NCBI RefSeq assembly: GCF_013393325.1
Contig: NZ_QJRC01000091.1
Span: forward strand, 1-64,000
Length of the DNA: 64,000 bases
Direction: 5' to 3'
DNA from: Pseudomonas hunanensis
Lineage (GTDB): Bacteria > Pseudomonadota > Gammaproteobacteria > Pseudomonadales > Pseudomonadaceae
Positions 1-64,000 of this stretch are shown here, one piece after another; position 1 is the first letter of the stretch, and every line of letters begins with the position of its first letter. The translations under genes and the position numbers were made by a program. The notes beneath the pieces are model-generated. The model made no database searches, was not told the origin of the DNA, and saw only the letters and a program-made list of their open reading frames with translations.

Positions 1-396
1 TTCGGTGTAAGCCAAAGCACTTCCGCCACTGCCAGCTCGGCAGGGGGCGCCACTTCGGGGCGCGCCGAGGTGAGCCACTTCACTTTTACCAAGTTTCTCG
101 ACAGCGCCAGTTGCAAGCTCATGGAGGCCAGCTGCGCAGGGCAGCATCTCAAGGAGGTCAAACTCGCACTGTGCCGCGCGGGCGGCGACAAGCTCAAGTA
201 TTACGAGATTATTCTCGAAGAAGTAATCATTGCAGACTACACACAGAGTGCTGCCGATGGCGTGCCGATCGAGGTGGTTCGCCTCGATTACGGAAGGATC
301 AAGACCACCTACACCTTACAGAAGCGTATCGACGGTTCGGGCGGCGGCAATATTGCCGGCGGTTGGGACCGGATCGGCAACAAGAAATACGCGTGA
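1..396 (+). CDS. hcp: Type VI secretion tube protein Hcp (5' end outside window)
   Basis: The frame is open from base 1, so the first part of the gene is missing and about 131 C-terminal residues are seen. The visible part has the Hcp pattern: a FTKFLDSASCKL strand, then EVKLALCRAGGDKLKYYEI, and a VRLDYGRIKTTY strand before a glycine-rich end. Hcp forms the hexameric rings of the T6SS tube and also carries small effectors in its lumen. No other T6SS structural gene is in view, so this is probably an orphan hcp whose job is to deliver the effector encoded 10 bases downstream. The family call is firm; which T6SS it serves cannot be told from here. Confidence 0.85.
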   Translation, partial: FGVSQSTSATASSAGGATSGRAEVSHFTFTKFLDSASCKLMEASCAGQHLKEVKLALCRAGGDKLKYYEIILEEVIIADYTQSAADGVPIEVVRLDYGRIKTTYTLQKRIDGSGGGNIAGGWDRIGNKKYA

Positions 397-406
397 GGAA
401 ATTGCC

Positions 407-1384
407 ATGACCGAAGCTCGCGCGTTCATCAACCCCAAAATGCAGAACTACCACACACTCAAGGCCGGCCTTGCCCTGAGCGGCCACTCGGCCAGCAAGT
501 TCGATGTACTGAACTCACACATATACAACAGTGTGGTCAGAAGCGGCGAACTGGTCATTGTCGGTGACTGGTCCACGCCTTCGTGTACTAGCCAGGAGGC
601 GTTTCTGATGACGAAGGCTGCCGTAGCACACATGGGGTTGATGCGTAGCGGGCAAGGTGCAGATGAGTTTTTTCTGGATAATTTCGAGTTATTGAAGAGC
701 CTGCTTGCCCATGCCTCCATCGGTGCAGGCGTGGTCAGCGACGGTTGGAGCAGGCACTTGAAAGGCATTCAGGACACGTTGCTGGAAATTGAAAAGCTGT
801 ATCAGGAGCACATGAGTTCAGGAACGTTCAAGGCTCGCGATCAGTTTTATGCCAGGCGTGTGGCGCTGTTCGCCAGGCTGGATGAGCAGTTGAGCAAAAT
901 GGCAGCGTTTGGTGCCAGCTTGCGAAACAGAGGGTCGATCAAAAAAACGCTCGGCATCTCCACGAAAAGCTATTTGCATACAGGGGAAATTGCAGGGTAT
1001 GCCGATAAAGTCGCAGGGGTTGGCAAGGCCGCCAACCTGATCAAGAAAGGCGCCTATATAGGCGTTGCGTTGGAGGTCGCAAGCACAAGCTTATCAATCA
1101 AAAAAGCATGCACAGAAGGGAGAGAGGGAGAATGCAAAAGAGCTACCATCGTTGAGAGTGGTTCACTTGCAGGTGGCGTGGGAGGAGGCCTAATTGGCGC
1201 AATCGGTGGAAATTTGATTGGCATGGCAGCTTGCGGTGTGGTCTTCGGAATAGCATCAGGCGGGCCTGGAGCGATCGCTTGTGGGGTAGGGGGCGGAGCC
1301 TTGGGAGGAATGGTAGGCGGAGAGTTCGGAAGTGACGGAGGAGAATATCTGGGCGAAATTTTGTATGAGCGAGTGATAAAGTGA
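407..1384 (+). CDS. Putative Hcp-linked T6SS effector with C-terminal glycine zipper
   Basis: A 325-residue protein whose ATG lies 10 bases after the hcp stop, behind a GAGGAAATTG-type ribosome site; an in-frame upstream extension overlaps hcp and is rejected. Residues 1-180 are mostly helical and polar with no motif I recognise. Residues about 215-228 are hydrophobic. Residues about 252-313 are a run of GxxxG and GG repeats (glycine zipper), as in pore-forming toxins and in the T6SS effector Tse4. There is no PAAR, RHS or MIX signature, which fits cargo delivered through Hcp. The stop overlaps the next gene in GTGA, the usual layout of an effector and its immunity gene. Membrane pore formation is inferred from the zipper and from the membrane-type partner. 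Confidence 0.6.
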   Translation: MTEARAFINPKMQNYHTLKAGLALSGHSASKFDVLNSHIYNSVVRSGELVIVGDWSTPSCTSQEAFLMTKAAVAHMGLMRSGQGADEFFLDNFELLKSLLAHASIGAGVVSDGWSRHLKGIQDTLLEIEKLYQEHMSSGTFKARDQFYARRVALFARLDEQLSKMAAFGASLRNRGSIKKTLGISTKSYLHTGEIAGYADKVAGVGKAANLIKKGAYIGVALEVASTSLSIKKACTEGREGECKRATIVESGSLAGGVGGGLIGAIGGNLIGMAACGVVFGIASGGPGAIACGVGGGALGGMVGGEFGSDGGEYLGEILYERVIK

Positions 1385-1758
1385 CTACAATCCAACTTGT
1401 TTTGGGAGCGGCCTATGGCATTCTTTTTACCGCGATTTTTATCTCACTACCTGTAACGTTTTATTTATCACATCGCGACACCGAATATATAGAGTCCCTG
1501 CTGCCCAACTGCAAAATCGTAAAGGACAATAGAAAGCTATATTCTGAATTTGGCCTGACTGGCAAAATCATTAGATTTGGAGCACTGTCTATCATGTTAG
1601 TTTTCTCAGAAGCGTACGCACGCAGAGGCCTGACAAACCTTGAAGAAGTTGATAAGCTACCCGCTCGAATTAAAAAACGACTATGCAGACTCGTCATCTT
1701 CAACCTAGCATTATTTCTAGCACTACTGCTAATTAACGCATGCCGGCATTTCATTTAA
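1381..1758 (+). CDS. Putative membrane immunity protein for the upstream effector
   Basis: A 125-residue protein starting at a GTG that overlaps the effector stop, so the two are probably translationally coupled. It has a hydrophobic segment at about residues 5-29 and another at about 104-120, with a charged loop between (CKIVKDNRKLY, RRGLTNLEEVDKL). A small two-helix inner-membrane protein is what protects against pore-forming T6SS effectors such as Tse4. No named family is recognised. The gene is AT-rich for this genome: I count 24 G+C in the 60 bases from 1681 to 1740, against 40 of 60 at 3901-3960, consistent with recent acquisition. Confidence 0.5.
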   Translation: MTTIQLVLGAAYGILFTAIFISLPVTFYLSHRDTEYIESLLPNCKIVKDNRKLYSEFGLTGKIIRFGALSIMLVFSEAYARRGLTNLEEVDKLPARIKKRLCRLVIFNLALFLALLLINACRHFI

Positions 1759-1802
1759 ATCTCGCGCCCTGCCGCGCCGGCGGTGGCAGACTCAAGTACT
1801 TC
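1758..1802 (+). pseudogene. Short relic of a second hcp gene
   Basis: Read in one frame these 45 bases give N-L-A-P-C-R-A-G-G-G-R-L-K-Y-F. The intact hcp at 154-201 encodes a segment containing K-L-A-L-C-R-A-G-G-D-K-L-K-Y-Y. By hand, 34 of 45 bases and 10 of 15 residues match with no gap. No similarity is seen on either side, and a stop follows at 1821. It begins at the last base of the immunity gene's stop codon. The simplest reading is the scar of a recombination between hcp copies that brought in or replaced the effector-immunity pair. Confidence 0.6.
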
Positions 1803-2102
1803 TGTATAACGAGCCCGACGTGAAAAGTGCATCTTATTAAGCCTTTGGATTATTCACATCATCTTATTCAGAGCACTGCTGCTGTCGCATTATCTATGAC
1901 ATGATGCGTGGGCAACACGACCATTTTCATAGCCTTTGAATCCATCTCAGAACCCCGACATCGGCACCGAACCTATCGCCCCACTGCGTTGTCCGACGCT
2001 TGCGCCACCCAGGCTGTAAACCACGACCTTCGCAGGTGGGTTTGCCCCCGCGCTTGTGTCATCATGCTCCGACCGCCGGTGAGTCCTCCTATAAGCCTTT
2101 CT
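1803..2102. other. Intergenic region upstream of the TPR lipoprotein gene
   Basis: Three hundred bases with no convincing gene on either strand. The left half is AT-rich (TTATTAAGCCTTTGG, CACATCATCTTATTC) like the T6SS cassette; the right half returns to normal composition and should hold the promoter of the TPR gene. A ribosome site (GAGTCCTCC region) sits shortly before the start at 2103. No clear -35/-10 pair was identified. Confidence 0.4.
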
Positions 2103-3824
2103 ATGAACAAACCATACGCATTGCTGCTTGCCTTCGCCCTGCTCCAGGGCTGCCAGAGCCTGGCCCCGCAAAAAGCCGAGCCTCCCGTCGCCGAAGCCGG
2201 CAAGGGCGAGGCGGAAAAGCCCGTGGTGTATGGCTCGTTCAAGCAGGACACACTCTATAGCCTGTTGGTAGCCGAGCTGGCCGGCCAGCGCAACCGCTTC
2301 GACATCGCCCTGGCCAACTACACCGACCAGGCGGCAAAAACCCAGGACCCTGGGGTTTCCGAGCGCGCCTACCGCATTGCCGAATACCTCGGTGCTGACG
2401 AGCCGTCGCTGGACAATGCATTAGTCTGGGCCCGTAACGACCCGCAGAACCTCGACGCCCAACGTGCCGCCGCCATCCAACTGGCCCGCGCTGGCCGCTA
2501 TGACGACTCCATGGCCTACATGGAAAAGGTTCTACAGGGCCAGGGCGACACCCACTTCGACTTCCTCGCCCTGTCTGCGGCCGAAACCGACCAGAGCACC
2601 CGCGACGGCCTGCTGCAAAGCTTCGAGCGCCTGCTGGTGAAATACCCTGACAACGGCCAACTGGTATTCGGCAAGGCCTTGTTGCTGAACCAGGACGGCA
2701 AGGCCGAAGAAGCCCTGGAGCTGCTCGAATCGCACCCGGCTCAAAACGGCGAAATTGCCCCGATCCTCCTGCGCGCTCGCCTGTTGCAGGCCCTGGACCG
2801 TGGTCCGGAGGCTCTGCCACTGCTGCGCGGCGCAATCCGCGACAACCCGGACGACAAACGCCTGCGCCTGACCTACGCCCGCACCCTGGTCGAACAGGAC
2901 CGCATCGCCGATGCCAAGGGCGAGTTCCTCAGCCTGGTCCAGCAATACCCCGATGATGACGAACTGCGCTACTCGTTGGCCTTGGTGTGCCTGGAGAACA
3001 AAGACTGGGATGAAGCCGAAGGCTACCTGCAGGAATTGATCGAGCGTGAGAGCAACGTCGACGCCGCACACCTGAACCTGGGCCGCATCCGCGAGGAGCG
3101 CCACGACCCTGCTGGCGCCCTGCGTGAGTACGCCCTGGTCGGCCCTGGCCCCGACTACTTGCCGGCACAACTGCGCCAGGCCGACATCCTGATCGCCAAC
3201 GGCCGCAGCAGCGAGGCCTCGCGCCTGCTTGCCGAAGCCCGCGAAGCCCAGCCAGACTACGCCATCCAGCTGTACCTGATCGAATCGGAAAGCTACAGCA
3301 ACAACAACAAGGACGCCCAGGCCAGCCAGGTGCTGCAGCAAGCCATCCAGCGCTACCCGGACGACCTCAACCTGCTGTACACCCGCGCCATGCTGGCCGA
3401 AAAGCGCGACGACCTGGCGCAAATGGAGAAAGACCTGCGCGCCATCATCGCCCGCGAGCCAGAAAACGCCATGGCCCTGAACGCCCTGGGCTACACCCTG
3501 GCCGACCGCACCACTCGCTATACCGAAGCCAAGGCACTGATCGACAAAGCCCACCAGCTGACCCCGGACGACCCGGCAGTGCTCGATAGCCTGGGCTGGG
3601 TCAGCTACCGCCTGGGCAACCTCGACGCAGCGGAAACCTACCTGCGCCAGGCCTTTGCGAGCTTCCCCGACCACGAAGTGGCCGCTCACCTGGGCGAAGT
3701 GCTGTGGGCCAATGGCAAGCGCCGTGAAGCCCGCCAGGTCTGGGCGAAGGGCTTCGAAGCCCAGGCCGACAGCCCCATCCTGCGCAAGACCATTTTGCGC
3801 CTGACCGGATCCGAGACTCTTTAA
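2103..3824 (+). CDS. TPR-repeat outer-membrane lipoprotein
   Basis: A 573-residue protein. The start chosen ([11 protein letters not shown]) gives a signal peptide with the lipobox LLQGC and lipidated Cys17; the longer upstream frame would bury this signal. The rest is a string of tetratricopeptide repeats from about residue 70 to the end, for example around [19 protein letters not shown] and [20 protein letters not shown]. Such proteins act as periplasmic scaffolds at the outer membrane; the client is unknown. lolB follows after 4 bases and ispE after that, the conserved pseudomonad order, so the three are probably cotranscribed. Family is firm, specific role is not. Confidence 0.85.
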
Positions 3825-3828
3825 CGCC

Positions 3829-4446
3829 ATGTTCCTGCGCCATTGCATCACCTTCACCCTTATCGCCCTGCTGGCCGGCTGTGCCGGCTTCGGTAGCCGA
3901 GAAGCCCTGCAGGGTCACGGCGACCCGCAGCAGTGGCGCGCCCATAAAGAACAGCTGAGCAGCCTCGATGGCTGGCAGATCAACGGCAAGGTCGGCATCC
4001 GCGCCCCGCGCGACTCCGGCAGCGGCACCCTGTTCTGGTTGCAACGCCAGGACTACTACGACATTCGCCTGGCCGGCCCGCTGGGCCGTGGCGCCGCACG
4101 CCTGACCGGGCGCCCAGGTGGCGTGGTGCTCGAAGTGGCCAACCAGGGCCGCTACGAGGCCACAAGCCCCGAAGCCCTGCTTGAAGAACAACTGGGCTGG
4201 CAGCTGCCAGTCTCGCACCTGGTCTGGTGGGTGCGCGGCCTGCCTGCCCCCGACAGCAAGAGCAAGCTGACCCTGGATGGTGACAGCCGCCTGGCCAGCC
4301 TCGATCAGGATGGCTGGCAGGTACAGTACCTGAGCTACACCGAACAAAACGGTTACTGGCTGCCCGAGCGCCTGAAACTGCACGGCAAGGACCTGGACGT
4401 GACCCTGGTGGTCAAGGACTGGCAACCGCGCCAGCTGGGGCACTGA
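3829..4446 (+). CDS. lolB: Outer-membrane lipoprotein receptor LolB
   Basis: A 205-residue lipoprotein with signal peptide and lipobox LLAGC (Cys18). LolB accepts lipoproteins from the periplasmic carrier LolA and inserts them into the outer membrane. Length and the order LolB-IspE-tRNA-Gln-Prs match the family. Conserved features include the [10 protein letters not shown] strand after the signal and the [11 protein letters not shown] segment near the middle. It starts 4 bases after the TPR gene and ends 4 bases before ispE, so it is mid-operon. Confidence 0.93.
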
Positions 4447-4450
4447 CCCT

Positions 4451-5311
4451 ATGCACACGCTCACCCTGCCCGCCCCGGCCAAGCTCAACCTGTGGTTGCA
4501 CATCATCGGCCGCCGCGCCGACGGTTACCACGAGCTGGAAACGGTGTTCCAGTTCCTCGACCACGGCGACGAACTGAGCTTCGCCCTGCGTGAAGACGGC
4601 GTGATCCGCCTGCACACCGAGATCGAGGCCGTCCCCCACGACAGCAACCTGATCGTGCGCGCCGCGCGCAAGCTGCAAGAACAATCAGGCACCGCACTCG
4701 GTGCCGATATCTGGCTGACCAAGGTGCTGCCCATGGGCGGCGGCATCGGCGGCGGCAGCTCGGATGCCGCCACCACCCTGCTGGCCCTCGCCCACCTGTG
4801 GCAACTGGATTGGGACGAAGACCGCCTGGCCGCACTGGGCCTGAGCCTGGGTGCCGACGTGCCGGTGTTCGTACGCGGCCATGCGGCGTTCGCCCAAGGT
4901 GTGGGCGAGCAACTGACACCGGTCGACCCGATCGAGCCCTGGTATGTCGTACTGGTGCCGCAAGTGTCTGTCAGCACAGTAGAAATTTTTTCACATCCAC
5001 AGTTGACACGTGATTCACTCCCCCTTAAGATGCGCCCCGTTCCCGAGGGAAACAGTCGAAATGACTGCCAACCGGTGGTAGAGCAGAATTACCCAGAAGT
5101 TCGCAATGCGTTGAATTCACTGGGGAAATTCACTGAGGCTCGGCTAACCGGCACTGGAAGTTGTGTGTTTGGGGCCTTCCCAAGCAAAGCCGAAGCTGAT
5201 AAAGTTCTGGCCCTTCTTTCAGCGACCCAAACAGGGTTTGTGGCGAAAGGAAGCAATATTTCGATGTTGCATCGCAAGCTGCAAAGTCTGGTCAAGAAGT
5301 CGAGCGCATAA
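4451..5311 (+). CDS. ispE: 4-diphosphocytidyl-2-C-methyl-D-erythritol kinase
   Basis: A 286-residue GHMP-family kinase that phosphorylates CDP-methylerythritol in the MEP pathway of isoprenoid synthesis. The N-terminus [16 protein letters not shown] carries the substrate lysine, and the ATP-binding glycine loop [13 protein letters not shown] is at about residues 94-106. A late glycine motif ([10 protein letters not shown]) matches the family's third motif. Codon use shifts toward A/T from about 4975 to 5110, where a strong sigma70-like promoter overlaps the coding sequence. tRNA-Gln follows 20 bases after the stop. Confidence 0.95.
5003..5031 (+). promoter_or_regulatory. Sigma70-type promoter inside ispE
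   Basis: TTGACA at 5003-5008 and TAAGAT at 5026-5031 are separated by 17 bases. This is a perfect -35 and a good -10 at ideal spacing, pointing toward tRNA-Gln and prs about 300 bases downstream. It lies in the only clearly AT-rich stretch of ispE, suggesting the codons are constrained by the promoter. Not experimentally shown here. Confidence 0.55.
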
Positions 5312-5331
5312 GCGTTCGCAGCAACAGATAC

Positions 5332-5406
5332 AGGGGCGTCGCCAAGCGGTAAGGCAGCAGGTTTTGATCCTGCCATGCGTTGGTTCGAATCCAGCCGCCC
5401 CTGCCA
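5332..5406 (+). tRNA. tRNA-Gln (anticodon TTG)
   Basis: A full cloverleaf can be drawn. The acceptor arms AGGGGCG and CGCCCCT pair over 7 bases, followed by discriminator G and an encoded CCA. The anticodon loop TTTTGAT gives anticodon TTG, read as glutamine. The T arm contains GGTTCGAATCC. It sits between ispE and prs, its standard place in pseudomonads. Confidence 0.95.
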
Positions 5407-5454
5407 TTTTCCTTATACTCATCCAGGTATACCCTCAGCCTTCAGGTACTGCGC

Positions 5455-6396
5455 GTGTCCAAGATGATGGTCTTTACGGGGAACGCTAACCCCGATCTGG
5501 CTCGGCGTGTCGTACGTCAGCTGCATATCCCTCTCGGTGACGTCTCTGTCGGTAAATTCTCCGACGGCGAGATCAGCACTGAGATCAATGAAAATGTTCG
5601 CGGTAAAGACGTTTTCATTATTCAGCCGACCTGTGCCCCGACCAACGATAATCTGATGGAACTGGTAGTGATGGCCGACGCCTTCCGCCGCTCCTCAGCC
5701 TCCCGAATCACCGCCGTGATTCCTTACTTCGGATATGCCCGCCAGGACCGCCGTCCGCGTTCGGCACGTGTAGCCATCAGCGCCAAAGTCGTCGCTGACA
5801 TGCTCACTGTCGTAGGTATCGACCGTGTACTCACCGTCGACCTGCACGCTGACCAGATCCAAGGCTTCTTCGATATCCCCGTCGACAACATCTACGGCTC
5901 GCCCGTACTGGTCGACGACATCGAAGACCAGCGTTTCGAGAACCTGATGATCGTCTCCCCGGACATCGGTGGTGTCGTGCGCGCACGCGCTGTCGCCAAG
6001 TCCCTGGGCGTCGACCTGGGTATCATCGACAAACGCCGCGAAAAGGCTAACCACTCCGAGGTTATGCACATCATCGGCGACGTCGAAGGGCGCACTTGCA
6101 TCCTGGTAGACGACATGGTCGACACCGCCGGCACCCTGTGCCACGCGGCCAAAGCCCTGAAAGAGCACGGCGCTGCCAAGGTTTACGCCTACTGCACGCA
6201 CCCTGTCCTGTCGGGCCGCGCGATCGAGAACATCGAGAAGTCGGTACTGGACGAGCTGGTGGTGACCAACACCGTACCGCTGTCCGCCGCTGCTCAAGCC
6301 TGTGACCGTATCCGCCAGCTGGATATCGCACCGGTTGTCGCTGAAGCGGTACGCCGCATCAGCAACGAAGAATCGATCAGCGCGATGTTCCGCTAA
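5455..6396 (+). CDS. prs: Ribose-phosphate pyrophosphokinase (PRPP synthetase)
   Basis: A 313-residue enzyme making phosphoribosyl pyrophosphate from ribose 5-phosphate and ATP, the precursor of purines, pyrimidines, histidine, tryptophan and NAD. The start is the GTG giving (M)[19 protein letters not shown]; the longer frame runs back into the tRNA. The PRPP-binding loop [11 protein letters not shown] lies at about residues 217-227, and the RQDRRPR flexible loop at about 100. Length matches the family. A strong intrinsic terminator follows. Confidence 0.96.
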
Positions 6397-6420
6397 GCGG
6401 GACACGTGTTGATGTGAAGC

Positions 6421-6456
6421 GCCCCGCCCCAACCTGTGTTGGGGCGGGGCTTTTTT
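6421..6456 (+). terminator. Rho-independent terminator after prs
   Basis: A 13-base stem GCCCCGCCCCAAC pairs perfectly with GTTGGGGCGGGGC around the loop CTGT and is followed by six T. It separates prs from rplY. Confidence 0.9.
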
Positions 6457-6516
6457 GCCATCCCCGTCTGGCGCTGGTCGCAAACGCCATTCGGGAGGCT
6501 ATTTTGGAGAAACAAA

Positions 6517-7110
6517 ATGACTGACTTCATCCTGAACGCCCAAGCGCGTACTGACCTGGGGAAAGGTGCGAGCCGCCGCCTGCGTCACGCCGCCAGCATC
6601 CCTGCCGTTGTTTACGGTGGCGATAAAGAAGCCCAATCCCTGACCATCGTGGCCAAGGAAATCGCCAAACTGTTCGAAAACGAAGCTGCCTACAGCCACG
6701 TTATCGAACTGAACGTCGACGGCGCCAAGCAGAACGTCGTGGTCAAGGCCATGCAGCGCCACCCAGCCAAAGGCTTCATCATGCACGCCGACTTCGTTCG
6801 CGTCGTTGCTGGCCAGAAGCTGACTGCCAAGGTTCCGGTTCACTTCATCGGTGAAGAAGCCCCGGTCAAGAAAGGCGGCGAGATCTCGCACGTTGTTTCC
6901 GAGATCGAAGTTTCCTGCGAAGCCAAAGACCTGCCTGAGTTCATCGAAGTTGACCTGGCCAACGCCGAAGTCGGCACCATCATCCACCTGTCGGACCTGA
7001 AAGCTCCGAAAGGCGTAGAGTTCGTCGCTCTGGCCCACGGTGATGACAAAGCTGTTGCCAACGTTCACGCTCCACGCGTTGCTCCAGAAGCAGAAGGCGC
7101 TGCCGAGTAA
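6517..7110 (+). CDS. rplY: 50S ribosomal protein L25 (general stress protein Ctc type)
   Basis: A 197-residue protein of the long L25/TL5/Ctc class: an N-terminal 5S-rRNA-binding domain (residues 1-95, beginning [20 protein letters not shown]) plus a C-terminal TL5-like beta domain. The ATG follows the ribosome site TTTTGGAGAAACAAA; the longer frame starts inside the prs terminator and is rejected. pth follows after 79 bases containing a strong hairpin. Confidence 0.95.
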
Positions 7111-7134
7111 TCCACTCGCACGCCGGCGTTGATC

Positions 7135-7163
7135 GGGTTACAGTGCCGCGCGCACTGTAACCC
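7135..7163 (+). repeat. Perfect 11-bp hairpin between rplY and pth
   Basis: GGGTTACAGTG (7135-7145) pairs exactly with CACTGTAACCC (7153-7163) across a CCGCGCG loop. No T-tract follows, so it is more likely an RNA processing or stability element, or a weak attenuator, than a full terminator. Confidence 0.55.
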
Positions 7164-7189
7164 ACCAACTCCAAGGAAGAGCCCCTGAC

Positions 7190-7774
7190 GTGACCGCCAT
7201 CCAGTTGATCGTTGGCCTGGGTAACCCCGGCCCCGAATACGAACAGACCCGGCATAACGCAGGGGCTCTTTTCGTTGAACGCATTGCCAGCGCCCAGCGT
7301 GTTTCGCTGACCGCTGACAAAAAATATTTCGGCCTGACGGCTAAATTCAGCCATCAGGGCAACGACGTTCGTTTGTTGATCCCCACCACCTACATGAACC
7401 GCAGCGGCCAGTCCGTGGCGGCCTTGGCCAATTTCTTCCGCATCAAGCCGGAAGCGATCCTGGTGGCACACGACGAACTCGACCTGCCCCCAGGCGTTGC
7501 CAAGCTCAAGCGCGGCGGCGGCCATGGTGGGCACAACGGCCTGCGCGACATCATCGCGCAGCTCGGTAACCAGAACGACTTCCACCGCCTGCGGCTTGGC
7601 ATCGGCCACCCAGGTGACGCCAAACTGGTATCCAACTTCGTCCTGGGCCGCGCGCCGCGCGCCGAGCAGGAGAAGCTCGACGCCAGCATCGATTTTGCCC
7701 TCGGCGTGCTGCCGGACGTGCTTGCCGGCGATTTCGCCAAGGCGATGCGCGAGCTGCACAGCCAGAAGGCCTGA
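7190..7774 (+). CDS. pth: Peptidyl-tRNA hydrolase
   Basis: A 194-residue enzyme that frees tRNA from peptidyl-tRNA dropped by ribosomes. It starts at GTG behind an AAGGAAGAG ribosome site. The substrate Asn is in [17 protein letters not shown] and the catalytic His in TRHNAG at about residue 23; the conserved HDELDLPPG is near residue 95, and [12 protein letters not shown] follows. rplY-pth-ychF is the typical order; ychF starts 24 bases later. Confidence 0.96.
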
Positions 7775-7798
7775 TTTCCTTTAGAGAGGGGAATACCC

Positions 7799-8899
7799 AT
7801 GGGTTTCAATTGCGGCATCGTCGGCCTGCCCAACGTCGGCAAGTCCACCCTGTTCAACGCCCTGACCAAGTCTGGCATCGCGGCGGAGAACTTCCCTTTC
7901 TGCACCATCGAGCCAAACAGCGGCATCGTGCCAATGCCCGACGCTCGTTTGGCTGCGCTGGCTGAAATCGTCAAGCCAAACCGCATCCTGCCGACCACCA
8001 TGGAATTCGTCGACATCGCCGGCCTGGTTGCCGGTGCGTCGAAAGGCGAAGGCCTGGGCAACAAGTTCCTCGCCAACATCCGCGAGACCGACGCCATTGC
8101 CCACGTGGTGCGCTGCTTCGAAGACGAGAACGTGATCCACGTTTCCAACAGCGTCGACCCCAAGCGTGACATCGAGATCATCGACCTCGAACTGATCTTC
8201 GCCGACCTCGACAGCTGCGAAAAGCAGCTGCAGAAAGTAGCCCGCAACGCCAAAGGCGGCGACAAGGAAGCCTTGGCGCAGAAGGCAATACTGGAAAAGC
8301 TGATCCCGCACTTCACCGAAGGCAAGCCTGCACGCAGCCTGATGAAGCACATGGCTGACGACGAAAAAGCTGTCATTCGTGGCTTCCACCTGCTGACCAG
8401 CAAGCCGGTGATGTACATCGCCAACGTGGCCGAAGACGGCTTCGACAACAACCCGCACCTGGACGTGGTCAAGGCCATCGCCGAGGAAGAAGGCGCGGTA
8501 GTGGTGCCGGTGTGCAACAAGATCGAGGCAGAAATCGCCGAGCTGGAAGATGGTGAAGAGAAGGACATGTTCCTCGAGGCCCTGGGCCTGGAAGAGCCTG
8601 GCCTGAACCGCGTGATCCGCGCCGGTTACGAGCTGCTGAACCTGCAGACCTACTTCACTGCCGGCGTGCAGGAAGTACGTGCCTGGACCGTACGCGTAGG
8701 TGCCACCGCACCACAAGCCGCAGGCGTGATCCACACCGACTTCGAGAAAGGCTTCATCCGCGCTGAAGTGGTGGCCTATGATGACTTCATCCAGTTCAAG
8801 GGTGAAAGCGGTGCCAAGGAAGCCGGTAAATGGCGTTTGGAAGGCAAGGACTACATCGTCAAAGACGGTGACGTGATGCACTTCCGCTTTAACGTCTGA
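7799..8899 (+). CDS. ychF: Redox-regulated ATPase YchF (Obg-like, OLA1 family)
   Basis: A 366-residue P-loop protein that prefers ATP and binds ribosomes. G1 is [14 protein letters not shown] at the N-terminus, G3 is DIAGLV at about residue 74 and the specificity motif is NKIEAE near 240. The C-terminal TGS domain includes [17 protein letters not shown]. Length is standard. It closes the conserved block; an intrinsic terminator follows and then the accessory DNA begins. Confidence 0.96.
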
Positions 8900-8940
8900 T
8901 GGGCACCGTGGAATTCCACGCTACTTGAAAGACTTCAGAC

Positions 8941-8972
8941 CCCCCGTGATCGCCAGGCGATACGGGGGTTTT
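8941..8972 (+). terminator. Terminator after ychF
   Basis: CCCCCGT-G-ATCGCC pairs with GGCGAT-ACGGGGG, with one bulged G and a single-base loop position, followed by TTTT. It ends the ychF transcript before the convergent dynamin-like operon. Confidence 0.8.
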
Positions 8973-9043
8973 GTATTCAAGGGCCACCATTTTCATCTGT
9001 AACCCCGGCCAAGAAACAGCTTCGTATCTTAGAAACCAACTCG

Positions 9044-10432
9044 CTACGGTCCCAATACGAGATACAACAAACCACCAAGATTGGCCGCTGCAAGCGCCGC
9101 ACAACCATACGCCACCCATTTAAGGTGCTTTTGGCCATTGACCACCTGAGCCTTGAGCGCCAATGCCTGCGCTTGATATGTCTGGTGGTGCGCATGGGCG
9201 GCCGAAAGTGCCTGATGTTGCTCCCCTAGCCGCTCATGCAGGTTGTTTGCCTGAGTCTGCCATAGGTCCTGCAATTGCTGCCCCAGTGCTGAAACCTCCT
9301 TGTGCACGGCCGAGCGCAAGTGATCGGCCGTTAGCAGGGTGAGTTTTTCCAATCGACTCACGCTTTCCTTGTCCAACTCACGCAGCTGTTCCAACAAACT
9401 GCCAAGGCTACGACCCAAACGCTGCTGTGCGCTGCCATGCACTGTAAGCCAGTGCTTCTGCATTTGCTGTTGATGAGCATCAAGCCTGCTGGCCGTAACC
9501 TCGCTTAGTGTCCGTATCGTTGCATGCAGCTCGATCTGGGCCTGTTGTTGCGCCATGAACAACGACGCCAACCGCTGCTGTTGACCCTCGAACTTGCCGG
9601 CCGCAGCCTCACCCAGCATGCACATCGTTTCATGTAGCTCAGCTTGGCCCTGCTGCTGCGCCGAGATCAGCGAAGCCAGCTGCTGGGCAAGTTGACTGAC
9701 ATCCTCCTGATTCGTTTGAGCCCAGCGCTGAAGCTGGTCTTCGGCATTTACCCGGCGCCCCTCTGCGGTTTCCAGCCCTTGGGCCAGCACCTCAAGCTCA
9801 GTTTGAATACTGATGGTTTGATGGCTGACCGCCTGCCATTGCGATTGCTGCTGCTGTTGGTACTGATCCAGCTTACTGTCTGCAGCGGCCCCCATGGCTT
9901 GGACTGCGTCTACCGCTTGAGTATGTGCTTGCTGGTGCCATTGCGCGAAGGACGCCAGATTCTGAGTTAGCTGGGCAACGCTCTGCAAACTGGCATCGCC
10001 CAACCGTTGCGCTTGCGCCTGCAAGGCAACCTGGTGTTCCCCAACTCCACCGATCTGCGCTGACAACCCCACAACACCGGTTTGAATATCCTGGGATTGC
10101 TGACTGTGCTGCCCGAGGATCTCCAGCAATTGTACATTGCGCGACTGCGCAAGCTCGTTTGCATCCTGCTGGGCAAACTCCAGCGTTTGCAGTTGCTCTT
10201 CAAGCGGGAGACTGCTCTCTGGGTAATGCTTGTTGATGAAACGTGTGACTTTGCCTGTTTGAGCTTCCAGTCGGTCCTGGCGCTCGAGGATACTGCGCTC
10301 CAAGGGGTAAATGTTTTCTTCGAGCAATGCGCTCACTTCAGTTTTCAGCGGCGGTACCAGAATATCGACCAGTAACTGAGTCAACTCCTGCTTGGCAGCA
10401 GCGCGTTCGCCCTTAACGTCCTGGTCGATCAT
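9044..10432 (-). CDS. Glutamine-rich coiled-coil protein with C-terminal membrane anchor (third gene of dynamin-like operon)
   Basis: A 462-residue protein of unknown function. Almost all of it is predicted coiled coil, very rich in Gln and Ala. Residues 252-287 and 288-323 are tandem 36-residue repeats (LASLxxAQQQxQxELHxT..., 18 of 36 identical by hand), and a weaker copy begins at residue 159 (LASFAQWHQQ). A single hydrophobic helix at about residues 439-460 ends the protein, so it looks tail-anchored with its bulk in the cytoplasm. Its ATG overlaps the stop of the upstream GTPase gene in ATGA, implying coupled synthesis. A tether or scaffold for the two P-loop proteins is inferred only from context. 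Confidence 0.7.
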   Translation of the reverse strand: MIDQDVKGERAAAKQELTQLLVDILVPPLKTEVSALLEENIYPLERSILERQDRLEAQTGKVTRFINKHYPESSLPLEEQLQTLEFAQQDANELAQSRNVQLLEILGQHSQQSQDIQTGVVGLSAQIGGVGEHQVALQAQAQRLGDASLQSVAQLTQNLASFAQWHQQAHTQAVDAVQAMGAAADSKLDQYQQQQQSQWQAVSHQTISIQTELEVLAQGLETAEGRRVNAEDQLQRWAQTNQEDVSQLAQQLASLISAQQQGQAELHETMCMLGEAAAGKFEGQQQRLASLFMAQQQAQIELHATIRTLSEVTASRLDAHQQQMQKHWLTVHGSAQQRLGRSLGSLLEQLRELDKESVSRLEKLTLLTADHLRSAVHKEVSALGQQLQDLWQTQANNLHERLGEQHQALSAAHAHHQTYQAQALALKAQVVNGQKHLKWVAYGCAALAAANLGGLLYLVLGP

Positions 10433-12372
10433 TGAGCATCCTTCCCGGAATAGAATTTTTCGGCTTCACTGATAAGCAGATGGGCTTGCATGAGCCCAAG
10501 AAACTTGTCCGTGGCGCACTGCCCCTTATCAAGTTCGTCTGTGCATGCCTGTAACGCCCGCGACAGGCTCTGATCAACACGCTGCTCAAAATGCTGGGCC
10601 ATCTTTTTCGAGCCTTCCATGCGGGCGATGTTCACGCTCAATTGGTCGCTCAAGGCCTGCAGTCCACGCAGGTGCCGGGCGTGCTTATCAAGGGCTTCCT
10701 GCACCGCGCGCAACTGCCGATCGACTTCTGGCAAGGCGCGTTGTTGTTCAGAAGCTTGATTTTTCACTGCCTCGATGAAGCACATGTGCGCCAACTTAAT
10801 ACAACGGCCTCTGCTCACAGCAACGACATGTTCGAGCATACCCATGTCTGTTTCGTAGCTGGACGACCAGAAATAGCTTTCCAGCGTGTATTGGTCGAGG
10901 TGATAGTCCAACGGATGAAAATCGCTTTCGTCAAAAACCACAGGACGCACTGCGCGCATGAGCACCTTGCAGTGGCCCTGTAGTTCTTCACCAAAACTAC
11001 TAAAAAGCAGTGTTTGAAAGGCCTCTATCCAGCTTTCGAGCTGGTGCTTGAGGCATTTTTTCGCACAACGAAGCAGTTCCTGTACCGCAGGTACCGTTTG
11101 CTCTCCCCGCGCAATGACATGTGTGGGGAAAAGCCCTTCGAGAATTGGCCCGATGTCGATACGCAGCAGTCCTTCGAGCATATGCGTCCACTGCTCCGTC
11201 AATTGCCGCTCTGCCAGCAACTCGTCCCTGCGCACCTGCAGCACTCTGGCTACATCATCATCTGACTGCAACGGATAAAGCGCTTTTTGCCGTGACTCGA
11301 ATGCCTCCAGGCTTGCGAGCCGCTCACGTCTTTGCTCTCGATAACTGTCCTCGAACGCCGCAATCTGCCCGGTCACCACCTGGTCGAGCTGAAAGGCAGC
11401 GAACACGCGGGACAATGGCCCGCTGGAGCGTTTGATATCCTCGATCAGCTGTCGCCGAAAGGTATCGACAACAGGGCATACCAGGGCGAAGTACGCGGGG
11501 TCTGCCTCAGCCATCTCACGCGCCGAATCCCCAAGCTCCATCACAAAGAGGTTGCTTTGAAAATGCTCGGGGATGGTCAATTCGAGTGTCTGTATTTCTT
11601 CGCTCATTGCCGAGCGCAGTGCTGTTACATCCATCGGGGCGGCCAACATGCGCTTGCGCACGCTGCTCAGAGAAAAGCTCGAGGTAATGACCACCCGAAA
11701 GCGCACCGGCTGATGCACCCAATTAGCCAGCTCTTCTATCTGCAAGTTTTCTGGCCGCAAGAACCCAAGGCTGCTGGCCTGGGTTACGAGCAGCACCAAA
11801 TCGGCCACCGTGACAAAGGTTCGAGCGAGTGTTGCAACCAGCTCACGCTCGTGGGCATTGCGCGCGTCCAGTCCGGGCAGGTCGATGAGTTTGACATCGA
11901 CGTCCAGAGCATTCTCGCTCGCCAGCGGGAAAAACCGAGCAGGGATGAGAATGTCGGTTAGATCGATGCCAGTGCGCTGCCCTTGCTCCACCGCTCGGCG
12001 GGTATCAGCAAGTGCCCGGGTAGCCGCCTGCCTGTCCAGCGGACCACTCTGGCCGATGTACCAGTGATCGTCGCTTGAGCGCCCGTAGCGCAACGGCATG
12101 ATCGTCGCTGATTTGCCCAGCGTCTGGCCACCCCGCAGCACCTCGGCAATTTCCTCGCGGGTGTCCGAGACGAGGCCGAGCAGGTCAAGGATCAAGGTCG
12201 TCTTGCCCACTTGAGTGGCGCCATACACCACCACGGTCACTTGCTCGGAACGCCGGAGCTGGCCACTGACCTCCGGGGCCAGCTCATGGACAAAACGGTC
12301 GTAGGCTTGCAGCGCCCAGTCATGGCGCTGACGATAACGCTCAGACCACGAACGAGGCTTGGGCACGATCAA
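10429..12372 (-). CDS. Dynamin-like GTPase (second gene of operon)
   Basis: A 647-residue large P-loop protein. Walker A/G1 GATQVGKT is at residues 51-58, a G2-like threonine occurs in KSATIMP near residue 90 and G3 DLPG is at 164-167. Where N/TKxD (G4) is expected, after strand RFRVVIT, the sequence is TSSFS, so the base-specificity motif is missing or changed. The C-terminal two thirds is helical and coiled-coil-like. This is the architecture of bacterial dynamin-like or CrfC/YjdA-type GTPases, but no specific family is recognised. The open frame begins at a TTG inside the upstream gene (32-base overlap); a GTG two codons later is an alternative start. Confidence 0.7.
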   Translation of the reverse strand: MIVPKPRSWSERYRQRHDWALQAYDRFVHELAPEVSGQLRRSEQVTVVVYGATQVGKTTLILDLLGLVSDTREEIAEVLRGGQTLGKSATIMPLRYGRSSDDHWYIGQSGPLDRQAATRALADTRRAVEQGQRTGIDLTDILIPARFFPLASENALDVDVKLIDLPGLDARNAHERELVATLARTFVTVADLVLLVTQASSLGFLRPENLQIEELANWVHQPVRFRVVITSSFSLSSVRKRMLAAPMDVTALRSAMSEEIQTLELTIPEHFQSNLFVMELGDSAREMAEADPAYFALVCPVVDTFRRQLIEDIKRSSGPLSRVFAAFQLDQVVTGQIAAFEDSYREQRRERLASLEAFESRQKALYPLQSDDDVARVLQVRRDELLAERQLTEQWTHMLEGLLRIDIGPILEGLFPTHVIARGEQTVPAVQELLRCAKKCLKHQLESWIEAFQTLLFSSFGEELQGHCKVLMRAVRPVVFDESDFHPLDYHLDQYTLESYFWSSSYETDMGMLEHVVAVSRGRCIKLAHMCFIEAVKNQASEQQRALPEVDRQLRAVQEALDKHARHLRGLQALSDQLSVNIARMEGSKKMAQHFEQRVDQSLSRALQACTDELDKGQCATDKFLGLMQAHLLISEAEKFYSGKDAQ

Positions 12373-14449
12373 TCTCGGCAGTCAGATGGCGTCGCGATGC
12401 ATTCAAGGCGCGCATCACCCTTGCCAGTGCATCACGCTCGGAAAACTGATTGGCATCAATGCCGTAGGCCACACTGAGATTATGCTCGATCCGCTCCTCG
12501 ATCTTGTTCATGAGCTCGTCGTAGTGCTCAAGGCTGCTTTCCACCAGGTGATCCCTGAAGCGCTCCAGGCTGGCCACGATGAAGTTGCGTTTGGCGACAT
12601 TGTATTGGTGGACCGAACTGGCAGCCTTGTAACCAATGAAGCCCAGCCCCATGAGCCCGGTTGCCGCCATGGACAGTGTCGCTCCCAACCCCGTGGCAGT
12701 ACCGCCAGCCAGTACCGGAAGGACATCCAGGCTGCCATCGATGGCCAAGTCCACTGCGGTTATTGCGAGCAACGCACGCCCTACCTGCTTGGCTCCCTGG
12801 GTAAAGCCTGGCAACGAAGCACGAATGTCCTTGGCGAGGGCATCGGGGTCATACTTGACCAGCTGGGCAGTATCGACCACCTGCCGCTGGAACAACGCCA
12901 TACCTTGGCTCATGCGTAGATACTCCATGGTCAGTGCCGGCAGAAGCTTCAATGCAGTATCGAACTGCCGAGTACGAACCGTGGCGGGGTCGAGGTGGTT
13001 CTCGCTGATAGTCTGGTTCAACAACAAGCAGACACTTTTTTGCAAGTCAGGCGCAGCCGGGAGATTGCACTCAGGAACCACCACAGTGCCGTCAGCCTTC
13101 TCGTAACCCAGGTACCGAGCGGGCTGTTGCTGCTGACGGTGTTCCAGCAGCAGGGCAGGATTTTCATCCAGGGCAACCTCCAGCCCCAGTTTGAAGTGAT
13201 CGTCAGCCACATGCGTCAGCGCCAGGTAAATCGCATGCACCGGGGTTTGCTCGCCTTGCTGCTCCCAATGCTTGTGAATACGGCTGATGTAGCGCTGCTC
13301 GGGTTCGCTGGTCTTGAGCGAGAGGAAATCGACGATATTTCTACCCACATTGGACCACCCCTCCTCCTCCTCGCCAAACGCATGTGTAGCACTGCCTATC
13401 GCACACCGCGTGTACTGGTCGACATGTTGAAGAAGGCGTTTTTTATACTTCACTCGGTAGGCATCCGAGGAACGTCGGAACTGATCCAGAACCTTCTTGA
13501 CCAGCCCCTCGCTGGCACTGGCAGAAGCTGCTGCATTGTCGATCAGGCCATCCAGGAAACCCACCGCGACTTCCAGCTCCAGCTCTAGAACGGCCTGCAG
13601 ATCTGTCAGCCGTTGCTGATAGACGTCCAGCCCCGGCTCGGCGTATTGGCCTAACGCTTGGAGAAGTTGTGGTATCCAGAGCGCCTTGTATTCCTCACCA
13701 CGGCCAACGCAGACAACACGATCTGCCTGGTCGGCCGGCACCTGACAGTTCAACGCCGCAGAGACACGCAATTCTTCACGTGTTTCCTGGGACTGGTTCT
13801 CCGTGCGCCCAATGGCAATGATCGGGTGCCGGCCGGGTAACGCCTGTTCCAGCATTTCCACCAATACATCTTGAGTGGACTGGGTAGCCAGAGCATTGGC
13901 GTTGGTCACCAAGATACTGCCCGTGGCATGCTTGAGCGTATCGCGCATTTCCTGCTGCCACAGGCTGTTGGTCCGGTTGAGTTTTTCGTAGCCAGGTAAC
14001 AGCAAGAAACCCGCGCGCTCGCCGAAGTGACGCTTAGGCACATACAGGCGCAGCAACATGAAACGCTCGCCTGCCGCGAAGCTGCGCAGTTCATTGAACA
14101 GGGTTTGCTGGTCTATCTCTGTTTCCTGACCCAGCTCGTCCACACCGCAGGCATAGGGTGTTTTACAGTCGCGCTCAAGCACGAAGAGCGGCCGACATTC
14201 GCCACGCCCAGGGTTGTCTGGCAGCCAGTCCTCCAGATCGTACAACTCGCGCAAAAGATGCGTCTTGCCCGCGCCCTGAGTTCCGCCAATGCACACAAAA
14301 AAGCTGGAGTGCATTTCACGGATCACCAACAACTTGCGCAGCACCGCACGAAGCTTTTCTCGCTCCTGAGTACTTCGGTCAAAGTGTACGGCGATATCGA
14401 GCGCCTGCCTCAAAGCCTGTGTGACGGGATCGATGAGCGAGGCGTACAT
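12341..14449 (-). CDS. Large P-loop protein, dynamin/GTPase-like (first gene of operon)
   Basis: A 702-residue protein. The start (MYASLIDPVTQALRQ) was chosen for its AAGGAG site 7 bases upstream; the longer frame lacks one. The P-loop GGTQGAGKTHLL is at about residues 55-66. The expected DxPG is replaced by LLPGY near 149-153, and IGRTEN near 212 sits where N/TKxD might be, so nucleotide hydrolysis may be altered. Residues about 557-610 are long, hydrophobic and Gly/Ala-rich and could enter a membrane, as paddle regions of dynamin-like proteins do. Long helices flank this. It leads the three-gene operon. Function unknown. Confidence 0.65.
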   Translation of the reverse strand: MYASLIDPVTQALRQALDIAVHFDRSTQEREKLRAVLRKLLVIREMHSSFFVCIGGTQGAGKTHLLRELYDLEDWLPDNPGRGECRPLFVLERDCKTPYACGVDELGQETEIDQQTLFNELRSFAAGERFMLLRLYVPKRHFGERAGFLLLPGYEKLNRTNSLWQQEMRDTLKHATGSILVTNANALATQSTQDVLVEMLEQALPGRHPIIAIGRTENQSQETREELRVSAALNCQVPADQADRVVCVGRGEEYKALWIPQLLQALGQYAEPGLDVYQQRLTDLQAVLELELEVAVGFLDGLIDNAAASASASEGLVKKVLDQFRRSSDAYRVKYKKRLLQHVDQYTRCAIGSATHAFGEEEEGWSNVGRNIVDFLSLKTSEPEQRYISRIHKHWEQQGEQTPVHAIYLALTHVADDHFKLGLEVALDENPALLLEHRQQQQPARYLGYEKADGTVVVPECNLPAAPDLQKSVCLLLNQTISENHLDPATVRTRQFDTALKLLPALTMEYLRMSQGMALFQRQVVDTAQLVKYDPDALAKDIRASLPGFTQGAKQVGRALLAITAVDLAIDGSLDVLPVLAGGTATGLGATLSMAATGLMGLGFIGYKAASSVHQYNVAKRNFIVASLERFRDHLVESSLEHYDELMNKIEERIEHNLSVAYGIDANQFSERDALARVMRALNASRRHLTAEIDRAQASFVV

Positions 14450-14496
14450 GATGAAACTCCTTGTTCTTTGACAATGCCTGGCGGGACGGGCACCGG

Positions 14497-14513
14497 GATA
14501 CACAAGGTGTATC
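14497..14513. promoter_or_regulatory. Possible operator upstream of the dynamin-like operon
   Basis: GATACAC and GTGTATC form a perfect 7-base inverted repeat with a 3-base spacer, about 48 bases before the start of the 702-residue gene and inside its only plausible promoter region (14450-14608). The size and symmetry fit a dimeric regulator site. No regulator gene is adjacent. Confidence 0.35.
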
Positions 14514-14608
14514 GGCATCAATCGATAGAAGTTTACAGGGACGAAGGTCGATGCATGTCTGCGCCCCCGGATGGGCTGGGTGATCGCAGGGCAATCACCC
14601 TTAGAACG

Positions 14609-17011
14609 TCAGAAATCCCCACGCAAGGTCAGCATGTAGCTACGCGGCGCGCCGTAAGTAGTGCCGCGGGTCCAGTAACCGGTCGAGTCGAAATACTTGC
14701 GGTCCAGCAGGTTCTCCACGTCCACGCCCACCGTCCAGTGCTGGTCGAGCTTGTACGCCGCCCGTGCATCGAACACCGCCCGGCCGCTGTTGCTCACGCC
14801 ATTGTAAGCGTCGTAGTAATGGGACTGGGCCGACACACCACCGCCGACACTGAGGCGGTTCCACTCACCCGGCAGGGTGTAGTTGGTGTTCACCCGCAGC
14901 AGATGCTTGGGCGTTTGTGCCGAGATCGGCCCGCCAGTCTCCGACTGCGTGGTGTTGAAGGTATAACCCGCCGCCACCTGCAAGCCCGGCAGCAACTCAC
15001 CGCTGGCCTCTGCCTCGAAGCCCTTGCTGCGGCTGATGCCATCGCTGTTCACGTAACAACGGCCTGCAACGTCTGTGGGACAGTTGCCATCATTGGCATA
15101 GTCGCGAGCGGCGACGTCCTCCTGTTCGATATAGAACAGCGCAAAGGACAGGTTCAGACGCTTGTCGAACAACTCGCCCTTGATGCCGGTTTCGTAGTTG
15201 GAACCGATAGCGGGGTCAAGCATCTTGCCACCCGCACTGCGGTAACTGGCCTGGGGCATGAAGATATCGGCATAGCTGGCGTACAGAGACCAGTTGTTGT
15301 TCAGGTCGTAGATGGCACCAACGAAAGGCGTGAACTCGTGCTTCTGTTCATTGGTGCTTTTCAGCCCGCCACTCCAGGCCTCGGTCTTGTACCAACTCAG
15401 GCGCCCGCCCAGTACCAGGCTGAGGTCCTCGGTCATGTGCAGGCGGGCATTGAGGTAGGTGCCGTAACGGGTATCGAAGGTGTCTTCCTTGTAGTCCCAT
15501 CCCTGTCGCGAAGGTTCTGGGACAATGCTGTGGTCCGGGTCGAACACATTGAGCGGGATGGGGCTGTCGAGCTTTACCGTGGCGTCCTTGTCATTCATCT
15601 TGCGCCGGGACCAGTTGGCCCCCAGCGACAGCTGATGGCTCAGGCCAAACGCTTCGAACTCGCCGTCCAGGTGGCCGTCCACCGCGTTGGCGGTGACATC
15701 GAACTTGTGAAAGCTGGTGTCGTTGATCATCGGCCCAGTGGGGCTGCCGTACTCCAGCGTGTCCTCTGCGCTCCATTCGATGGCGCTGCGGTTGTAACTG
15801 CTTTCGGAGTGCGACAGCGCCAGCTTGCCGCTCCAGTTGTCGGTGAAACGGTGATTGAGGTCGGCGAACACTTCGTCGGTGCGGGTCTGCAGCGTGGCCC
15901 AGTCCTGGCCCAGGAAGGTGGAACGCTTGAGGTGCGGGTTGCTGCCATCCGGGTTGTTCGGCAAGCCCAGCACGCTGTAGCCGTCAATGCGCGAAGTCTG
16001 CCGGCGCAAACCCAAAGCAACGGTAGTGGCGTCGCTCAGGTCGCCTTCGACTATGCCGTACAGCAACGGCCGCTTGGACTTGCTGACATCGGTGAAGTAA
16101 CCACGGTCCTCGTAGGACGCCACCACGCGGCCGCGCAGAGAACCTTGCGGGTTCAGCCTGCCACTGGCGTCCAGGTCCAGCCGGTAATTGTCCCAGGAGC
16201 CGGCACGGGTGGTCACGGAGAAACGTGGCTCCGACGTCGGGCGCTTACGCACCAGGTTGACCGCACCGCCTGGGTTGCCCGCCCCTACCAACAGGCCCGA
16301 GGCGCCTCGCAGTACCTCGACACGGTCGAACACCGCCATGTCGGGGATCATCCAGCCGGTGTAGGCGTAGGCCTGCCCGGCCACGCCGTCGACCATGTAA
16401 CTGTCGTCGGTGATGTCGAAACCCCGGGAGCTGAAGTGATGGTTGCCGTAGCCACGGTTGGCGCGGGTAATGCCTGTGGTCTGGGCCATCACCTGGTCCA
16501 GTGAGACCAGGTTCTTGTCGTCCATCAGTTTGCGCGTAACCACGGTCACCGACTGCGGTGTACGGCGCAGCGACTGAGGGGTCTTGCCGATCGTCACGGC
16601 GCCGGTGGTGTACGAGCCAGAACCCTCGGTGGTTTCGCCCAGCCCCACGCTGTTGATGTTGGTAGCACCCAGTTCCAGCGCGCCCTTGGCGTCCACCGTC
16701 GGCACCACACTGAAGGTGCCGCTGCCAGTGACGATCAGTTGCAGGCCGCTGCCCACCAGCGCAAGCTGCACGGCTTGCAAGGCACTCATCTCACCCTGGA
16801 TCGCGGGGGCCTGCTTGCCGACGACCAGAGCCGGGTCCAGCGACATCACCTGCCCACCTTGGCGGGCGATGGTGTTGAGGGTTTGCGCCAGGCTGGCGGC
16901 CGGCAGGTCGAAACGCTGCAGCTGTTGCTGCGCAGATCCTTGCGCCTGGACGACGGCCGTTGGTGCGGTTGCCAGCGCGATGGCAAGGGCGAGGGGCCAA
17001 GGTTTGAACAC
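14609..17011 (-). CDS. TonB-dependent siderophore receptor with signalling (STN) domain
   Basis: An 800-residue outer-membrane receptor. It starts at GTG behind AGGAG (7-base spacing) with a signal peptide ending near AVVQAQG. Residues about 30-105 form the STN/secretin signalling domain (LPAASLAQTLNTIARQGG), which contacts a FecR partner in the periplasm. The plug domain follows (LRRTPQSVTVVTRKLMDDKN), then the 22-strand barrel, ending in the aromatic GDF. This is the ferric-siderophore (FpvA/FoxA-like) class; the ligand cannot be told. Immediately upstream on the same strand are fecR and fecI, making a complete cell-surface signalling set. Confidence 0.9.
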   Translation of the reverse strand: MFKPWPLALAIALATAPTAVVQAQGSAQQQLQRFDLPAASLAQTLNTIARQGGQVMSLDPALVVGKQAPAIQGEMSALQAVQLALVGSGLQLIVTGSGTFSVVPTVDAKGALELGATNINSVGLGETTEGSGSYTTGAVTIGKTPQSLRRTPQSVTVVTRKLMDDKNLVSLDQVMAQTTGITRANRGYGNHHFSSRGFDITDDSYMVDGVAGQAYAYTGWMIPDMAVFDRVEVLRGASGLLVGAGNPGGAVNLVRKRPTSEPRFSVTTRAGSWDNYRLDLDASGRLNPQGSLRGRVVASYEDRGYFTDVSKSKRPLLYGIVEGDLSDATTVALGLRRQTSRIDGYSVLGLPNNPDGSNPHLKRSTFLGQDWATLQTRTDEVFADLNHRFTDNWSGKLALSHSESSYNRSAIEWSAEDTLEYGSPTGPMINDTSFHKFDVTANAVDGHLDGEFEAFGLSHQLSLGANWSRRKMNDKDATVKLDSPIPLNVFDPDHSIVPEPSRQGWDYKEDTFDTRYGTYLNARLHMTEDLSLVLGGRLSWYKTEAWSGGLKSTNEQKHEFTPFVGAIYDLNNNWSLYASYADIFMPQASYRSAGGKMLDPAIGSNYETGIKGELFDKRLNLSFALFYIEQEDVAARDYANDGNCPTDVAGRCYVNSDGISRSKGFEAEASGELLPGLQVAAGYTFNTTQSETGGPISAQTPKHLLRVNTNYTLPGEWNRLSVGGGVSAQSHYYDAYNGVSNSGRAVFDARAAYKLDQHWTVGVDVENLLDRKYFDSTGYWTRGTTYGAPRSYMLTLRGDF

Positions 17012-17110
17012 GTGGATACTCCTGAATTTTTGCTGTTGTCAGGAGAGAGGTGGGACGAGCAAGAAAAACCGGACACGAATGATAAAAATTTTCATTCGAA
17101 AGCAGCCCGC

Positions 17111-18058
17111 TCAGCGCGCTTCGATCAAGGTCAGCCAGGCACCGTAGCGTTTCACGCTGATCGGCATCGTCTCTTCAAGGGCAGCCAAGGTGCGCTCGCT
17201 GTCATCCAGCGGGAACACCCCCTGTACCCGCAGGTTGCGCACCTGCGGGCTGACACGGACGAACCCCGGGCGATACGGGCGCAAGGCATCGATAACCAAC
17301 GCCAGGGGCTCGTCCAGCACACTGAGGTGACCTTGCACCCAGTCGGCGCGGTAGGCCTGCCCCGCCGTCAGTGGCTCGATGCGCTGCGCATGCAACAACG
17401 CTGCCTGACCCTCTGCCAAGTCCAGCTCGGTACCATTGGGCAACGAAGCGCGCACGGCGTGCTCCAGCACCACCACGCGGGTGGCGTCGGCCAGTTGCTC
17501 AACCAGAAAACGCGTACCCAGTGCGCGCACATCACCTTGCGCGCTACGCACGATGAACGGACGGCTCGGGTCTGCAGCCACCTGCACCACCAGCCCTCCC
17601 CTGCGCAAGCGCACCAGCCGACGGCCGCCGGAGAAGGCGAGGTCGACCGCACTGTCGGCATTCAATGTCAGCCGGCTGCCATCAGCCAACGTCAAGCTGC
17701 GACGTTCGCCGGTGCCTGTACGCAAATCGGCCGTCAATGCCTGGCCGGTATCGCTGCTGGCGGCGAACCACAAACTGCCACCCAGCACAGAAAGCCCGGC
17801 CATTGCCCGCAACACATCGCGCCGACCGACTTCCGGCTGCAGCAAGGTATCGCGCAAAGCGCCAGGAGCTCGGCGCACAACCTCGAAGTGCTCGCCCAAG
17901 CCACGCTGCAATTGCTCCCAGGCATGGACGTTGGCCGGGTCATCACCCAGCCACTGCTGAAAAAGCGCCTGTTGCCGGGCATCGTCTCGCCCGGAGCGCA
18001 GGCGCACCATCCACGCGACTGCCTGTTCGGCGGCAGGGTTCAATACGCGCCGGCTCAT
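17111..18058 (-). CDS. FecR-type transmembrane anti-sigma regulator
   Basis: A 315-residue protein. The start (MSRRVLNPAAEQAV) overlaps the sigma gene stop in ATGA; a start 8 codons earlier is possible. Domains: cytoplasmic DUF4880 (residues about 10-55), a twin arginine GRRDVLRAMAGL at 79-80 just before the hydrophobic segment, the periplasmic FecR domain (about 110-205) and a C-terminal secretin-like domain. It relays binding of siderophore at the neighbouring receptor to FecI. The RR-plus-hydrophobic layout matches Tat-dependent FecR proteins. Confidence 0.9.
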   Translation of the reverse strand: MSRRVLNPAAEQAVAWMVRLRSGRDDARQQALFQQWLGDDPANVHAWEQLQRGLGEHFEVVRRAPGALRDTLLQPEVGRRDVLRAMAGLSVLGGSLWFAASSDTGQALTADLRTGTGERRSLTLADGSRLTLNADSAVDLAFSGGRRLVRLRRGGLVVQVAADPSRPFIVRSAQGDVRALGTRFLVEQLADATRVVVLEHAVRASLPNGTELDLAEGQAALLHAQRIEPLTAGQAYRADWVQGHLSVLDEPLALVIDALRPYRPGFVRVSPQVRNLRVQGVFPLDDSERTLAALEETMPISVKRYGAWLTLIEAR

Positions 18059-18561
18059 GCTTGCGCCCCGCTCAGGTAACACTGGCGCAAGGCCTGGGTC
18101 ATGTAGCGACCAACCGTACGTTCGGATACGCCCAGGCGCCGACCAATTTCCGCATAGGCCAGGCCATCGAGCTGGCTCATGAGAAACGCCTTCTTCACCA
18201 CCAGCGGCAGCCCTGCCAGGCTGCGGTCGATGGCGTGCAGGGCTTCCAGCAGCAGGTGGGTTTCTTCCGGCGAGGGCGCCAGCGTTTCAGGCAGCAGCAT
18301 CAGCCGCTCCAGGTAGGCCTGCTCCAGGCGTCGGCGGCGATGGCGGTCGGAAATCAGTCGCCTGGCAATGGTCGAGAGGTAGGCGCGCGGCTGCTCGATG
18401 GCCGCTGGGTCGACCCGTGCGGCAAGCAGCTGGCAGAAGGTTTCGGCAGCCGTGTCCTCGGCGTCTGGGCGGTTGCTCAGTTGCCGTTGCACATGCCGCA
18501 GCAACCAGCGGTGGTGATCGCTGAAAAACAAACCCAGCTTGCTGGTGTGGGATGCGGACAC
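18055..18561 (-). CDS. FecI-type ECF sigma factor
   Basis: A 168-residue sigma factor with region 2 (HHRWLLRHVQRQLSNRPDAEDTAAETF) and region 4 (DGLAYAEIGRRLGVSERTVGRYM). It should direct RNA polymerase to the adjacent receptor promoter when the siderophore is sensed. The start is taken as GTG (VSASHTSKLG); a TTG four codons earlier also fits, and neither has a strong ribosome site. A Fur-like box lies just upstream. Confidence 0.9.
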   Translation of the reverse strand: MSASHTSKLGLFFSDHHRWLLRHVQRQLSNRPDAEDTAAETFCQLLAARVDPAAIEQPRAYLSTIARRLISDRHRRRRLEQAYLERLMLLPETLAPSPEETHLLLEALHAIDRSLAGLPLVVKKAFLMSQLDGLAYAEIGRRLGVSERTVGRYMTQALRQCYLSGAQA

Positions 18562-18578
18562 GGGCAGGACCAAAAGCT

Positions 18579-18597
18579 AATGAGAATTTATCGCATT
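18579..18597 (-). promoter_or_regulatory. Fur box upstream of fecI
   Basis: The plus-strand sequence AATGAGAATTTATCGCATT matches 15 of 19 positions of a symmetric Fur consensus (AATGAGAATCATTCTCATT) by hand. It lies 18 bases before the fecI start, where Fur would repress when iron is plentiful. Confidence 0.7.
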
Positions 18598-18679
18598 TTA
18601 TAGGCGAGACGCGGGAAGCGCTACCCGGCGCCAACACCTATTCTGTGATTGAGCCCCCTCCTTCTCCAGAGCCCGCACC

Positions 18680-20392
18680 ATGCCCCACCCCACACGCTTC
18701 GACTGGCAACGCTGGCTGCCCGGCCTCGTCACCCTGCTCCACTACAAAGCGGCCTGGTTACCCAAGGACATCGCCGCCGGCCTGGTGCTCACCACCATGC
18801 TGGTACCCGTGGGCATCGCCTACGCCGAAGCGTCCGGCGTCCCCGGTATCTATGGGCTGTACGCCACCATCATCCCGCTGCTGGCCTATGCCCTGTTCGG
18901 CCCCAGCCGCATCCTGGTGCTGGGGCCGGACTCGGCGCTGGCCGCGCCGATCCTGGCAGTGGTGGTGCAGTACGCTGCCAGCGACCCGCAGCGGGCGATC
19001 GCAATCGCCAGCATGATGGCGCTGGTCGCCGGGGCGTTCTGTGTGGTTGCCGGGCTGCTGCGCCTGGGCTTTATCACCGAGCTGCTGTCCAAGCCGATCC
19101 GCTACGGCTACATGAACGGCATCGCCCTCACCGTATTGATCAGCCAGTTGCCCAAGCTGTTCGGCCTCAAAGTCGACAGTGAGGGGCCCTTGCGCGACCT
19201 TTGGCACTTGGGCCAGGCGCTGTTCGCCGGCCAGGGGCACTGGCCAAGCTTCGTCGTGGGCGCCGGTAGCCTGGTGCTGATCCTGCTGCTCAAACCGTTC
19301 AAGCGCCTGCCAGGCATCTTGATCGCCGTGGTGTTGGCGACGCTGGCAGTAAGCCTGTTCAACCTCGACCAAATGGGCGTCAAGGTACTCGGGCAATTGC
19401 CCCAGGGCCTGCCCACCTTCGTCTTCCCCTGGGTAACCGACATCGACCTGGTCGAGGTGATACTGGGCGGGGTTGCCGTGGCGCTGGTGTCGTTCGCCGA
19501 CACCAGCGTACTGTCACGCTCTTATGCCGCACGCCTGAAAATGCCGGTAAACCCCAACCAGGAGATGTTCGGCCTGGGCGTGGCCAACCTGGCTTCGGGG
19601 CTGTTCCAAGGCATCCCGATCAGCAGCAGTTCGTCACGCACACCGGTGGCCGAAGCCGCCGGCTCGCAGACCCAGCTCACCGGCATCATCGGCGCGCTGG
19701 CAGTAACCCTGTTGCTGCTGGTAGCGCCCAATCTGATGCAGCACCTGCCCAACAGCGCGCTGGCTGCGGTGGTCATTGCCGCTGCGCTGGGGCTGTTCGA
19801 GTTCGCCGACCTCAAGCGTATTTTCCGCATGCAGCAGTGGGAATTCTGGCTGTCGATCACCTGCTTTGTCGGTGTGGCGGTGTTCGGCGCCATTCCCGGT
19901 ATCTGCATTGCCGTGGCGGTGTCGGTGATCGAGTTCCTGTGGGACGGCTGGCGGCCGCACCACGCGGTGCTCGGGCGTGCCGATGGGCTGCGTGGTTACC
20001 ATGACGTGCAGCGTTATCCACAGGCCCGGCGTATTCCGGGGCTGGTGCTGCTGCGCTGGGACGCGCCGCTGTTCTTTGCCAATGCCGAGCAGTTCCAGAG
20101 CACAGTGATGGCGGCGGTGGACGCGTCGCCGACGCCGGTGCAGCGGCTGATAATTGCGGCGGAACCGGTGACCAGTATCGACATCACCTCGGCGGACATG
20201 CTGGCCGAGCTGGACCGAGCGCTGGAGGCACGGGGGGTGGAGTTGCAGTTTGCCGAAATGAAGGACCCGGTGAAGGACAAGATGCGGCGATTCGGGTTGT
20301 TCGAGCATATGGGAGAGAGGGCTTTTCACCCTACAGTGGGCGCGGCAGTGGATGCCTATCTGGAAGAGAGTGGGGTCGATTGGCAGCCCTGA
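18680..20392 (+). CDS. SulP-family anion permease with STAS domain
   Basis: A 570-residue transporter. About 12 hydrophobic segments fill residues 30-430, with the family pattern AAGLVLTTMLVPVGIAYAEASGVPGIYGLYA early on. A cytoplasmic STAS domain follows (about 440-560), containing LVLLRWDAPLFFANAE and ITSADMLAEL. SulP proteins import sulfate, bicarbonate or C4-dicarboxylates; the substrate cannot be assigned, and no carbonic anhydrase gene is adjacent. It is transcribed away from the iron-regulation genes. Confidence 0.92.
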   Translation: MPHPTRFDWQRWLPGLVTLLHYKAAWLPKDIAAGLVLTTMLVPVGIAYAEASGVPGIYGLYATIIPLLAYALFGPSRILVLGPDSALAAPILAVVVQYAASDPQRAIAIASMMALVAGAFCVVAGLLRLGFITELLSKPIRYGYMNGIALTVLISQLPKLFGLKVDSEGPLRDLWHLGQALFAGQGHWPSFVVGAGSLVLILLLKPFKRLPGILIAVVLATLAVSLFNLDQMGVKVLGQLPQGLPTFVFPWVTDIDLVEVILGGVAVALVSFADTSVLSRSYAARLKMPVNPNQEMFGLGVANLASGLFQGIPISSSSSRTPVAEAAGSQTQLTGIIGALAVTLLLLVAPNLMQHLPNSALAAVVIAAALGLFEFADLKRIFRMQQWEFWLSITCFVGVAVFGAIPGICIAVAVSVIEFLWDGWRPHHAVLGRADGLRGYHDVQRYPQARRIPGLVLLRWDAPLFFANAEQFQSTVMAAVDASPTPVQRLIIAAEPVTSIDITSADMLAELDRALEARGVELQFAEMKDPVKDKMRRFGLFEHMGERAFHPTVGAAVDAYLEESGVDWQP

Positions 20393-20400
20393 CAGAGGAA

Positions 20401-21417
20401 CTAAACAGCCCGTACCCGAAGCCGAAACCGGTCAATCCAGATAAGCATGGCACTGGCATACACCGACACCGCCAGAAACAGTGCCATGCGCACGGCAAAG
20501 GCGCGGTAAACGTCCTGCCCGCCGGCACTGTCCTGCACCGACTGCCCTAACAGGATCAGCATTGTCGTCAGGCAGCTCACCCAATAAGCCGGGCTCTGCC
20601 GGTTCGACACGGCCTGGTACAGCCGTCGCGCCTGCCAGAGCGCGAACAGCAGTACCCACAGGAAGAACATCCACAGGTGCACGTACAGGCTCAACGCCCC
20701 CCACAACACTATCGCCAACACCCCAGCAAGCAAGGTTGAACCGATCAGCTCTCGGCTGGCGTGCCGCGCACGGGTTTCGCCGGCCTGCTGCCCAACGCTC
20801 ACGGCTTTCATGATCAGTGGCATGTACTGGTCCGGCGCGATCAACGCCAGGAGAAAGGCCGGCATCACGATCAGTGTGGCCCGCAGCGCCACCCAGCTGA
20901 CATGCTCGCTGGCCAGCAGCGCCGCCGCCGGTTGTGCCGGCGCATCGGCTGGCTCGGGAAACAGCACATGCGCCACTGTCGTGCCCAGCACCGCCAGCAG
21001 CATGCCCTTGGCCAGCGCTTCGACTACCGAAAGCGCCAATGTGAAATCGCTGGTGCCGGCAGCAGCAATCATGGTCAGGCCGACCACCAGCAGGTTGGCC
21101 AGCAGGCCGTTGCCCCCCTTCAACGCATAGCGCAATGTCAGGAAAACCCCCACCCCCACCAGCAACACGCCAGCCGTTGGGGCATGGCGCAACAGCGGAA
21201 TAAGCAGCAGACCGCTGCCGCAACTTAGCAGCACCAGCAGCGCCAGGGCCGGCGCCGCACGCAGGGGCAGTGGCTGACTGCGCATGGCGAGCAGCAATAC
21301 TGCAAACACAGGTGCCAGGATCGGCACCGGCAAGCCGATACCAAAGCTCACTGCCAGGCACAGTGCCACGCCCCAGGCCAGGCGCAGGGCGCGCAGGCGG
21401 CGCAGCTCAATAGGCAT
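20401..21417 (-). CDS. DUF2955-type inner-membrane efflux component
   Basis: A 338-residue membrane protein with about ten hydrophobic segments in two blocks separated near residue 160. It resembles the membrane half of aromatic-acid exporters (AaeB/FUSC-like, DUF2955). Its start overlaps the end of the HlyD gene by 11 bases, so it is the last gene of a tripartite pump with an HlyD adaptor and a NodT channel. The substrate is unknown. Confidence 0.75.
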   Translation of the reverse strand: MPIELRRLRALRLAWGVALCLAVSFGIGLPVPILAPVFAVLLLAMRSQPLPLRAAPALALLVLLSCGSGLLLIPLLRHAPTAGVLLVGVGVFLTLRYALKGGNGLLANLLVVGLTMIAAAGTSDFTLALSVVEALAKGMLLAVLGTTVAHVLFPEPADAPAQPAAALLASEHVSWVALRATLIVMPAFLLALIAPDQYMPLIMKAVSVGQQAGETRARHASRELIGSTLLAGVLAIVLWGALSLYVHLWMFFLWVLLFALWQARRLYQAVSNRQSPAYWVSCLTTMLILLGQSVQDSAGGQDVYRAFAVRMALFLAVSVYASAMLIWIDRFRLRVRAV

Positions 21418-22504
21418 ATGACAGCCAGCTCATCAGCCACATGAACAACCGGCCCAGCAGGTTCAGGGGGTTACCTTCGCCGGGCAAGGCCATGACCTCG
21501 GCCTGGCCACCGACCCGCAGCACGGTCTTGTCCTGAAGCTGGTCGCGCTCCAGCTCGACGATCACCGGGAAGCGCTGCGCCGAACGCAGCCACTCGCGGC
21601 TGTTCTGCACGGTCGGCAGCGTACCCGGCGCTGCAGGCTGGCCCACGCTCACACCGTAGCCAATGCTGCGTATACGCCCCTTCAACACAGTGCCGGGCAG
21701 CGCGTCGAGCACCACCAGCACCGGCGTGTCGGGGCGCAGCCGACCGAGGTTGTTCTCGGTCATGTCGGCACTTATCCACACGTCATGAATACTGATCAGG
21801 GTCATCATCGGGCTGCCCGCCCCGACATAGTGGCCAACGTCGGTGCGCAAGTCGGTGATCAACCCGTTCGCATCAGCGCGTACCACGGTACGGGCAAGGT
21901 CCAGGCGGGCCTTTTCCACGTTGGCCGCTGCACTGCGCAGCTGGGCATTGTCCTCCTGTGCACCGCCCTGCTGTTCACGGGCGCGCACCACTTCAGCACG
22001 GGCCGCCGCCACTTGGCTTATGGCCTGGTCACGGGTGGCCTGTGCGCCTTCCAGGCGGCGCACCGATACCGTGCCGGGGTCTTCGTCAATCAGCCGCTTG
22101 AGGCGTTCTGCGTCCTGCCGCGCCTTGCGCTCATTGGCCTGGGCCGCCACGAGCGCAGCCTGAGCGGAGTCGATGCCAGCGGTACTGGCGCCGATCTGCC
22201 GGCGCACGGTATCGAGATCGGCTTCGGCGCGGGCCAAGGCAATGCGGTACTGTTCTTGGTCGAGTTCGAACAGCACATCGCCCTGGCGCACTTCCTGGTT
22301 GTTGCCGACGGCCACACGCTTGATCTGCCCGGCCACTTCGGCGGCCACCGGCACCACGTAGGCCTGCAGGCGTGCCTGCTGGGTGTATGGCGTGAAGCGG
22401 TCCGCCAGCAGGTACCAAAGCAGGCTCACGGCAATTAGCAACAGCACCCAGCGCATACCGCGATCAGGGGCTGACGGGGGCGGCGCTGGCCTGGTGTCGC
22501 TCAT
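21407..22504 (-). CDS. HlyD/EmrA-family periplasmic adaptor
   Basis: A 365-residue membrane-fusion protein: one transmembrane helix (about residues 17-35, MRWVLLLIAVSLLWYLLA), a lipoyl half-motif (VVPVAAEVAGQIKRVAVGNNQEV), a long coiled-coil hairpin (about 85-190), the second lipoyl half and a beta-barrel domain. It links the inner-membrane DUF2955 protein to the NodT-type channel. Its ATG overlaps the channel gene's stop by 4 bases. Confidence 0.9.
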   Translation of the reverse strand: MSDTRPAPPPSAPDRGMRWVLLLIAVSLLWYLLADRFTPYTQQARLQAYVVPVAAEVAGQIKRVAVGNNQEVRQGDVLFELDQEQYRIALARAEADLDTVRRQIGASTAGIDSAQAALVAAQANERKARQDAERLKRLIDEDPGTVSVRRLEGAQATRDQAISQVAAARAEVVRAREQQGGAQEDNAQLRSAAANVEKARLDLARTVVRADANGLITDLRTDVGHYVGAGSPMMTLISIHDVWISADMTENNLGRLRPDTPVLVVLDALPGTVLKGRIRSIGYGVSVGQPAAPGTLPTVQNSREWLRSAQRFPVIVELERDQLQDKTVLRVGGQAEVMALPGEGNPLNLLGRLFMWLMSWLSYAY

Positions 22505-24015
22505 TCGGTTTCACCTTGTGCATGTGCGCTGGAGGCTGGCACGTCGAGCAGCTCGCCCCAGTCGGTGCGTTGCTGCATGTGCTGGCGGGTGGCCGGGTCG
22601 ATCGGCGCGCGGCGGGTGTCCCAGCCTCCGCCCAGGGCCTTGTACAACGTCACCAGGCTGCTGACCGCGTTGCCACGGCTGACCAGGTAACCATCCTGTT
22701 GCTGCAACAGCAGTTGCTGGGCATCGAGCACCCGCTGGAAGTCGGCGAAGCCTTCGCGGTACTGCGAGCTGGCCAGGGTCAGCGAGCGTTGCGCCGCCTG
22801 GGAAGCCTGGTCGCGAATGGTTGCACTTTGCAGCGAGCGCACCAGACCGCTGGCAGCGTCGTCGGCTTCACGGGCGGCTTCGCGCACACCCTGGTGGTAC
22901 AGCTCGATCAGTTGCTGCAAGCGGGCATCTTCCACCCGCACGGCATTTTTGCGCCGGCCGTAGTCGAACGGGTTCCAGATCAGGCTCGGCCCTGCCGCCA
23001 GGTCGAAAGTGTTGGGCAGGTGACTGGCCGAAAGAAAGGTCCAGCCGATACTGCCAAGCAGGCTCAGTTGTGGATAAAGATCGGCCTCGGCCACCCCGAC
23101 CAGCGCCGACTGCGCCGCCACTGCCTGCTCGGCGGCGCGAATGTCTGGCCGGCGCTGCAGCAGGTTGGCAGGCACGTCCTGCAATATTGCGCGCTCTGGC
23201 AGCGGCAGCTGGCCATGACCGGCCTGCAACTGCGGCAGCGGCCCGGGCGGGCGGCCCAGCAATGAGCACAACACATTGCGCAGGGCGTTGAGCTGATTCT
23301 CGAATTCAGGGATGGTGGCCAGGGTCGCCAGGTATTGAGTACGCGCCTGCTGCCAGTCGAGTTCGTCATGTTCGCCGTGGCGGAAAAGCCGCTCGGTGAT
23401 CTCCAGGCTACGCGCCTGGCGCTTGGCGTTCTCTTGCGCGATATCCAGCCGCGCCTCGGCGGTACGCAGGGCAAAGTAAGTGTCGGCCACTTGTGCACGC
23501 AGCAACAACATGGCGTCGGCGTAGTTGGCCTGGGAGGCGAAGTAGAGGGCATCTGCGCTTTCGATGGCGCGACTGAAGCGGCCCCAGAAGTCGATCTCCC
23601 AGCCAATGTCGAAGCCGACGCTGGATTGCCAGAACACCGAATCACGGGCGGTGGCAGTACCGGACTGGTTCTGCTTCAGGTACAGGCTCTGCGCGCTCAG
23701 TTGCTGCAGCTGTGGATAACGCCCGGTCTGCACGATGGCCAATTGCGCACGAGCTTCAGCGATACGCAGGCCAGCCACGCGCAGGTTGGTGTTGTTGGCG
23801 TCGGCCTCGGCAATCAGCGCGTCCAGCATCGGGTCGGCAAACACCGCCCACCACTGGCGCAGGTCAGGGGTGGTGGCGCTACGCCCTGCCTGTTCCAGCA
23901 TGGGTGTGCTCCAGCCGTCCAGCCACGGGGCCTGGGGCTTTTCGAAATCGGGGCCGACCTGGGTGCAACCAGCCAGCAGCATCAGCAACCCCAGGCCATA
24001 GCAGCAGTTGGGCAT
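22501..24015 (-). CDS. NodT-family outer-membrane efflux channel lipoprotein
   Basis: A 504-residue TolC-type protein. The signal peptide ends in the lipobox LLAGC (Cys17). It has the duplicated outer-membrane efflux domain, with LRVAGLRIAEARAQLAIVQTGRYPQL in the first half and RRPDIRAAEQAVAAQSALVGVAEADLYP in the second. It is the first gene of the three-part pump and starts 3 bases after the AI-2E permease gene on the same strand, so all four may share a transcript. Confidence 0.92.
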   Translation of the reverse strand: MPNCCYGLGLLMLLAGCTQVGPDFEKPQAPWLDGWSTPMLEQAGRSATTPDLRQWWAVFADPMLDALIAEADANNTNLRVAGLRIAEARAQLAIVQTGRYPQLQQLSAQSLYLKQNQSGTATARDSVFWQSSVGFDIGWEIDFWGRFSRAIESADALYFASQANYADAMLLLRAQVADTYFALRTAEARLDIAQENAKRQARSLEITERLFRHGEHDELDWQQARTQYLATLATIPEFENQLNALRNVLCSLLGRPPGPLPQLQAGHGQLPLPERAILQDVPANLLQRRPDIRAAEQAVAAQSALVGVAEADLYPQLSLLGSIGWTFLSASHLPNTFDLAAGPSLIWNPFDYGRRKNAVRVEDARLQQLIELYHQGVREAAREADDAASGLVRSLQSATIRDQASQAAQRSLTLASSQYREGFADFQRVLDAQQLLLQQQDGYLVSRGNAVSSLVTLYKALGGGWDTRRAPIDPATRQHMQQRTDWGELLDVPASSAHAQGETE

Positions 24016-24018
24016 GGC

Positions 24019-25116
24019 TCAGGCGGCGGGGGGTGCCGGTTGCTCCGGCACCTGCAGCGCAACCCATTGCCAGAACAACACGTAGGTCACGCCTAGGATT
24101 ACCGGGCCAATGAACAACCCGATGATGCCTTTGACCACCATGCCGCCCAGTGCCCCAATCAGCACCACCGGCATCGGCACATCGACCCCGCGCCCCAGCA
24201 GCATCGGTTTGAGCACGTTGTCGGCAAGGCCGGCGACGAAGGTGTAGACGGCAAAAACGATGGCCGCCACCGTGAAGCCTTCGGTGTTGAATACATAAAT
24301 GATTACCGGCACCGTGACCAACGTGGCCGGGGCTTGGGCAATCCCAAGCATGAGGATGACGATGGCCAGCATCCCTGCCCCTGGTACGCCTTTGATGACG
24401 AAACCGACACCGATCAACAGCATTTGGATGAACGCAATGCCGATCACGCCTTGCGCCACCGCGCGAATGGTAGCGGTGCACAGCGTGGCCAAGGGCTTAC
24501 CGCGCTCTTCGCCCGAAACCCGCATGGCAATACGCTGCGCTGCGACTTCACCGCGTTCACCGAAGGCCATGATGACCCCGGAAATGATGATCGCGCCGAT
24601 GAACAGCAGGAAGGCCCCACCGGCACTGGCCGCAGCGCCCAGTACGGTAAGCCCGGCACCCTTGATCTGGGGCATCCACTGATTCAGTACACTGGCCATG
24701 TTTTCGGAGGCCGCCAACCACAGCGCATGCACCTTCGGCCCGATCAGTGGCCAGCTCGCCACGGAGTCAGGTGGGACCGGCACGCTCCAGGCACCGCTCT
24801 TGAGCAAGGTCACCAGGCTGTCCACCGATTCACCAATGGACATCACGACCAGGTAGATCGGCACCAACAGCACCACCAGTACCAGCAGCACCACCAGCGT
24901 CGCCGCATAGCCTTGCTTGAGCCCAGTGCGGCGCTGGATACGGCAATGCAACGGGTACAACGTGACCGCCAGGATCACCGCCCACAGCATCAATTCCAGG
25001 AACGGTTGGAATACCTGGAAGGAGAAGATCACCAAGGCTGCCACCAGGCCGGCCTTGATGAGTACATCGAGCAAGCCCCGCGACAGGGCGCTGTCCAGCT
25101 TGAAACTCGACTGCAT
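24019..25116 (-). CDS. AI-2E/PerM-family permease
   Basis: A 365-residue membrane protein with about eight hydrophobic segments. Typical family stretches are FLELMLWAVILAVTLYPLH near the N-terminus, a soluble loop at about 80-135 and FIGPVILGVTYVLFWQWVAL at the end. The start was moved 13 codons downstream to the ATG behind GGGAGGTGG. Family members are described as exporters of AI-2 or as ion antiporters, so no substrate is claimed. It precedes the efflux pump genes. Confidence 0.85.
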   Translation of the reverse strand: MQSSFKLDSALSRGLLDVLIKAGLVAALVIFSFQVFQPFLELMLWAVILAVTLYPLHCRIQRRTGLKQGYAATLVVLLVLVVLLVPIYLVVMSIGESVDSLVTLLKSGAWSVPVPPDSVASWPLIGPKVHALWLAASENMASVLNQWMPQIKGAGLTVLGAAASAGGAFLLFIGAIIISGVIMAFGERGEVAAQRIAMRVSGEERGKPLATLCTATIRAVAQGVIGIAFIQMLLIGVGFVIKGVPGAGMLAIVILMLGIAQAPATLVTVPVIIYVFNTEGFTVAAIVFAVYTFVAGLADNVLKPMLLGRGVDVPMPVVLIGALGGMVVKGIIGLFIGPVILGVTYVLFWQWVALQVPEQPAPPAA

Positions 25117-25156
25117 GATCCACCTCCCGACATTCAATGCACCAGCCAGGCGCAAT

Positions 25157-26353
25157 TCACTGGCCCGTTTCAGGGGATACCTGCACGGGGCTGTCGTCGC
25201 GTAGCTGCCGCGCCAAGGCCATCATTACCAAGGGCACCACGGCCATCGACAAGGTGATGGCCAGTACCAGCAGGTCGTGCACCTGCTGGGTGAGGACCTG
25301 ATGGTCCAGCGCCAGCTTGAACACCACGAAGGCGAACTCGCCCCCCGAGGCCAGCACTACGCCCAGGCAGAGCGCCTGTGCCTTGTTGAGCCCACCGAGC
25401 GTGCGCCCCAGGCCATACAACAAGGGCAGCTTGATGGCGACCAGCAGCAAGGTGAGCCCCAACACCATCAGCGGCATGCCGAACAGCAGGCGCAGGTCGG
25501 CACTCATGCCCACGCCAACGAAGAACAGCCCCAGCAGCAGGCCTTTGATTGGCTCGATCTGGGTTTCCAGTTCGTGGCGAAAGGGCGACTCGGCCATCAG
25601 CACGCCGGCCAGAAAGGCCCCCAGCGCCATCGAAACACCCACGTGCTCCATCAACCAGGCGGTGCCCAGCACCACCAGCAAAGCCGTGGCGGTCGACAGC
25701 TCAGGCAGACCCGACCCCACCGTCCACTTGAATACCGGGGTCAACAGATAACGGCCAAAAACAATCAGCACACCAATGCCAACAGCCACGGCCAGCAACG
25801 GCCAGGCACCTTCGTCGGCGGTGCTGACATCACCACCGAGCAACGGCACCACAGCAATCAGGGGAATGGCGGCAATGTCCTGGAACAGCAGAATGGCCAC
25901 GGCCAGACGGCCGTGAGGCTTGCCCAGGTCCTTGCGTTCGGCCAGGACCTGCAAGCCAAAGGCGGTGGACGACAGCGCCAGGCCCAGGCCCAGCACGATG
26001 GCAGCGGCCCTGGATTGGTCGAACACCCCATACGCCAGCAGCCCAAGCAGCACGGCGGTAAGCCCCACCTGCAAGCTGCCGACGCCAAACAGCGCCCGGC
26101 GCATGGTCCACAGACGCCGTGGGGACAGCTCCAGGCCAATCACGAACAGCAACATGACCACGCCCATTTCCGACAGCCGCGCCACGTTGTCCGGGTTGCC
26201 GAGCAGCCCAAGCACCGACGGGCCAATCAGGATACCCGCCAACAGATAACCCGGTACCGCCCCCATTTTCAGACGTTGCGCCAGCGGTACCAGAAGCACC
26301 ACGGCCAACAGGAACACCACCGTCGCCTGCAGCAGACTGCCGTCATGAGGCAT
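25157..26353 (-). CDS. CPA2-family cation:proton antiporter, membrane domain only
   Basis: A 398-residue protein with about 12 hydrophobic segments and the CPA2 hallmark regions GYLLAGILIGPSVLGLL and LLFVIGLELSPRRLW. LFQDIAAIPL carries the ion-site aspartate (QD). KefB/KefC and many relatives continue into a cytoplasmic RCK/TrkA-N domain and run to about 600 residues; this one stops after the membrane domain, so it lacks the nucleotide/glutathione-sensing module. The ion is unknown. The AI-2E gene starts 40 bases downstream on the same strand. Confidence 0.88.
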   Translation of the reverse strand: MPHDGSLLQATVVFLLAVVLLVPLAQRLKMGAVPGYLLAGILIGPSVLGLLGNPDNVARLSEMGVVMLLFVIGLELSPRRLWTMRRALFGVGSLQVGLTAVLLGLLAYGVFDQSRAAAIVLGLGLALSSTAFGLQVLAERKDLGKPHGRLAVAILLFQDIAAIPLIAVVPLLGGDVSTADEGAWPLLAVAVGIGVLIVFGRYLLTPVFKWTVGSGLPELSTATALLVVLGTAWLMEHVGVSMALGAFLAGVLMAESPFRHELETQIEPIKGLLLGLFFVGVGMSADLRLLFGMPLMVLGLTLLLVAIKLPLLYGLGRTLGGLNKAQALCLGVVLASGGEFAFVVFKLALDHQVLTQQVHDLLVLAITLSMAVVPLVMMALARQLRDDSPVQVSPETGQ

Positions 26354-26389
26354 GAGCTCGTACCTTCGCAGCTTCCCGTAGGAAGGGGT

Positions 26390-27208
26390 TCAGAAGCGTT
26401 CTTCGACGACCTTGAACGGGTAGGCCACAGCCTTGTACTTGCCGATCTTGCCGCGTTTGGGCAGCTTCACCAGCTGCTCGCGGGTGATGTCTTTGTAGGG
26501 AATACGGCTGAGCAGATGGCTGATGATGTTCAGCCGAGCGCGACGTTTGTCGTTGGAGTGCGCCATGAACCACGGCGCCCAAGCGGTATCCGAGGCCTGG
26601 AACATGTCGTCACGCGCCTGGGTATAGTCATCCCAGCGGGTGTACGACTTGAGGTCCATCGGCGACAGCTTCCACAGTTTGCGGCCGTCGGTGATGCGAT
26701 CCTGCAAGCGCCGGGTTTGCTCTTCGGCGCTGACTTCAAGCCAGTACTTGATGAGGATGATCCCCGACTCGACCATGACCTTTTCAAACACCGGCACACC
26801 GGTCAGGAACTTATCCACTTGCTCATCGGAGCAGAAGCCCATTACCCGCTCCACCCCTGCGCGGTTGTACCAACTGCGATCGAAGATCACCACTTCGCCT
26901 GCCGCAGGCAAGTGGCCCAGGTAGCGCTGCAGGTACATCTGGGATTTTTCCCGTTCGGTCGGCGCCGGCAGCGCCACCACACGAAACACCCGCGGGCTGA
27001 CGCGCTCGGTAATGGCCTTGATGGTGCCGCCCTTGCCGGCGCCATCGCGGCCTTCGAAGACAATGCATACCTTCAAGCCCTTGGCCACCACCCACTCCTG
27101 CAGCTTCACCAGCTCTACATGCAGGTTCCTGAGCGCTTTTTCGTAGGCCTTGCCGCCCAGTTTTTCTGGCTGTTCCTGGGTGGGTTTCTTCCTGGACGGC
27201 TTCGACAT
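26390..27208 (-). CDS. ppk2: Polyphosphate kinase 2
   Basis: A 272-residue class I PPK2 that transfers phosphate between polyphosphate and nucleoside diphosphates. Walker A is GRDGAGKGG (about residues 54-62), Walker B is VIFDRSWYNRAGVE and the lid region follows (SAEEQTRRLQDRITDG). The short N-terminal basic stretch (SKPSRKKPTQ) is normal. A ribosome site AGGAGAG precedes the ATG. It stands alone between the antiporter and the YcaC-like gene. Confidence 0.93.
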   Translation of the reverse strand: MSKPSRKKPTQEQPEKLGGKAYEKALRNLHVELVKLQEWVVAKGLKVCIVFEGRDGAGKGGTIKAITERVSPRVFRVVALPAPTEREKSQMYLQRYLGHLPAAGEVVIFDRSWYNRAGVERVMGFCSDEQVDKFLTGVPVFEKVMVESGIILIKYWLEVSAEEQTRRLQDRITDGRKLWKLSPMDLKSYTRWDDYTQARDDMFQASDTAWAPWFMAHSNDKRRARLNIISHLLSRIPYKDITREQLVKLPKRGKIGKYKAVAYPFKVVEERF

Positions 27209-27316
27209 GACACTCTCCTGAAGGCGAATGAAGAGTCAGTATGGTCGATTCATGACGGTTTGCCGCTTCGCTTGCAGATTGATGCGGGGGCTGCCGTGCA
27301 GCCCCGCCGGGTGGCG

Positions 27317-27937
27317 CTATTTGGCCAGCTTGTTGTAACTGGTCATCAAGTTGCGGTAGTCGGGGATATGGTTGGAGAACAGGGTACCCAGCCCCTCGAT
27401 GTCATTGCGCCAGTCACGGTGCAGCTCGCAGGCCACGCCGAACCAGGTCATCAGCTGCGCCCCCGCAGCCTCCATGCGCCGCCAGGCCGAATCTCGGGTC
27501 AGTTCGTTGAAGGTGCCTGATGCATCGGTGACAACGAATACTTCGAAGCCCTCCTCCAGTGCCGACAAGGCCGGGAAGGCCACACACACTTCAGTGACGA
27601 CACCGGCGATCAGCAACTGCTTCTTGCCGGTGGCTTTGACTGCTTTGACGAAGTCTTCGTTGTCCCAGGCGTTGATGTTGCCGGGGCGTGCAATGTAGGG
27701 GGCGTTGGGGAACTGCTCTTTCAGTTCCGGCACCAGCGGGCCGTTGGGGCCGGTCTCGAAGCTGGTGGTAAGGATGGTCGGCAGCTTGAAGTACTTGGCC
27801 AGGTCCGAGAGGGCCAGCACATTGTTCTTGAAGCGGTCGGGGTCGATGTCCCTTACCAGCGAGAGCAGGCCGGTCTGGTGGTCGACCAGCAGCACGGCGG
27901 CGTTGTTCTTGTCCAGACGCTTGTATTGGAAGCTCAC
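27317..27937 (-). CDS. Isochorismatase-family hydrolase (YcaC-like)
   Basis: A 206-residue cysteine hydrolase. The catalytic triad can be seen: Asp in LLVDHQTGLL (about residue 19), Lys near 84 and Cys in GVVTEVCVAFPA (about 118). It is close in pattern to YcaC, whose true substrate is unknown. A GC-rich hairpin lies downstream at 27284-27307 (GGGGCTGC-CGT-GCAGCCCC core) without a T-tract. Confidence 0.88.
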   Translation of the reverse strand: MSFQYKRLDKNNAAVLLVDHQTGLLSLVRDIDPDRFKNNVLALSDLAKYFKLPTILTTSFETGPNGPLVPELKEQFPNAPYIARPGNINAWDNEDFVKAVKATGKKQLLIAGVVTEVCVAFPALSALEEGFEVFVVTDASGTFNELTRDSAWRRMEAAGAQLMTWFGVACELHRDWRNDIEGLGTLFSNHIPDYRNLMTSYNKLAK

Positions 27938-28039
27938 GGTGGATCTCCTTGCTTCAGCGGGTTGGGAGTATCAGCGTAGGCAAGGATGAAGGGTGGGAGC
28001 GACCGTCAGTCGGTTCGCCTGTTCTGTGCCTGCCCAGTT

Positions 28040-29059
28040 TTAGTATTCCCGGCGCTTGCGAAACGCCCAGCGCCCAACCAGCACGGTGAAGGTCGCCACC
28101 AGGGCAACCAGCACCCAGAAGCCATGGGGGTTTTCCGCCAGCGGCACGCCACCCACGTTCATGCCGAAGAAGCCCGCGATGATGTTGATCGGCAGCGCCA
28201 GCACCGTTACCACGGTCAGGGTGAACAAAGTGCGGTTGGTCTGTTCGTTGACCTTGGCGGCGATTTCTTCCTGCAGCAGCTTGATCCGCTCGCCCAGGGC
28301 GGTGAGGTCGCTGATCACCAGGGTGAACTCTTCAGTGGCGGCACGCAGTTGGCGTATGTCCTGTTCCTTCAGCCACTCCGGCGGGCGGTTGAGCAAGCGC
28401 AACAGCGCCCCCGGCTCCAGCGCCAGCAGGCGCTGCAAGCGCACCAGAACCCGGCGCATGCTGCCCAGCTCGGCACGGTTGTCGCTTAGGCGCTGGGACA
28501 GCAACTGGTCTTCGATGCGATCGACGCTGGTGGTGGTTTCACGCACGATCTGGGTCAGCACATCGCCCTGGTCACGCAGCAGGTGGACCAACAGTTCGAT
28601 GGACGAATGAAAACGCTCACCCTGCTTGACCGACGAACGCAGCTTGTCCACCGAGTGCAACGGCTGCAGTCGCGCACTCACCAGCAACTGGCTGCTGGCA
28701 CAGGCCCACAGCGTGGAAATGTCCGACGACACCAGGCCGAAGTTGAACACCACATCGTTGACCACTGCCAGCAGTGCTGAGTCGGCGTGCTCGATGCGGG
28801 TCGAGCGGGAACCTTCGCGCAGCGTTTCGAAGAAAGCGTCGGGCAACTGCAGGTGGGTGCGCAGCCAGCGCTCGCAGGCGGCGTGGGCCAGGTTCAGGTG
28901 CACCCAGAGAAACTCGCCGGGCTCCAGCGGCTGGCCGAGCGTGTGCAACAACTGCGTCGAATCGATTTCGCGCCCTGGCTGGCCGGGGCGGAAAGCGAAG
29001 GCGTAGAGCAAGCCGAACAGGTCGTGGTCCTGTGGCAGGTGCAGCGCGGGATGGCCCAT
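28040..29059 (-). CDS. zntB: CorA/ZntB-family divalent cation transporter
   Basis: A 339-residue protein with a long cytoplasmic N-terminal domain and two C-terminal transmembrane helices. The first helix ends in the signature GMNVGG (the GMN motif), followed by the short loop VPLAENPHG and the last helix. The ATG giving MGHPALHLPQDHDLFG was preferred over a longer frame; no strong ribosome site marks either. ZntB members move Zn2+ across the inner membrane; the metal here is inferred from family only. Confidence 0.85.
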   Translation of the reverse strand: MGHPALHLPQDHDLFGLLYAFAFRPGQPGREIDSTQLLHTLGQPLEPGEFLWVHLNLAHAACERWLRTHLQLPDAFFETLREGSRSTRIEHADSALLAVVNDVVFNFGLVSSDISTLWACASSQLLVSARLQPLHSVDKLRSSVKQGERFHSSIELLVHLLRDQGDVLTQIVRETTTSVDRIEDQLLSQRLSDNRAELGSMRRVLVRLQRLLALEPGALLRLLNRPPEWLKEQDIRQLRAATEEFTLVISDLTALGERIKLLQEEIAAKVNEQTNRTLFTLTVVTVLALPINIIAGFFGMNVGGVPLAENPHGFWVLVALVATFTVLVGRWAFRKRREY

Positions 29060-29168
29060 TCGAACTCGCAATGAGGCACGGGGAGATGGCAGAAATGTTG
29101 CTGAATATTCGTTGCAGCCAGATGACAGCAACCTTCAGCGGCACTGCCCGCTCCCACAGGGTCGGTGT

Positions 29169-31589
29169 CTACCAGCGATAGGTGGCCGTGCCCAGCACTG
29201 TGCGACCATTGCCGTAGATACAGCGGGTAGCGTCATAGCATCCCGCCACATACTCTTTGTCGGCCAGGTTGCTGGCGTTTACCGCAAACCGCCACGGCCC
29301 GGTTTCGTAATGCACGGCGGCATCGAGCAAGGTATAGGCCGGCACGTTCAGCGAGTTGTCCGGTGCCCCCGGATTGCGACCGGTGTAGCGCACCCCTGCG
29401 CCGAAACCCAGGCCCTTGAGCAAGCCATCGTGCAAGGTGTAGTCAGCCCATACCGAGGCCAGGTTGCGCGGTGTCGGGATGCTGATGGGCGTCTTGCCAT
29501 CGGTCTCGTCGTTGGCCTTGGTCACCTTCACGTCCTGGTAGGTATAGGTGGCGATCAAGTTGAGCTCGTTGCTCAGGCTGGCCACCCCTTCCAACTCGAT
29601 GCCACGCGAGCGCACCTGCCCCGTCTGTACCTTGTCATTGGGGTTGCCTGGCGCAGTGGTCAGCACGTTGTCCTGGGTAATCTCGAAGACAGCGGCAGTC
29701 AGCGAGCTGTTCGAGCCCGGTGGCTGGTACTTGATACCCGCTTCGTATTGCTTGGCTTCGGTGGGCTCGAATGGCTGATTGTTGGCATCGGTGCCAGGGT
29801 TTGGCGTGAAACCTTCGCTGTAGCTCAGGTAGGGTGCCAGGCCGTTGTCGGCCAGATACACCAGGCCAACCCGGCCACTGAACGCCTCGTCACGGGTATG
29901 TATTTCGGGATCGGAACCGGCATCGGTCCAGTTTCGGGTTTGCGATGTGGCCCAGTCATAGCGACCACCCAGGGTCAGTACCCAATGGTCGTCGAAGTGC
30001 AATTGGTCTTGCAGGTACAACCCGGTTTGTCGGCTGGTCTGATGGCTGTAGCTCCAGGTGTCCGGAGTGAACTGGCTTGGGTCGACCGGGCCATAGTCCG
30101 TGCCGCCATACAGGTCGACAGGGGTGGTCAGGACGTAGGCCTGCGGGTCAGAGGTTTGCTGACGCTGCCAATCCACACCGATCAGCAGGGTATGGCGGAT
30201 GTCGCCAGTACTGAAGTCGGCCTGGGCCTGGTTATCCACAGCCCAGCGGCTGTACTTGGGGTTCTCGATGCCGGCGTAGCGTAACAGTGTGCGCTCGTCA
30301 CCACCTTCCATGCCGTAGTAGGCGGTAGTGCCAACACCAAAGACCATGTTGTCATTCAGGTCCAGATGCGAATAACGCAGGTTCTGGCGCAGCTGCCAGA
30401 CGTCGTTCAGGCGCGTTTCGAATTCGTAGCCGAGGCTGTACTGGGTCTTCTCGTACTTGGAGAAGTGCTTGTCGCCGGTGAAGGTATCGCGACCGATCTT
30501 GCCGTAGGGCGAGTGGGACAAAGTACCAACTGCCGGCAGGAAGTTGTCCTGGGCGTTGGAATCGTCCGCCAGGTAATTGCCCATTACGGTCAGCCGGGTC
30601 TCTTCCGACGGCTGCCAGGTCAGGGCGGCGGAGAGTGCCTGGCGCTTGTCCTCCCAAGGGGTGTCGCGAATGTTGGCTTCATGGCCGATGGCCGTTATGC
30701 GGTAGCTCCAAACGCCCTCGTCATCCAACGCGCCGGTGCTGTCGAAGCCCAGCTGTCGGCGCGCGTCAGTGCCGTACTGGGCCTGGATTTCGTGGCTGCT
30801 GACCGTGCTCGGGCGCTTGGATACCTGGTTGATCACCCCACCGGGGTCGCCCTGCCCATACAAGACGCCTGCCGGACCACGCAGCACTTCGACACGTTCG
30901 AGCATGTAGGGGTCGACCATCCAGCTGGCCAGGTTGATGGTGGTCGGCAGTTGCAGGCCGTCTAGATAGGTCGTCGGCGAGAAGCCGCGTACGACCGTGT
31001 ACCAGTCGGAGCGGTTGTTGGCGCCGTAGGAAGACACGCCCGGGGTGTAACGCAGGGCCTCATTGACCGACTGCACGCCTTGAGCCTCCATGCGTTCACG
31101 GGTTACCACCGAAATTGACTGCGGGGTCTCATGGATAGGCGTGTCGGTCTTGGTTGCAGTGACACTGCGCTTGGCCACGTAGCTGCCCACCGGCCCCAGC
31201 GGGTTCTCTTCGCCTAGGGCGGAAATGGTCTGTGCCTGCAAGGTGACCGCCCCTTGGCTCGTCGCACGTACCAGGCGCCAGCTGCCATCGCTGCTGGCTT
31301 CGGCGGCCAAGTCAGTGTTGCCGAGCAGGGAAGCGAAGCCTACGTCGATCGGGTAATCACCTGACAGGCCGCGGCTGCTCAGGCCACGTGTGAGTGCCGG
31401 GTCGAAACTCAGCAACACGCCGGCCTGGCGGGCATAGGCGTTGAGGGCACCTTCCAGGCTACCGGCCGGGACTTCGACGTGGTGGCTTGGCGCAGCCTGC
31501 GCCAGGCTGCCAATGGGCAGGCTGACACTCAGGCCCAGCAGGGCGATACGCAGGGCGCGAGCAAGCGGGGTGTGCGGGGACGACGCCAT
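29169..31589 (-). CDS. TonB-dependent siderophore receptor with STN domain (second set)
   Basis: An 806-residue receptor. The signal peptide ends near SLAQAAP. The STN signalling domain is at about residues 35-110 (VEVPAGSLEGALNAYARQAGVLLSFD), the plug begins with IHETPQSISVVTRERMEAQG, and the barrel ends in LGTATYRW with a terminal aromatic. The barrel resembles ferrichrome/FoxA-type receptors (YGQGDPGGVINQVSKRP in the plug). The ligand is not assignable. fecR and fecI lie directly upstream on the same strand. Confidence 0.92.
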   Translation of the reverse strand: MASSPHTPLARALRIALLGLSVSLPIGSLAQAAPSHHVEVPAGSLEGALNAYARQAGVLLSFDPALTRGLSSRGLSGDYPIDVGFASLLGNTDLAAEASSDGSWRLVRATSQGAVTLQAQTISALGEENPLGPVGSYVAKRSVTATKTDTPIHETPQSISVVTRERMEAQGVQSVNEALRYTPGVSSYGANNRSDWYTVVRGFSPTTYLDGLQLPTTINLASWMVDPYMLERVEVLRGPAGVLYGQGDPGGVINQVSKRPSTVSSHEIQAQYGTDARRQLGFDSTGALDDEGVWSYRITAIGHEANIRDTPWEDKRQALSAALTWQPSEETRLTVMGNYLADDSNAQDNFLPAVGTLSHSPYGKIGRDTFTGDKHFSKYEKTQYSLGYEFETRLNDVWQLRQNLRYSHLDLNDNMVFGVGTTAYYGMEGGDERTLLRYAGIENPKYSRWAVDNQAQADFSTGDIRHTLLIGVDWQRQQTSDPQAYVLTTPVDLYGGTDYGPVDPSQFTPDTWSYSHQTSRQTGLYLQDQLHFDDHWVLTLGGRYDWATSQTRNWTDAGSDPEIHTRDEAFSGRVGLVYLADNGLAPYLSYSEGFTPNPGTDANNQPFEPTEAKQYEAGIKYQPPGSNSSLTAAVFEITQDNVLTTAPGNPNDKVQTGQVRSRGIELEGVASLSNELNLIATYTYQDVKVTKANDETDGKTPISIPTPRNLASVWADYTLHDGLLKGLGFGAGVRYTGRNPGAPDNSLNVPAYTLLDAAVHYETGPWRFAVNASNLADKEYVAGCYDATRCIYGNGRTVLGTATYRW

Positions 31590-31692
31590 GGGGTTTCCTT
31601 GTGGTCATGAGCGGAATTGCAAGGAGGCCGAGCCACGGCGAAAAAACTGCAAAAAAAAAGAAAATAGTTTCTGTGAGATGTGCATGAACGTT

Positions 31693-31712
31693 TTCGCGGG
31701 CATGCCCGCGAA
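31693..31712. repeat. 20-bp perfect palindrome between receptor and fecR
   Basis: TTCGCGGGCA followed by its exact reverse complement TGCCCGCGAA. The core resembles the CGGGCA-GCCCG part of pseudomonad REP elements. It lies in the gap separating the anti-sigma gene from the receptor and could reduce read-through. Confidence 0.6.
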
Positions 31713-31729
31713 GGGGCTCACGCGCTTTG

Positions 31730-32674
31730 TCAGGCCGGCTCCAGGGTCACCCACCAGCGGGTCAAGTACCGCGTTCGCACAGGCAAAGTACGGCCCAATG
31801 CCGCCAGCGCCCGGTCCGGCTCGTCCAGCGGAAACACCCCGGAAATCAGCAAGTCCGCTACCGCAGGGTCACAGCGCAACACCCCGTTGCGATAACGCCC
31901 GAGCTCGGCACACAGGCGGGCCAAAGGCCACTGCCGAACGACCAGATACCCGTCGCGCCAAGCCAGTGCGTCACGGTCCAATGGCTGGGTCGCAAATACC
32001 CTTTGCCGGTTGAAACGCACCTGCTCCCCCGCGCGTATAACGGCTGCAGATTGCAGCAAGGTACCCGGCCGCACCGCAACGGCCCCCTCCTCCACGGCCA
32101 GCAACGCACTCTCGTCATTCAGCCGCACCGAGAAACCGGTCCCGAGTGCCTGCAAGGTCCCCAAGGGGGTTTCAACCCAGAATGGCCGTTCGGCCCCTTG
32201 CTTGCCGGTCTGGATCATCACCTCGCCAGCCAGCAGATTTATACGCCGCTGCTGGCTGTCGAATGCCAGGTCCAACGCGCTACCACTGTTCATCTGCAGC
32301 CAGCCGCCATCCGGCAGTTGCAGGCGCCTGCGCTCACCCATGGCAGTGCGCTGCCCTGCCAGCCAGGGCGAGCCGCGCATCCCCAGGCTGGCACTACCGA
32401 CCACGGCTGAGCCGCCCAATAGCAACGCCAGCCCTTTGAGTACCGTGCGTCGATCGCGGTAACGCAGGGCCTGGCTTGCCTGGGGTGGCGGCATCGCCCC
32501 CAGGCGCCCGTCGAACACCGCCAGCCGTTGCCAGGCCTGCTCATGGCTTGGGTGCAAACCGCGCCAACGCTGGCAGGCTTCCAGTTCTTCGACCTGGGCC
32601 AGCCCCGAGGCCAGGCGCACGCGCCAGCCGATGGCCTGCGCCACCACTTGCTCAGTCGGTTCCGATGCGCTCAC
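31730..32674 (-). CDS. FecR-type anti-sigma regulator (second set)
   Basis: A 314-residue protein read from a GTG that overlaps the sigma gene stop in GTGA; an ATG 7 codons earlier exists inside fecI. DUF4880 occupies about residues 10-55. A twin arginine (DRRTVLKGLALLLGG) is at 75-76, directly before the hydrophobic segment. The FecR domain and C-terminal domain follow (FPLDEPDRALAALGRTLPV). It passes the signal from the adjacent receptor to its FecI. Confidence 0.9.
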   Translation of the reverse strand: MSASEPTEQVVAQAIGWRVRLASGLAQVEELEACQRWRGLHPSHEQAWQRLAVFDGRLGAMPPPQASQALRYRDRRTVLKGLALLLGGSAVVGSASLGMRGSPWLAGQRTAMGERRRLQLPDGGWLQMNSGSALDLAFDSQQRRINLLAGEVMIQTGKQGAERPFWVETPLGTLQALGTGFSVRLNDESALLAVEEGAVAVRPGTLLQSAAVIRAGEQVRFNRQRVFATQPLDRDALAWRDGYLVVRQWPLARLCAELGRYRNGVLRCDPAVADLLISGVFPLDEPDRALAALGRTLPVRTRYLTRWWVTLEPA

Positions 32675-33174
32675 GAATACAGCACCCGGTAGCAATGGCC
32701 GAACGCCTGGGTCATGTACTGCTGCACCGAACTGAGCGAGAGGCCCAGCTGTTCGGCAATTTGTGGATAAGTCAGCCCGTCCAGCTGCGACAGCAGGAAC
32801 GCGCTACGCACCTTGGGCTTCAGCCCATCGAGCATCCGGTCGATTTCCACCAGGGTTTCCAGCACCAGCACCCGCGCTTCGGCTGACGGAGCTTCCGGCT
32901 CAGGCAGCGCCGCGAGGCTGTCGAGCCAGGCCCGTTCCAGGCTCAGCCGGCGGTAATGGTCCACCACCAGCCCCTTGGCGACGGTGGCCAGAAATGCGCG
33001 TGGCTCGCGCAGGCCATTCAAGGTGTCACGCCCCAGCAGGCGAAGGAACGTGTCCTGGGCCAGGTCGGCAGCCTGGTGCTGGCACTCCAGGCGCTTGAAC
33101 AGCCAACCACGCAGCCAGGAGTGATGGCCACGGTAAAGCTCGCCGACTTGAGCGTTGTGGGGCAGCGACGACAC
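32671..33174 (-). CDS. FecI-type ECF sigma factor (second set)
   Basis: A 167-residue sigma factor starting at GTG (VSSLPHNAQVGELYRGHH). Region 2 is HHSWLRGWLFKRLECQHQAADLAQDTFLRLL, and region 4 contains DGLTYPQIAEQLGLSLSSVQQYM. It heads the sigma-anti-sigma-receptor set. A possible Fur box sits upstream. Confidence 0.92.
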   Translation of the reverse strand: MSSLPHNAQVGELYRGHHSWLRGWLFKRLECQHQAADLAQDTFLRLLGRDTLNGLREPRAFLATVAKGLVVDHYRRLSLERAWLDSLAALPEPEAPSAEARVLVLETLVEIDRMLDGLKPKVRSAFLLSQLDGLTYPQIAEQLGLSLSSVQQYMTQAFGHCYRVLYS

Positions 33175-33209
33175 GGGAGTACCTCGAGGCAGGGTTACGC
33201 GAGGGTGTT

Positions 33210-33228
33210 AATGGGAAGCAGTATTATT
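33210..33228 (-). promoter_or_regulatory. Possible Fur box upstream of second fecI
   Basis: AATGGGAAGCAGTATTATT matches 14 of 19 positions of the symmetric Fur consensus by hand, and lies about 36 bases before the fecI start. Weaker than the boxes elsewhere in the window. Confidence 0.45.
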
Positions 33229-33374
33229 TACAAGTGCGCGCATTTCAAGAGACTTGCCCATGGCCATCACTTCACAAATTCCTGAACTGATTATTTGCCG
33301 TCAGCGATTTGTCCCCTCGCCAACCACCACCAGAATCGCTTCACCATAATCACAAAAACCGTGAGGCCACTCCC

Positions 33375-33764
33375 GTGGACCAGACACTCCAGGTGCGCCA
33401 AGCCGCCGCCGACCTCGTTGCCGCGTTCGCCAGCAACGACACCGCCCGCTATTTCGCCTGTTTCAGCGAAGACGCCACATTCCTGTTCCACACCTTGCCA
33501 CAGCCGCTGCTGTCGCGCCGCGCCTACGAAGACCTTTGGGCCCAGTGGCAGGCCGAAGGCTTTGCCGTGCTCGCCTGCGAGTCGAGCAACGCTCAGGTAA
33601 GCCTGCAAGGTGACGTGGCGATCTTCATGCACGATGTGGCCACGCATATCCGTATCGCCGGTGAAGAACACCGCTTGAGCGAACGCGAGACTATTGTCTT
33701 TCGCCGCCAGGCCGACCAGTGGTTGGCCTGTCACGAGCACCTGTCGGTCGTAACGCCGGCCTGA
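33375..33764 (+). CDS. NTF2/SnoaL-like protein
   Basis: A 129-residue protein of the NTF2-like fold: an N-terminal helix (VRQAAADLVAAFASNDTARYFACFSEDATFLF) and then strands ending in QADQWLACHEHLSV. The start is taken as GTG (VDQTLQVRQ); the ORF extends upstream without a better ribosome site. Such proteins are small hydrolases, isomerases or ligand binders and the role here is unknown. It leads a same-strand group with an NCS1 permease and an aldehyde dehydrogenase. Confidence 0.75.
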   Translation: MDQTLQVRQAAADLVAAFASNDTARYFACFSEDATFLFHTLPQPLLSRRAYEDLWAQWQAEGFAVLACESSNAQVSLQGDVAIFMHDVATHIRIAGEEHRLSERETIVFRRQADQWLACHEHLSVVTPA

Positions 33765-33855
33765 TCACCTTTACGCGGCACTGCCGCCCTGCCATCGCAC
33801 CCACAAGAAGGCCCGCGCACTGCGCAGGCTACAACAACCGCGCTGGAGCACCACC

Positions 33856-35355
33856 ATGAGCCACTCGACCGGTATCGAGACCAACGGCGTCGAACAGATC
33901 CCCGCCGATCAACGCGACGCCTCCCCACTAGACCTGTTCCGCCTGATCTTCGGCGGTGCCAATACCTTCGCTACCGCCGTGCTGGGCAGTTTCCCGGTGC
34001 TGTTCGGGCTGTCGTTCCAGGCGGGTGTGTGGGCCATTCTGCTTGGCGTTGGCGTCGGTGCGCTGATCCTTGCACCAATGGGGTTGTTCGGCGCGCTCAA
34101 CGGCACCAACAACGCCGTTTCGTCAGGCGCGCACTTTGGCGTGCACGGGCGTATCGTCGGCTCGTTCCTGTCACTGCTCACGGCGGTGGCGTTCTTCTCG
34201 CTGTCGGTTTGGAGCTCGGGGGATGCCCTGGTCGGCGGAGCCAAGCGCCTGGCCGGCCTGCCGGAAACCGACCTGACCCTGGGCCTGGCCTACGGCTTGT
34301 TCGCGGTGCTGGTACTGGTGGTATGCATCTTCGGCTTCCGCTTCATGTTGTGGGTCAACAAGATTGCCGTGTGGGCTTCAAGCCTGCTGTTCCTGTTGGG
34401 CATCGTCGCCTTTGCCGGCCCGTTCGATGCGGGTTATGCAGGCAGCGTCAACCTTGGCCAGGCAGGCTTCTGGGCGGCGTTCGTCGGCGCAGCGATCCTG
34501 GCCATGAGCAACCCGGTGTCGTTTGGCGCCTTCCTGGGCGACTGGTCGCGCTACATCCCGCGTGAGACGCCCAAGGCACGCATCATGCTGGCAGTGATCG
34601 CGGCACAGGGCGCAACGCTGATTCCGTTCCTGTTCGGCCTGTGTACCGCCACCCTGGTTGCCACCCAGGCACCGGACTACATCGCCGCCAACAACTATGT
34701 GGGCGGCCTGCTGGCGGTAGCGCCAAGTTGGTTCTTCCTGCCGGTGTGCCTGATTGCGGTGATCGGCGGCATGTCCACCGGCACCACCGCGCTGTATGGC
34801 ACGGGCCTGGACATGTCCAGCGTGTTCCCCCGCTTGCTCAGCCGTGCCGGCGCCACGCTGCTGATCGGCGTGCTGGCAATCGGCTTCATCTTCGTTGGCC
34901 GCTTCACCTTCAACCTGGTGCAGAGCGTGTCGACCTTTGCCGTGCTGATCATTACCTGCACAAGCCCGTGGATGGTGATCATGATCCTTGGCCTGATTAC
35001 TCGCCGCGGCTTCTACCACGCCGATGACCTGCAGGTGTTCACCCGCGGCCAGCGTGGTGGCCACTACTGGTTCCTGCACGGCTGGAACTGGCGCGGCATG
35101 GGGGCGTGGATCCCCAGCGCGGCGGTCGGCCTGTGCTTCGTCAACCTGCCGGGGCAGTTCGTCGGCCCGCTGGGCGACCTGGCCGGTGGCATCGACCTGA
35201 GCCTGCCAGTCACCCTGGGGCTGGCTGGCGTGCTGTACCTGCTGCTGCTCAACCTGTTCCCTGAACCTGCCGGCGTGTATGGCCCCCAGGGCCCGCGTTG
35301 GGTGCGCTGCAAAAGCACCGCGCGCACGCCTGTGACCACTGCCGAAATGGCCTGA
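33856..35355 (+). CDS. NCS1-family (cytosine/purine/hydantoin-type) permease
   Basis: A 499-residue transporter with about 12 hydrophobic segments. Family landmarks are LDLFRLIFGGANTFATAVLG at the N-terminus and FGAFLGDWSRYIPRETPKA near the middle (NCS1 DWSRY motif). NCS1 carriers import nucleobases, hydantoins, thiamine precursors and related small N-heterocycles with cations. It starts 91 bases after the NTF2-like gene and ends 13 bases before the aldehyde dehydrogenase, suggesting uptake and oxidation of one compound. Confidence 0.88.
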   Translation: MSHSTGIETNGVEQIPADQRDASPLDLFRLIFGGANTFATAVLGSFPVLFGLSFQAGVWAILLGVGVGALILAPMGLFGALNGTNNAVSSGAHFGVHGRIVGSFLSLLTAVAFFSLSVWSSGDALVGGAKRLAGLPETDLTLGLAYGLFAVLVLVVCIFGFRFMLWVNKIAVWASSLLFLLGIVAFAGPFDAGYAGSVNLGQAGFWAAFVGAAILAMSNPVSFGAFLGDWSRYIPRETPKARIMLAVIAAQGATLIPFLFGLCTATLVATQAPDYIAANNYVGGLLAVAPSWFFLPVCLIAVIGGMSTGTTALYGTGLDMSSVFPRLLSRAGATLLIGVLAIGFIFVGRFTFNLVQSVSTFAVLIITCTSPWMVIMILGLITRRGFYHADDLQVFTRGQRGGHYWFLHGWNWRGMGAWIPSAAVGLCFVNLPGQFVGPLGDLAGGIDLSLPVTLGLAGVLYLLLLNLFPEPAGVYGPQGPRWVRCKSTARTPVTTAEMA

Positions 35356-35368
35356 CTGGAAACCAACC

Positions 35369-36799
35369 ATGACCACTTCCCACTATATCGCCGGCCGTTG
35401 GGTCGAAGGCCAGGGCAGCGACTGCATCAGCGTCAACGACCCTGCGCTGGGGCAACCGTTCGCCGAACTGATGGCCGCCAGCGTGGCCCAGGTCGATCAG
35501 GCCGTAGCCGCTGCCCGCAGCGCTCTGCCCGCCTGGAAAAACACCAGCGCCAGCGAACGCGCAACCTTCCTGCGTGGCTTTGCCAAACAGCTCGGGCAGC
35601 GCCGTGAAGCGCTGATCACCTTGCAGATGCGCAACAACGGCAAACCCCGTCACGAGGCCGAAATCGACCTGGATGACGCCATCGCCACCTTCGGCTACTA
35701 CGCCGAACTGGCCGAGCAACTGCCGTCGAAAAACCGTGACGTGCCGCTGGCCGCACCCGGTTTTACCGCCCGTACCCGCCTGGAGCCGGTGGGCGTGGTC
35801 GGCCTGATCGTGCCGTGGAACTTCCCGCTGGTTACCAGTGCCTGGAAGCTCGCCCCGGCCCTGGCTGCCGGCTGCACCGTGGTGCTCAAACCGTCGGAGG
35901 TCACCCCGCTGATCGAGCAGGCCTACGGCCAGCTCGCCGACGCCCTGGGCCTGCCGGCCGGCGTGCTGAACATTGTCAACGGCAAGGCCGAGACTGGCGC
36001 CGCGCTCAGCAACCATAACGGCCTGGACAAGCTGTCGTTCACCGGCAGCAACAGCGTCGGCAGCCAGGTAATGCGTAGCGCGTCGGCGCAGTGCCGGCCG
36101 GTGACACTGGAGCTGGGCGGCAAGTCAGCCATCGTGGTGTTCGACGATTGCGACATCGACCAGGCGGTGGAGTGGATTGTTGCCGGCATCAGCTGGAACG
36201 CCGGGCAGATGTGTTCGGCCACTTCACGGCTGCTGGTCCAGGACGGCATTGCCGATGCGCTGTTGCCGCGCTTGCAGGCGGCACTGGAAAACCTGCGGGT
36301 GGGCAACCCATTGACCGAAGAGGTCGACATGGGCCCGCTGACCAGCCAGGCGCAGTGGCTGAAGGTGGCCAGCTACTTTGCCACGGCGCGGGAAGAAGGT
36401 TTGCAGTGCCTGGCCGGCGGCAAGGCTTTGGACCGTGATGGCTGGTTCGTCAGCCCCACGCTGTATGCCGACGTGCCGAAAGACAGCCGCCTGTGGACCG
36501 AGGAAATCTTTGGCCCAGTGCTGTGCGCACGGCGCTTTGCTACAGAGGAACAGGCGATTGCCGAAGCCAACGACAGCCGCTTCGGGCTGGTAGCCACCGT
36601 CTGCTCCGCTGACCTGGAGCGTGCCGAGCGCGTGGCCGATGCGCTGGAGGTTGGCCACGTATGGATCAACTCTGTGCAGGCAGTGTTCGTCGAAACCTCG
36701 TGGGGCGGTACCAAGGGCAGCGGGATCGGCCGCGAGCTGGGGCCTTGGGGGTTGTCGGCGTACCAATCGGTCAAGCATGTGACGCGCTGCCTCGGCTAA
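35369..36799 (+). CDS. Aldehyde dehydrogenase (betaine-aldehyde dehydrogenase-like)
   Basis: A 476-residue NAD(P)+-dependent dehydrogenase of the ALDH superfamily. The Asn/lysine region is VPWNFPLVTSAWKLAPALAAG with KPSE after it; the nucleotide loop is FTGSNSVG; the general base Glu is in LELGGKS; the catalytic Cys is in GQMCSATSR. The C-terminus has the SWGGTKGSGIGRELG pattern typical of betaine aldehyde dehydrogenases. The actual aldehyde is not known; linkage to an NCS1 permease points to a product of a nitrogen-containing compound. Confidence 0.9.
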   Translation: MTTSHYIAGRWVEGQGSDCISVNDPALGQPFAELMAASVAQVDQAVAAARSALPAWKNTSASERATFLRGFAKQLGQRREALITLQMRNNGKPRHEAEIDLDDAIATFGYYAELAEQLPSKNRDVPLAAPGFTARTRLEPVGVVGLIVPWNFPLVTSAWKLAPALAAGCTVVLKPSEVTPLIEQAYGQLADALGLPAGVLNIVNGKAETGAALSNHNGLDKLSFTGSNSVGSQVMRSASAQCRPVTLELGGKSAIVVFDDCDIDQAVEWIVAGISWNAGQMCSATSRLLVQDGIADALLPRLQAALENLRVGNPLTEEVDMGPLTSQAQWLKVASYFATAREEGLQCLAGGKALDRDGWFVSPTLYADVPKDSRLWTEEIFGPVLCARRFATEEQAIAEANDSRFGLVATVCSADLERAERVADALEVGHVWINSVQAVFVETSWGGTKGSGIGRELGPWGLSAYQSVKHVTRCLG

Positions 36800-36852
36800 C
36801 ATCGCAAGGCGCCGCTCCCCCAGCAAGTGTGCAGCCCTTCAGCATGCGCGGT

Positions 36853-36898
36853 ACCTGTGGGAGCGGCCTTGTGCCGCGATAGGGCTGCAGAGCAGCCC
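36853..36898. repeat. REP-like half element with adjoining hairpin
   Basis: TACCTGTGGGAGCGGCCTTG is one arm of the pseudomonad REP palindrome without its partner. It is followed at 36882-36898 by GGGCTGC-AGA-GCAGCCC, a perfect 7-base stem. The hairpin lies between the converging ends of the aldehyde dehydrogenase and channel genes and may serve as a terminator. Confidence 0.5.
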
Positions 36899-36905
36899 CC
36901 GGCAT

Positions 36906-39317
36906 TCACACCGATTCGTCAGCGGGGCGCACACCCTCTTGCACCAGTACCATGCTCTGTGGCGAAGACAGGGGAATACCTTCGTCACGCAGGCGCCCAA
37001 GAATGGTGAACAGCAGGTCGCTGCGGGTGCCTGACACCTGCCGCGGCCCGGCCACGTAGCCGCTGACGCCAATCACCATGCCACTGGTCGTCAGGTCCTT
37101 GAACGACACCGAAGAAGCCGGCGCATCCAGAATCGCCTCATGCTCGTGGTAGGCCGCCAGCAGCAGCTCACGCACCTGGTTGGCATCGGTCTCCAGCGGC
37201 AGTGTCAAGGTAATGCTGACCACACCCAGCGCATTGCCCATGGTCACGTTGCGCACGTTCTGCGAGATGAACTGCGAGTTGGGCACGATCACCGTTGAAC
37301 GGTCTGACATCTGGATTTCGGTGGCGCGCACGTTGATGCGGCGGATATCGCCCTCGACACCCGCCAGGCTCACCCAATCACCCACCTTCACCGGGCGCTC
37401 GGTCAACAGGATCAGGCCGGAGATAAAGTTCTGCACAATCTGCTGCAGGCCGAAACCGATACCGACCGACAGCGCACTGACCACCCAGGTCAGGCTGGTG
37501 AGATTGATGCGCAAGGTCGACATCACCAGCATGGCCAGGAACAGGAAACCCAGGTAACCCACCAGGGTCACCAGCGAGGCCCGCATGCCGGCGTCCATGT
37601 CGGTTTCCGGCAGCAGGCGATCGCTCAGCCAGCGCTTGACCACACGGATGGCGAACAGGCCACCCAAGAAAATCGCCAGGGCCAGCAGGATGTCCTGCGG
37701 CACGATATTCAGGTTGCCGAGCAGCTTGCCGCCGGTGCCGTCCCAATCGCCCAGGCTCAGCAGCAGTTCGCTGGGGCTGGTGCCCGATGGCATCAACACC
37801 AGCAACAGCGCCAGGAACAGCACGATGGTGCGGCCGATGCCAGCCAGGATGGTGCTGGCTTGCGCCTGGTGACGAGGTGCCAGGCCCAGGGTCGAGGCCA
37901 GCGCCAGGCCTCCGGGCTGGCGTGGCGACAGCAGGGTTTCGCACAGGTCGCCGAAGAAGGTGGTCAGCAAGTAGGCACAAGTGACCACCAGGCTGACCCA
38001 CAGCAACTTGGCAGTGAGGAAATAGGCAAGCGTCAGGTAGCCGGTGAGCAGTGCCAGCAGGATCAACGCCAGCCAGATGACCATCACGAACGGGATCAGC
38101 CCAGCCAGGCCCGTCGGGCGCTCCAGTTCATGCTTGCGCAGGGTGTGGCGATAACGCAGCAACGCGCCGGCAAAGATGAACGCCACTACCAGTGCGGTCA
38201 GCCCGTTGACGGCCACCGTCAGCGCCAGGCTGGCGCCGATCACACTGTTCATGCGCTCCATGGTCATCATGACCATCAGGGCCAATGCCAGTACCTTCGG
38301 GAACCAGCCCAGCGCGCTGGCAACTTCGTCATGGATCGGCGGCAGCCGCCAGGACGGCCGCTGCAGCATCAGCATGGCGCGGCCCAGGCCGGTGATGAAG
38401 GCACTGAACACGACCAGGGCGAGAATGTGGTTGGTCAGGCTGGCGATATCCGAACCCAACTCTGCACTGCTTTCCAGCCCCCAGCGCAGCAACGAAACAG
38501 AACCGGCGATGGTACCCAAGGTTGCCAGGCTGACACCAAGGGCCAAAGCGCTGCGGCGCAGGCGCCCTTCGGGCAGCCAGCCGACCATGGCACTGGCCAG
38601 CAAGCGCTCGAGCACGCGGCGCACCAAGGTCCATACCAGAATCGCCGCCACCAGGCTGGTAATGAACAGCCAGCGGTGATCGGCGCTGAAGGCGCTGTTG
38701 ATGGCATCGGCTGCCTCGCCGCGCAGGTCGCGCAGGCGCGCCACGTCGTCCTGGGTGGGGCGGATGATGCTCTGCCAGAACGCCGGGCTCAGTGGCGAAG
38801 CGGCACGGCTGGTGATCTGCGAGTTGAACTGGCTGCGGCGCAGGTTGACGATTTGCGTGGACAGGTCGCGGGCCGACTGGGTCAGCTTGATGGCCTGGTC
38901 CTGCTGGGCTACCAGCGCCTTTTTCTCAGCCTCCAGCTCTTTGCGCTGCTGGGTCAGAGTGAGTGCCTCGTCCGGCTGGGCCGGGCCGATGACCTTCAGC
39001 TTGTCGTCGAGTTTTCCCACATCGGCAGTGCGCTGTGCACTCAATGCATCGGCCTGACGCTGAACCTGCATGGCTGCAAGACGCAGTTGCGACAGCAGGT
39101 CGTCGTTGGCCTCGCTGGTGACGCCCTGACGGATCTGGTCCAGGCGGTCGTTCAGCTGTTCAAGGCTGGCGTTTTCGTCCAGTGCTGGCGCTTCGGCAGC
39201 CGCCAAATTGGACAATGGCGTGGCCGGGGCCGACCACGCCGGGCTGGCGAGCACCAGCATAAAGGCCAGCAGGGCCATCAGGCCTGGGCAACTACGGGCA
39301 AGGCTGACACGCCTCAT
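36906..39317 (-). CDS. MscS-family mechanosensitive channel (large, DUF3772-type)
   Basis: An 803-residue channel. The ATG after AGAGGAATATTCG gives a signal peptide ending near SPAWSAPA; the longer frame is rejected. A periplasmic coiled coil spans about residues 35-170 (ENASLEQLNDRLDQIRQGV). About eight to ten transmembrane segments follow to residue 620. The MscS pore and beta domain come last (IGFGLQQIVQNFISGLILLTERPVKVGDWV). Such channels release solutes on osmotic downshock. No operon partner is evident. Confidence 0.9.
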   Translation of the reverse strand: MRRVSLARSCPGLMALLAFMLVLASPAWSAPATPLSNLAAAEAPALDENASLEQLNDRLDQIRQGVTSEANDDLLSQLRLAAMQVQRQADALSAQRTADVGKLDDKLKVIGPAQPDEALTLTQQRKELEAEKKALVAQQDQAIKLTQSARDLSTQIVNLRRSQFNSQITSRAASPLSPAFWQSIIRPTQDDVARLRDLRGEAADAINSAFSADHRWLFITSLVAAILVWTLVRRVLERLLASAMVGWLPEGRLRRSALALGVSLATLGTIAGSVSLLRWGLESSAELGSDIASLTNHILALVVFSAFITGLGRAMLMLQRPSWRLPPIHDEVASALGWFPKVLALALMVMMTMERMNSVIGASLALTVAVNGLTALVVAFIFAGALLRYRHTLRKHELERPTGLAGLIPFVMVIWLALILLALLTGYLTLAYFLTAKLLWVSLVVTCAYLLTTFFGDLCETLLSPRQPGGLALASTLGLAPRHQAQASTILAGIGRTIVLFLALLLVLMPSGTSPSELLLSLGDWDGTGGKLLGNLNIVPQDILLALAIFLGGLFAIRVVKRWLSDRLLPETDMDAGMRASLVTLVGYLGFLFLAMLVMSTLRINLTSLTWVVSALSVGIGFGLQQIVQNFISGLILLTERPVKVGDWVSLAGVEGDIRRINVRATEIQMSDRSTVIVPNSQFISQNVRNVTMGNALGVVSITLTLPLETDANQVRELLLAAYHEHEAILDAPASSVSFKDLTTSGMVIGVSGYVAGPRQVSGTRSDLLFTILGRLRDEGIPLSSPQSMVLVQEGVRPADESV

Positions 39318-39373
39318 CGAATATTCCTCTTTACAATTCGATTTGGCGGGGGATTCTACGCGGCTTCTGGCAA

Positions 39374-40426
39374 TCAGGAGAGTGCCGTCTCTCGCTTCAG
39401 CAATTGCTCTTTGCGCTCCACGCCCCAGCGGTAGCCGCTGATGTCGCCATCCCGGCGCACCACGCGGTGGCAGGGGATGGCCACGGCAATGGGGTTGGCC
39501 GCGCAGGCCATGGCCACTGCACGCACGGCCTTGGGCGCGCCAATGCGCTCGGCAATGTCGGTGTAGCTGACCCGGCTGCCGGCCGGCACCTCGCGCAGGG
39601 CCTGCCACACTCGCTCCTGAAACGCGGTGCCTTGCACATCCAGCGGCAGGGCCAGGCCCAGCGCCGGGGCCTCGACGAAACCGATCACTTCGGCGACCAG
39701 CCGTTCGTAGGCGCTGTCACCGCCTATCAGGTGAGCCTTGGGGAACTGGTCCTGCAAGGCGTTCAACAAGGCTTCGGGGTCGTCACCCAGCAGGATCGCG
39801 CATATGCCCTTGTCGCTCTGGGCCACCAGAATCGCGCCCAGCGAGCACTGCCCCAAGGCAAAATGGAGGGTAGCCCCGGCACCGCCGGCGCGGTACTGCC
39901 GTGGGCGCATGCCCAGGCGCTGGTCGGCGCTTTCGTAGAAGCGGCTGTTGGAGTTGTAGCCGGCGTCGTAGATGGCATCGGTGACCGAGCGCTGGCCGTC
40001 TTCCAGGTGCGCGCGCAAGCGACGGGCGCGGAAGGCCGTGGCGTAGGCTTTGGGGGTAACGCCGGTTTCGGCCTTGAACAGCCGGTGCAGGTGGAAGGGG
40101 CTGACGGCCAGTTGCGCACTGAGCTGGTCGAGGCTGGGCGCGGGGTCGCTGGTTTCGATCAGCCGGCAGGCGCGGGTGACCAGCTGGCGATGGCGGGCGG
40201 TGCTGGCCTTGCCGATACAGCGTTTGCAGGCGCGATAGCCCGCGGCTTCGGCAGCAGCGGGGGTGTCGTAGAAATCGACGTTCGTGCGTTTGGCCAGGCG
40301 TGATTTACAGCCAGGGTGGCAGTACACACCAGTGGTGCGTACGGCGTACACGAAGTGGCCTGTGGCGGTGGCGTCGCGGGACTCGACAGCTTGCCAGCGT
40401 TGGTCGGGGGTGGTGTAGAGGGTCAT
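39374..40426 (-). CDS. ada: Bifunctional DNA methyl-acceptor and transcription regulator Ada
   Basis: A 350-residue protein with the full Ada layout. The N-terminal zinc methyl-acceptor domain includes GVYCHPGCKSRLAKRTNV and RACKRCIG. An AraC-type helix-turn-helix lies at about residues 95-180, and the C-terminal O6-alkylguanine transferase has the catalytic motif AIPCHRVVRRDG. It repairs alkylated DNA and, once methylated on its zinc cysteine, activates the adaptive response. alkA lies 70 bases upstream on the same strand. Confidence 0.94.
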   Translation of the reverse strand: MTLYTTPDQRWQAVESRDATATGHFVYAVRTTGVYCHPGCKSRLAKRTNVDFYDTPAAAEAAGYRACKRCIGKASTARHRQLVTRACRLIETSDPAPSLDQLSAQLAVSPFHLHRLFKAETGVTPKAYATAFRARRLRAHLEDGQRSVTDAIYDAGYNSNSRFYESADQRLGMRPRQYRAGGAGATLHFALGQCSLGAILVAQSDKGICAILLGDDPEALLNALQDQFPKAHLIGGDSAYERLVAEVIGFVEAPALGLALPLDVQGTAFQERVWQALREVPAGSRVSYTDIAERIGAPKAVRAVAMACAANPIAVAIPCHRVVRRDGDISGYRWGVERKEQLLKRETALS

Positions 40427-40496
40427 GGTTCAGCATCCAGATAAGTTGTCGCCTGTACTGGCCCGCGAAAGGGCCGCAACGGGCAATGCAATAGCC

Positions 40497-41123
40497 TCAG
40501 GCACGCCACAGATACCAGGCCGCCACCGTACGAAACGGCCGCCAAGCGCCCCCCAGCGAGCGCATCTGCGCCGGTGTCGGCGCCTTCTCCAGCCCCTTGA
40601 GCCGCCGGTACCCTTCACGCACACCAAAATCGTCCACTGGCAAAATGTCCGATCGCTCAAGGCTATAGATCAGCAGCATCTCGACCGTCCATCGCCCTAC
40701 CCCACGCAGCGCCACCAGGCGTTCGATCAAGGCCTCGTCGGCCATGGCCAACGCCTGCTCCCGCGTCGGCACCAAGCCCTCCAGACTGGCTTGAGCGATA
40801 CCCTGGATCGTCGCCAACTTGCTCGCCGAGAAGCCGCAGGCCCGCAAGGTTTGCGGGGTAACCGCCAGCAACTGCTCTGGCTGCGGGAAGGCATTCGCCG
40901 GAAACAGAGCCAGCAACCGCCCCAGGATCGCTTCCGCCGCACGCGCGTGCAGCTGCTGATAGGCAATCGCCCGCACCAACGCTTCGTAAGGCTCACGTCC
41001 CGAGGTGGCCTGGTGCAGACAAGGCCCGGTCGCCGCAATGTGCCGCGACCAGTCCGGGTCAAGTGACGCCAGGTGTGCGGTGGCCTCGCGGTAGGCCTCG
41101 GGGGAAAGGTCGGCCAGAATCAT
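40497..41123 (-). CDS. alkA: DNA-3-methyladenine glycosylase II
   Basis: A 208-residue HhH-GPD glycosylase that removes 3-methyladenine and related bases. The hairpin is LVALRGVGRWTVEMLLIYSL, and the catalytic aspartate follows in LPVDDFGVREGY. It is shorter than E. coli AlkA because it lacks the N-terminal TBP-like domain, as usual for pseudomonad forms. Together with ada downstream it forms an alkylation-repair unit. Confidence 0.92.
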   Translation of the reverse strand: MILADLSPEAYREATAHLASLDPDWSRHIAATGPCLHQATSGREPYEALVRAIAYQQLHARAAEAILGRLLALFPANAFPQPEQLLAVTPQTLRACGFSASKLATIQGIAQASLEGLVPTREQALAMADEALIERLVALRGVGRWTVEMLLIYSLERSDILPVDDFGVREGYRRLKGLEKAPTPAQMRSLGGAWRPFRTVAAWYLWRA

Positions 41124-41243
41124 GGCAACTCCGTCAAGTCGATTGCAGGTCCAGCTTAGCGCAGCCGCTCATCGGGCAAACGCCGGTTCTTGCGCGGCTA
41201 ATTCCTGGCATACCATTGCTCCGCGCCATCCTCCCCGCATAGA

Positions 41244-41262
41244 ATTGAGAACCATTCACAAT
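41244..41262 (+). promoter_or_regulatory. Fur box upstream of third fecI
   Basis: ATTGAGAACCATTCACAAT matches 15 of 19 positions of the symmetric Fur consensus by hand. It lies 33 bases before the fecI start. Its core ATTGAGAACCATT recurs exactly, on the other strand, before the orphan fecR at 45639. Confidence 0.65.
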
Positions 41263-41294
41263 CGCACACATCACGGGACCGGGCCTTCGCTACG

Positions 41295-41810
41295 ATGCAG
41301 TTCAACGACACGCTCAAACCGACCGAGGTCGCTCTGCTCTACCAGTCCCACCATGCCTGGCTGCGCAGCTGGTTGCGCAGCCGGGTCGGCTGTAGCGAAC
41401 ACGCCGCAGACCTGGCGCAGGATACCTTCGTGCGCGTGTTGCGCGCCCGCCAGGTGTCGCCGCTGAAGGAGCCGCGCGCCTACCTCAGCAGCATCGCCCG
41501 TGGCTTGATGATCGACCAGTTCCGCCGCCGCGCGCTGGAACGGGCTTACCAGGAAAGCCTGGCTAACCTGCCCGAAGCCGAAGTGCCCAGCGAAGAGGAC
41601 AGGCTGGTCATCCTCGATAGCCTGGAACGCCTCGACCGCGCCTTGCACCAGTTGAAGCCGCGCGTGCGCCAGGCGTTCCTGCTGGCACAGCTCGACGGTT
41701 TGAGCATCGTGCAGGTCGCCCAACGCCTGGAGGTGTCCAGGGCCACCGTCGAGCGCGATCTGGCCAAGGCCCTGGGTGTCTGCTATCGGTTGCGCTATGC
41801 CGATGCCTGA
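41295..41810 (+). CDS. FecI-type ECF sigma factor (third, no adjacent receptor)
   Basis: A 171-residue sigma factor. Region 2 is HHAWLRSWLRSRVGCSEHAADLAQDTFVRVL and region 4 contains DGLSIVQVAQRLEVSRATVERDL. fecR overlaps its 3' end by 14 bases. Unlike the other two sets, no TonB receptor follows; the next genes are MFS transporters on the opposite strand, so its receptor must be elsewhere or missing. Confidence 0.92.
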   Translation: MQFNDTLKPTEVALLYQSHHAWLRSWLRSRVGCSEHAADLAQDTFVRVLRARQVSPLKEPRAYLSSIARGLMIDQFRRRALERAYQESLANLPEAEVPSEEDRLVILDSLERLDRALHQLKPRVRQAFLLAQLDGLSIVQVAQRLEVSRATVERDLAKALGVCYRLRYADA

Positions 41811-42753
41811 TGATACGCCGGCACAGGTGCAGGTCGATCAGGCCATCGACTGGTTGGTGAAACTGCGCTTCGACAGCCCCAGCGCGCGTACCGAGCAGCA
41901 GTTTCAGCAGTGGCTGGGCAGCCACCCGCACAACCCCTTGGCCTGGCAGCGGGTCAGTCATCTAAGCGACGAGCTGGCCGGGCTGCCCAAGGACCTGAGC
42001 CGACGCACCCTGGAGGGTAGCCAGCGCCAACGCGTCAGCCGCCGGGACCACCTGAAGTTGCTGGGGCTGTTGGCCGTAGGCGGCAGCCTGGGCTGGGCCG
42101 CACGCGAACCGCTGGGCCTGCCACAACTGCTGGCCGACAGCAGCACCGCCACGGGTGAACGGCGCCAGTGGCAAAGTACTGACGGTAGCCGTATCCAGCT
42201 CAACACTGCCAGCGCCATCGACCTGCACTTCAGCGCGCAGCAACGCCAGCTGGAGCTGATACGGGGCGAAATCAGCCTGGACAGCAACCCGAATGACAAC
42301 CGCCCGTTCCACATCGACACCCGTATCGGTCCGCTGACCACCGTCGATGGCCAACTGTTGCTGCGTGAAAACAGCCAGGGCCTGCTGCTGTCGGTGCGTC
42401 GAGGTGAAGTCACGCTGTTCCCTGCCTCGGCCTCACCGAGGCAGGTGCTGCCAGGTGAAACCTTGCAAGTCGGGACCAACGGCAGCATCCAGGCGTTGGC
42501 GCTGCACAGCGACCCTTGGGGCTGGACTGACGGGGTACTCAGCGTGCAACAAATGCCACTTGCCGAATTTGTCAGCGAACTCGGCCGCTACCGCCCGGGC
42601 CTGTTGCGCTGCGCTCCAGAGGTGGCGGGCCTGAAGGTTTCAGGCACCTATCAGTTGGCCGACACCGAGCAAATCCTGCAGTTGCTCAGCCGCAGCCTGC
42701 CGGTGCGGGTCGACTACAGGACCCGCTACTGGGTAAGCATCGGCGCGGCGTGA
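41797..42753 (+). CDS. FecR-type anti-sigma regulator (third)
   Basis: A 318-residue protein. The start is the ATG (MPMPDDTPAQ) overlapping the fecI end; an ATG two codons later is equally possible. DUF4880 covers about residues 10-55. The twin arginine SRRDHLKLLGLLAVGG is at 82-83 before the hydrophobic segment. The FecR domain and C-terminal domain follow (TYQLADTEQILQLLSRSLPV). It ends 6 bases from the convergent MFS gene. Confidence 0.9.
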   Translation: MPMPDDTPAQVQVDQAIDWLVKLRFDSPSARTEQQFQQWLGSHPHNPLAWQRVSHLSDELAGLPKDLSRRTLEGSQRQRVSRRDHLKLLGLLAVGGSLGWAAREPLGLPQLLADSSTATGERRQWQSTDGSRIQLNTASAIDLHFSAQQRQLELIRGEISLDSNPNDNRPFHIDTRIGPLTTVDGQLLLRENSQGLLLSVRRGEVTLFPASASPRQVLPGETLQVGTNGSIQALALHSDPWGWTDGVLSVQQMPLAEFVSELGRYRPGLLRCAPEVAGLKVSGTYQLADTEQILQLLSRSLPVRVDYRTRYWVSIGAA

Positions 42754-42759
42754 GGGGCA

Positions 42760-43917
42760 TTATTCCGCCACAGCCCGCATCCGCCCTGCACGCCGATACG
42801 ACTGCCTGGCAAAGCACACGAACAGCCCGGCCATCAGTGCCAGCGCCATGGGCAGGCCATGCGGCGCGACGTTCATGGCTGCCCCACTGACCAACGGCCC
42901 CACCAGGCTGCCCACGCCCCACAACAAGCCCACGCTGGCATTGGCTGTCACCAGGTCCTGGCCCTTGAAGCGCTGCCCGATCAGCACCAGCGCCAGGGTA
43001 TAGATGCCCCCTGCCACCGCGCCCAGCACCACCAGCAGCGGCCACAGCAGCCAGGTCAGGTTCAGCAGCCAAGGCAAGCCGATGCCGATCGCCATCGCCA
43101 CCAGCCCGCACGCCAGGTGCAGCCCGGTGCGCTCGACCCGGTCGGCCAACCAGCCCAACGGCAGCTGGAACAGCATGTCGCCGGCAAACACCACCGTCAC
43201 CATCAACGCCGCCACGCCAACGGCAAAACCATGGCTGGTGGCGTAAACCGGCAGCAGCGACAGCACCACGGCATCGAAGAACGAGAAGAACAGCACGGCC
43301 ATGCACAACGCCGGCGCCACACGGAAAAACCCGGCTAGGCCGAAGCTCTTTTCGCCCTCTTCGTGTTCGACATGGTCGTTGGGCACGGTCAGCACGATGC
43401 ACAGCAACGCCAGCCCATAGCAGACCGTGACGACACCCGTTATCCAGGGGCTGTTTGCGCCCAGCACTGCCAGCATGGCTGGGCCAAGCACCTGAAAACC
43501 GGTGAAGCTGGTGGCGTACAGGGCCATGATCTTGCCGCGGTTGTGCTCTGGGCACAGTTCGTTGACCCACGACTCGCCGAGGATGATGGCGATCCCCATG
43601 CCAAGCCCCAGCCCCAGGCGTAACAGCGCCAGCAGCCACAGCGAGCCGAAAGCCGATTCAAGCAAGGCAATGCTGACCGTGCACAGGCTGAAACACAGCA
43701 GATAGATGGTGCGCCGGGTGAGATGACGGCAACAGGCGTCGACCAGAAACGCCGAGAGCATCATGCCTGCGGCAGGGATGGCCGAGATGATGCCGATTTC
43801 CAGGGTGCTTGCCCCCGCCTCATGCAGGCGCAACGACACCAGCGGCAAGCTGGCCCCCAGGCTGAAACCCACAACCGAAACGGCGAACAACAGGCCCGCC
43901 AGTAAACGCATGTTCAT
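42760..43917 (-). CDS. MFS transporter
   Basis: A 385-residue major facilitator with 12 predicted helices. It has the motif-A-like loop GWLADRVERTG between helices 6 and 8, and a first-half GESWVNELCPEHNRGK typical of the YcaD/sugar-drug branch. The ATG behind AAGGAG (6-base spacing) was chosen over a longer frame. Its place between a FecI/FecR pair and a second MFS raises the idea of siderophore-related export or uptake, but the substrate is unknown. Confidence 0.85.
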   Translation of the reverse strand: MNMRLLAGLLFAVSVVGFSLGASLPLVSLRLHEAGASTLEIGIISAIPAAGMMLSAFLVDACCRHLTRRTIYLLCFSLCTVSIALLESAFGSLWLLALLRLGLGLGMGIAIILGESWVNELCPEHNRGKIMALYATSFTGFQVLGPAMLAVLGANSPWITGVVTVCYGLALLCIVLTVPNDHVEHEEGEKSFGLAGFFRVAPALCMAVLFFSFFDAVVLSLLPVYATSHGFAVGVAALMVTVVFAGDMLFQLPLGWLADRVERTGLHLACGLVAMAIGIGLPWLLNLTWLLWPLLVVLGAVAGGIYTLALVLIGQRFKGQDLVTANASVGLLWGVGSLVGPLVSGAAMNVAPHGLPMALALMAGLFVCFARQSYRRAGRMRAVAE

Positions 43918-44239
43918 GTACCACTCCTTGCAAACCGAAAAGACGTGCAGACACAGGCGCGCACGCCGGGGCGGCGAGCGACGCAAAAGCGCAGATCAGT
44001 TCAGGCGAGGTGTGGCGAAAAGGTGAAGGCAAACAGCACGCTGCGGCGGCGCTTGAGTACCGTGTCGCTCGGCCATGCACGACGCAGGGCCTGGAAGGCA
44101 GGCTGGCGGGCGCTGGGCAGGGATTGGGTACGGCACATTGCTTTGGCTACTACGCAGGTGGTTGAAAAAAAGAGGCGGCACTCTAGGCCAAGGGTGCCCA
44201 ATCGTCAATCGTCGGGGCTGCTTTGCAGCCCCGCTTGCA
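43918..44239. other. Intergenic region between two MFS genes
   Basis: No convincing gene. A 45-codon minus-strand frame (44138 down to 44001) exists but has no ribosome site. A hairpin GGGGCTG-CTTTG-CAGCCCC core at about 44215-44235 lies just past the end of the 44240-45454 gene and may be its terminator, although no T-tract follows. Confidence 0.4.
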
Positions 44240-45454
44240 TCAGCGCTTACCGGTGCTCGGCAACAACACCGCCAGTAGCCCGAACAATGGCAGGAACGAG
44301 CACAGCCCGTACACATACTCGATACCGCGCAGGTCTGCCACATACCCCAACAGCGCCGCGCCAATGCCGCCAAAGCCGAACATCAAGCCGAAGAAGATCC
44401 CGGCAATCATGCCCACACTGCCCGGTACCAGTTCCTGCGCATACACCACGATGGCCGAGAACGCCGACGCCAGGATAAAACCGATCACCACGCTCAGTAC
44501 CGTGGTCCAGAACAGGTCGGCATACGGCAGCGCCAAGGTGAACGGCGCCACGCCCAGGATCGAGAACCAGATCACCGCCTTGCGCCCGATACGGTCACCG
44601 ATCGGCCCGCCAAAGAAGGTGCCCGCTGCTACCGCGCCGAGGAACAGGAACAGATGCAGCTGCGAGCTGGCCACCGATACACCGAACTTCTCGATCAGGT
44701 AGAAGGTGAAGTAGCTCGTGAAGCTGGCCATGTAGAAGTACTTGGAGAACACCAACAGGCCCAGCACGATCAGCGCCGCGATCACCCGATTGCGCGAAAT
44801 GCCGTGGGTGGCTTGCACCGCCTTGCGCGCCTTGGCCTGGTTGAGGTGCTCCTTGTACCAGCCGCGCAGCATCAGGGTGACACCGAGGAAGAACAGCCCG
44901 GCCAGGCCGAACCAGGCCACGTGGGTCTGGCCGAACGGAATGACGATGGCCGCCGCCAGCAGCGGGCCCAGTGCTGAACCGGTGTTGCCGCCCACTTGGA
45001 AAGTCGACTGGGCCAGGCCGAAACGCCCACCCGAAGCCAACCGCGCGATACGCGAGGTTTCCGGGTGGAAGGTCGACGAGCCGATGCCCACCAGCGCCGA
45101 CGCCAGCAAGATCATCGGGAAACTGCCGACGAAGGCCAGCATCACGATGCCCACCAGTGTGCACAGGGTGCCTAGGGGCAGCAGGTTGGGCGTCGGTCGG
45201 CGGTCGGTGAAGAAGCCGACCCAGGGCTGCAACAGCGAGGCGGTGATCTGGAATGTCAGGGTGATCATGCCAATCTGGGCGAAGCTCAGGTCGTAGTTGG
45301 CCTTGAGCATGGGGTAGATCGCCGGCAGTACCGACTGGATCAGGTCGTTGATCAAGTGCGCCAAGGCACAGAAACCGATGATGCGCATCACCAGCGGTGT
45401 GGCCTGGTTGGCCGTTGCAGCGGTGGATGCGGTGGAGGCACTACTGGTGGCCAT
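44240..45454 (-). CDS. MFS transporter, fosmidomycin-resistance (Fsr)-like
   Basis: A 404-residue transporter with 12 helices. The helix-1 segment IIGFCALAHLINDLIQSVLPAIYPML and the loop FTDRRPTPNLLPLGTLC match Fsr-type proteins, as do GIGSSTFHPETSRIARLASGG and the mid-loop PIGDRIGRKAVIW. Fsr exports fosmidomycin, a drug against the MEP pathway; the natural substrate is unknown. It is divergent from the orphan fecR, and the 184-base gap between them holds a Fur-like box. Confidence 0.85.
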   Translation of the reverse strand: MATSSASTASTAATANQATPLVMRIIGFCALAHLINDLIQSVLPAIYPMLKANYDLSFAQIGMITLTFQITASLLQPWVGFFTDRRPTPNLLPLGTLCTLVGIVMLAFVGSFPMILLASALVGIGSSTFHPETSRIARLASGGRFGLAQSTFQVGGNTGSALGPLLAAAIVIPFGQTHVAWFGLAGLFFLGVTLMLRGWYKEHLNQAKARKAVQATHGISRNRVIAALIVLGLLVFSKYFYMASFTSYFTFYLIEKFGVSVASSQLHLFLFLGAVAAGTFFGGPIGDRIGRKAVIWFSILGVAPFTLALPYADLFWTTVLSVVIGFILASAFSAIVVYAQELVPGSVGMIAGIFFGLMFGFGGIGAALLGYVADLRGIEYVYGLCSFLPLFGLLAVLLPSTGKR

Positions 45455-45545
45455 TTGCCTAAATCTCCGTCCTCAGGTTTGGGATCCGATTATCGGGAAA
45501 CAAATAGATACATAGCTACCTTTTTTATCCCTCTGTCGCAACGTA

Positions 45546-45564
45546 CTTGAAAATGGTTCTCAAT
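45546..45564 (+). promoter_or_regulatory. Fur-like box upstream of orphan fecR
   Basis: The reverse complement reads ATTGAGAACCATTTTCAAG, matching 14 of 19 positions of the Fur consensus by hand and sharing a 13-base core with the box before the third fecI. It lies between the divergent Fsr-like gene and fecR and could serve either. Confidence 0.5.
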
Positions 45565-45638
45565 ATAATTAGCATCCTTGGCTCATTATCCCTGTCATCG
45601 TTGGGCGAAACGGCCCCTATCGTGAGCAGACCGAACCC

Positions 45639-46571
45639 ATGAGCCCGATGCCCGCCAAGCAACTGCAGCCCGACCCACAGCAGGAAGCGCTGGAGTGGTT
45701 TTCGTTGCTGCGCCAGCCCGGTTGCGACGACACCCAGCGCCAGGCATTCGCGGCCTGGTGCCAAGCCCCTGAGAACGCACACGCCTATGCCGAGCTGGAA
45801 ACGTTCTGGCAACAACTGCAACCACCCCCCGCTCGCCCTCGCCCACGGCAAGTCGCTGTGCAGCGCAGCCACCTGGGCAAATGGTTGGCGGTTGTATTCC
45901 TGCTTGGTTTGGGCGCCGCAGCCTACCTGTACTGGCCGCTGATGCAACGCCTGGCCAGTGAGCTGCACACCGATGTGGGCGAGCGCCGCAGCACGCGCCT
46001 GGCAGATGGCACGACATTGAACCTGGACAGCGCCAGCGCGATGAACGTCGACCTGCGCGGGCGCACCCGCCTGCTGCACCTGGTGCAGGGCCAGGTGTTC
46101 ATGGAAGTGATGCTCGACGGGCGAGCCATGGAGGTAGAAGTCGGCAACGCCCGCATCCAGGTGTACGGCACCCGCCTGCAGGTAGCCCGCCATGCCGGGC
46201 GTGACGAACTCGTGGTACTCAGTGGCAAGGCCATGGTCACCCAGGGCGGTGAGCAGCGCATGGTCTCGGCGGGTGAGCGGGTGACCTTCGATGGCAAGCG
46301 CGTCGACCCGGTGCAGAAGGCCGACCTGAAAACCGCCGACAGCTGGCGCAGCGGTCGCCTGAAAGCCACCGACATGCCTTTGGGGCAAGTGCTCGAACGC
46401 CTTGCCGGTTACCAAGGGCAGCGTCTGTGGATGATGGATGAACAAGTGGCGCATCGACGCGTGAGCGGCGATTTCAATCTCGACCGGCCTGGCGAAAGCC
46501 TGCAATCCCTGGCTGACGCCCAGCATCTGCAACTGCAGGGCGTGCTGGGACACTGGCTTGTGGTGCGCTGA
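45639..46571 (+). CDS. Orphan FecR-type transmembrane regulator
   Basis: A 310-residue protein with DUF4880 at about residues 12-60 (QQEALEWFSLLRQPGCDDTQRQAF), one clear transmembrane helix at about 84-102 (LAVVFLLGLGAAAYLYW) and then a FecR domain and a C-terminal secretin-like domain (MPLGQVLERLAGYQGQRLWM). There is no sigma gene beside it. Unlike the three partnered FecR proteins here, it has no twin arginine before the hydrophobic segment (QRSHLGKWLAVV). It may serve the receptor-less FecI at 41295 or a distant sigma. Confidence 0.85.
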   Translation: MSPMPAKQLQPDPQQEALEWFSLLRQPGCDDTQRQAFAAWCQAPENAHAYAELETFWQQLQPPPARPRPRQVAVQRSHLGKWLAVVFLLGLGAAAYLYWPLMQRLASELHTDVGERRSTRLADGTTLNLDSASAMNVDLRGRTRLLHLVQGQVFMEVMLDGRAMEVEVGNARIQVYGTRLQVARHAGRDELVVLSGKAMVTQGGEQRMVSAGERVTFDGKRVDPVQKADLKTADSWRSGRLKATDMPLGQVLERLAGYQGQRLWMMDEQVAHRRVSGDFNLDRPGESLQSLADAQHLQLQGVLGHWLVVR

Positions 46572-46627
46572 AACAGGGGCTGGCTGCTAAGTTTTTGAAA
46601 GCGTGCAAATTTTTTTTGAAATGAGTG

Positions 46628-46656
46628 TTGACAGGGGGGCCGTTCAAGAGAATAAT
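46628..46656 (+). promoter_or_regulatory. Promoter of tRNA-Met
   Basis: TTGACA (46628-46633) and AATAAT (46651-46656) at 17-base spacing, with the mature tRNA beginning 11 bases after the -10. A typical strong stable-RNA promoter. Confidence 0.75.
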
Positions 46657-46666
46657 GCGCGCCATC

Positions 46667-46743
46667 GGCTACATAGCTCAGTTGGTTAGAGCATAGCATT
46701 CATAATGCTGGGGTCCGGGGTTCAAGTCCCTGTGTAGCCACCA
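46667..46743 (+). tRNA. tRNA-Met (anticodon CAT, elongator type)
   Basis: The acceptor arms GGCTACA and TGTAGCC pair over 7 bases with discriminator A and an encoded CCA. The anticodon stem-loop GCATTCATAATGC gives CAT. The paired first base and overall sequence match the elongator tRNA-Met, not the initiator. Confidence 0.93.
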
Positions 46744-46752
46744 AACAAGACG

Positions 46753-46782
46753 AAGGGCTTACCGCAAGGTAAGCCCTTTTTC
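46753..46782 (+). terminator. Terminator after tRNA-Met
   Basis: AAGGGCTTACC pairs perfectly with GGTAAGCCCTT across a GCAA tetraloop and is followed by a T-rich run. Confidence 0.9.
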
Positions 46783-46832
46783 TTTGCCTACGAAAAAGTT
46801 GTCGCCTGGCGATAGGCTGGCCCCTGCTGCAG

Positions 46833-47117
46833 CTACAGCGCCAATGACAGCGCCAATACCACGGCCACGATCAAGGCCAGTGCCTTCAGCCCCCGGCTCG
46901 AAAGGCGCTGCTGATTGCAGCTCAGTTGCGCGCTGCATGCAGGCGCCTGCTTGAGCACTTGCATGGGGCCCAGAGTTTCATGCATGCGCTGGAATGCTTC
47001 CAGATGCTCACTGTCCTGCGCTAACCAGGCACGGAACGCCTCACGGTCGCGCCCACTCGGCTGGCCCTCCAGACGCACCAGCCATTCGGCAGCTTCGTGA
47101 AGGATTTCCGGGCTCAC
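46833..47117 (-). CDS. Truncated FecR-like protein: DUF4880 plus one transmembrane helix
   Basis: A 94-residue protein. Residues about 5-50 are a good DUF4880 domain (LHEAAEWLVRLEGQPSGRDREAFRAWLAQ), the sigma-binding cytoplasmic part of FecR. A single hydrophobic helix follows at about 77-94 (LKALALIVAVVLALSL), then the stop. The periplasmic FecR and C-terminal domains are absent and no remnant of them lies downstream. It has its own strong Fur box, which argues for a working gene rather than decay. Inferred role: a membrane-held anti-sigma without a sensory half. Confidence 0.7.
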   Translation of the reverse strand: MSPEILHEAAEWLVRLEGQPSGRDREAFRAWLAQDSEHLEAFQRMHETLGPMQVLKQAPACSAQLSCNQQRLSSRGLKALALIVAVVLALSLAL

Positions 47118-47169
47118 AGACAGGCCTCAGCGGCGGCAGATGGGGTTGGTATCATCGCGAAGCTTCGCA

Positions 47170-47188
47170 AATGGGAATGATTCTATTC
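47170..47188 (-). promoter_or_regulatory. Fur box upstream of the truncated FecR-like gene
   Basis: The reverse complement GAATAGAATCATTCCCATT agrees closely with the Fur consensus AATGAGAATCATTCTCATT, including the central AGAATCATTC. It lies about 53 bases before the DUF4880 gene start. The gene on the other side (LysE) points the same way and ends here, so the site belongs to the DUF4880 gene. Confidence 0.7.
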
Positions 47189-47224
47189 TAAATGGCCATC
47201 ACCCCAACATGCAATCATCCCCGC

Positions 47225-47839
47225 TCAACGGATACCGGCCACCGCCACTGCCAGGCCAAGCCCGATCAACGCCAGCCCAATGACGCGGTCCACCAGCACC
47301 TGACGGTCGATCATTGCCTTGCGCAATGCTGTGCTGGAGAAAAACACTGCGACCAGGCTGAACCAAAGCCAATGGGCAAAGGACATGAATGCGCCGTAGG
47401 CGAATGCCTGCTTCAATGGGCTACCAGGTTGCACCACCTGGGTGAAGGCGCTGATGACGAATAACATGGTCTTGGGGTTGAGGGCGTTGGTCAGAAAGCC
47501 GGTGCGCAGCGCTTGCACCATGCTGGCGGCCGATTGACCGCCCCCCTCAAGGCTGATGCGTTGAGTATTGGTAAGCGATTTGTAGCCCAGGTAAACCAGA
47601 TAGCCCGCGCCCAGTACTTTCATGCCCAGGAACAGCGCCGGGCTCTGGCTGATAACCACGGCAATGCCCAAGACCGTATACAGCACGTGCACTTGTACCC
47701 CCAGGGCGATACCCATTGCGGCGGCCAGCCCGGCCTTGCGGCCCTGTGCATAACTGCTGCGAGTGACCATGGCGAAGTCGGCGCCAGGACTGATGACGGC
47801 GAGCAGGGTAAACAAGGCGACGGCAATTAGTTCGGTCAT
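47225..47839 (-). CDS. LysE/RhtB-family amino-acid exporter
   Basis: A 204-residue inner-membrane protein with about six hydrophobic segments. The family signature is at the N-terminus (LLAVISPGADFAMVTRSSYAQGRKAGLAAAMGIALG), and the NPKTMLFV motif is in the second half. Members export amino acids or homoserine lactone. It is divergent from a LysR regulator, the usual arrangement for a regulated exporter. Confidence 0.92.
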   Translation of the reverse strand: MTELIAVALFTLLAVISPGADFAMVTRSSYAQGRKAGLAAAMGIALGVQVHVLYTVLGIAVVISQSPALFLGMKVLGAGYLVYLGYKSLTNTQRISLEGGGQSAASMVQALRTGFLTNALNPKTMLFVISAFTQVVQPGSPLKQAFAYGAFMSFAHWLWFSLVAVFFSSTALRKAMIDRQVLVDRVIGLALIGLGLAVAVAGIR

Positions 47840-48004
47840 GCTGAGGGGCTCTCGATAGGCGATGAAAATGCGCAGACCGCGTTATTATCGAGTGCTTATA
47901 GAAGAGTAAAAATCGATTTAAAGTGCTGTAAATCTGATAGTTTTCCTCACAGACAAGCAAAACGTTAACCTGTGCAAACGCTTGCACAGGCCAGCAGGAA
48001 GACC

Positions 48005-48922
48005 ATGAAACTGCCGCCATTAAATGCCTTGCGTTACTTCGACATCGCCGCCCAAACCGAGAACTTCGTGCGCGCCGCCGAACACTTGCACGTCACTCAC
48101 GGCGCGGTCAGCCGCCAGGTACGCCTGCTTGAAGAAAGCCTTGGCGTCGAGCTGTTCGAGCGCCGTAACCGGGCCATTTTCCTCACCCCCGCCGGCCGAG
48201 CCCTGCAAGGCACTACCCAGGCAATATTCGAACAACTCGAAGGCGCCGTGCAGCGCTTGCAACAACAGGCCCGCGACAATGTGCTGGTGCTGTCCTGCGA
48301 GCCGACCATCGCCATGCGTTGGCTGATCCCACGCCTGCCCCGCTTCCATGCTGCACACCCCGACCTGCAGTTGCACCTGGTGGCCGCAGGCGGGCCGCTG
48401 GACTTCGCCCGCAGCGGTGTCGACCTGGCAATCCGCCGCGACGACTTCCACTGGGGCAACCAGCTGTACAACCAGAAAATCTGTGACGAATGGATCGGCC
48501 CGGTGCGCCACCCCGGCGCCCCCATTCAACTGGACGGCCAGCGCTTGCTGCACAGCACCACCCGCCCCGCTGCATGGCCCACCTGGCTGCGCCTGAGCGG
48601 CCAGCAGGCACTGCACAACGAACGCAGCGACTACGAGCACTTCTACCTGTCTATCCAGGCCGCCAGCGCCGGCCTGGGCCTGGCCATGGCCTCAGCCCTG
48701 ATGGTGGGCGACGAACTCGACAGCGGGCAGTTGCAGGCCCCCTACGGTTTTGTGCGCGACGGCTCGGCCTATCACCTGCTTAGCCCACTGCCCCTGGACG
48801 ACAACAGCAAACGCCAGCGCTTCGCCGAGTGGGTAATGGACGAATGCCGGCGCTCTCTGGCTCATTTGGGCTTGCTGCAGAACGACGACCCCGCACTGCC
48901 ATCGCCACCCCAGGTGCGATAA
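48005..48922 (+). CDS. LysR-family transcriptional regulator (GcvA-like)
   Basis: A 305-residue regulator. The start MKLPPLNALRYFDIAAQ was chosen; the N-terminal winged helix (NFVRAAEHLHVTHGAVSRQVRLLEESLGVELF) is followed by a type-2 periplasmic-binding-like effector domain. GcvA-type N-terminus. It probably controls the divergent LysE gene 165 bases away. Its last 61 bases overlap the 3' end of the opposite-strand M15-like gene. Confidence 0.9.
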   Translation: MKLPPLNALRYFDIAAQTENFVRAAEHLHVTHGAVSRQVRLLEESLGVELFERRNRAIFLTPAGRALQGTTQAIFEQLEGAVQRLQQQARDNVLVLSCEPTIAMRWLIPRLPRFHAAHPDLQLHLVAAGGPLDFARSGVDLAIRRDDFHWGNQLYNQKICDEWIGPVRHPGAPIQLDGQRLLHSTTRPAAWPTWLRLSGQQALHNERSDYEHFYLSIQAASAGLGLAMASALMVGDELDSGQLQAPYGFVRDGSAYHLLSPLPLDDNSKRQRFAEWVMDECRRSLAHLGLLQNDDPALPSPPQVR

Positions 48923-49437
48923 CCGGCGGTATCCACGTGAATGCGGCCTGAAGGATAGCGCCCCAGGCCCATGTTCCAGGCCTGCCCGTGCTGCTGCCAG
49001 AAACGGCACAGCGGGTTGGGGTCGGCCCAGGCTGGCAGCAAGATATCGACGGCGAAAGCGCGCATATGCGCACTGTTCGCTGCCCCGCCGGCGCAGGCGT
49101 TCAGTCGCGGCTCACGGTAAGCCGAAACCACCTCGAACTGGCGCAGGATGCCTTGGTCATCGAGTGTCTTGATCAACGCAAGGGTGGTGCGCACAGCCGG
49201 CCAATTGTCGGCGGGTGGCACGGCGAAAGGCGACGCTCGGCACAGCTTCCAGTCCGAGGCCGACCGCAGCAACTGATGGATAGGCACTACCCCATATAGA
49301 CGGGCATCGACCAGCATTTCACGAAAGGGCCGAGTTTGATGGTCACCAGCCCACTGGGCGAACATCCACACGTCGCGCTCATCGGCGTGAGCAGCCCCGG
49401 CAATCAACAGGCCTGCTACAAGAAGCAGTTTTTTCAT
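48862..49437 (-). CDS. Secreted M15-like peptidase (D-Ala-D-Ala carboxypeptidase fold)
   Basis: A 191-residue protein with a signal peptide (MKKLLLVAGLLIAGAAHA). Likely zinc ligands of the M15 fold are His124 and Asp131 in SAHMRAFAVDIL and His167 in SGRIHVDTAGY, with the substrate arginine region VSAYREPRLNACAGG before them. It should act on peptidoglycan peptides in the periplasm. Its 3' end overlaps the lysR gene tail-to-tail by 61 bases, and both frames are intact. Confidence 0.8.
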   Translation of the reverse strand: MKKLLLVAGLLIAGAAHADERDVWMFAQWAGDHQTRPFREMLVDARLYGVVPIHQLLRSASDWKLCRASPFAVPPADNWPAVRTTLALIKTLDDQGILRQFEVVSAYREPRLNACAGGAANSAHMRAFAVDILLPAWADPNPLCRFWQQHGQAWNMGLGRYPSGRIHVDTAGYRTWGGDGSAGSSFCSKPK

Positions 49438-49502
49438 CCTTAAGCCATCCGTGCTTGGAGAACAAAGAAAACCACGCCGTGGCTGCTATCGATTAAGCCA
49501 GG

Positions 49503-49958
49503 TCAATCCTCAAGCAGCGTGCAGGCCATCACCAGGGCATCTTCACGGCCACCAGCAATCGGATAATAGTCACGGCGCCGGCCGATTTCGTTGAAACCGT
49601 AACGTTCGTATAGACGATAAGCCGACTGGTTGCTGGCGCGTACTTCCAGGAAACATTCGCGACCATTGAGCTGGTAGGCCCGGGCCATCAGGTGCTCGAG
49701 CAGGCGCAGGCCCATGCCGCAACCCTGGTTTTCCGGCTTTACGGTGATATTGAGCAGGTGGGCTTCGTCGATGATCACGTTGATTACGCCATGGCCCACT
49801 TGCTGCTGGCCGTCGAACATCAGCCAGACCTCGTACGACTTGAGCGCATCCTGAAAGATTCCGCGGGTCCAGGGATGACTGAACGCGGCATATTCGATCT
49901 TAAGCACGGCATCCAGATCCGCCTCGGTCATCGGGCGGAAACTGATCGAGTCACTCAT
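49503..49958 (-). CDS. rimI: Ribosomal-protein S18-alanine N-acetyltransferase
   Basis: A 151-residue GNAT acetyltransferase that acetylates the N-terminus of ribosomal protein S18. The acetyl-CoA loop is NQGCGMGLRLLEHL (Q-x-x-G-x-G), followed by the family's ECFLEVRASNQSAYRLYERYGFNEIGRRRDYY. It overlaps the upstream gene by 4 bases; in E. coli rimI is likewise next to holD. Confidence 0.93.
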   Translation of the reverse strand: MSDSISFRPMTEADLDAVLKIEYAAFSHPWTRGIFQDALKSYEVWLMFDGQQQVGHGVINVIIDEAHLLNITVKPENQGCGMGLRLLEHLMARAYQLNGRECFLEVRASNQSAYRLYERYGFNEIGRRRDYYPIAGGREDALVMACTLLED

Positions 49959-50776
49959 TCAACGCTCTTCCAGCGCGCCATCAGCTGGCGCATGGCTTTC
50001 CAGACGTCCGCCTTGCGTTGCGGCTCGTCCATCAACAGTTCAAGGCCCGGCAGCGCCCAGGCGTCGCCCAGGCCGTCCAGCTTAAGGGGTTGGTAATAGG
50101 CCTCGGCATCGGCATTGGCGGCAAAGCGCAGTGCCGGCAAGCCAATCAGCCACAGACAGGTGCTCGGGGCGTCTTCCAGGCGGGCCTGGACAAAACCCTG
50201 GACGAAATCGCGCGCGGCCTCCGGGCCCTGGTCCATGTTGCCGCGCACCAGCAGCGGCCAGCGCACAGGCTCGCCGATGATCTGCGGGGCGTCGGGCAGG
50301 CCGGCGGCACGCAGCATGTCCTTGAGCAGCAGGTAGGACGGGTCGCGGCTCTGGAACGGCTGGCCTGTGGCCAACTCCACCAGCAATAGGCAACTGCCGG
50401 CGCGCAGCAACTGCAACGAGAAGCGTGGAGGTGGCACGGGCGCCGGGCGGGGTGCCGCCGGCTGCTCTTCGGCCTCGACCGGCTTGGCGGCGGGTTTGGG
50501 CGCGCTGTTCGGGCGCGGGATCTCGATTTTCGGCCGTTCGCCGGAACGGGCCTGGGGTGTGGCGGGAGCGTCATTTGCAGCCGATGCCGGCCTGATTTCG
50601 AAATCGACATCCTCGACCGTCGCCACCGGCAACAACAGCTCCGGCCGCGACGGTGCGGCGAACGGCAGTTCGGCGCGCGGCAACCAGTGCACCACTTGCA
50701 TGGCGGAAAGGTAGGCGCGGCGACGGGGTTCGGTGAGCAAGGGATGGGTATCCGAGGGGTGAAGACAATTGGGCAT
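49955..50776 (-). CDS. holD: Probable DNA polymerase III psi subunit (HolD)
   Basis: A 273-residue protein in the position of the pseudomonad psi subunit (the P. aeruginosa PA4679 type, recalled from the literature), directly before and overlapping rimI. It has an N-terminal segment MQVVHWLPRAELPFAAPSRPE, a low-complexity Pro/Ala linker (about residues 65-115) and a folded C-terminal domain with LLVRGNMDQGPEAARDFVQGF. Psi ties chi and SSB to the clamp loader. It is much longer than E. coli HolD, so the call rests on context. The start is uncertain; MQVVHWLP (codon 26) is an alternative. Confidence 0.65.
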   Translation of the reverse strand: MPNCLHPSDTHPLLTEPRRRAYLSAMQVVHWLPRAELPFAAPSRPELLLPVATVEDVDFEIRPASAANDAPATPQARSGERPKIEIPRPNSAPKPAAKPVEAEEQPAAPRPAPVPPPRFSLQLLRAGSCLLLVELATGQPFQSRDPSYLLLKDMLRAAGLPDAPQIIGEPVRWPLLVRGNMDQGPEAARDFVQGFVQARLEDAPSTCLWLIGLPALRFAANADAEAYYQPLKLDGLGDAWALPGLELLMDEPQRKADVWKAMRQLMARWKSVE

Positions 50777-50817
50777 TCTAACGTGTACGCCTTGGTTTTT
50801 GCAGCGCCTATCAGACC

Positions 50818-50839
50818 GAGCGCCGCCGGTGCGGCGCTC
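50818..50839. repeat. Hairpin between holD and mksF
   Basis: GAGCGCCGC pairs perfectly with GCGGCGCTC around a CGGT loop, in the 200-base divergent region. No T-tract follows on either strand; a role in mRNA leaders is possible but not shown. Confidence 0.4.
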
Positions 50840-50977
50840 GCTCTCAAAACCGCCCCAAAAACAACGCCATACACCTACTAGCCATAAGGTTATCCCTCAT
50901 TACAGACCAAGGGGTGAAAACCTCCCCCCGGGATGCAGTACAATCGCCCCCTTTTTCTTGGCAACGAGTCGAAGCCA

Positions 50978-52267
50978 ATGATCGAACCCAAGCGCGTCCT
51001 GCGCGCCCTAGCCGAACACTGGGCCCTGATCGAGCCGCTGTGCGAGCGTTTCGACCAGGGCACCCTGAGCCTGGTCGAGTTGCGCCAGCATGTGGCCCGC
51101 CAGCAGCTCGAAAGCACCCCGCAGGACATCACCCAGCTACTCGACGTGTGGATCCGCCTGGATATCCTGGTCCCGGTTGCCAAGAGCCCGAACCGTTTCG
51201 AGCTCAACGCGCAGATCCACGACTTCCTCGCCTACCTGCGCCGCGAACACCGGCTGGGCCTGTGCCTGGAAATCGAAGCGTACTTGCGCCACCTGGAACG
51301 CCTGGCCGGGCACATCCAGGATGCCTTCGACAATCGCGACAGCGACGACCTGGCGCGCCAGCTGCGCCTGCTCGACATGCGCGTGCGCGATGTGCTGAAA
51401 AAACTCGACAACGACGAGCAGGCGCTGGTAGCCGTGGCCGAACGGGCCAAGACCAGCAACCGCCAGATTCCGCTGCGCCAGCGGTATGCCGAAGTACTCG
51501 CCACCTGGGACGAATACGTCGAGCCGATGATCCAGCTGGTCAACGCCGACGGCGCCTTCGAGCAGGGCGTACGCAAGGTCGAGACCGTGCTGTTGAAGCT
51601 GCTGGGCGAACAGGCGCGCCTGGGCCACCTGGTCGATGACGACATGTTGCTGCGTACCCACGCACGCATCCTGGAAATGCAGACCAGCGCCCAGCTGACC
51701 CTGCGCCACGCCCGCGAGCTGCTACTGCCACTGCGCGAAGAAGCACGCCGGCACAATGCCGTGACCCGTGGCGCCGCACTGGCCCTGTCGGTGATCCGGC
51801 GCAAGGGCATCGATGCCGTGCCGCAAGCGGCCATGCCGATGTTCACCCGCCCGCAAAGCACCTTCCTTGGCAGTGCCAGCCAGGTCGAGGCCTACGTCTA
51901 CGCCCTGGCCCGCTTCGAACCCAAGCCAGCGCGCTTCCCCAAGGCCCACAAGACCCAGTCCGGTGCCCTGCCCCGCGCCCCGCGCACGGTGAAAGAAATG
52001 GCCGAACGCTGCGAACAAGCCCTGCCGCTGCCTGACCTGATGGTCTGGCTGCTTGAGCAGGAGCCCGAGGGTGCTACGGACGAGTTGCTGTACTGGTTCT
52101 CGCGCCTGTCGCGGGAAAAACGCTTCAAGCGCGAACGCCTCGACCGCCGCGAGTACACCACCCAGGAACACCTGGTCAGCCTGCGCTCGTTCGCCCTGAC
52201 CTCCAGCCGCGAAGACGCCGCCAGCGCGCCTACCGAATCCAACGCGAGCCCAGCCCATGCATCTTGA
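50978..52267 (+). CDS. mksF: Condensin MksF, kleisin subunit
   Basis: A 429-residue MukF-like protein. The start MIEPKRVLRALAEHW was preferred to an upstream ATG. The N-terminal winged-helix domain (residues about 1-90) is followed by a long helical middle (HLERLAGHIQDAFDNRDSDDLARQLRLLDMR). It bridges the heads of MksB and binds MksE. mksE overlaps its end by 11 bases and mksB follows: the full MksFEB set of an alternative SMC complex that helps compact and segregate the chromosome. Confidence 0.88.
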   Translation: MIEPKRVLRALAEHWALIEPLCERFDQGTLSLVELRQHVARQQLESTPQDITQLLDVWIRLDILVPVAKSPNRFELNAQIHDFLAYLRREHRLGLCLEIEAYLRHLERLAGHIQDAFDNRDSDDLARQLRLLDMRVRDVLKKLDNDEQALVAVAERAKTSNRQIPLRQRYAEVLATWDEYVEPMIQLVNADGAFEQGVRKVETVLLKLLGEQARLGHLVDDDMLLRTHARILEMQTSAQLTLRHARELLLPLREEARRHNAVTRGAALALSVIRRKGIDAVPQAAMPMFTRPQSTFLGSASQVEAYVYALARFEPKPARFPKAHKTQSGALPRAPRTVKEMAERCEQALPLPDLMVWLLEQEPEGATDELLYWFSRLSREKRFKRERLDRREYTTQEHLVSLRSFALTSSREDAASAPTESNASPAHAS

Positions 52268-52964
52268 TCTTTCCGAACTGTCCCAGCTCGCGCCGATCTT
52301 CCGCGAGCTGTTCAAAGGCTTCCACGTCAGCCGCCGCGACCCCGAGTTGTATGCGCAGCTGTCGAATTTCCAGGACCAGTACCGCACCCTGTTCAAGGCC
52401 CTGGGCTTCGAACTGGTGTGCGACACCCGTGGCTTCTACTACTTCGTCCCGGACATGACCGCCGCCCAGGTCAACAAGACCGCGCAGCGCCTGTCGCTGT
52501 TCACCTTCATCCTGGTCGAACACCTTGCCGACCAGGGCCGTGACCCGATGGCCGTACTCGACGGCGGCAGCATTGGCCGCGACGAACTGCCCTCGCTGCT
52601 GGACAAGTACCGCGACCTGTTCCTGCAAGCCGAAGTGCAGACAGTGGACGAGCTGGAAGAAAAGATCCTGCGGCGCATGACCCAGCTCGGCTTCGCCCAC
52701 GAGGAAGGTGGTATCTACCGCTTCCTGCCGCCCATGCACCGCTTCCTCGATGTGTGCCTTTCGGTGCAGCAAGACCGCGACCTAGCCGCCACCCTGCACA
52801 GCGACCTGCCGCTGCCGCCCCCGGTACTGGTCGAGGAAGAAAGCGCCGAAGAACTCAACCGTACCGACGACCCGCTCGACCTCACGCCCTTCGAGGGCGA
52901 GGAAAGCGAAGAGGACGCGCTGGCCCGGGCCATCCGCGAAGAGCAACAGGAGATTGACGCATGA
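52257..52964 (+). CDS. mksE: Condensin MksE
   Basis: A 235-residue MukE-like protein with winged-helix character (FKGFHVSRRDPELYAQLSNFQ; LEEKILRRMTQLGFAHEEGGIYRFLP) and an acidic C-terminal tail (EEESAEELNRTDDPLDLTPFEGEESEED, about residues 193-222). It binds the kleisin MksF. It is translationally coupled to both neighbours, overlapping mksF by 11 bases and mksB by 4. Confidence 0.88.
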   Translation: MHLDLSELSQLAPIFRELFKGFHVSRRDPELYAQLSNFQDQYRTLFKALGFELVCDTRGFYYFVPDMTAAQVNKTAQRLSLFTFILVEHLADQGRDPMAVLDGGSIGRDELPSLLDKYRDLFLQAEVQTVDELEEKILRRMTQLGFAHEEGGIYRFLPPMHRFLDVCLSVQQDRDLAATLHSDLPLPPPVLVEEESAEELNRTDDPLDLTPFEGEESEEDALARAIREEQQEIDA

Positions 52965-55792
52965 GCCAGGAACGCTACGGCATCCGCCGCTTCGCATTGC
53001 TCAACACCGCCGGCTACAGCCTTGGCCTGTTCCCGCTGGAGCACCCGCTGTCGGTGTACGGCGCCAACAACCTGGGTAAATCGGCGTCGATCAACGCCCT
53101 GCAGTTCCCTATCCTGGCGCGCATGTCGGACATGAGCTTCGGCAAGTACAGCCTCGAGCAGTCGCGCCGCTTCTACTTTGCCAGCGACACCTCGTACATA
53201 CTCTGCGAACTGAGCCTGCCCCACGGCCCGCACGTGATCGGCGTGGTCGGCCGCGGCCCGGGTGGCGGTTTCGGCCACCAGTTCTTCGCCTACAAAGGCG
53301 AACTGGACCTGGCCCACTACCAGAAAAACGACACCTGCCTACGCCAGAAAGAGCTGTTCACCAACCTCGAGCGCCTTGGCATCAAGGCTTATGAAGTGAA
53401 GCCGGACGAACTGCGCCGGTTGCTGGTTGGCGGCCACACCTCGGTGCCGCTGGACCTGACCATGATCCCGCTGCGCTCCACCAGCGAACAAAGCCTGAAA
53501 ACCTTCCGCGCGCTGTTCATCAACCTGCTGCACATGCGCGAAATCACCGCGGCCAAGCTCAAGCAGCTGTTCCTCGACGCGTTCGAGCACAGCCTGCGTT
53601 CAGGCAGCGTCGACTACATCGCGGCGTGCGAAGAGGCCTTCCGCGACGTACGCCGCATGGAGCAGGACTACAACGCCCTGGTTGCTGCCGGCCCACTGGT
53701 CGAGGCCCTGGCTGGTGGTGTTGCCCAGCGCGACATCCTGCGCGGCAAGCTGCACCGCATTTCGCCTGTGCTCGACACCCTGCTGGGCACCTGGCAGGAA
53801 TACGCCATGGCGCGCAAGGAAGAGCTGGTCATCCAGTCCGAGCACTACCGTGGCGAGCAGGACCGCCTGCAGAACGATCAGCGCGGCGGTACCCAGGAAC
53901 TGATGCGCCTGGAACGTGAAATCACCGGTATCCAGCGTTGGCTGGGCGAGCTGTCGGTGCTCAAGCACCGCTTCGCCCTGGTCGATGACGTCAAGGTGCT
54001 GGAGCAGCAGTTGCTGGCGGCCAAGGACGCCCACGACGAACTGGCCGGCGCCCTGGCCCAGTCGCGGCAGTTCAGTGCCGAAGACCTGGACGAGCGCGTG
54101 CGCGACCTGGAAAAACGCCTGAAGCAGGTCAAGCAGCAGCTGGACCACGCCGACAACAACAGCTACGCCCGCCTGCGCGAAGAGTTCTCGCAGCAGGACG
54201 TCGACCGCCTGATGCGCCTGTTCAACGGCGCACTGTTCAGCCTGCCGCTGGGCGACCGTGGCATCGAGCTGGACGACAGCGACCTGTGGGTGAAAACGCT
54301 GGAAGCGGTGCTGGATGGCTTCAAGGGCGAACGTTTCGAAGCCCCGGGCCTGGCCATCGACTTGACCCACATCGACCCGCCGGCACTGCAAGCCCTGGCG
54401 GACCGCGCCGCCCTGCGCGACCAGAAAGAGCGCCTGGAAAAAGAGCTGAAGCAGCTCAAGACCCAGCAAGCCGTGGCCGCCGACCGCTCCGCCTCCAAAG
54501 CGCAGACCGAAACCCTGTACCAGGAAGTGCTGGATGCGCAGAAAGCGCTGGAGGACTTCCGCCGCAGCCAAACCCTGGCCGCCGAAGAGCCCGAGAAGCT
54601 GGAACAGCTGTCGCAACTGGAAGCCGCCCAGGACGAACTCAAGCGCTCCAGCGATGCCTTCACCGAGCGTGTCCAGCAGCTGTCGGCCAAGCTGCAGCTG
54701 GTCGGTAGGCAGCTTGGTGACCTGGAGTCCAAGCAGCGCACCCTGGAAGACGCCCTGCGTCGTCGCCAACTGCTACCGGCCGACCTGCCCTATGGCACGC
54801 CGTTCATGGAAGCCATCGACGACTCGATGGACAACCTGCTGCCGCTGCTCAACGACTACCAGGACAGCTGGCAAGGCCTGCAACGTGTGGATAACCAGAT
54901 CGAGGCGCTGTACGCCCAGGTGCGCCTGAAAGGCGTGGCCAAGTTCGACAGCGAAGACGACATGGAACGCCGCCTGCAGTTGCTGGTGAACGCTTATGCG
55001 CACCGAACCGACGAGGCCCTGACCCTGGCCAAGGCCCGCCGCGCTGCAGTCACCGACATCGCCCGTACCCTGCGCAACATCCGCAGCGACTACGACAGCC
55101 TCGAGCACCAGCTGGCCTTGTTCAACCGTGAGATCAACAAGCGCCAGGTGTCCAACCTGGAAAGCTTCCGTGTGGTACTGGCGCCGAACAAGGAAGCGCT
55201 CAAGCACATCGACCAGATCATCCACAGTGCCGGCCAGTACGAAGAAGGCGAAACCCTGTCGGTGTTCGACCTGACCCAAAGTGCCGATCAGGACAACAAG
55301 AACGAAGAGGCCAAGGAATACCTGGCACGCCTGGTGGCAGCCAACCACAACCAGTTGGGCCTCAAGGACCTGTTCGAGCTGGCGTTCGAGATCACCAAGG
55401 TCAACGGCCAGCCGATCATCCACGCCGACATCGACGGCGCAGCGTCCAACGGCACCACCATGACCATCAAGGCGCTGACCAACATGTACCTGTTGCTGCA
55501 CCTGATGGACCGCGACCTGGCCGGTCGCATTCGCCTGCCGTACTACCTGGACGAAGCGGCGGACATCGACGAACGCAACCAGGCGGCACTGCTGGAAACC
55601 AGCCTGCAGCTGGGCTTCGTGCCGATTCTGGCGAGCGTGAAGCCGCAGGTATCGGCACGCGTGGCGATCGACCTGGAAGGTGGCAGCGGGCCAAACGGCA
55701 TCTACATCGACGAGGCGGACTGGAAGTTCATCAGCCGGCTGGATGAAGTGAAGGCGGTTGTGCGTGAGGATCAGGCCGAGGAATTGGCCTGA
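52961..55792 (+). CDS. mksB: Condensin MksB, SMC-like ATPase
   Basis: A 943-residue SMC-type protein. Walker A YGANNLGKSAS is at residues 33-43. Two long coiled-coil arms (about 280-420 and 490-720) flank a hinge, shorter than in SMC or MukB. Walker B YYLDEAADID is near residue 861, followed by a switch region (LGFVPILASVKPQ). With MksF and MksE it forms the MksBEF condensin. No MksG/JetD nuclease gene follows; the next gene is creA on the other strand, so this looks like the chromosomal housekeeping form rather than the Wadjet defence form. Confidence 0.9.
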   Translation: MSQERYGIRRFALLNTAGYSLGLFPLEHPLSVYGANNLGKSASINALQFPILARMSDMSFGKYSLEQSRRFYFASDTSYILCELSLPHGPHVIGVVGRGPGGGFGHQFFAYKGELDLAHYQKNDTCLRQKELFTNLERLGIKAYEVKPDELRRLLVGGHTSVPLDLTMIPLRSTSEQSLKTFRALFINLLHMREITAAKLKQLFLDAFEHSLRSGSVDYIAACEEAFRDVRRMEQDYNALVAAGPLVEALAGGVAQRDILRGKLHRISPVLDTLLGTWQEYAMARKEELVIQSEHYRGEQDRLQNDQRGGTQELMRLEREITGIQRWLGELSVLKHRFALVDDVKVLEQQLLAAKDAHDELAGALAQSRQFSAEDLDERVRDLEKRLKQVKQQLDHADNNSYARLREEFSQQDVDRLMRLFNGALFSLPLGDRGIELDDSDLWVKTLEAVLDGFKGERFEAPGLAIDLTHIDPPALQALADRAALRDQKERLEKELKQLKTQQAVAADRSASKAQTETLYQEVLDAQKALEDFRRSQTLAAEEPEKLEQLSQLEAAQDELKRSSDAFTERVQQLSAKLQLVGRQLGDLESKQRTLEDALRRRQLLPADLPYGTPFMEAIDDSMDNLLPLLNDYQDSWQGLQRVDNQIEALYAQVRLKGVAKFDSEDDMERRLQLLVNAYAHRTDEALTLAKARRAAVTDIARTLRNIRSDYDSLEHQLALFNREINKRQVSNLESFRVVLAPNKEALKHIDQIIHSAGQYEEGETLSVFDLTQSADQDNKNEEAKEYLARLVAANHNQLGLKDLFELAFEITKVNGQPIIHADIDGAASNGTTMTIKALTNMYLLLHLMDRDLAGRIRLPYYLDEAADIDERNQAALLETSLQLGFVPILASVKPQVSARVAIDLEGGSGPNGIYIDEADWKFISRLDEVKAVVREDQAEELA

Positions 55793-55806
55793 TATCGGTG
55801 TGATGG

Positions 55807-55848
55807 GGCCGCTCCTACAGGGATATGTGCTCCCCTGTAGGAGCGGCC
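55807..55848. repeat. REP palindrome after mksB
   Basis: GGCCGCTCCTACAGGG and CCCTGTAGGAGCGGCC are perfect 16-base inverted arms around a 10-base loop. This is the typical P. putida-group REP element between convergent genes. Confidence 0.85.
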
Positions 55849-55896
55849 TTGTGTCGCGAAAGGAGGCCGAAGGCCTCCCGGCAATCTACCAGGCTA

Positions 55897-56358
55897 TCAA
55901 TGAGCCCAAGGCAAGATCGGTATCGCGGTCACCGCATTCTGCGGGCTGCCTTCGATCATGCGGTCGCTGTACACCAGGTACACCAGCGTATTGCGCTTCT
56001 TGTCCAAAAAGCGCACCACCTGCATGGTCTTGAACACCAGCGAGGTGCGTTCCTTGAACACTTCCTCGCCATCCTTCAACTCACCCTTGAAGTTGATCGG
56101 CCCAACCTGACGGCAGGCAATCGACGCCTCCGCACGGTCTTCCGCCAGCCCCAAGCCACCCTTCATGCCGCCAGTCTTGGCCCGTGACAGGTAGCAGGTC
56201 ACGCCCTCGACCTTGGGATCGTCAAACGCTTCGACCACAATGCGGTCGTTCGGCCCAAGGAACTTGAAGACCGTGGACACCTGGCCGACTTCCTCGGCCC
56301 CGGCCAGCATTGGCAGTGCCAGCGCTGCCACGGCAATCACCCGCTTGAACAGGCTCAT
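55897..56358 (-). CDS. creA: CreA family periplasmic protein
   Basis: A 153-residue protein with a signal peptide ([17 protein letters not shown]) and the CreA domain, including [38 protein letters not shown]. Function is unknown despite wide conservation. Its ATG overlaps the proB stop in ATGA, so it is the second gene of a proB-creA unit. Confidence 0.92.
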
Positions 56359-57473
56359 ACCAGCACCAGATTGTCGCGGTGTACCAGCTCAGGCTCGGCG
56401 CTGTAGCCAAGAATCGACTCGATCGCGTCCGAGGGCTGGCCAATGATCTTCTGCGCCTCCAGGGCGCTGTAGTTGGCAAGGCCGCGGGCCACCTCGATAC
56501 CGTCCGGGCCAACGCACACCACCATCTCGCCACGGCGGAAGCTGCCCTGCACGGTCTTCACGCCGACCGGCAACAGGCTCTTGTTGGCCTGGCGCAGTGC
56601 CTGCACGGCACCGGCATCCAGCACCAGGGTGCCACGGGTCTGCAGGTGGCCTGCCAGCCATTGTTTGCGCGCAGCGAGCATGCCGCGCTCGGGCGACAGC
56701 AAGGTACCCAGGCGCTCGCCCGCCTTGAGGCGATCCAGCACGCGCTCGATGCGGCCACCGATGATGATGGTGTGGGCACCGGAACGGGCAGCCAGGCGCG
56801 CTGCGCGCAGCTTGGTCTGCATGCCGCCACGACCCAGGGCACCACCGGTACCACCGGCCACGGCATCCAACGACGGGTCGTCGGCACGGGCTTCGTAAAT
56901 CAGTTGGGCTTGCGGGTTGTTACGCGGGTCGGCGTCGAACATACCATCGCGGTCGGTGAGGATCACCAGCAGGTCGGCCTCGACCAAGTTGGCTACCAGC
57001 GCCGCCAGGGTGTCGTTGTCACCGAAGCGGATTTCGTCGGTGACCACGGTGTCGTTTTCGTTGATTACCGGCACCACACCCAGGTCGACCAAAGTGCGCA
57101 AGGTGCTGCGGGCGTTCAGGTAACGCTTGCGGTCGGACAGGTCGTCATGGGTCAAGAGGATCTGCGCGGTGTGCTTGCCGTGTTCGCCAAAGCTCGACTC
57201 CCAGGCCTGCACCAGGCGCATCTGGCCGAGCGAGGCCGCCGCCTGCAGCTCGTTCATCGCGCTCGGTCGCGTAGTCCAGCCCAGCTGGCTCATGCCGGCA
57301 GCAACGGCCCCGGAGGAGACCAGTACCAACTCCACGCCTGCCTCACGCAGCGCGACCATCTGCTCGACCCAAACGGCCATGGCGCCGCGGTCGAGGCCCT
57401 TGCCATCGGCGGTCAGCAGAGCACTGCCAATCTTCACGACCCAGCGCTTGGCGCCCGTCACCTTGCTTCGCAT
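56355..57473 (-). CDS. proB: Glutamate 5-kinase
   Basis: A 372-residue enzyme for the first step of proline synthesis. The start [20 protein letters not shown] was chosen behind GGAAGAAG; a longer frame runs into the obgE terminator. The amino-acid kinase domain contains [11 protein letters not shown] and [23 protein letters not shown], and a C-terminal PUA domain begins near residue 278 ([13 protein letters not shown]). It lies between obgE and creA in the standard pseudomonad order. Confidence 0.96.
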
Positions 57474-57514
57474 CTTCTTCCAACCTATGTCGAATCTGTA
57501 GATACCGTGGATAC

Positions 57515-57541
57515 AAAAACGCCGCTCCAGAGAGCGGCGTT
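57515..57541 (-). terminator. Terminator after obgE
   Basis: On the minus strand AACGCCGCT pairs with AGCGGCGTT around a CTCTGG loop and is followed by TTT. It separates obgE from proB, so proB needs its own promoter or read-through. Confidence 0.8.
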
Positions 57542-57558
57542 TAGTGTACTGCAACCGA

Positions 57559-58821
<1,263 letters not shown>

Positions 58822-58925
58822 TCAAAAACATGAGGCTCTTGCAAAAATGAGCGCGGCGGCCCCGTACGACCGTAGAAACCAACGCCGGCAACCCAGACAA
58901 ACAGCTTTGCAAGAGGCTCACCACA

Positions 58926-58956
58926 AACGAAAAAGCCCCGTCGCATGACGGGGCTT
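58926..58956 (-). terminator. Terminator after rpmA
   Basis: On the minus strand AAGCCCCGTC pairs perfectly with GACGGGGCTT around an ATGC tetraloop and continues into TTTCG. It lies between rpmA and obgE. Confidence 0.88.
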
Positions 58957-58973
58957 CTGGAGCGACGTCGCGA

Positions 58974-59231
58974 TTAAGCGGCGACGATGCTCACGTAACG
59001 GCGCATGAACTCGCCTTTCTTCTCGAACTTGATCACGCCTTCGATCTTGGCGAACAAGGTGTGGTCCTTGCCCATGCCAACGCCGTAGCCAGCGTGGAAT
59101 TCGGTGCCGCGCTGACGGACGATGATGTTGCCTGGCTTGATAACCTGGCCGCCATACATCTTCACGCCAAGGCGTTTAGATTCTGAGTCGCGACCGTTAC
59201 GAGTACTACCACCAGCCTTCTTGTGAGCCAT
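58974..59231 (-). CDS. rpmA: 50S ribosomal protein L27
   Basis: An 85-residue protein with the usual N-terminus [20 protein letters not shown], which reaches the peptidyl transferase centre, followed by [23 protein letters not shown]. No N-terminal cleavage extension is present. It lies 38 bases after rplU in the same operon. Confidence 0.97.
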
Positions 59232-59269
59232 GGTTCAATTCTCCAAATAAATTCAGGGGATCTAGGGGA

Positions 59270-59584
59270 TTAAGCCTGGATGCCGGTGATTTTGATCTCG
59301 GTGAACCACTGGCGGTGGCCCATACGCTTCATGTGGTGCTTACGACGACGGAACTTGATGATGCGAACCTTGTCGTGGCGGCCTTGCGAAACGACTTCGG
59401 CCACTACTTTAGCGCCAGCAACAACTGGAGCACCGATGGTGACTTCTTCACCGTTGGCGACCAGCAGAACGCGATCGAAGGTCACGGATTCGCCAGTGGC
59501 GACTTCCAGTTTTTCGATCTTGAGGAATTCACCTTCAGCGACTTTGTACTGCTTGCCGCCGGTAACGATTACTGCGTAAGACAT
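59270..59584 (-). CDS. rplU: 50S ribosomal protein L21
   Basis: A 104-residue protein beginning [27 protein letters not shown] and ending with the RNA-binding [23 protein letters not shown]. The start was taken at this ATG, which has a GGAGAAA site; the longer frame upstream is not credible. Divergent from ispB, as in other gammaproteobacteria. Confidence 0.97.
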
Positions 59585-59828
59585 GGTATTTCTCCGATAA
59601 TCCTGCTCACCCAGCGCTTTATATGATGAGTATTGGCTGGCATGGCTGCACAGGGCTGGAACGGCCCGGCGCAATTGCGTAAGGCAGGTGCTGCCCAGGA
59701 AGTTAGGGTGCGCGATTGTACGCAACCGCGGTTTTGCTTGCAAGTACCGCCCCCGGCCAGCTGGCACCGCGCCTTGACACACCGGGACCCGCGACCTAGC
59801 ATGCCGCGCAACCTCACTGGAGCAGCCG

Positions 59829-60797
59829 ATGCAACCCCAAACCTTCTACCGCGCGGTGGCTGATGATTTCAGCGCCGTCGACGAGATCATCAAGAAGCAG
59901 CTGACCTCGCGCGTGCCGCTGGTATCGAAGATCGGCGACTATATCACGTCGGCCGGTGGCAAGCGCCTGCGTCCCCTGCTGGTACTGCTGTGTGGCAAGG
60001 CCCTGGGCCGTGAAGGCGACGACCTGCGTCTGCTGGCCGCCACCATTGAATTCCTGCACACCGCCACCCTGCTGCACGACGACGTGGTCGACATGTCCGG
60101 CATGCGCCGTGGCCGCTCCACCGCCAATGCCCTGTGGGGCAATGCGCCGAGCGTATTGGTGGGTGACTTCCTTTATTCGCGCTCGTTCGAAATGATGGTC
60201 GAACTGGGCTCGATGCCGGTCATGCAAATCCTCTCCAAGGCCACCCGGGTGATTGCCGAGGGTGAAGTGCTGCAGCTGTCGCGGGTACGCGACGCCAGCA
60301 CCACCGAGGAGGTCTACATGGAGGTGATTCGCGGCAAGACCGCGATGCTGTTCGAAGCCTCGACCCACAGCGCCGCAGCGCTGGCCGAAGCCACTGATGA
60401 GCAGCGCGAAGCCCTGCGCACCTTCGGCGACCACCTGGGCGTGGCCTTCCAACTGGTCGACGACCTGCTGGACTACAAGGGTGACTCGCAAACCCTGGGC
60501 AAGAACGTCGGTGACGACCTGGCCGAAGGCAAGCCTACCCTGCCGCTGATCTACACCATGCGCGAAGGCACTGCCGAGCAGGCCGCACTGGTTCGCCAGG
60601 CGATCCAGAAGGGTGGCCTGGAGGATCTGGAGCAGATTCGCGTGGCGGTCGAAGAGTCCGGCGCGCTGAAGTACACCGCAGAGCTGGCGCGTGATTATGT
60701 GAAGCGTGCCATTGCATGCCTCGAAGTACTACCAGCCAGCGAATACCGGGATGCGCTGGTTGAGCTGAGCGAGTTTGCGGTCGCGCGTACTCACTGA
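59829..60797 (+). CDS. ispB: Octaprenyl/solanesyl-type polyprenyl diphosphate synthase
   Basis: A 322-residue trans-prenyltransferase making the side chain of ubiquinone. The first Asp-rich motif LLHDDVVD is at about residue 82 and the second, [11 protein letters not shown], at about 211. GGKRLRP near residue 43 binds diphosphate. The chain length (C40 to C45) cannot be read from sequence. It stands opposite rplU. Confidence 0.94.
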
Positions 60798-60817
60798 CAG
60801 ACAGAGTCGTCTTCATT

Positions 60818-60875
60818 CGCGGGCAAGCCCGCTCCTACAAGGACTGCGCCGCCTGTAGGAGCGTGCTTGCCCGCG
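60818..60875. repeat. REP palindrome after ispB
   Basis: CGCGGGCAAGC-CCGCTCCTACA on the left and TGTAGGAGCG-TGCTTGCCCGCG on the right form a long imperfect inverted repeat, the same family as the elements at 55807 and 61655. Confidence 0.85.
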
Positions 60876-60964
60876 ATGCTTTTGTCCGGACATAATCACT
60901 TCTGGAAAAATACCTTTTACAATGTGGGCTTTTAACCGCCCGTCTGTTTGTTTGAGGATCCGAA

Positions 60965-61303
60965 GTGAGCACTCTGCCACCCTGCCCAAAATGCAACTCC
61001 GAATACACCTATGAGGATGGCACTCAGCTGATCTGCCCTGAATGCGCCCACGAGTGGTCGGCCAGCGGCGATGCCGAGGCCATCGACGAGGTGGTGAAAA
61101 AGGACTCGGTCGGCAACATCCTGCAGGACGGCGACACCGTCACCGTGATCAAGGACCTCAAGGTCAAAGGTTCGTCCCTGGTGGTCAAGGTTGGCACCAA
61201 GGTCAAAAACATCCGCCTGTGTGACGGCGACCACGATATCGACTGCAAAATCGACGGTATCGGCGCCATGAAGCTGAAGTCCGAATTCGTGCGCAAAGTC
61301 TGA
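60965..61303 (+). CDS. yjdM: Zinc-ribbon protein YjdM (PhnA family)
   Basis: A 112-residue protein starting at GTG. An N-terminal zinc ribbon with two CxxC pairs ([11 protein letters not shown] and [10 protein letters not shown]) is followed by the PhnA-type beta domain ([34 protein letters not shown]). The old name PhnA does not indicate phosphonate breakdown; function is unknown. Confidence 0.92.
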
Positions 61304-61342
61304 TTACACAAAAATCCGCCAATTGGCGCTTGCTATTTTGAT

Positions 61343-61361
61343 AATAAGAATTATTCTCATT
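61343..61361 (+). promoter_or_regulatory. Strong Fur box before the 81-residue gene
   Basis: AATAAGAATTATTCTCATT matches 17 of 19 positions of the symmetric Fur consensus by hand, the best in the window. It lies 26 bases before the gene start, right on the expected promoter. Confidence 0.85.
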
Positions 61362-61387
61362 GGAACCGCTTTCCAAGGAGAATAGCC

Positions 61388-61633
61388 ATGACTTATCTGA
61401 TCGACGCCTGGCTGGACCGCCCTCACCCCTACCTGCGCATTCTTCATCGGGAAACCGGCGAAGTGTGTGCGGTGCTTGAACAAGATGCACTTGACGAATT
61501 GCGTGACCAGGGCGACCTGGACATGAGCGGGTTGAATTCGAGTGAACCTGGGGTACTGAAGGAATTGGTGCGGAACTTGTTTCTGTTCTGCTATGCGCGG
61601 GCATTGCGCCCGATGGGGACAGATTGGAATTGA
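61388..61633 (+). CDS. Small conserved protein, probably iron-repressed (PA4570-like)
   Basis: An 81-residue soluble protein with no recognised domain (MTYLIDAWLDRPHPYLRILH; LVRNLFLFCYARALRPMG). An AAGGAG site precedes the ATG by about 8 bases. Position after ispB and a near-perfect Fur box match the gene I recall as PA4570 of P. aeruginosa, reported as induced by iron starvation. Function unknown. Confidence 0.8.
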   Translation: MTYLIDAWLDRPHPYLRILHRETGEVCAVLEQDALDELRDQGDLDMSGLNSSEPGVLKELVRNLFLFCYARALRPMGTDWN

Positions 61634-61654
61634 GGCCAGCAGGGCTGGCCTCTT
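61632..61654 (+). terminator. Terminator-like hairpin after the 81-residue gene
   Basis: GAGGCCAGC pairs perfectly with GCTGGCCTC around an AGG loop, overlapping the stop codon region, followed by only two T. Confidence 0.5.
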
Positions 61655-61732
61655 CGCGAGCAAGCCCGCTCCCACAGCGACCGCGCAAGGTTTGAGTTCT
61701 GCGCAATACCTGGAGGAGCGGGCTTGCCCGCG
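61655..61732. repeat. REP pair before fklB
   Basis: CGCGAGCAAGCCCGCTCC and GGAGCGGGCTTGCCCGCG form 18-base inverted arms with one mismatch, separated by 42 bases. Same REP family as the other two. Confidence 0.8.
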
Positions 61733-61760
61733 AATGGGCCGCAATGCGGCCCCGAGGGCA

Positions 61761-62378
61761 TTACAGAACGTCGAGCAACTCGACGTCGAACACCAGTACG
61801 CTGTGCGGCGGGATGCTGCCAACGCCTTGGGCACCGTAAGCCAGCTCGCTCGGCACGTACAGGCGCCATTTGCTGCCAGCGTTCATCAGCTGCAGGGCTT
61901 CGGTCCAGCCAGCGATCACACCACCAACCGGGAATTCAGCCGGCTGGCCGCGCTCGTAGGAGCTGTCGAACACGGTGCCGTCGATCAGGGTGCCGTGGTA
62001 GTGCGTACGCACGTTGCTTTCGCGGGTCGGCTTGGCGCCTTCACCTGCGGTCAGTACTTCGAACTGCAGGCCCGAAGCCAGGGTGGTGATGCCATCACGC
62101 TTGGCGTTTTCGGCCAGGAATTCCTTGCCAGCGCCAGCAGCGGCTTCAGCCTTGGCGGCCGCTTCGGCTTGCATGATGTCACGGATCACTTTGAAGCTGG
62201 CCGACAGGTCGGCTTCGCTGACGCGGCTGTCGGCGCCGTTGAAGGCGTCGGTCAGGCCGGCCAGGATGGCTTCCAGGCTGACGCCTGGTGGCGGGTTGTC
62301 GCGCAGCTGGCCGCCCAGCTGACGGCCGATACCGTAGCTGACGCGCGTTTCGTCGGTGGACAGATTGAGTTCGGACAT
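61761..62378 (-). CDS. fklB: FKBP-type peptidyl-prolyl isomerase FklB (FKBP22)
   Basis: A 205-residue isomerase. The start MSELNLSTDETRVSYGIGRQ was chosen; the longer frame is not typical. N-terminal helical dimerisation region to about residue 90, then the FKBP domain (VRTHYHGTLIDGTVFDSSYERGQPAEFPVGGVIAGWTEAL; YGAQGVGSIPPHSVLVFDVELL). No signal peptide, so cytoplasmic. It catalyses proline isomerisation during folding. Confidence 0.94.
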   Translation of the reverse strand: MSELNLSTDETRVSYGIGRQLGGQLRDNPPPGVSLEAILAGLTDAFNGADSRVSEADLSASFKVIRDIMQAEAAAKAEAAAGAGKEFLAENAKRDGITTLASGLQFEVLTAGEGAKPTRESNVRTHYHGTLIDGTVFDSSYERGQPAEFPVGGVIAGWTEALQLMNAGSKWRLYVPSELAYGAQGVGSIPPHSVLVFDVELLDVL

Positions 62379-62463
62379 TGTCGTGCTCCACTGCAGGGCG
62401 CAGTGCAGCCGCGCCCTTGATGAAAAGGGCGAGCAGCCTAGCACACTGGGGCGCGGCGAGCAG

Positions 62464-62769
62464 CTACCAGGCCGAGCGTTGGGAGATCGGCACCTTCAGG
62501 TCTTCTTCCGGGTGCGTACCCATGCCGCACATTTCGTCCTGCACCGACCAATGCACCAGGTTCATCGAGACCATGGGGATGGTTTGCAGCAACTTGCGCG
62601 CATCTTCCACCGAGTGCACGCGCAAGCGTTCACCACGGGTATCGGACAGAGGGTGAGCGTGGCCTTTGACCCGGGCCTCGAGCAGGTAGTCACCGCCTTC
62701 GATGGCGATCAGGTTCAGTTCGTCGACATGGCCAGCCCTGGCCTCGGTGTTGAGCTGATGCAGGTTCAT
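62464..62769 (-). CDS. DUF6482-type small conserved protein
   Basis: A 101-residue soluble protein (MNLHQLNTEARAGHVDELNLIAIEGGDYLLEARV; LVHWSVQDEMCGMG). No catalytic motif. It holds the same place beside fklB in other pseudomonads. Function unknown; the family name is from memory and less certain than the conservation. Confidence 0.75.
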   Translation of the reverse strand: MNLHQLNTEARAGHVDELNLIAIEGGDYLLEARVKGHAHPLSDTRGERLRVHSVEDARKLLQTIPMVSMNLVHWSVQDEMCGMGTHPEEDLKVPISQRSAW

Positions 62770-62848
62770 GAGAGCACCTCGCGATTAGAACCACGCATGA
62801 GTGCTCATTTTTTCTACAGGCCAGCCGAAAGCACAAGCCAGAAACAAC

Positions 62849-62880
62849 ACCGCCCGTCCGTTTTGCAACGGACGGGCGGT
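62849..62880 (-). terminator. Terminator after the UPF0114 gene
   Basis: ACCGCCCGTCCGTT pairs perfectly with AACGGACGGGCGGT (14 bases) around a TTGC loop; on the minus strand it continues into TTGTTTC. Confidence 0.85.
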
Positions 62881-62897
62881 GAATGCAGCAACCTGGC

Positions 62898-63386
62898 TTA
62901 GTGCTTGGTCAGCTTGTCCAGGTAGCCCATGCAAAACGCCGAGATCACGAAGGTCATGTGGATGATCACGTACCACATCAGGTAATCGGTGGAGATGTTC
63001 TGCGCATCCATGAACACCCGCAGCAGGTGAATCGACGAAATCGCCACGATCGATGCGGCAACTTTCATCTTCAGCGACGAAGAGTCCATCTTGCCGAGCC
63101 AGTTGAGCTTTTCCTTGCTTTCGTCGATGTCCAGTTGCGAAACGAAGTTCTCGTACCCGGAGATCATCACCATGACCAGCAGGCCACCCACCAGCGACAT
63201 GTCGATCAGCGACAGGATCACCAGGATCAGGTCGGCTTCGCTCAGGGCGAAGACGTTGGGCAGGACATGGACCACTTCCTGGAAGAATTTCAGTGCCAGG
63301 GCCAGCAAGCCAAGGGACAGGCCGAAGTAGATCGGGGCGAGCAGCCAGCGCGAGGCATACATCGCGTTTTCGAGGATACGTTCCAT
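62898..63386 (-). CDS. UPF0114 / YqhA family membrane protein
   Basis: A 162-residue inner-membrane protein of the TIGR00645 type with about four hydrophobic segments ([44 protein letters not shown]; a third near 105; a fourth at about 135-157). The conserved [11 protein letters not shown] follows helix 2. Function unknown. Confidence 0.9.
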
Positions 63387-63451
63387 GAAGTTCAGGACTC
63401 ATCAGGTGACTAAAAATCGACGGCGAGTATAGCCAGCCACCTGTTACAGCA

Positions 63452-63486
63452 AAAGCCCGGTGAACGGGGGGCTGTTTTACAGCCCC
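63452..63486 (-). terminator. Probable terminator after the 112-residue gene
   Basis: On the minus strand GGGGCTG-TAAAA-CAGCCCC is followed by a short CCCG-TTCAC-CGGG hairpin and then CTTTTGC. The two stems partly compete, but either could end transcription. Confidence 0.5.
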
Positions 63487-63495
63487 GGCAATCGT

Positions 63496-63834
63496 TCAGG
63501 TCTCTGGATGAAACTGGTAATCCCCAAGATTACGGCACCGCTCGCCATTGATCCGCCGTAACTGCGCCTGCAAATGCAAACACCAGATCTGCGGGTCTTC
63601 GGCCACCTGGTACCCATGCAAGGTCAGGCTGTCGACGATGGCATTGAGCACCGATTCGGCCACCAGCGGCCCATGAAACGGCCCCTGCGCCTTGATCGCG
63701 GAAGGTTGTTCACCGGCCATGCCGGCGGCGAACAGCAACGTCCACATGCCGTTGTCCCCGGCCAGTGGGCGGATGCTGCATTCGATGCGGGTCACCAGGC
63801 CCAGGCACTGGCGTGTGAGGCTGAGGTTGCGCAT
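63496..63834 (-). CDS. Conserved small hypothetical protein (PA4575-like)
   Basis: A 112-residue protein (MRNLSLTRQCLGLVTRIECSIRPLAGDNGMWTLLFAAG; DPQIWCLHLQAQLRRINGERCR). No recognised domain, signal peptide or membrane helix. The order fklB, small gene, UPF0114 gene, this gene matches what I recall of the P. aeruginosa PA4572-PA4575 region, supporting a real gene. Function unknown. Confidence 0.75.
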   Translation of the reverse strand: MRNLSLTRQCLGLVTRIECSIRPLAGDNGMWTLLFAAGMAGEQPSAIKAQGPFHGPLVAESVLNAIVDSLTLHGYQVAEDPQIWCLHLQAQLRRINGERCRNLGDYQFHPET

Positions 63835-63862
63835 GGCCGCGTCCCCTCCAAAAAGCCTTGTT

Positions 63863-63881
63863 CAGCCTGAACCTCAGGCTG
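63863..63881. promoter_or_regulatory. Inverted repeat upstream of the last gene
   Basis: CAGCCTGA-ACC-TCAGGCTG is a perfect 8-base inverted repeat with a 3-base spacer, 29 bases before the start of the 112-residue gene. It could be an operator; no known consensus is recognised. Confidence 0.35.
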
Positions 63882-64000
63882 TTTCCATCCTGAACCTGAT
63901 ACCGTCCTTAAGTTCCAGCATAGAAGAACAGTACAGAAAGATGGAAAACCGGCGCTGAACGGTAGCACATCGCCGCCAGCGCCAGTTTATTGACTCAAGC

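Follow-up and report, generated by a model that had tools for sequence, protein, structure and literature searches.

Three overlapping genes on the minus strand at positions 9044–14449 of the window (the whole 64,000-nucleotide stretch of Pseudomonas hunanensis DNA analysed here) constitute one operon, encoding two dynamin-like proteins and a tail-anchored coiled-coil protein. We interpret the trio as a mobile, membrane-recruited heteromeric dynamin-like machine with antiphage defence as its most likely use, a reading to which we assign a probability of roughly one half.

The operon and its three proteins

The preliminary description had placed three open reading frames here, overlapping by 32 and 4 bases, and both placement and overlaps are confirmed; coordinates of all gene features are on the minus strand. 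Alignments A4 and A5 contain 57 rows each, with 13 broken, truncated or other-collection loci and the near-duplicates L033, L041 and L062 omitted; A6 (53 rows) is further without L044 and L048, taken out manually, and without L051 and L073, where the script selected no gene 3.

Gene 1 (12341–14449, ATG at 14449), defined by its open reading frame and AlphaFold2 model, encodes a dynamin-like protein with the 702 residues, P-loop and hydrophobic C-terminal stretch ascribed to it earlier; the P-loop reads GGTQGAGKT, and an AAGGAG ribosome site lies ahead of the ATG in the upstream intergenic region (14450–14608). Within the P-loop (GTQGAGKT, residues 56–63; 14261–14284), G56, G61 and K62 are invariant in 57/57 rows. 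The G3 position (residues 150–153; 13991–14002) reads LLPG where GTPases carry DxxG, all 57 aligned rows having L150-L151-P152-G153, and in a profile alignment L150 falls on D164 of gene 2. Because leucine replaces the G3 aspartate in every aligned copy, gene 1 is not expected to hydrolyse nucleotide by the usual route. At a putative G4-like position, GRTE (residues 214–217; 13799–13810), the commonest residues at 215–217 are K (39/57 rows), T (44/57) and E (47/57). A hydrophobic segment (residues 555–615; 12605–12787) occupies a paddle-like place between trunk helices and includes a conserved D-x3-DG (D567 in 53/57, D571 in 54/57, G572 in 52/57); the model has low confidence at residues 565–615. 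Beyond residue 300, 56/57 rows have a hydrophobic 19-residue window of at least 1.2, the best in gene 1 itself being 1.64 at residue 559, and we regard the segment as a candidate membrane paddle of the dynamin type.

Gene 2 (10429–12372), also dynamin-like, has the 647 residues described previously if started at a TTG, or 645 from a GTG at 12366. The second is more likely, with an overlap of 26 bases, because the ATG of its closest relative (L012, 64% identical) aligns with that GTG. The two motifs ascribed to it are present: the P-loop GATQVGKT (residues 51–58; 12199–12222), with G51 and T53–T58 in 56/56 lettered rows, and the G3 motif DLPG (residues 164–167; 11872–11883), with D164, P166 and G167 in 57/57. 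Threonine T90 (12103–12105), putatively of the G2 type, is found in 56/56 lettered rows. The G4 position, TSSF (residues 230–233; 11674–11685), is without the (N/T)KxD motif; T occurs there in 52/57 rows and S in 5/57, followed by Y in 38/57, and residue 232 is S in 32/57. The hydrophobic maximum of the window's own protein beyond residue 330 is 1.09. In gene 2, 7/57 rows nonetheless show moderate hydrophobicity past residue 360 (a window of at least 1.2, and of at least 1.6 in two of the seven), and the division of the paddle between genes 1 and 2 is therefore not absolute.

Structure prediction yields dynamin-like models for both P-loop proteins (pLDDT 79.6 for gene 1 and 89.7 for gene 2), each with the superfamily fold of a P-loop G domain followed by a long helical neck and trunk. 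Comparison of gene 1 with solved structures gives VIA Z scores of 20.5 for mitofusin 1, 19.8 for Fzo1 and 18.6 for IniA, with Era at 15.3; gene 2 scores 15.1 against mitofusin 1, with dynamin-family chains down to 12.2, values little above the level about which the tool warns for long-helix models. Searches of solved structures by sequence returned one chance-level row at E ≤ 1 for gene 1 and no match for gene 2, and of the two only gene 2 passes Pfam Dynamin_N (30.5 bits, cut-off 27). Neither chain has the complete GTPase set of G1, G2 threonine, G3 DxxG and G4 (N/T)KxD, so the two are dynamin-like by fold and not canonical GTPases. The earlier notion of a membrane-associated GTPase machine thus holds for the dynamin-like and tail-anchored character of the trio, but "GTPase" is too simple a term. 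Genes 1 and 2 are likely paralogues.

Gene 3 (9044–10432), which shares an ATGA overlap with gene 2, encodes the coiled-coil protein of 462 residues with a single C-terminal membrane helix that had been described (approximately residues 438–459; 9056–9121). Homologues range from 144 to 462 residues, and in 53/53 rows of A6, which were preselected for a downstream hydrophobic window, the best such window lies within 15 residues of the C terminus and there is no second. The rod includes a duplicated 36-residue unit (residues 250–285 and 286–321; 9470–9685) with a self-comparison score of 75 against a maximum of 46 in 20 shuffles; no DNA-level repeat of 24 bases or more was found in the gene.

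The operon is the sole content of a variable slot (8898–14608) between a ychF-like and a TonB-receptor-like gene, and comparison with the conspecific genome G289 bears out the suggestion that it is an insertion between conserved genes. Homology to G289 stops at 8897, where the ychF-like gene ends, and restarts at 14609, where the TonB-receptor-like gene ends (the comparison ran from 6379 and as far as 24000); the slot holds 21.5 kb of other DNA in G289, the part read consisting by eye of metabolic genes, versus 5.7 kb in the window. The G+C content of the trio (0.55–0.59, versus 0.61–0.66 at 15–45 kb) is weak evidence of insertion, because stretches at 5–7 kb and 58–64 kb likewise have 0.58–0.60. 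No sigma-70-like promoter was found in 8850–14750; terminator-like sites in the same interval number 11 against 4.9 expected, every one of them within genes.

Recurrence, distribution and genomic neighbours

A scan of genome contigs with gene 2 recovered 66 loci from about five phyla (taxa as given in record titles); the gene 2 query P0002 alone found no relative in the first such scan. Gene 1 adjoins gene 2 upstream in 66/66 loci, which shows that the pairing is not due to chance, and a tail-anchored gene 3 lies downstream in 62 by rule and in three more on inspection, the remaining contig ending too early. Distances of the individual genes across loci are correlated with one another (0.964 for genes 1 and 2, 0.78 for 1 and 3, 0.82 for 2 and 3; 53 loci), and none of 2000 permutations reaches these values. 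The trio thus recurs as a unit, its genes co-occurring across loci instead of being single and scattered homologues. No fixed fourth gene emerged: the commonest neighbour family—by eye a short-chain dehydrogenase—is present in six of the loci entered into the clustering. An apparent fusion of genes 1 and 2 in Sphingomonas (L005), a possible sign of interaction between them, was rejected; its reading frame has no gene 1 match and an N-terminal half that is helicase-like by eye, and since the gene 2 part also lacks the P-loop it looks like a rearrangement.

Distribution between strains is patchy. Gene 2 is present in 7 of 398 Pseudomonas genomes and gene 1 in the same seven, together with one fragment of 75 positions and one match of 24; among 274 genomes of the class, gene 1 found the window copy only, plus matches of 25 and 38 positions. 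Five of 5426 E. coli genomes carry the whole trio, 97–99% identical in DNA to the copy on an Enterobacter plasmid, and ten more have its last 359 bases only. Gene 2 relatives occur in 12 plasmid records, and in some loci the trio lies beside transposases. This combination of patchiness and carriage on mobile DNA is that expected of a defence system. Across 50,697 phage records, tblastn found no match to gene 2. The trio is present on one IMG/VR contig, which has short upstream genes also seen at the Enterobacter plasmid copy and at two further loci.

Flanking genes were compared at 19 loci with paired stretches of the same contigs as controls (of 20 loci at the start, the pair L080/L136 was left out, along with two short proteins from other loci). 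With PADLOC at 1e-20, the 131 flanking proteins matched 149 families, few proteins standing behind these, versus eight families in 133 control proteins, which were scanned only as one set and matched DinG-, RtcR- and IetA-type models only. Single-protein scans (limits 1e-30 and 1e-20) place defence-type matches in at least 7/19 loci, a lower bound because just 30 of the 131 proteins, hand-picked by size, were scanned singly; the other 12 had none in the few proteins scanned each. The matches are Shango SngA/SngC (L057), a type I specificity protein and a weak HEC-05 (L028), DRT RmuC (L059), C5 methylases (L063 and L077), an ankyrin candidate (L054) and a WYL regulator (L026). One E. coli copy has AbiTii and HamA genes 1–8 kb away, the HamA-adjacent helicase being annotated as frameshifted, and another has HNH and restriction endonuclease genes at 6–8 kb; the S43 and R2 copies in E. 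coli adjoin sugar-metabolism genes. The trio on a plasmid of Klebsiella, and likewise on one of E. coli, has ter genes on one side and on the other a heat-resistance locus (kefB-GI, psiE-GI, a zinc metalloprotease and a serine protease). Proximity to defence genes is seen in some loci and amounts to a moderate signal.

Named relatives and alternative explanations

No named system had been recognised in this trio, and none emerged from PADLOC 2.0.0, Pfam, NCBIfam or the product names given in the public records consulted; an already described system that matches it was not found. Nor did the literature searched yield a publication describing the trio, a weak indication of novelty since most subscription papers were outside reach. 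The mycobacterial iniBAC operon is drug-stress-induced, of different make-up and without a known tail-anchored rod, and DynA of B. subtilis is one fused protein with no known anchored partner, and is not known as a mobile trio. Of the solved structures, IniA (6j72) is one of the nearest to each dynamin-like protein; mitofusin (5yew) gives the best VIA rows for both and Fzo1 (9kff) is close to gene 1, but these two are eukaryotic and only 13–16% identical to the trio proteins. Like genes 1 and 2, DynA brings two dynamin units together, and the available part of its literature credits it with delayed lysis after phage infection and with membrane surveillance against antibiotics. Cj-DLP1/Cj-DLP2 of Campylobacter jejuni (5owv, 5oxf) form a heterotypic pair, as genes 1 and 2 may; gene 1 matches these structures at about 1e-9 in Foldseek, with 10–14% identity in structural alignment. 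Each is stated to be inactive unless both are present, and the accessible portion of their description mentions no tail-anchored partner, which the trio has in gene 3.

The PADLOC defence library contains LeoA and LeoBC models, a pair that we take to be the system called Eleos, and LeoABC of E. coli H10407 likewise has adjacent genes for two dynamin-like proteins. That the trio is a divergent Eleos might be argued from gene 2, which matches the LeoBC model at 2.3e-12 (44.8 bits) and the LeoA model at 5.8e-7 (27 bits). The LeoBC model, however, matches 149/149 Pseudomonas and 14/14 control genomes, most matches among the genomes listed being a frame of about 490–545 codons, probably Der to judge by size and P-loop, at about 51–57 bits; the score of gene 2 is thus not discriminating, and the best near-full-length LeoBC matches reach 350–573 bits and partial or split ones 197–290. 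Gene 1 has no match to either model at E ≤ 1. Conversely, the gene 1 profile at E ≤ 10 finds no reading frame of 150 codons or more in 20 short LeoBC-match loci, six of which are the common GTPase, and the gene 2 profile attains at most 12.7 bits in LeoBC-match loci. LeoB keeps the DXXG that gene 1 does not, and the part of PMC4159319 available contains no tail-anchored rod comparable to gene 3, although LeoC reportedly terminates in a membrane anchor. Membership of Eleos/LeoABC was accordingly rejected, a divergent form being very improbable, and the suggested comparison with LeoABC survives as one of distant analogy, not of family. A machine for vesicle release or secretion in the manner of LeoABC, whose leoA, leoB and leoAB knockouts cut vesicle release by roughly half according to the same partial source, is also improbable, given the difference in family and the lack of a common neighbour family pointing to secretion. 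The accessible text of PMC9519451 has no occurrence of either "dynamin" or "GTPase".

The placement of plasmid copies between heat- and tellurium-resistance genes raises, as the main rival reading, the possibility of an envelope-stress module, in which the trio would repair or brace the inner membrane under stress from heat, solvents, tellurite or membrane-active compounds and phages would not be the main selection. DynA surveillance against antibiotics points the same way, as do the closest folds (mitofusin, Fzo1, IniA and BDLP), all of membrane-acting proteins. We nevertheless consider this less likely, since the trio is rare and patchily distributed, several E. coli appear to have lost it, and Shango, restriction-modification, DRT and WYL genes flank loci in a manner not matched by the controls. 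A role in maintaining a plasmid or island, for example by barring rival conjugative elements at the membrane, would suit a membrane-anchored trio carried on plasmids and beside transposases; it is unlikely, with no neighbour family in more than six of the loci entered into the clustering and the window copy the sole occupant of a small slot in what looks like chromosomal DNA.

Proposed mechanism and significance

For the favoured antiphage machine, conserved residues suggest that gene 1 would contribute the paddle and a nucleotide-binding P-loop without hydrolysis by the usual route, and gene 2 the G2/G3 hydrolysis residues, mostly with no paddle and with no base-specificity motif. By likeness to the Cj-DLP1/2 pair, a heteromer is probably the only working form of the two. 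Tail-anchored receptors MFF and Fis1 recruit the soluble dynamin Drp1 to mitochondria, and an analogous task probably falls to gene 3, which would tether the heteromer to the inner membrane. Phage attack would perturb the membrane and the complex would assemble there; it may then postpone lysis by sealing or bracing the membrane, a delay of lysis being reported for DynA in B. subtilis, or remodel the membrane lethally.

More tentatively, and as a single joint proposal, the trio may be a widespread asymmetric dynamin immune machine, with catalysis and base recognition split between obligate partners. Gene 1 would supply the paddle for the membrane and a base-recognition loop of the KTE type, without a G3 aspartate; gene 2 would supply hydrolysis, lacking base recognition and usually a paddle; and gene 3, as a tail-anchored receptor with a rod of varying length, could make the whole a bacterial counterpart of Drp1–MFF directed against phages.

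That five E. coli genomes carry the entire trio suggests that it is able to function in that host, which puts phage tests in laboratory strains within reach. Matching no named system, it looks like an unnamed dynamin-like defence or membrane-protection machine. Bacterial dynamin-like proteins are usually paired, according to the part of PMC6104087 available, and the trio bears on the unsettled question of why. Because one partner lacks the hydrolysis residue and the other base recognition, a division of labour is directly testable, and gene 3 is a candidate dynamin receptor in bacteria.

The trio and its slot in the chromosome

In the window, which belongs to a Pseudomonas genome, a ychF-like gene (7799-8899, plus strand) and a TonB-receptor-like gene (14609-17011, minus strand), both named by eye, enclose three minus-strand genes that occupy the gap between them: gene 1 (12341-14449), gene 2 (10429-12372) and gene 3 (9044-10432). 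Their coordinates, lengths and overlaps agree with the preliminary description when checked on the window sequence; from alignment with a 64% identical relative, a GTG at 12366 is more likely to be the start of gene 2 than the TTG at 12372.

The trio had been described as an insertion between conserved genes, and homology to a conspecific genome (G289) does break sharply on both sides. Ahead of the trio, positions 6379-8897 were compared and are 99.5% identical in G289; homology restarts at 14609 with an identity of about 100% (compared to 24000), and between these same flanks lie 21.5 kb of other DNA in G289 versus 5.7 kb in the window. The portion of the G289 slot examined carries metabolic genes, as judged by eye; positions 8898-14608 are a cargo slot whose content differs between these two conspecific genomes. 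In G271, a related species, the trio adjoins the same ychF-like gene, with identities to the window of 82% for gene 1, 64% for gene 2, and 51% (residues 1-203) and 35% (residues 316-460) for gene 3, versus 96% for the ychF-like protein and 88% for the flanking DNA. The trio proteins have diverged strongly beside a flank that has diverged little. The slot is variable, and the trio either evolves fast or was exchanged.

Gene 2 matches the Pfam families Dynamin_N (30.5 bits; cut-off 27) and MMR_HSR1 (24.8 bits; cut-off 21.9), and no Pfam family scores above cut-off for gene 1. AlphaFold2 models built from alignments of 57 rows for each gene have mean pLDDT values of 79.6 (gene 1) and 89.7 (gene 2). 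The best Foldseek matches are the cyanobacterial BDLP, IniA and a Campylobacter pair for gene 1, and IniA, OPA1 and MxA for gene 2; global TM-scores are low for both models, at about 0.2-0.3 when scaled to query length, as differing angles between the domains would produce. With VIA, gene 1 matches mitofusin 1 (Z 20.5, 325 residues, rmsd 10.6) and Fzo1 (Z 19.8, 208 residues, rmsd 3.2), and gene 2 matches mitofusin 1 (Z 15.1, 325 residues, rmsd 7.5). Since unrelated GTPases such as Era reach Z 15.3 against gene 1, a match to the G domain alone is unspecific; the Z of gene 2 lies slightly above the tool's warning level for long-helix models, and the rows displayed are of the dynamin superfamily, EHD included. 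The models and their structural matches, together with Dynamin_N for gene 2, bear out the assignment of both proteins as dynamin-like. Comparison of the gene 1 and gene 2 profiles (probability 89, E 2.3e-6, 147 columns) indicates that the two are likely paralogues.

Conservation and movement of the unit

An aligned set of nine gene 2 proteins, searched against genome contigs, located gene 2 at 66 loci, which by record title (Exiguobacterium alone was looked up, and some records are metagenome bins) fall into Pseudomonadota (49), Bacillota (13), Bacteroidota (2), Cloacimonadota (1) and Acidobacteriota (1). All 66 have gene 1 directly upstream, either intact, broken or cut short where the contig ends, and the longest open reading frames of the two genes mostly overlap. 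A simple rule identifies an open reading frame with a single terminal hydrophobic helix downstream of gene 2 in 62 of the 66; at three loci (L051, L058 and L080) gene 3 is detected by profile and is interrupted, split, or missed by the rule where gene 2 is broken, and at one (L087) the contig stops within gene 2. Homologues do not occur singly and scattered; the three genes recur as a unit. Among 398 Pseudomonas genomes, seven carry gene 2, the window's own included; these seven also carry gene 1, for which a fragment of 75 positions and a match of 24 positions were found in addition. Across 53 loci, pairwise distances correlate at r = 0.964 (genes 1 and 2), 0.78 (1 and 3) and 0.82 (2 and 3), values that none of 2000 permutations reached and that speak for co-inheritance, not contact, since common descent of neighbouring genes alone yields them. 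We regard both the make-up of the trio and its unity as well supported, with little room for doubt.

Plasmid records with a relative of gene 2 number 12 (one rearranged), and those with a relative of gene 1 number 11. Matching DNA is present in 18 of 5426 complete E. coli genomes: five hold the whole trio, one holds 1550 bases of gene 1, ten the last 359 bases only and two the first 61 bases only. In one of these genomes (L141, 7841-8359) the 359-base scar is abutted by a truncated upstream gene; the upstream side also has a partial gene and two genes for integrases, and an ABC-three-component gene follows about 4.5 kb downstream. One whole E. coli copy is near AbiTii and HamA genes, one is near HNH and restriction endonuclease genes, and two (S43 and R2) adjoin sugar genes. 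Plasmid copies from Klebsiella (L142) and E. coli (L143) have a heat-resistance locus on one side and ter/PP2C/vWA genes on the other; transposase genes flank both copies on both sides. On a plasmid of Sphingomonas sp. NIC1 (L005, 6294-12168), a 1261-aa open reading frame joins a helicase-like N-terminal part to a gene 2 lacking the P-loop, behind a phospholipase D family gene and with a gene 3 relative downstream; it looks like a rearrangement.

Motif asymmetry of the pair and the anchored rod

The key P-loop residues of gene 1 are conserved in all 57 aligned rows. At the G3 position gene 1 reads LLPG in 57/57 rows and gene 2 D-x-P-G in 57/57, the gene 1 leucine aligning on the gene 2 aspartate in the profile alignment. 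The G4 position of gene 1 is mostly K-T-E (K in 39, T in 44 and E in 47 of 57), and that of gene 2 keeps the T without NKxD in its 57-row alignment. A paddle-type hydrophobic segment is present in 56/57 gene 1 rows versus 7/57 for gene 2. We infer that genes 1 and 2 would work as a single composite machine; the precedent for such a two-protein machine is the Campylobacter pair (Cj-DLP1/2), which PMC6104087 describes as inactive unless both partners are present.

Gene 3 is weakly conserved in sequence, with a mean pairwise identity of 0.16 and lengths of 144-462 aa across 53 rows, the window copy being the longest. In all 53 the most hydrophobic window falls no more than 15 residues from the C terminus and is the only such window, although these rows were pre-selected for that window and the fair unselected count is the 62 of 66 loci. 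Mean net charge is +1.8 before the helix and +0.4 after it, which suggests that the rod lies on the cytoplasmic side. The window copy contains a duplicated 36-residue unit (self-comparison score 75, against at most 46 after shuffling), so duplication can alter the length of the rod. Tail-anchored receptors recruit Drp1, and by analogy gene 3 may serve as a receptor for the dynamin-like pair.

Relation to named systems and possible role

Eleos (LeoABC of E. coli) was considered as an identity for the trio and rejected, the match of gene 2 to the PADLOC LeoBC model (44.8 bits) being non-discriminating: the model matches 149/149 Pseudomonas and 14/14 control genomes. In most of the genomes listed, the matching frame has about 490-545 codons and scores about 51-57 bits, and is probably Der from its size and P-loop; since this common GTPase frame scores about 55 bits, loose cut-offs would annotate false LeoBC genes. 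Among the matches listed, the best near-full-length ones reach 350-573 bits, those that are partial or split score 197-290, and the open reading frames of LeoBC-matching loci gave nothing above 12.7 bits against the gene 1 and gene 2 profiles. The window's own genome has a second dynamin-like gene (L101; contig C59, 4649-6214), a 549-codon frame scoring 128 bits with the LeoBC model and directly adjoined by an open reading frame with a P-loop motif. Public records viewed call the trio proteins 'sugar kinase', 'tektin family protein', 'dynamin family protein', 'coiled-coil domain-containing protein' or 'hypothetical protein', names that assign no system, and no published description was found in the literature searched, most subscription papers lying outside its coverage. 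The preliminary description had likewise recognised no named system with this trio, and that holds for PADLOC 2.0.0, Pfam, NCBIfam and the product names viewed.

At a threshold of 1e-20, 149 PADLOC families were matched in 131 flanking proteins versus 8 in 133 control proteins taken from the same 19 contigs (a paired test). The 149 are redundant and come from few source proteins, including two C5 methylases, two type I specificity proteins and three WYL regulators; the control matches are to DinG-, RtcR- and IetA-type models, and the 25 of 148 families listed in the Pfam control tally are chiefly metabolic, with two phage structural families. Scanning 30 of the 131 flanking proteins singly placed defence matches at seven loci (L026, L028, L054, L057, L059, L063 and L077), with Shango SngA and SngC in the L057 flank. 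Matches of this kind lie beside at least seven of the 19 loci tested, and the signal is tempered by the few proteins behind the 149 families; the neighbourhood supports a defence role, short of proof.

A membrane-associated GTPase machine, possibly for defence or envelope repair, had been proposed. That proposal is partly supported: two dynamin-like proteins and a tail-anchored rod do recur as a unit, but neither chain by itself carries all the GTPase motifs, so a plain GTPase machine oversimplifies the case. An antiphage role is the best single reading, with a probability of about one half; its main rival, that the same membrane-associated unit protects against envelope stress, we consider rather unlikely. 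The trio belongs with the paired bacterial dynamin-like proteins as a variant, set apart by its tail-anchored third component and by a G3 aspartate that one partner consistently lacks.
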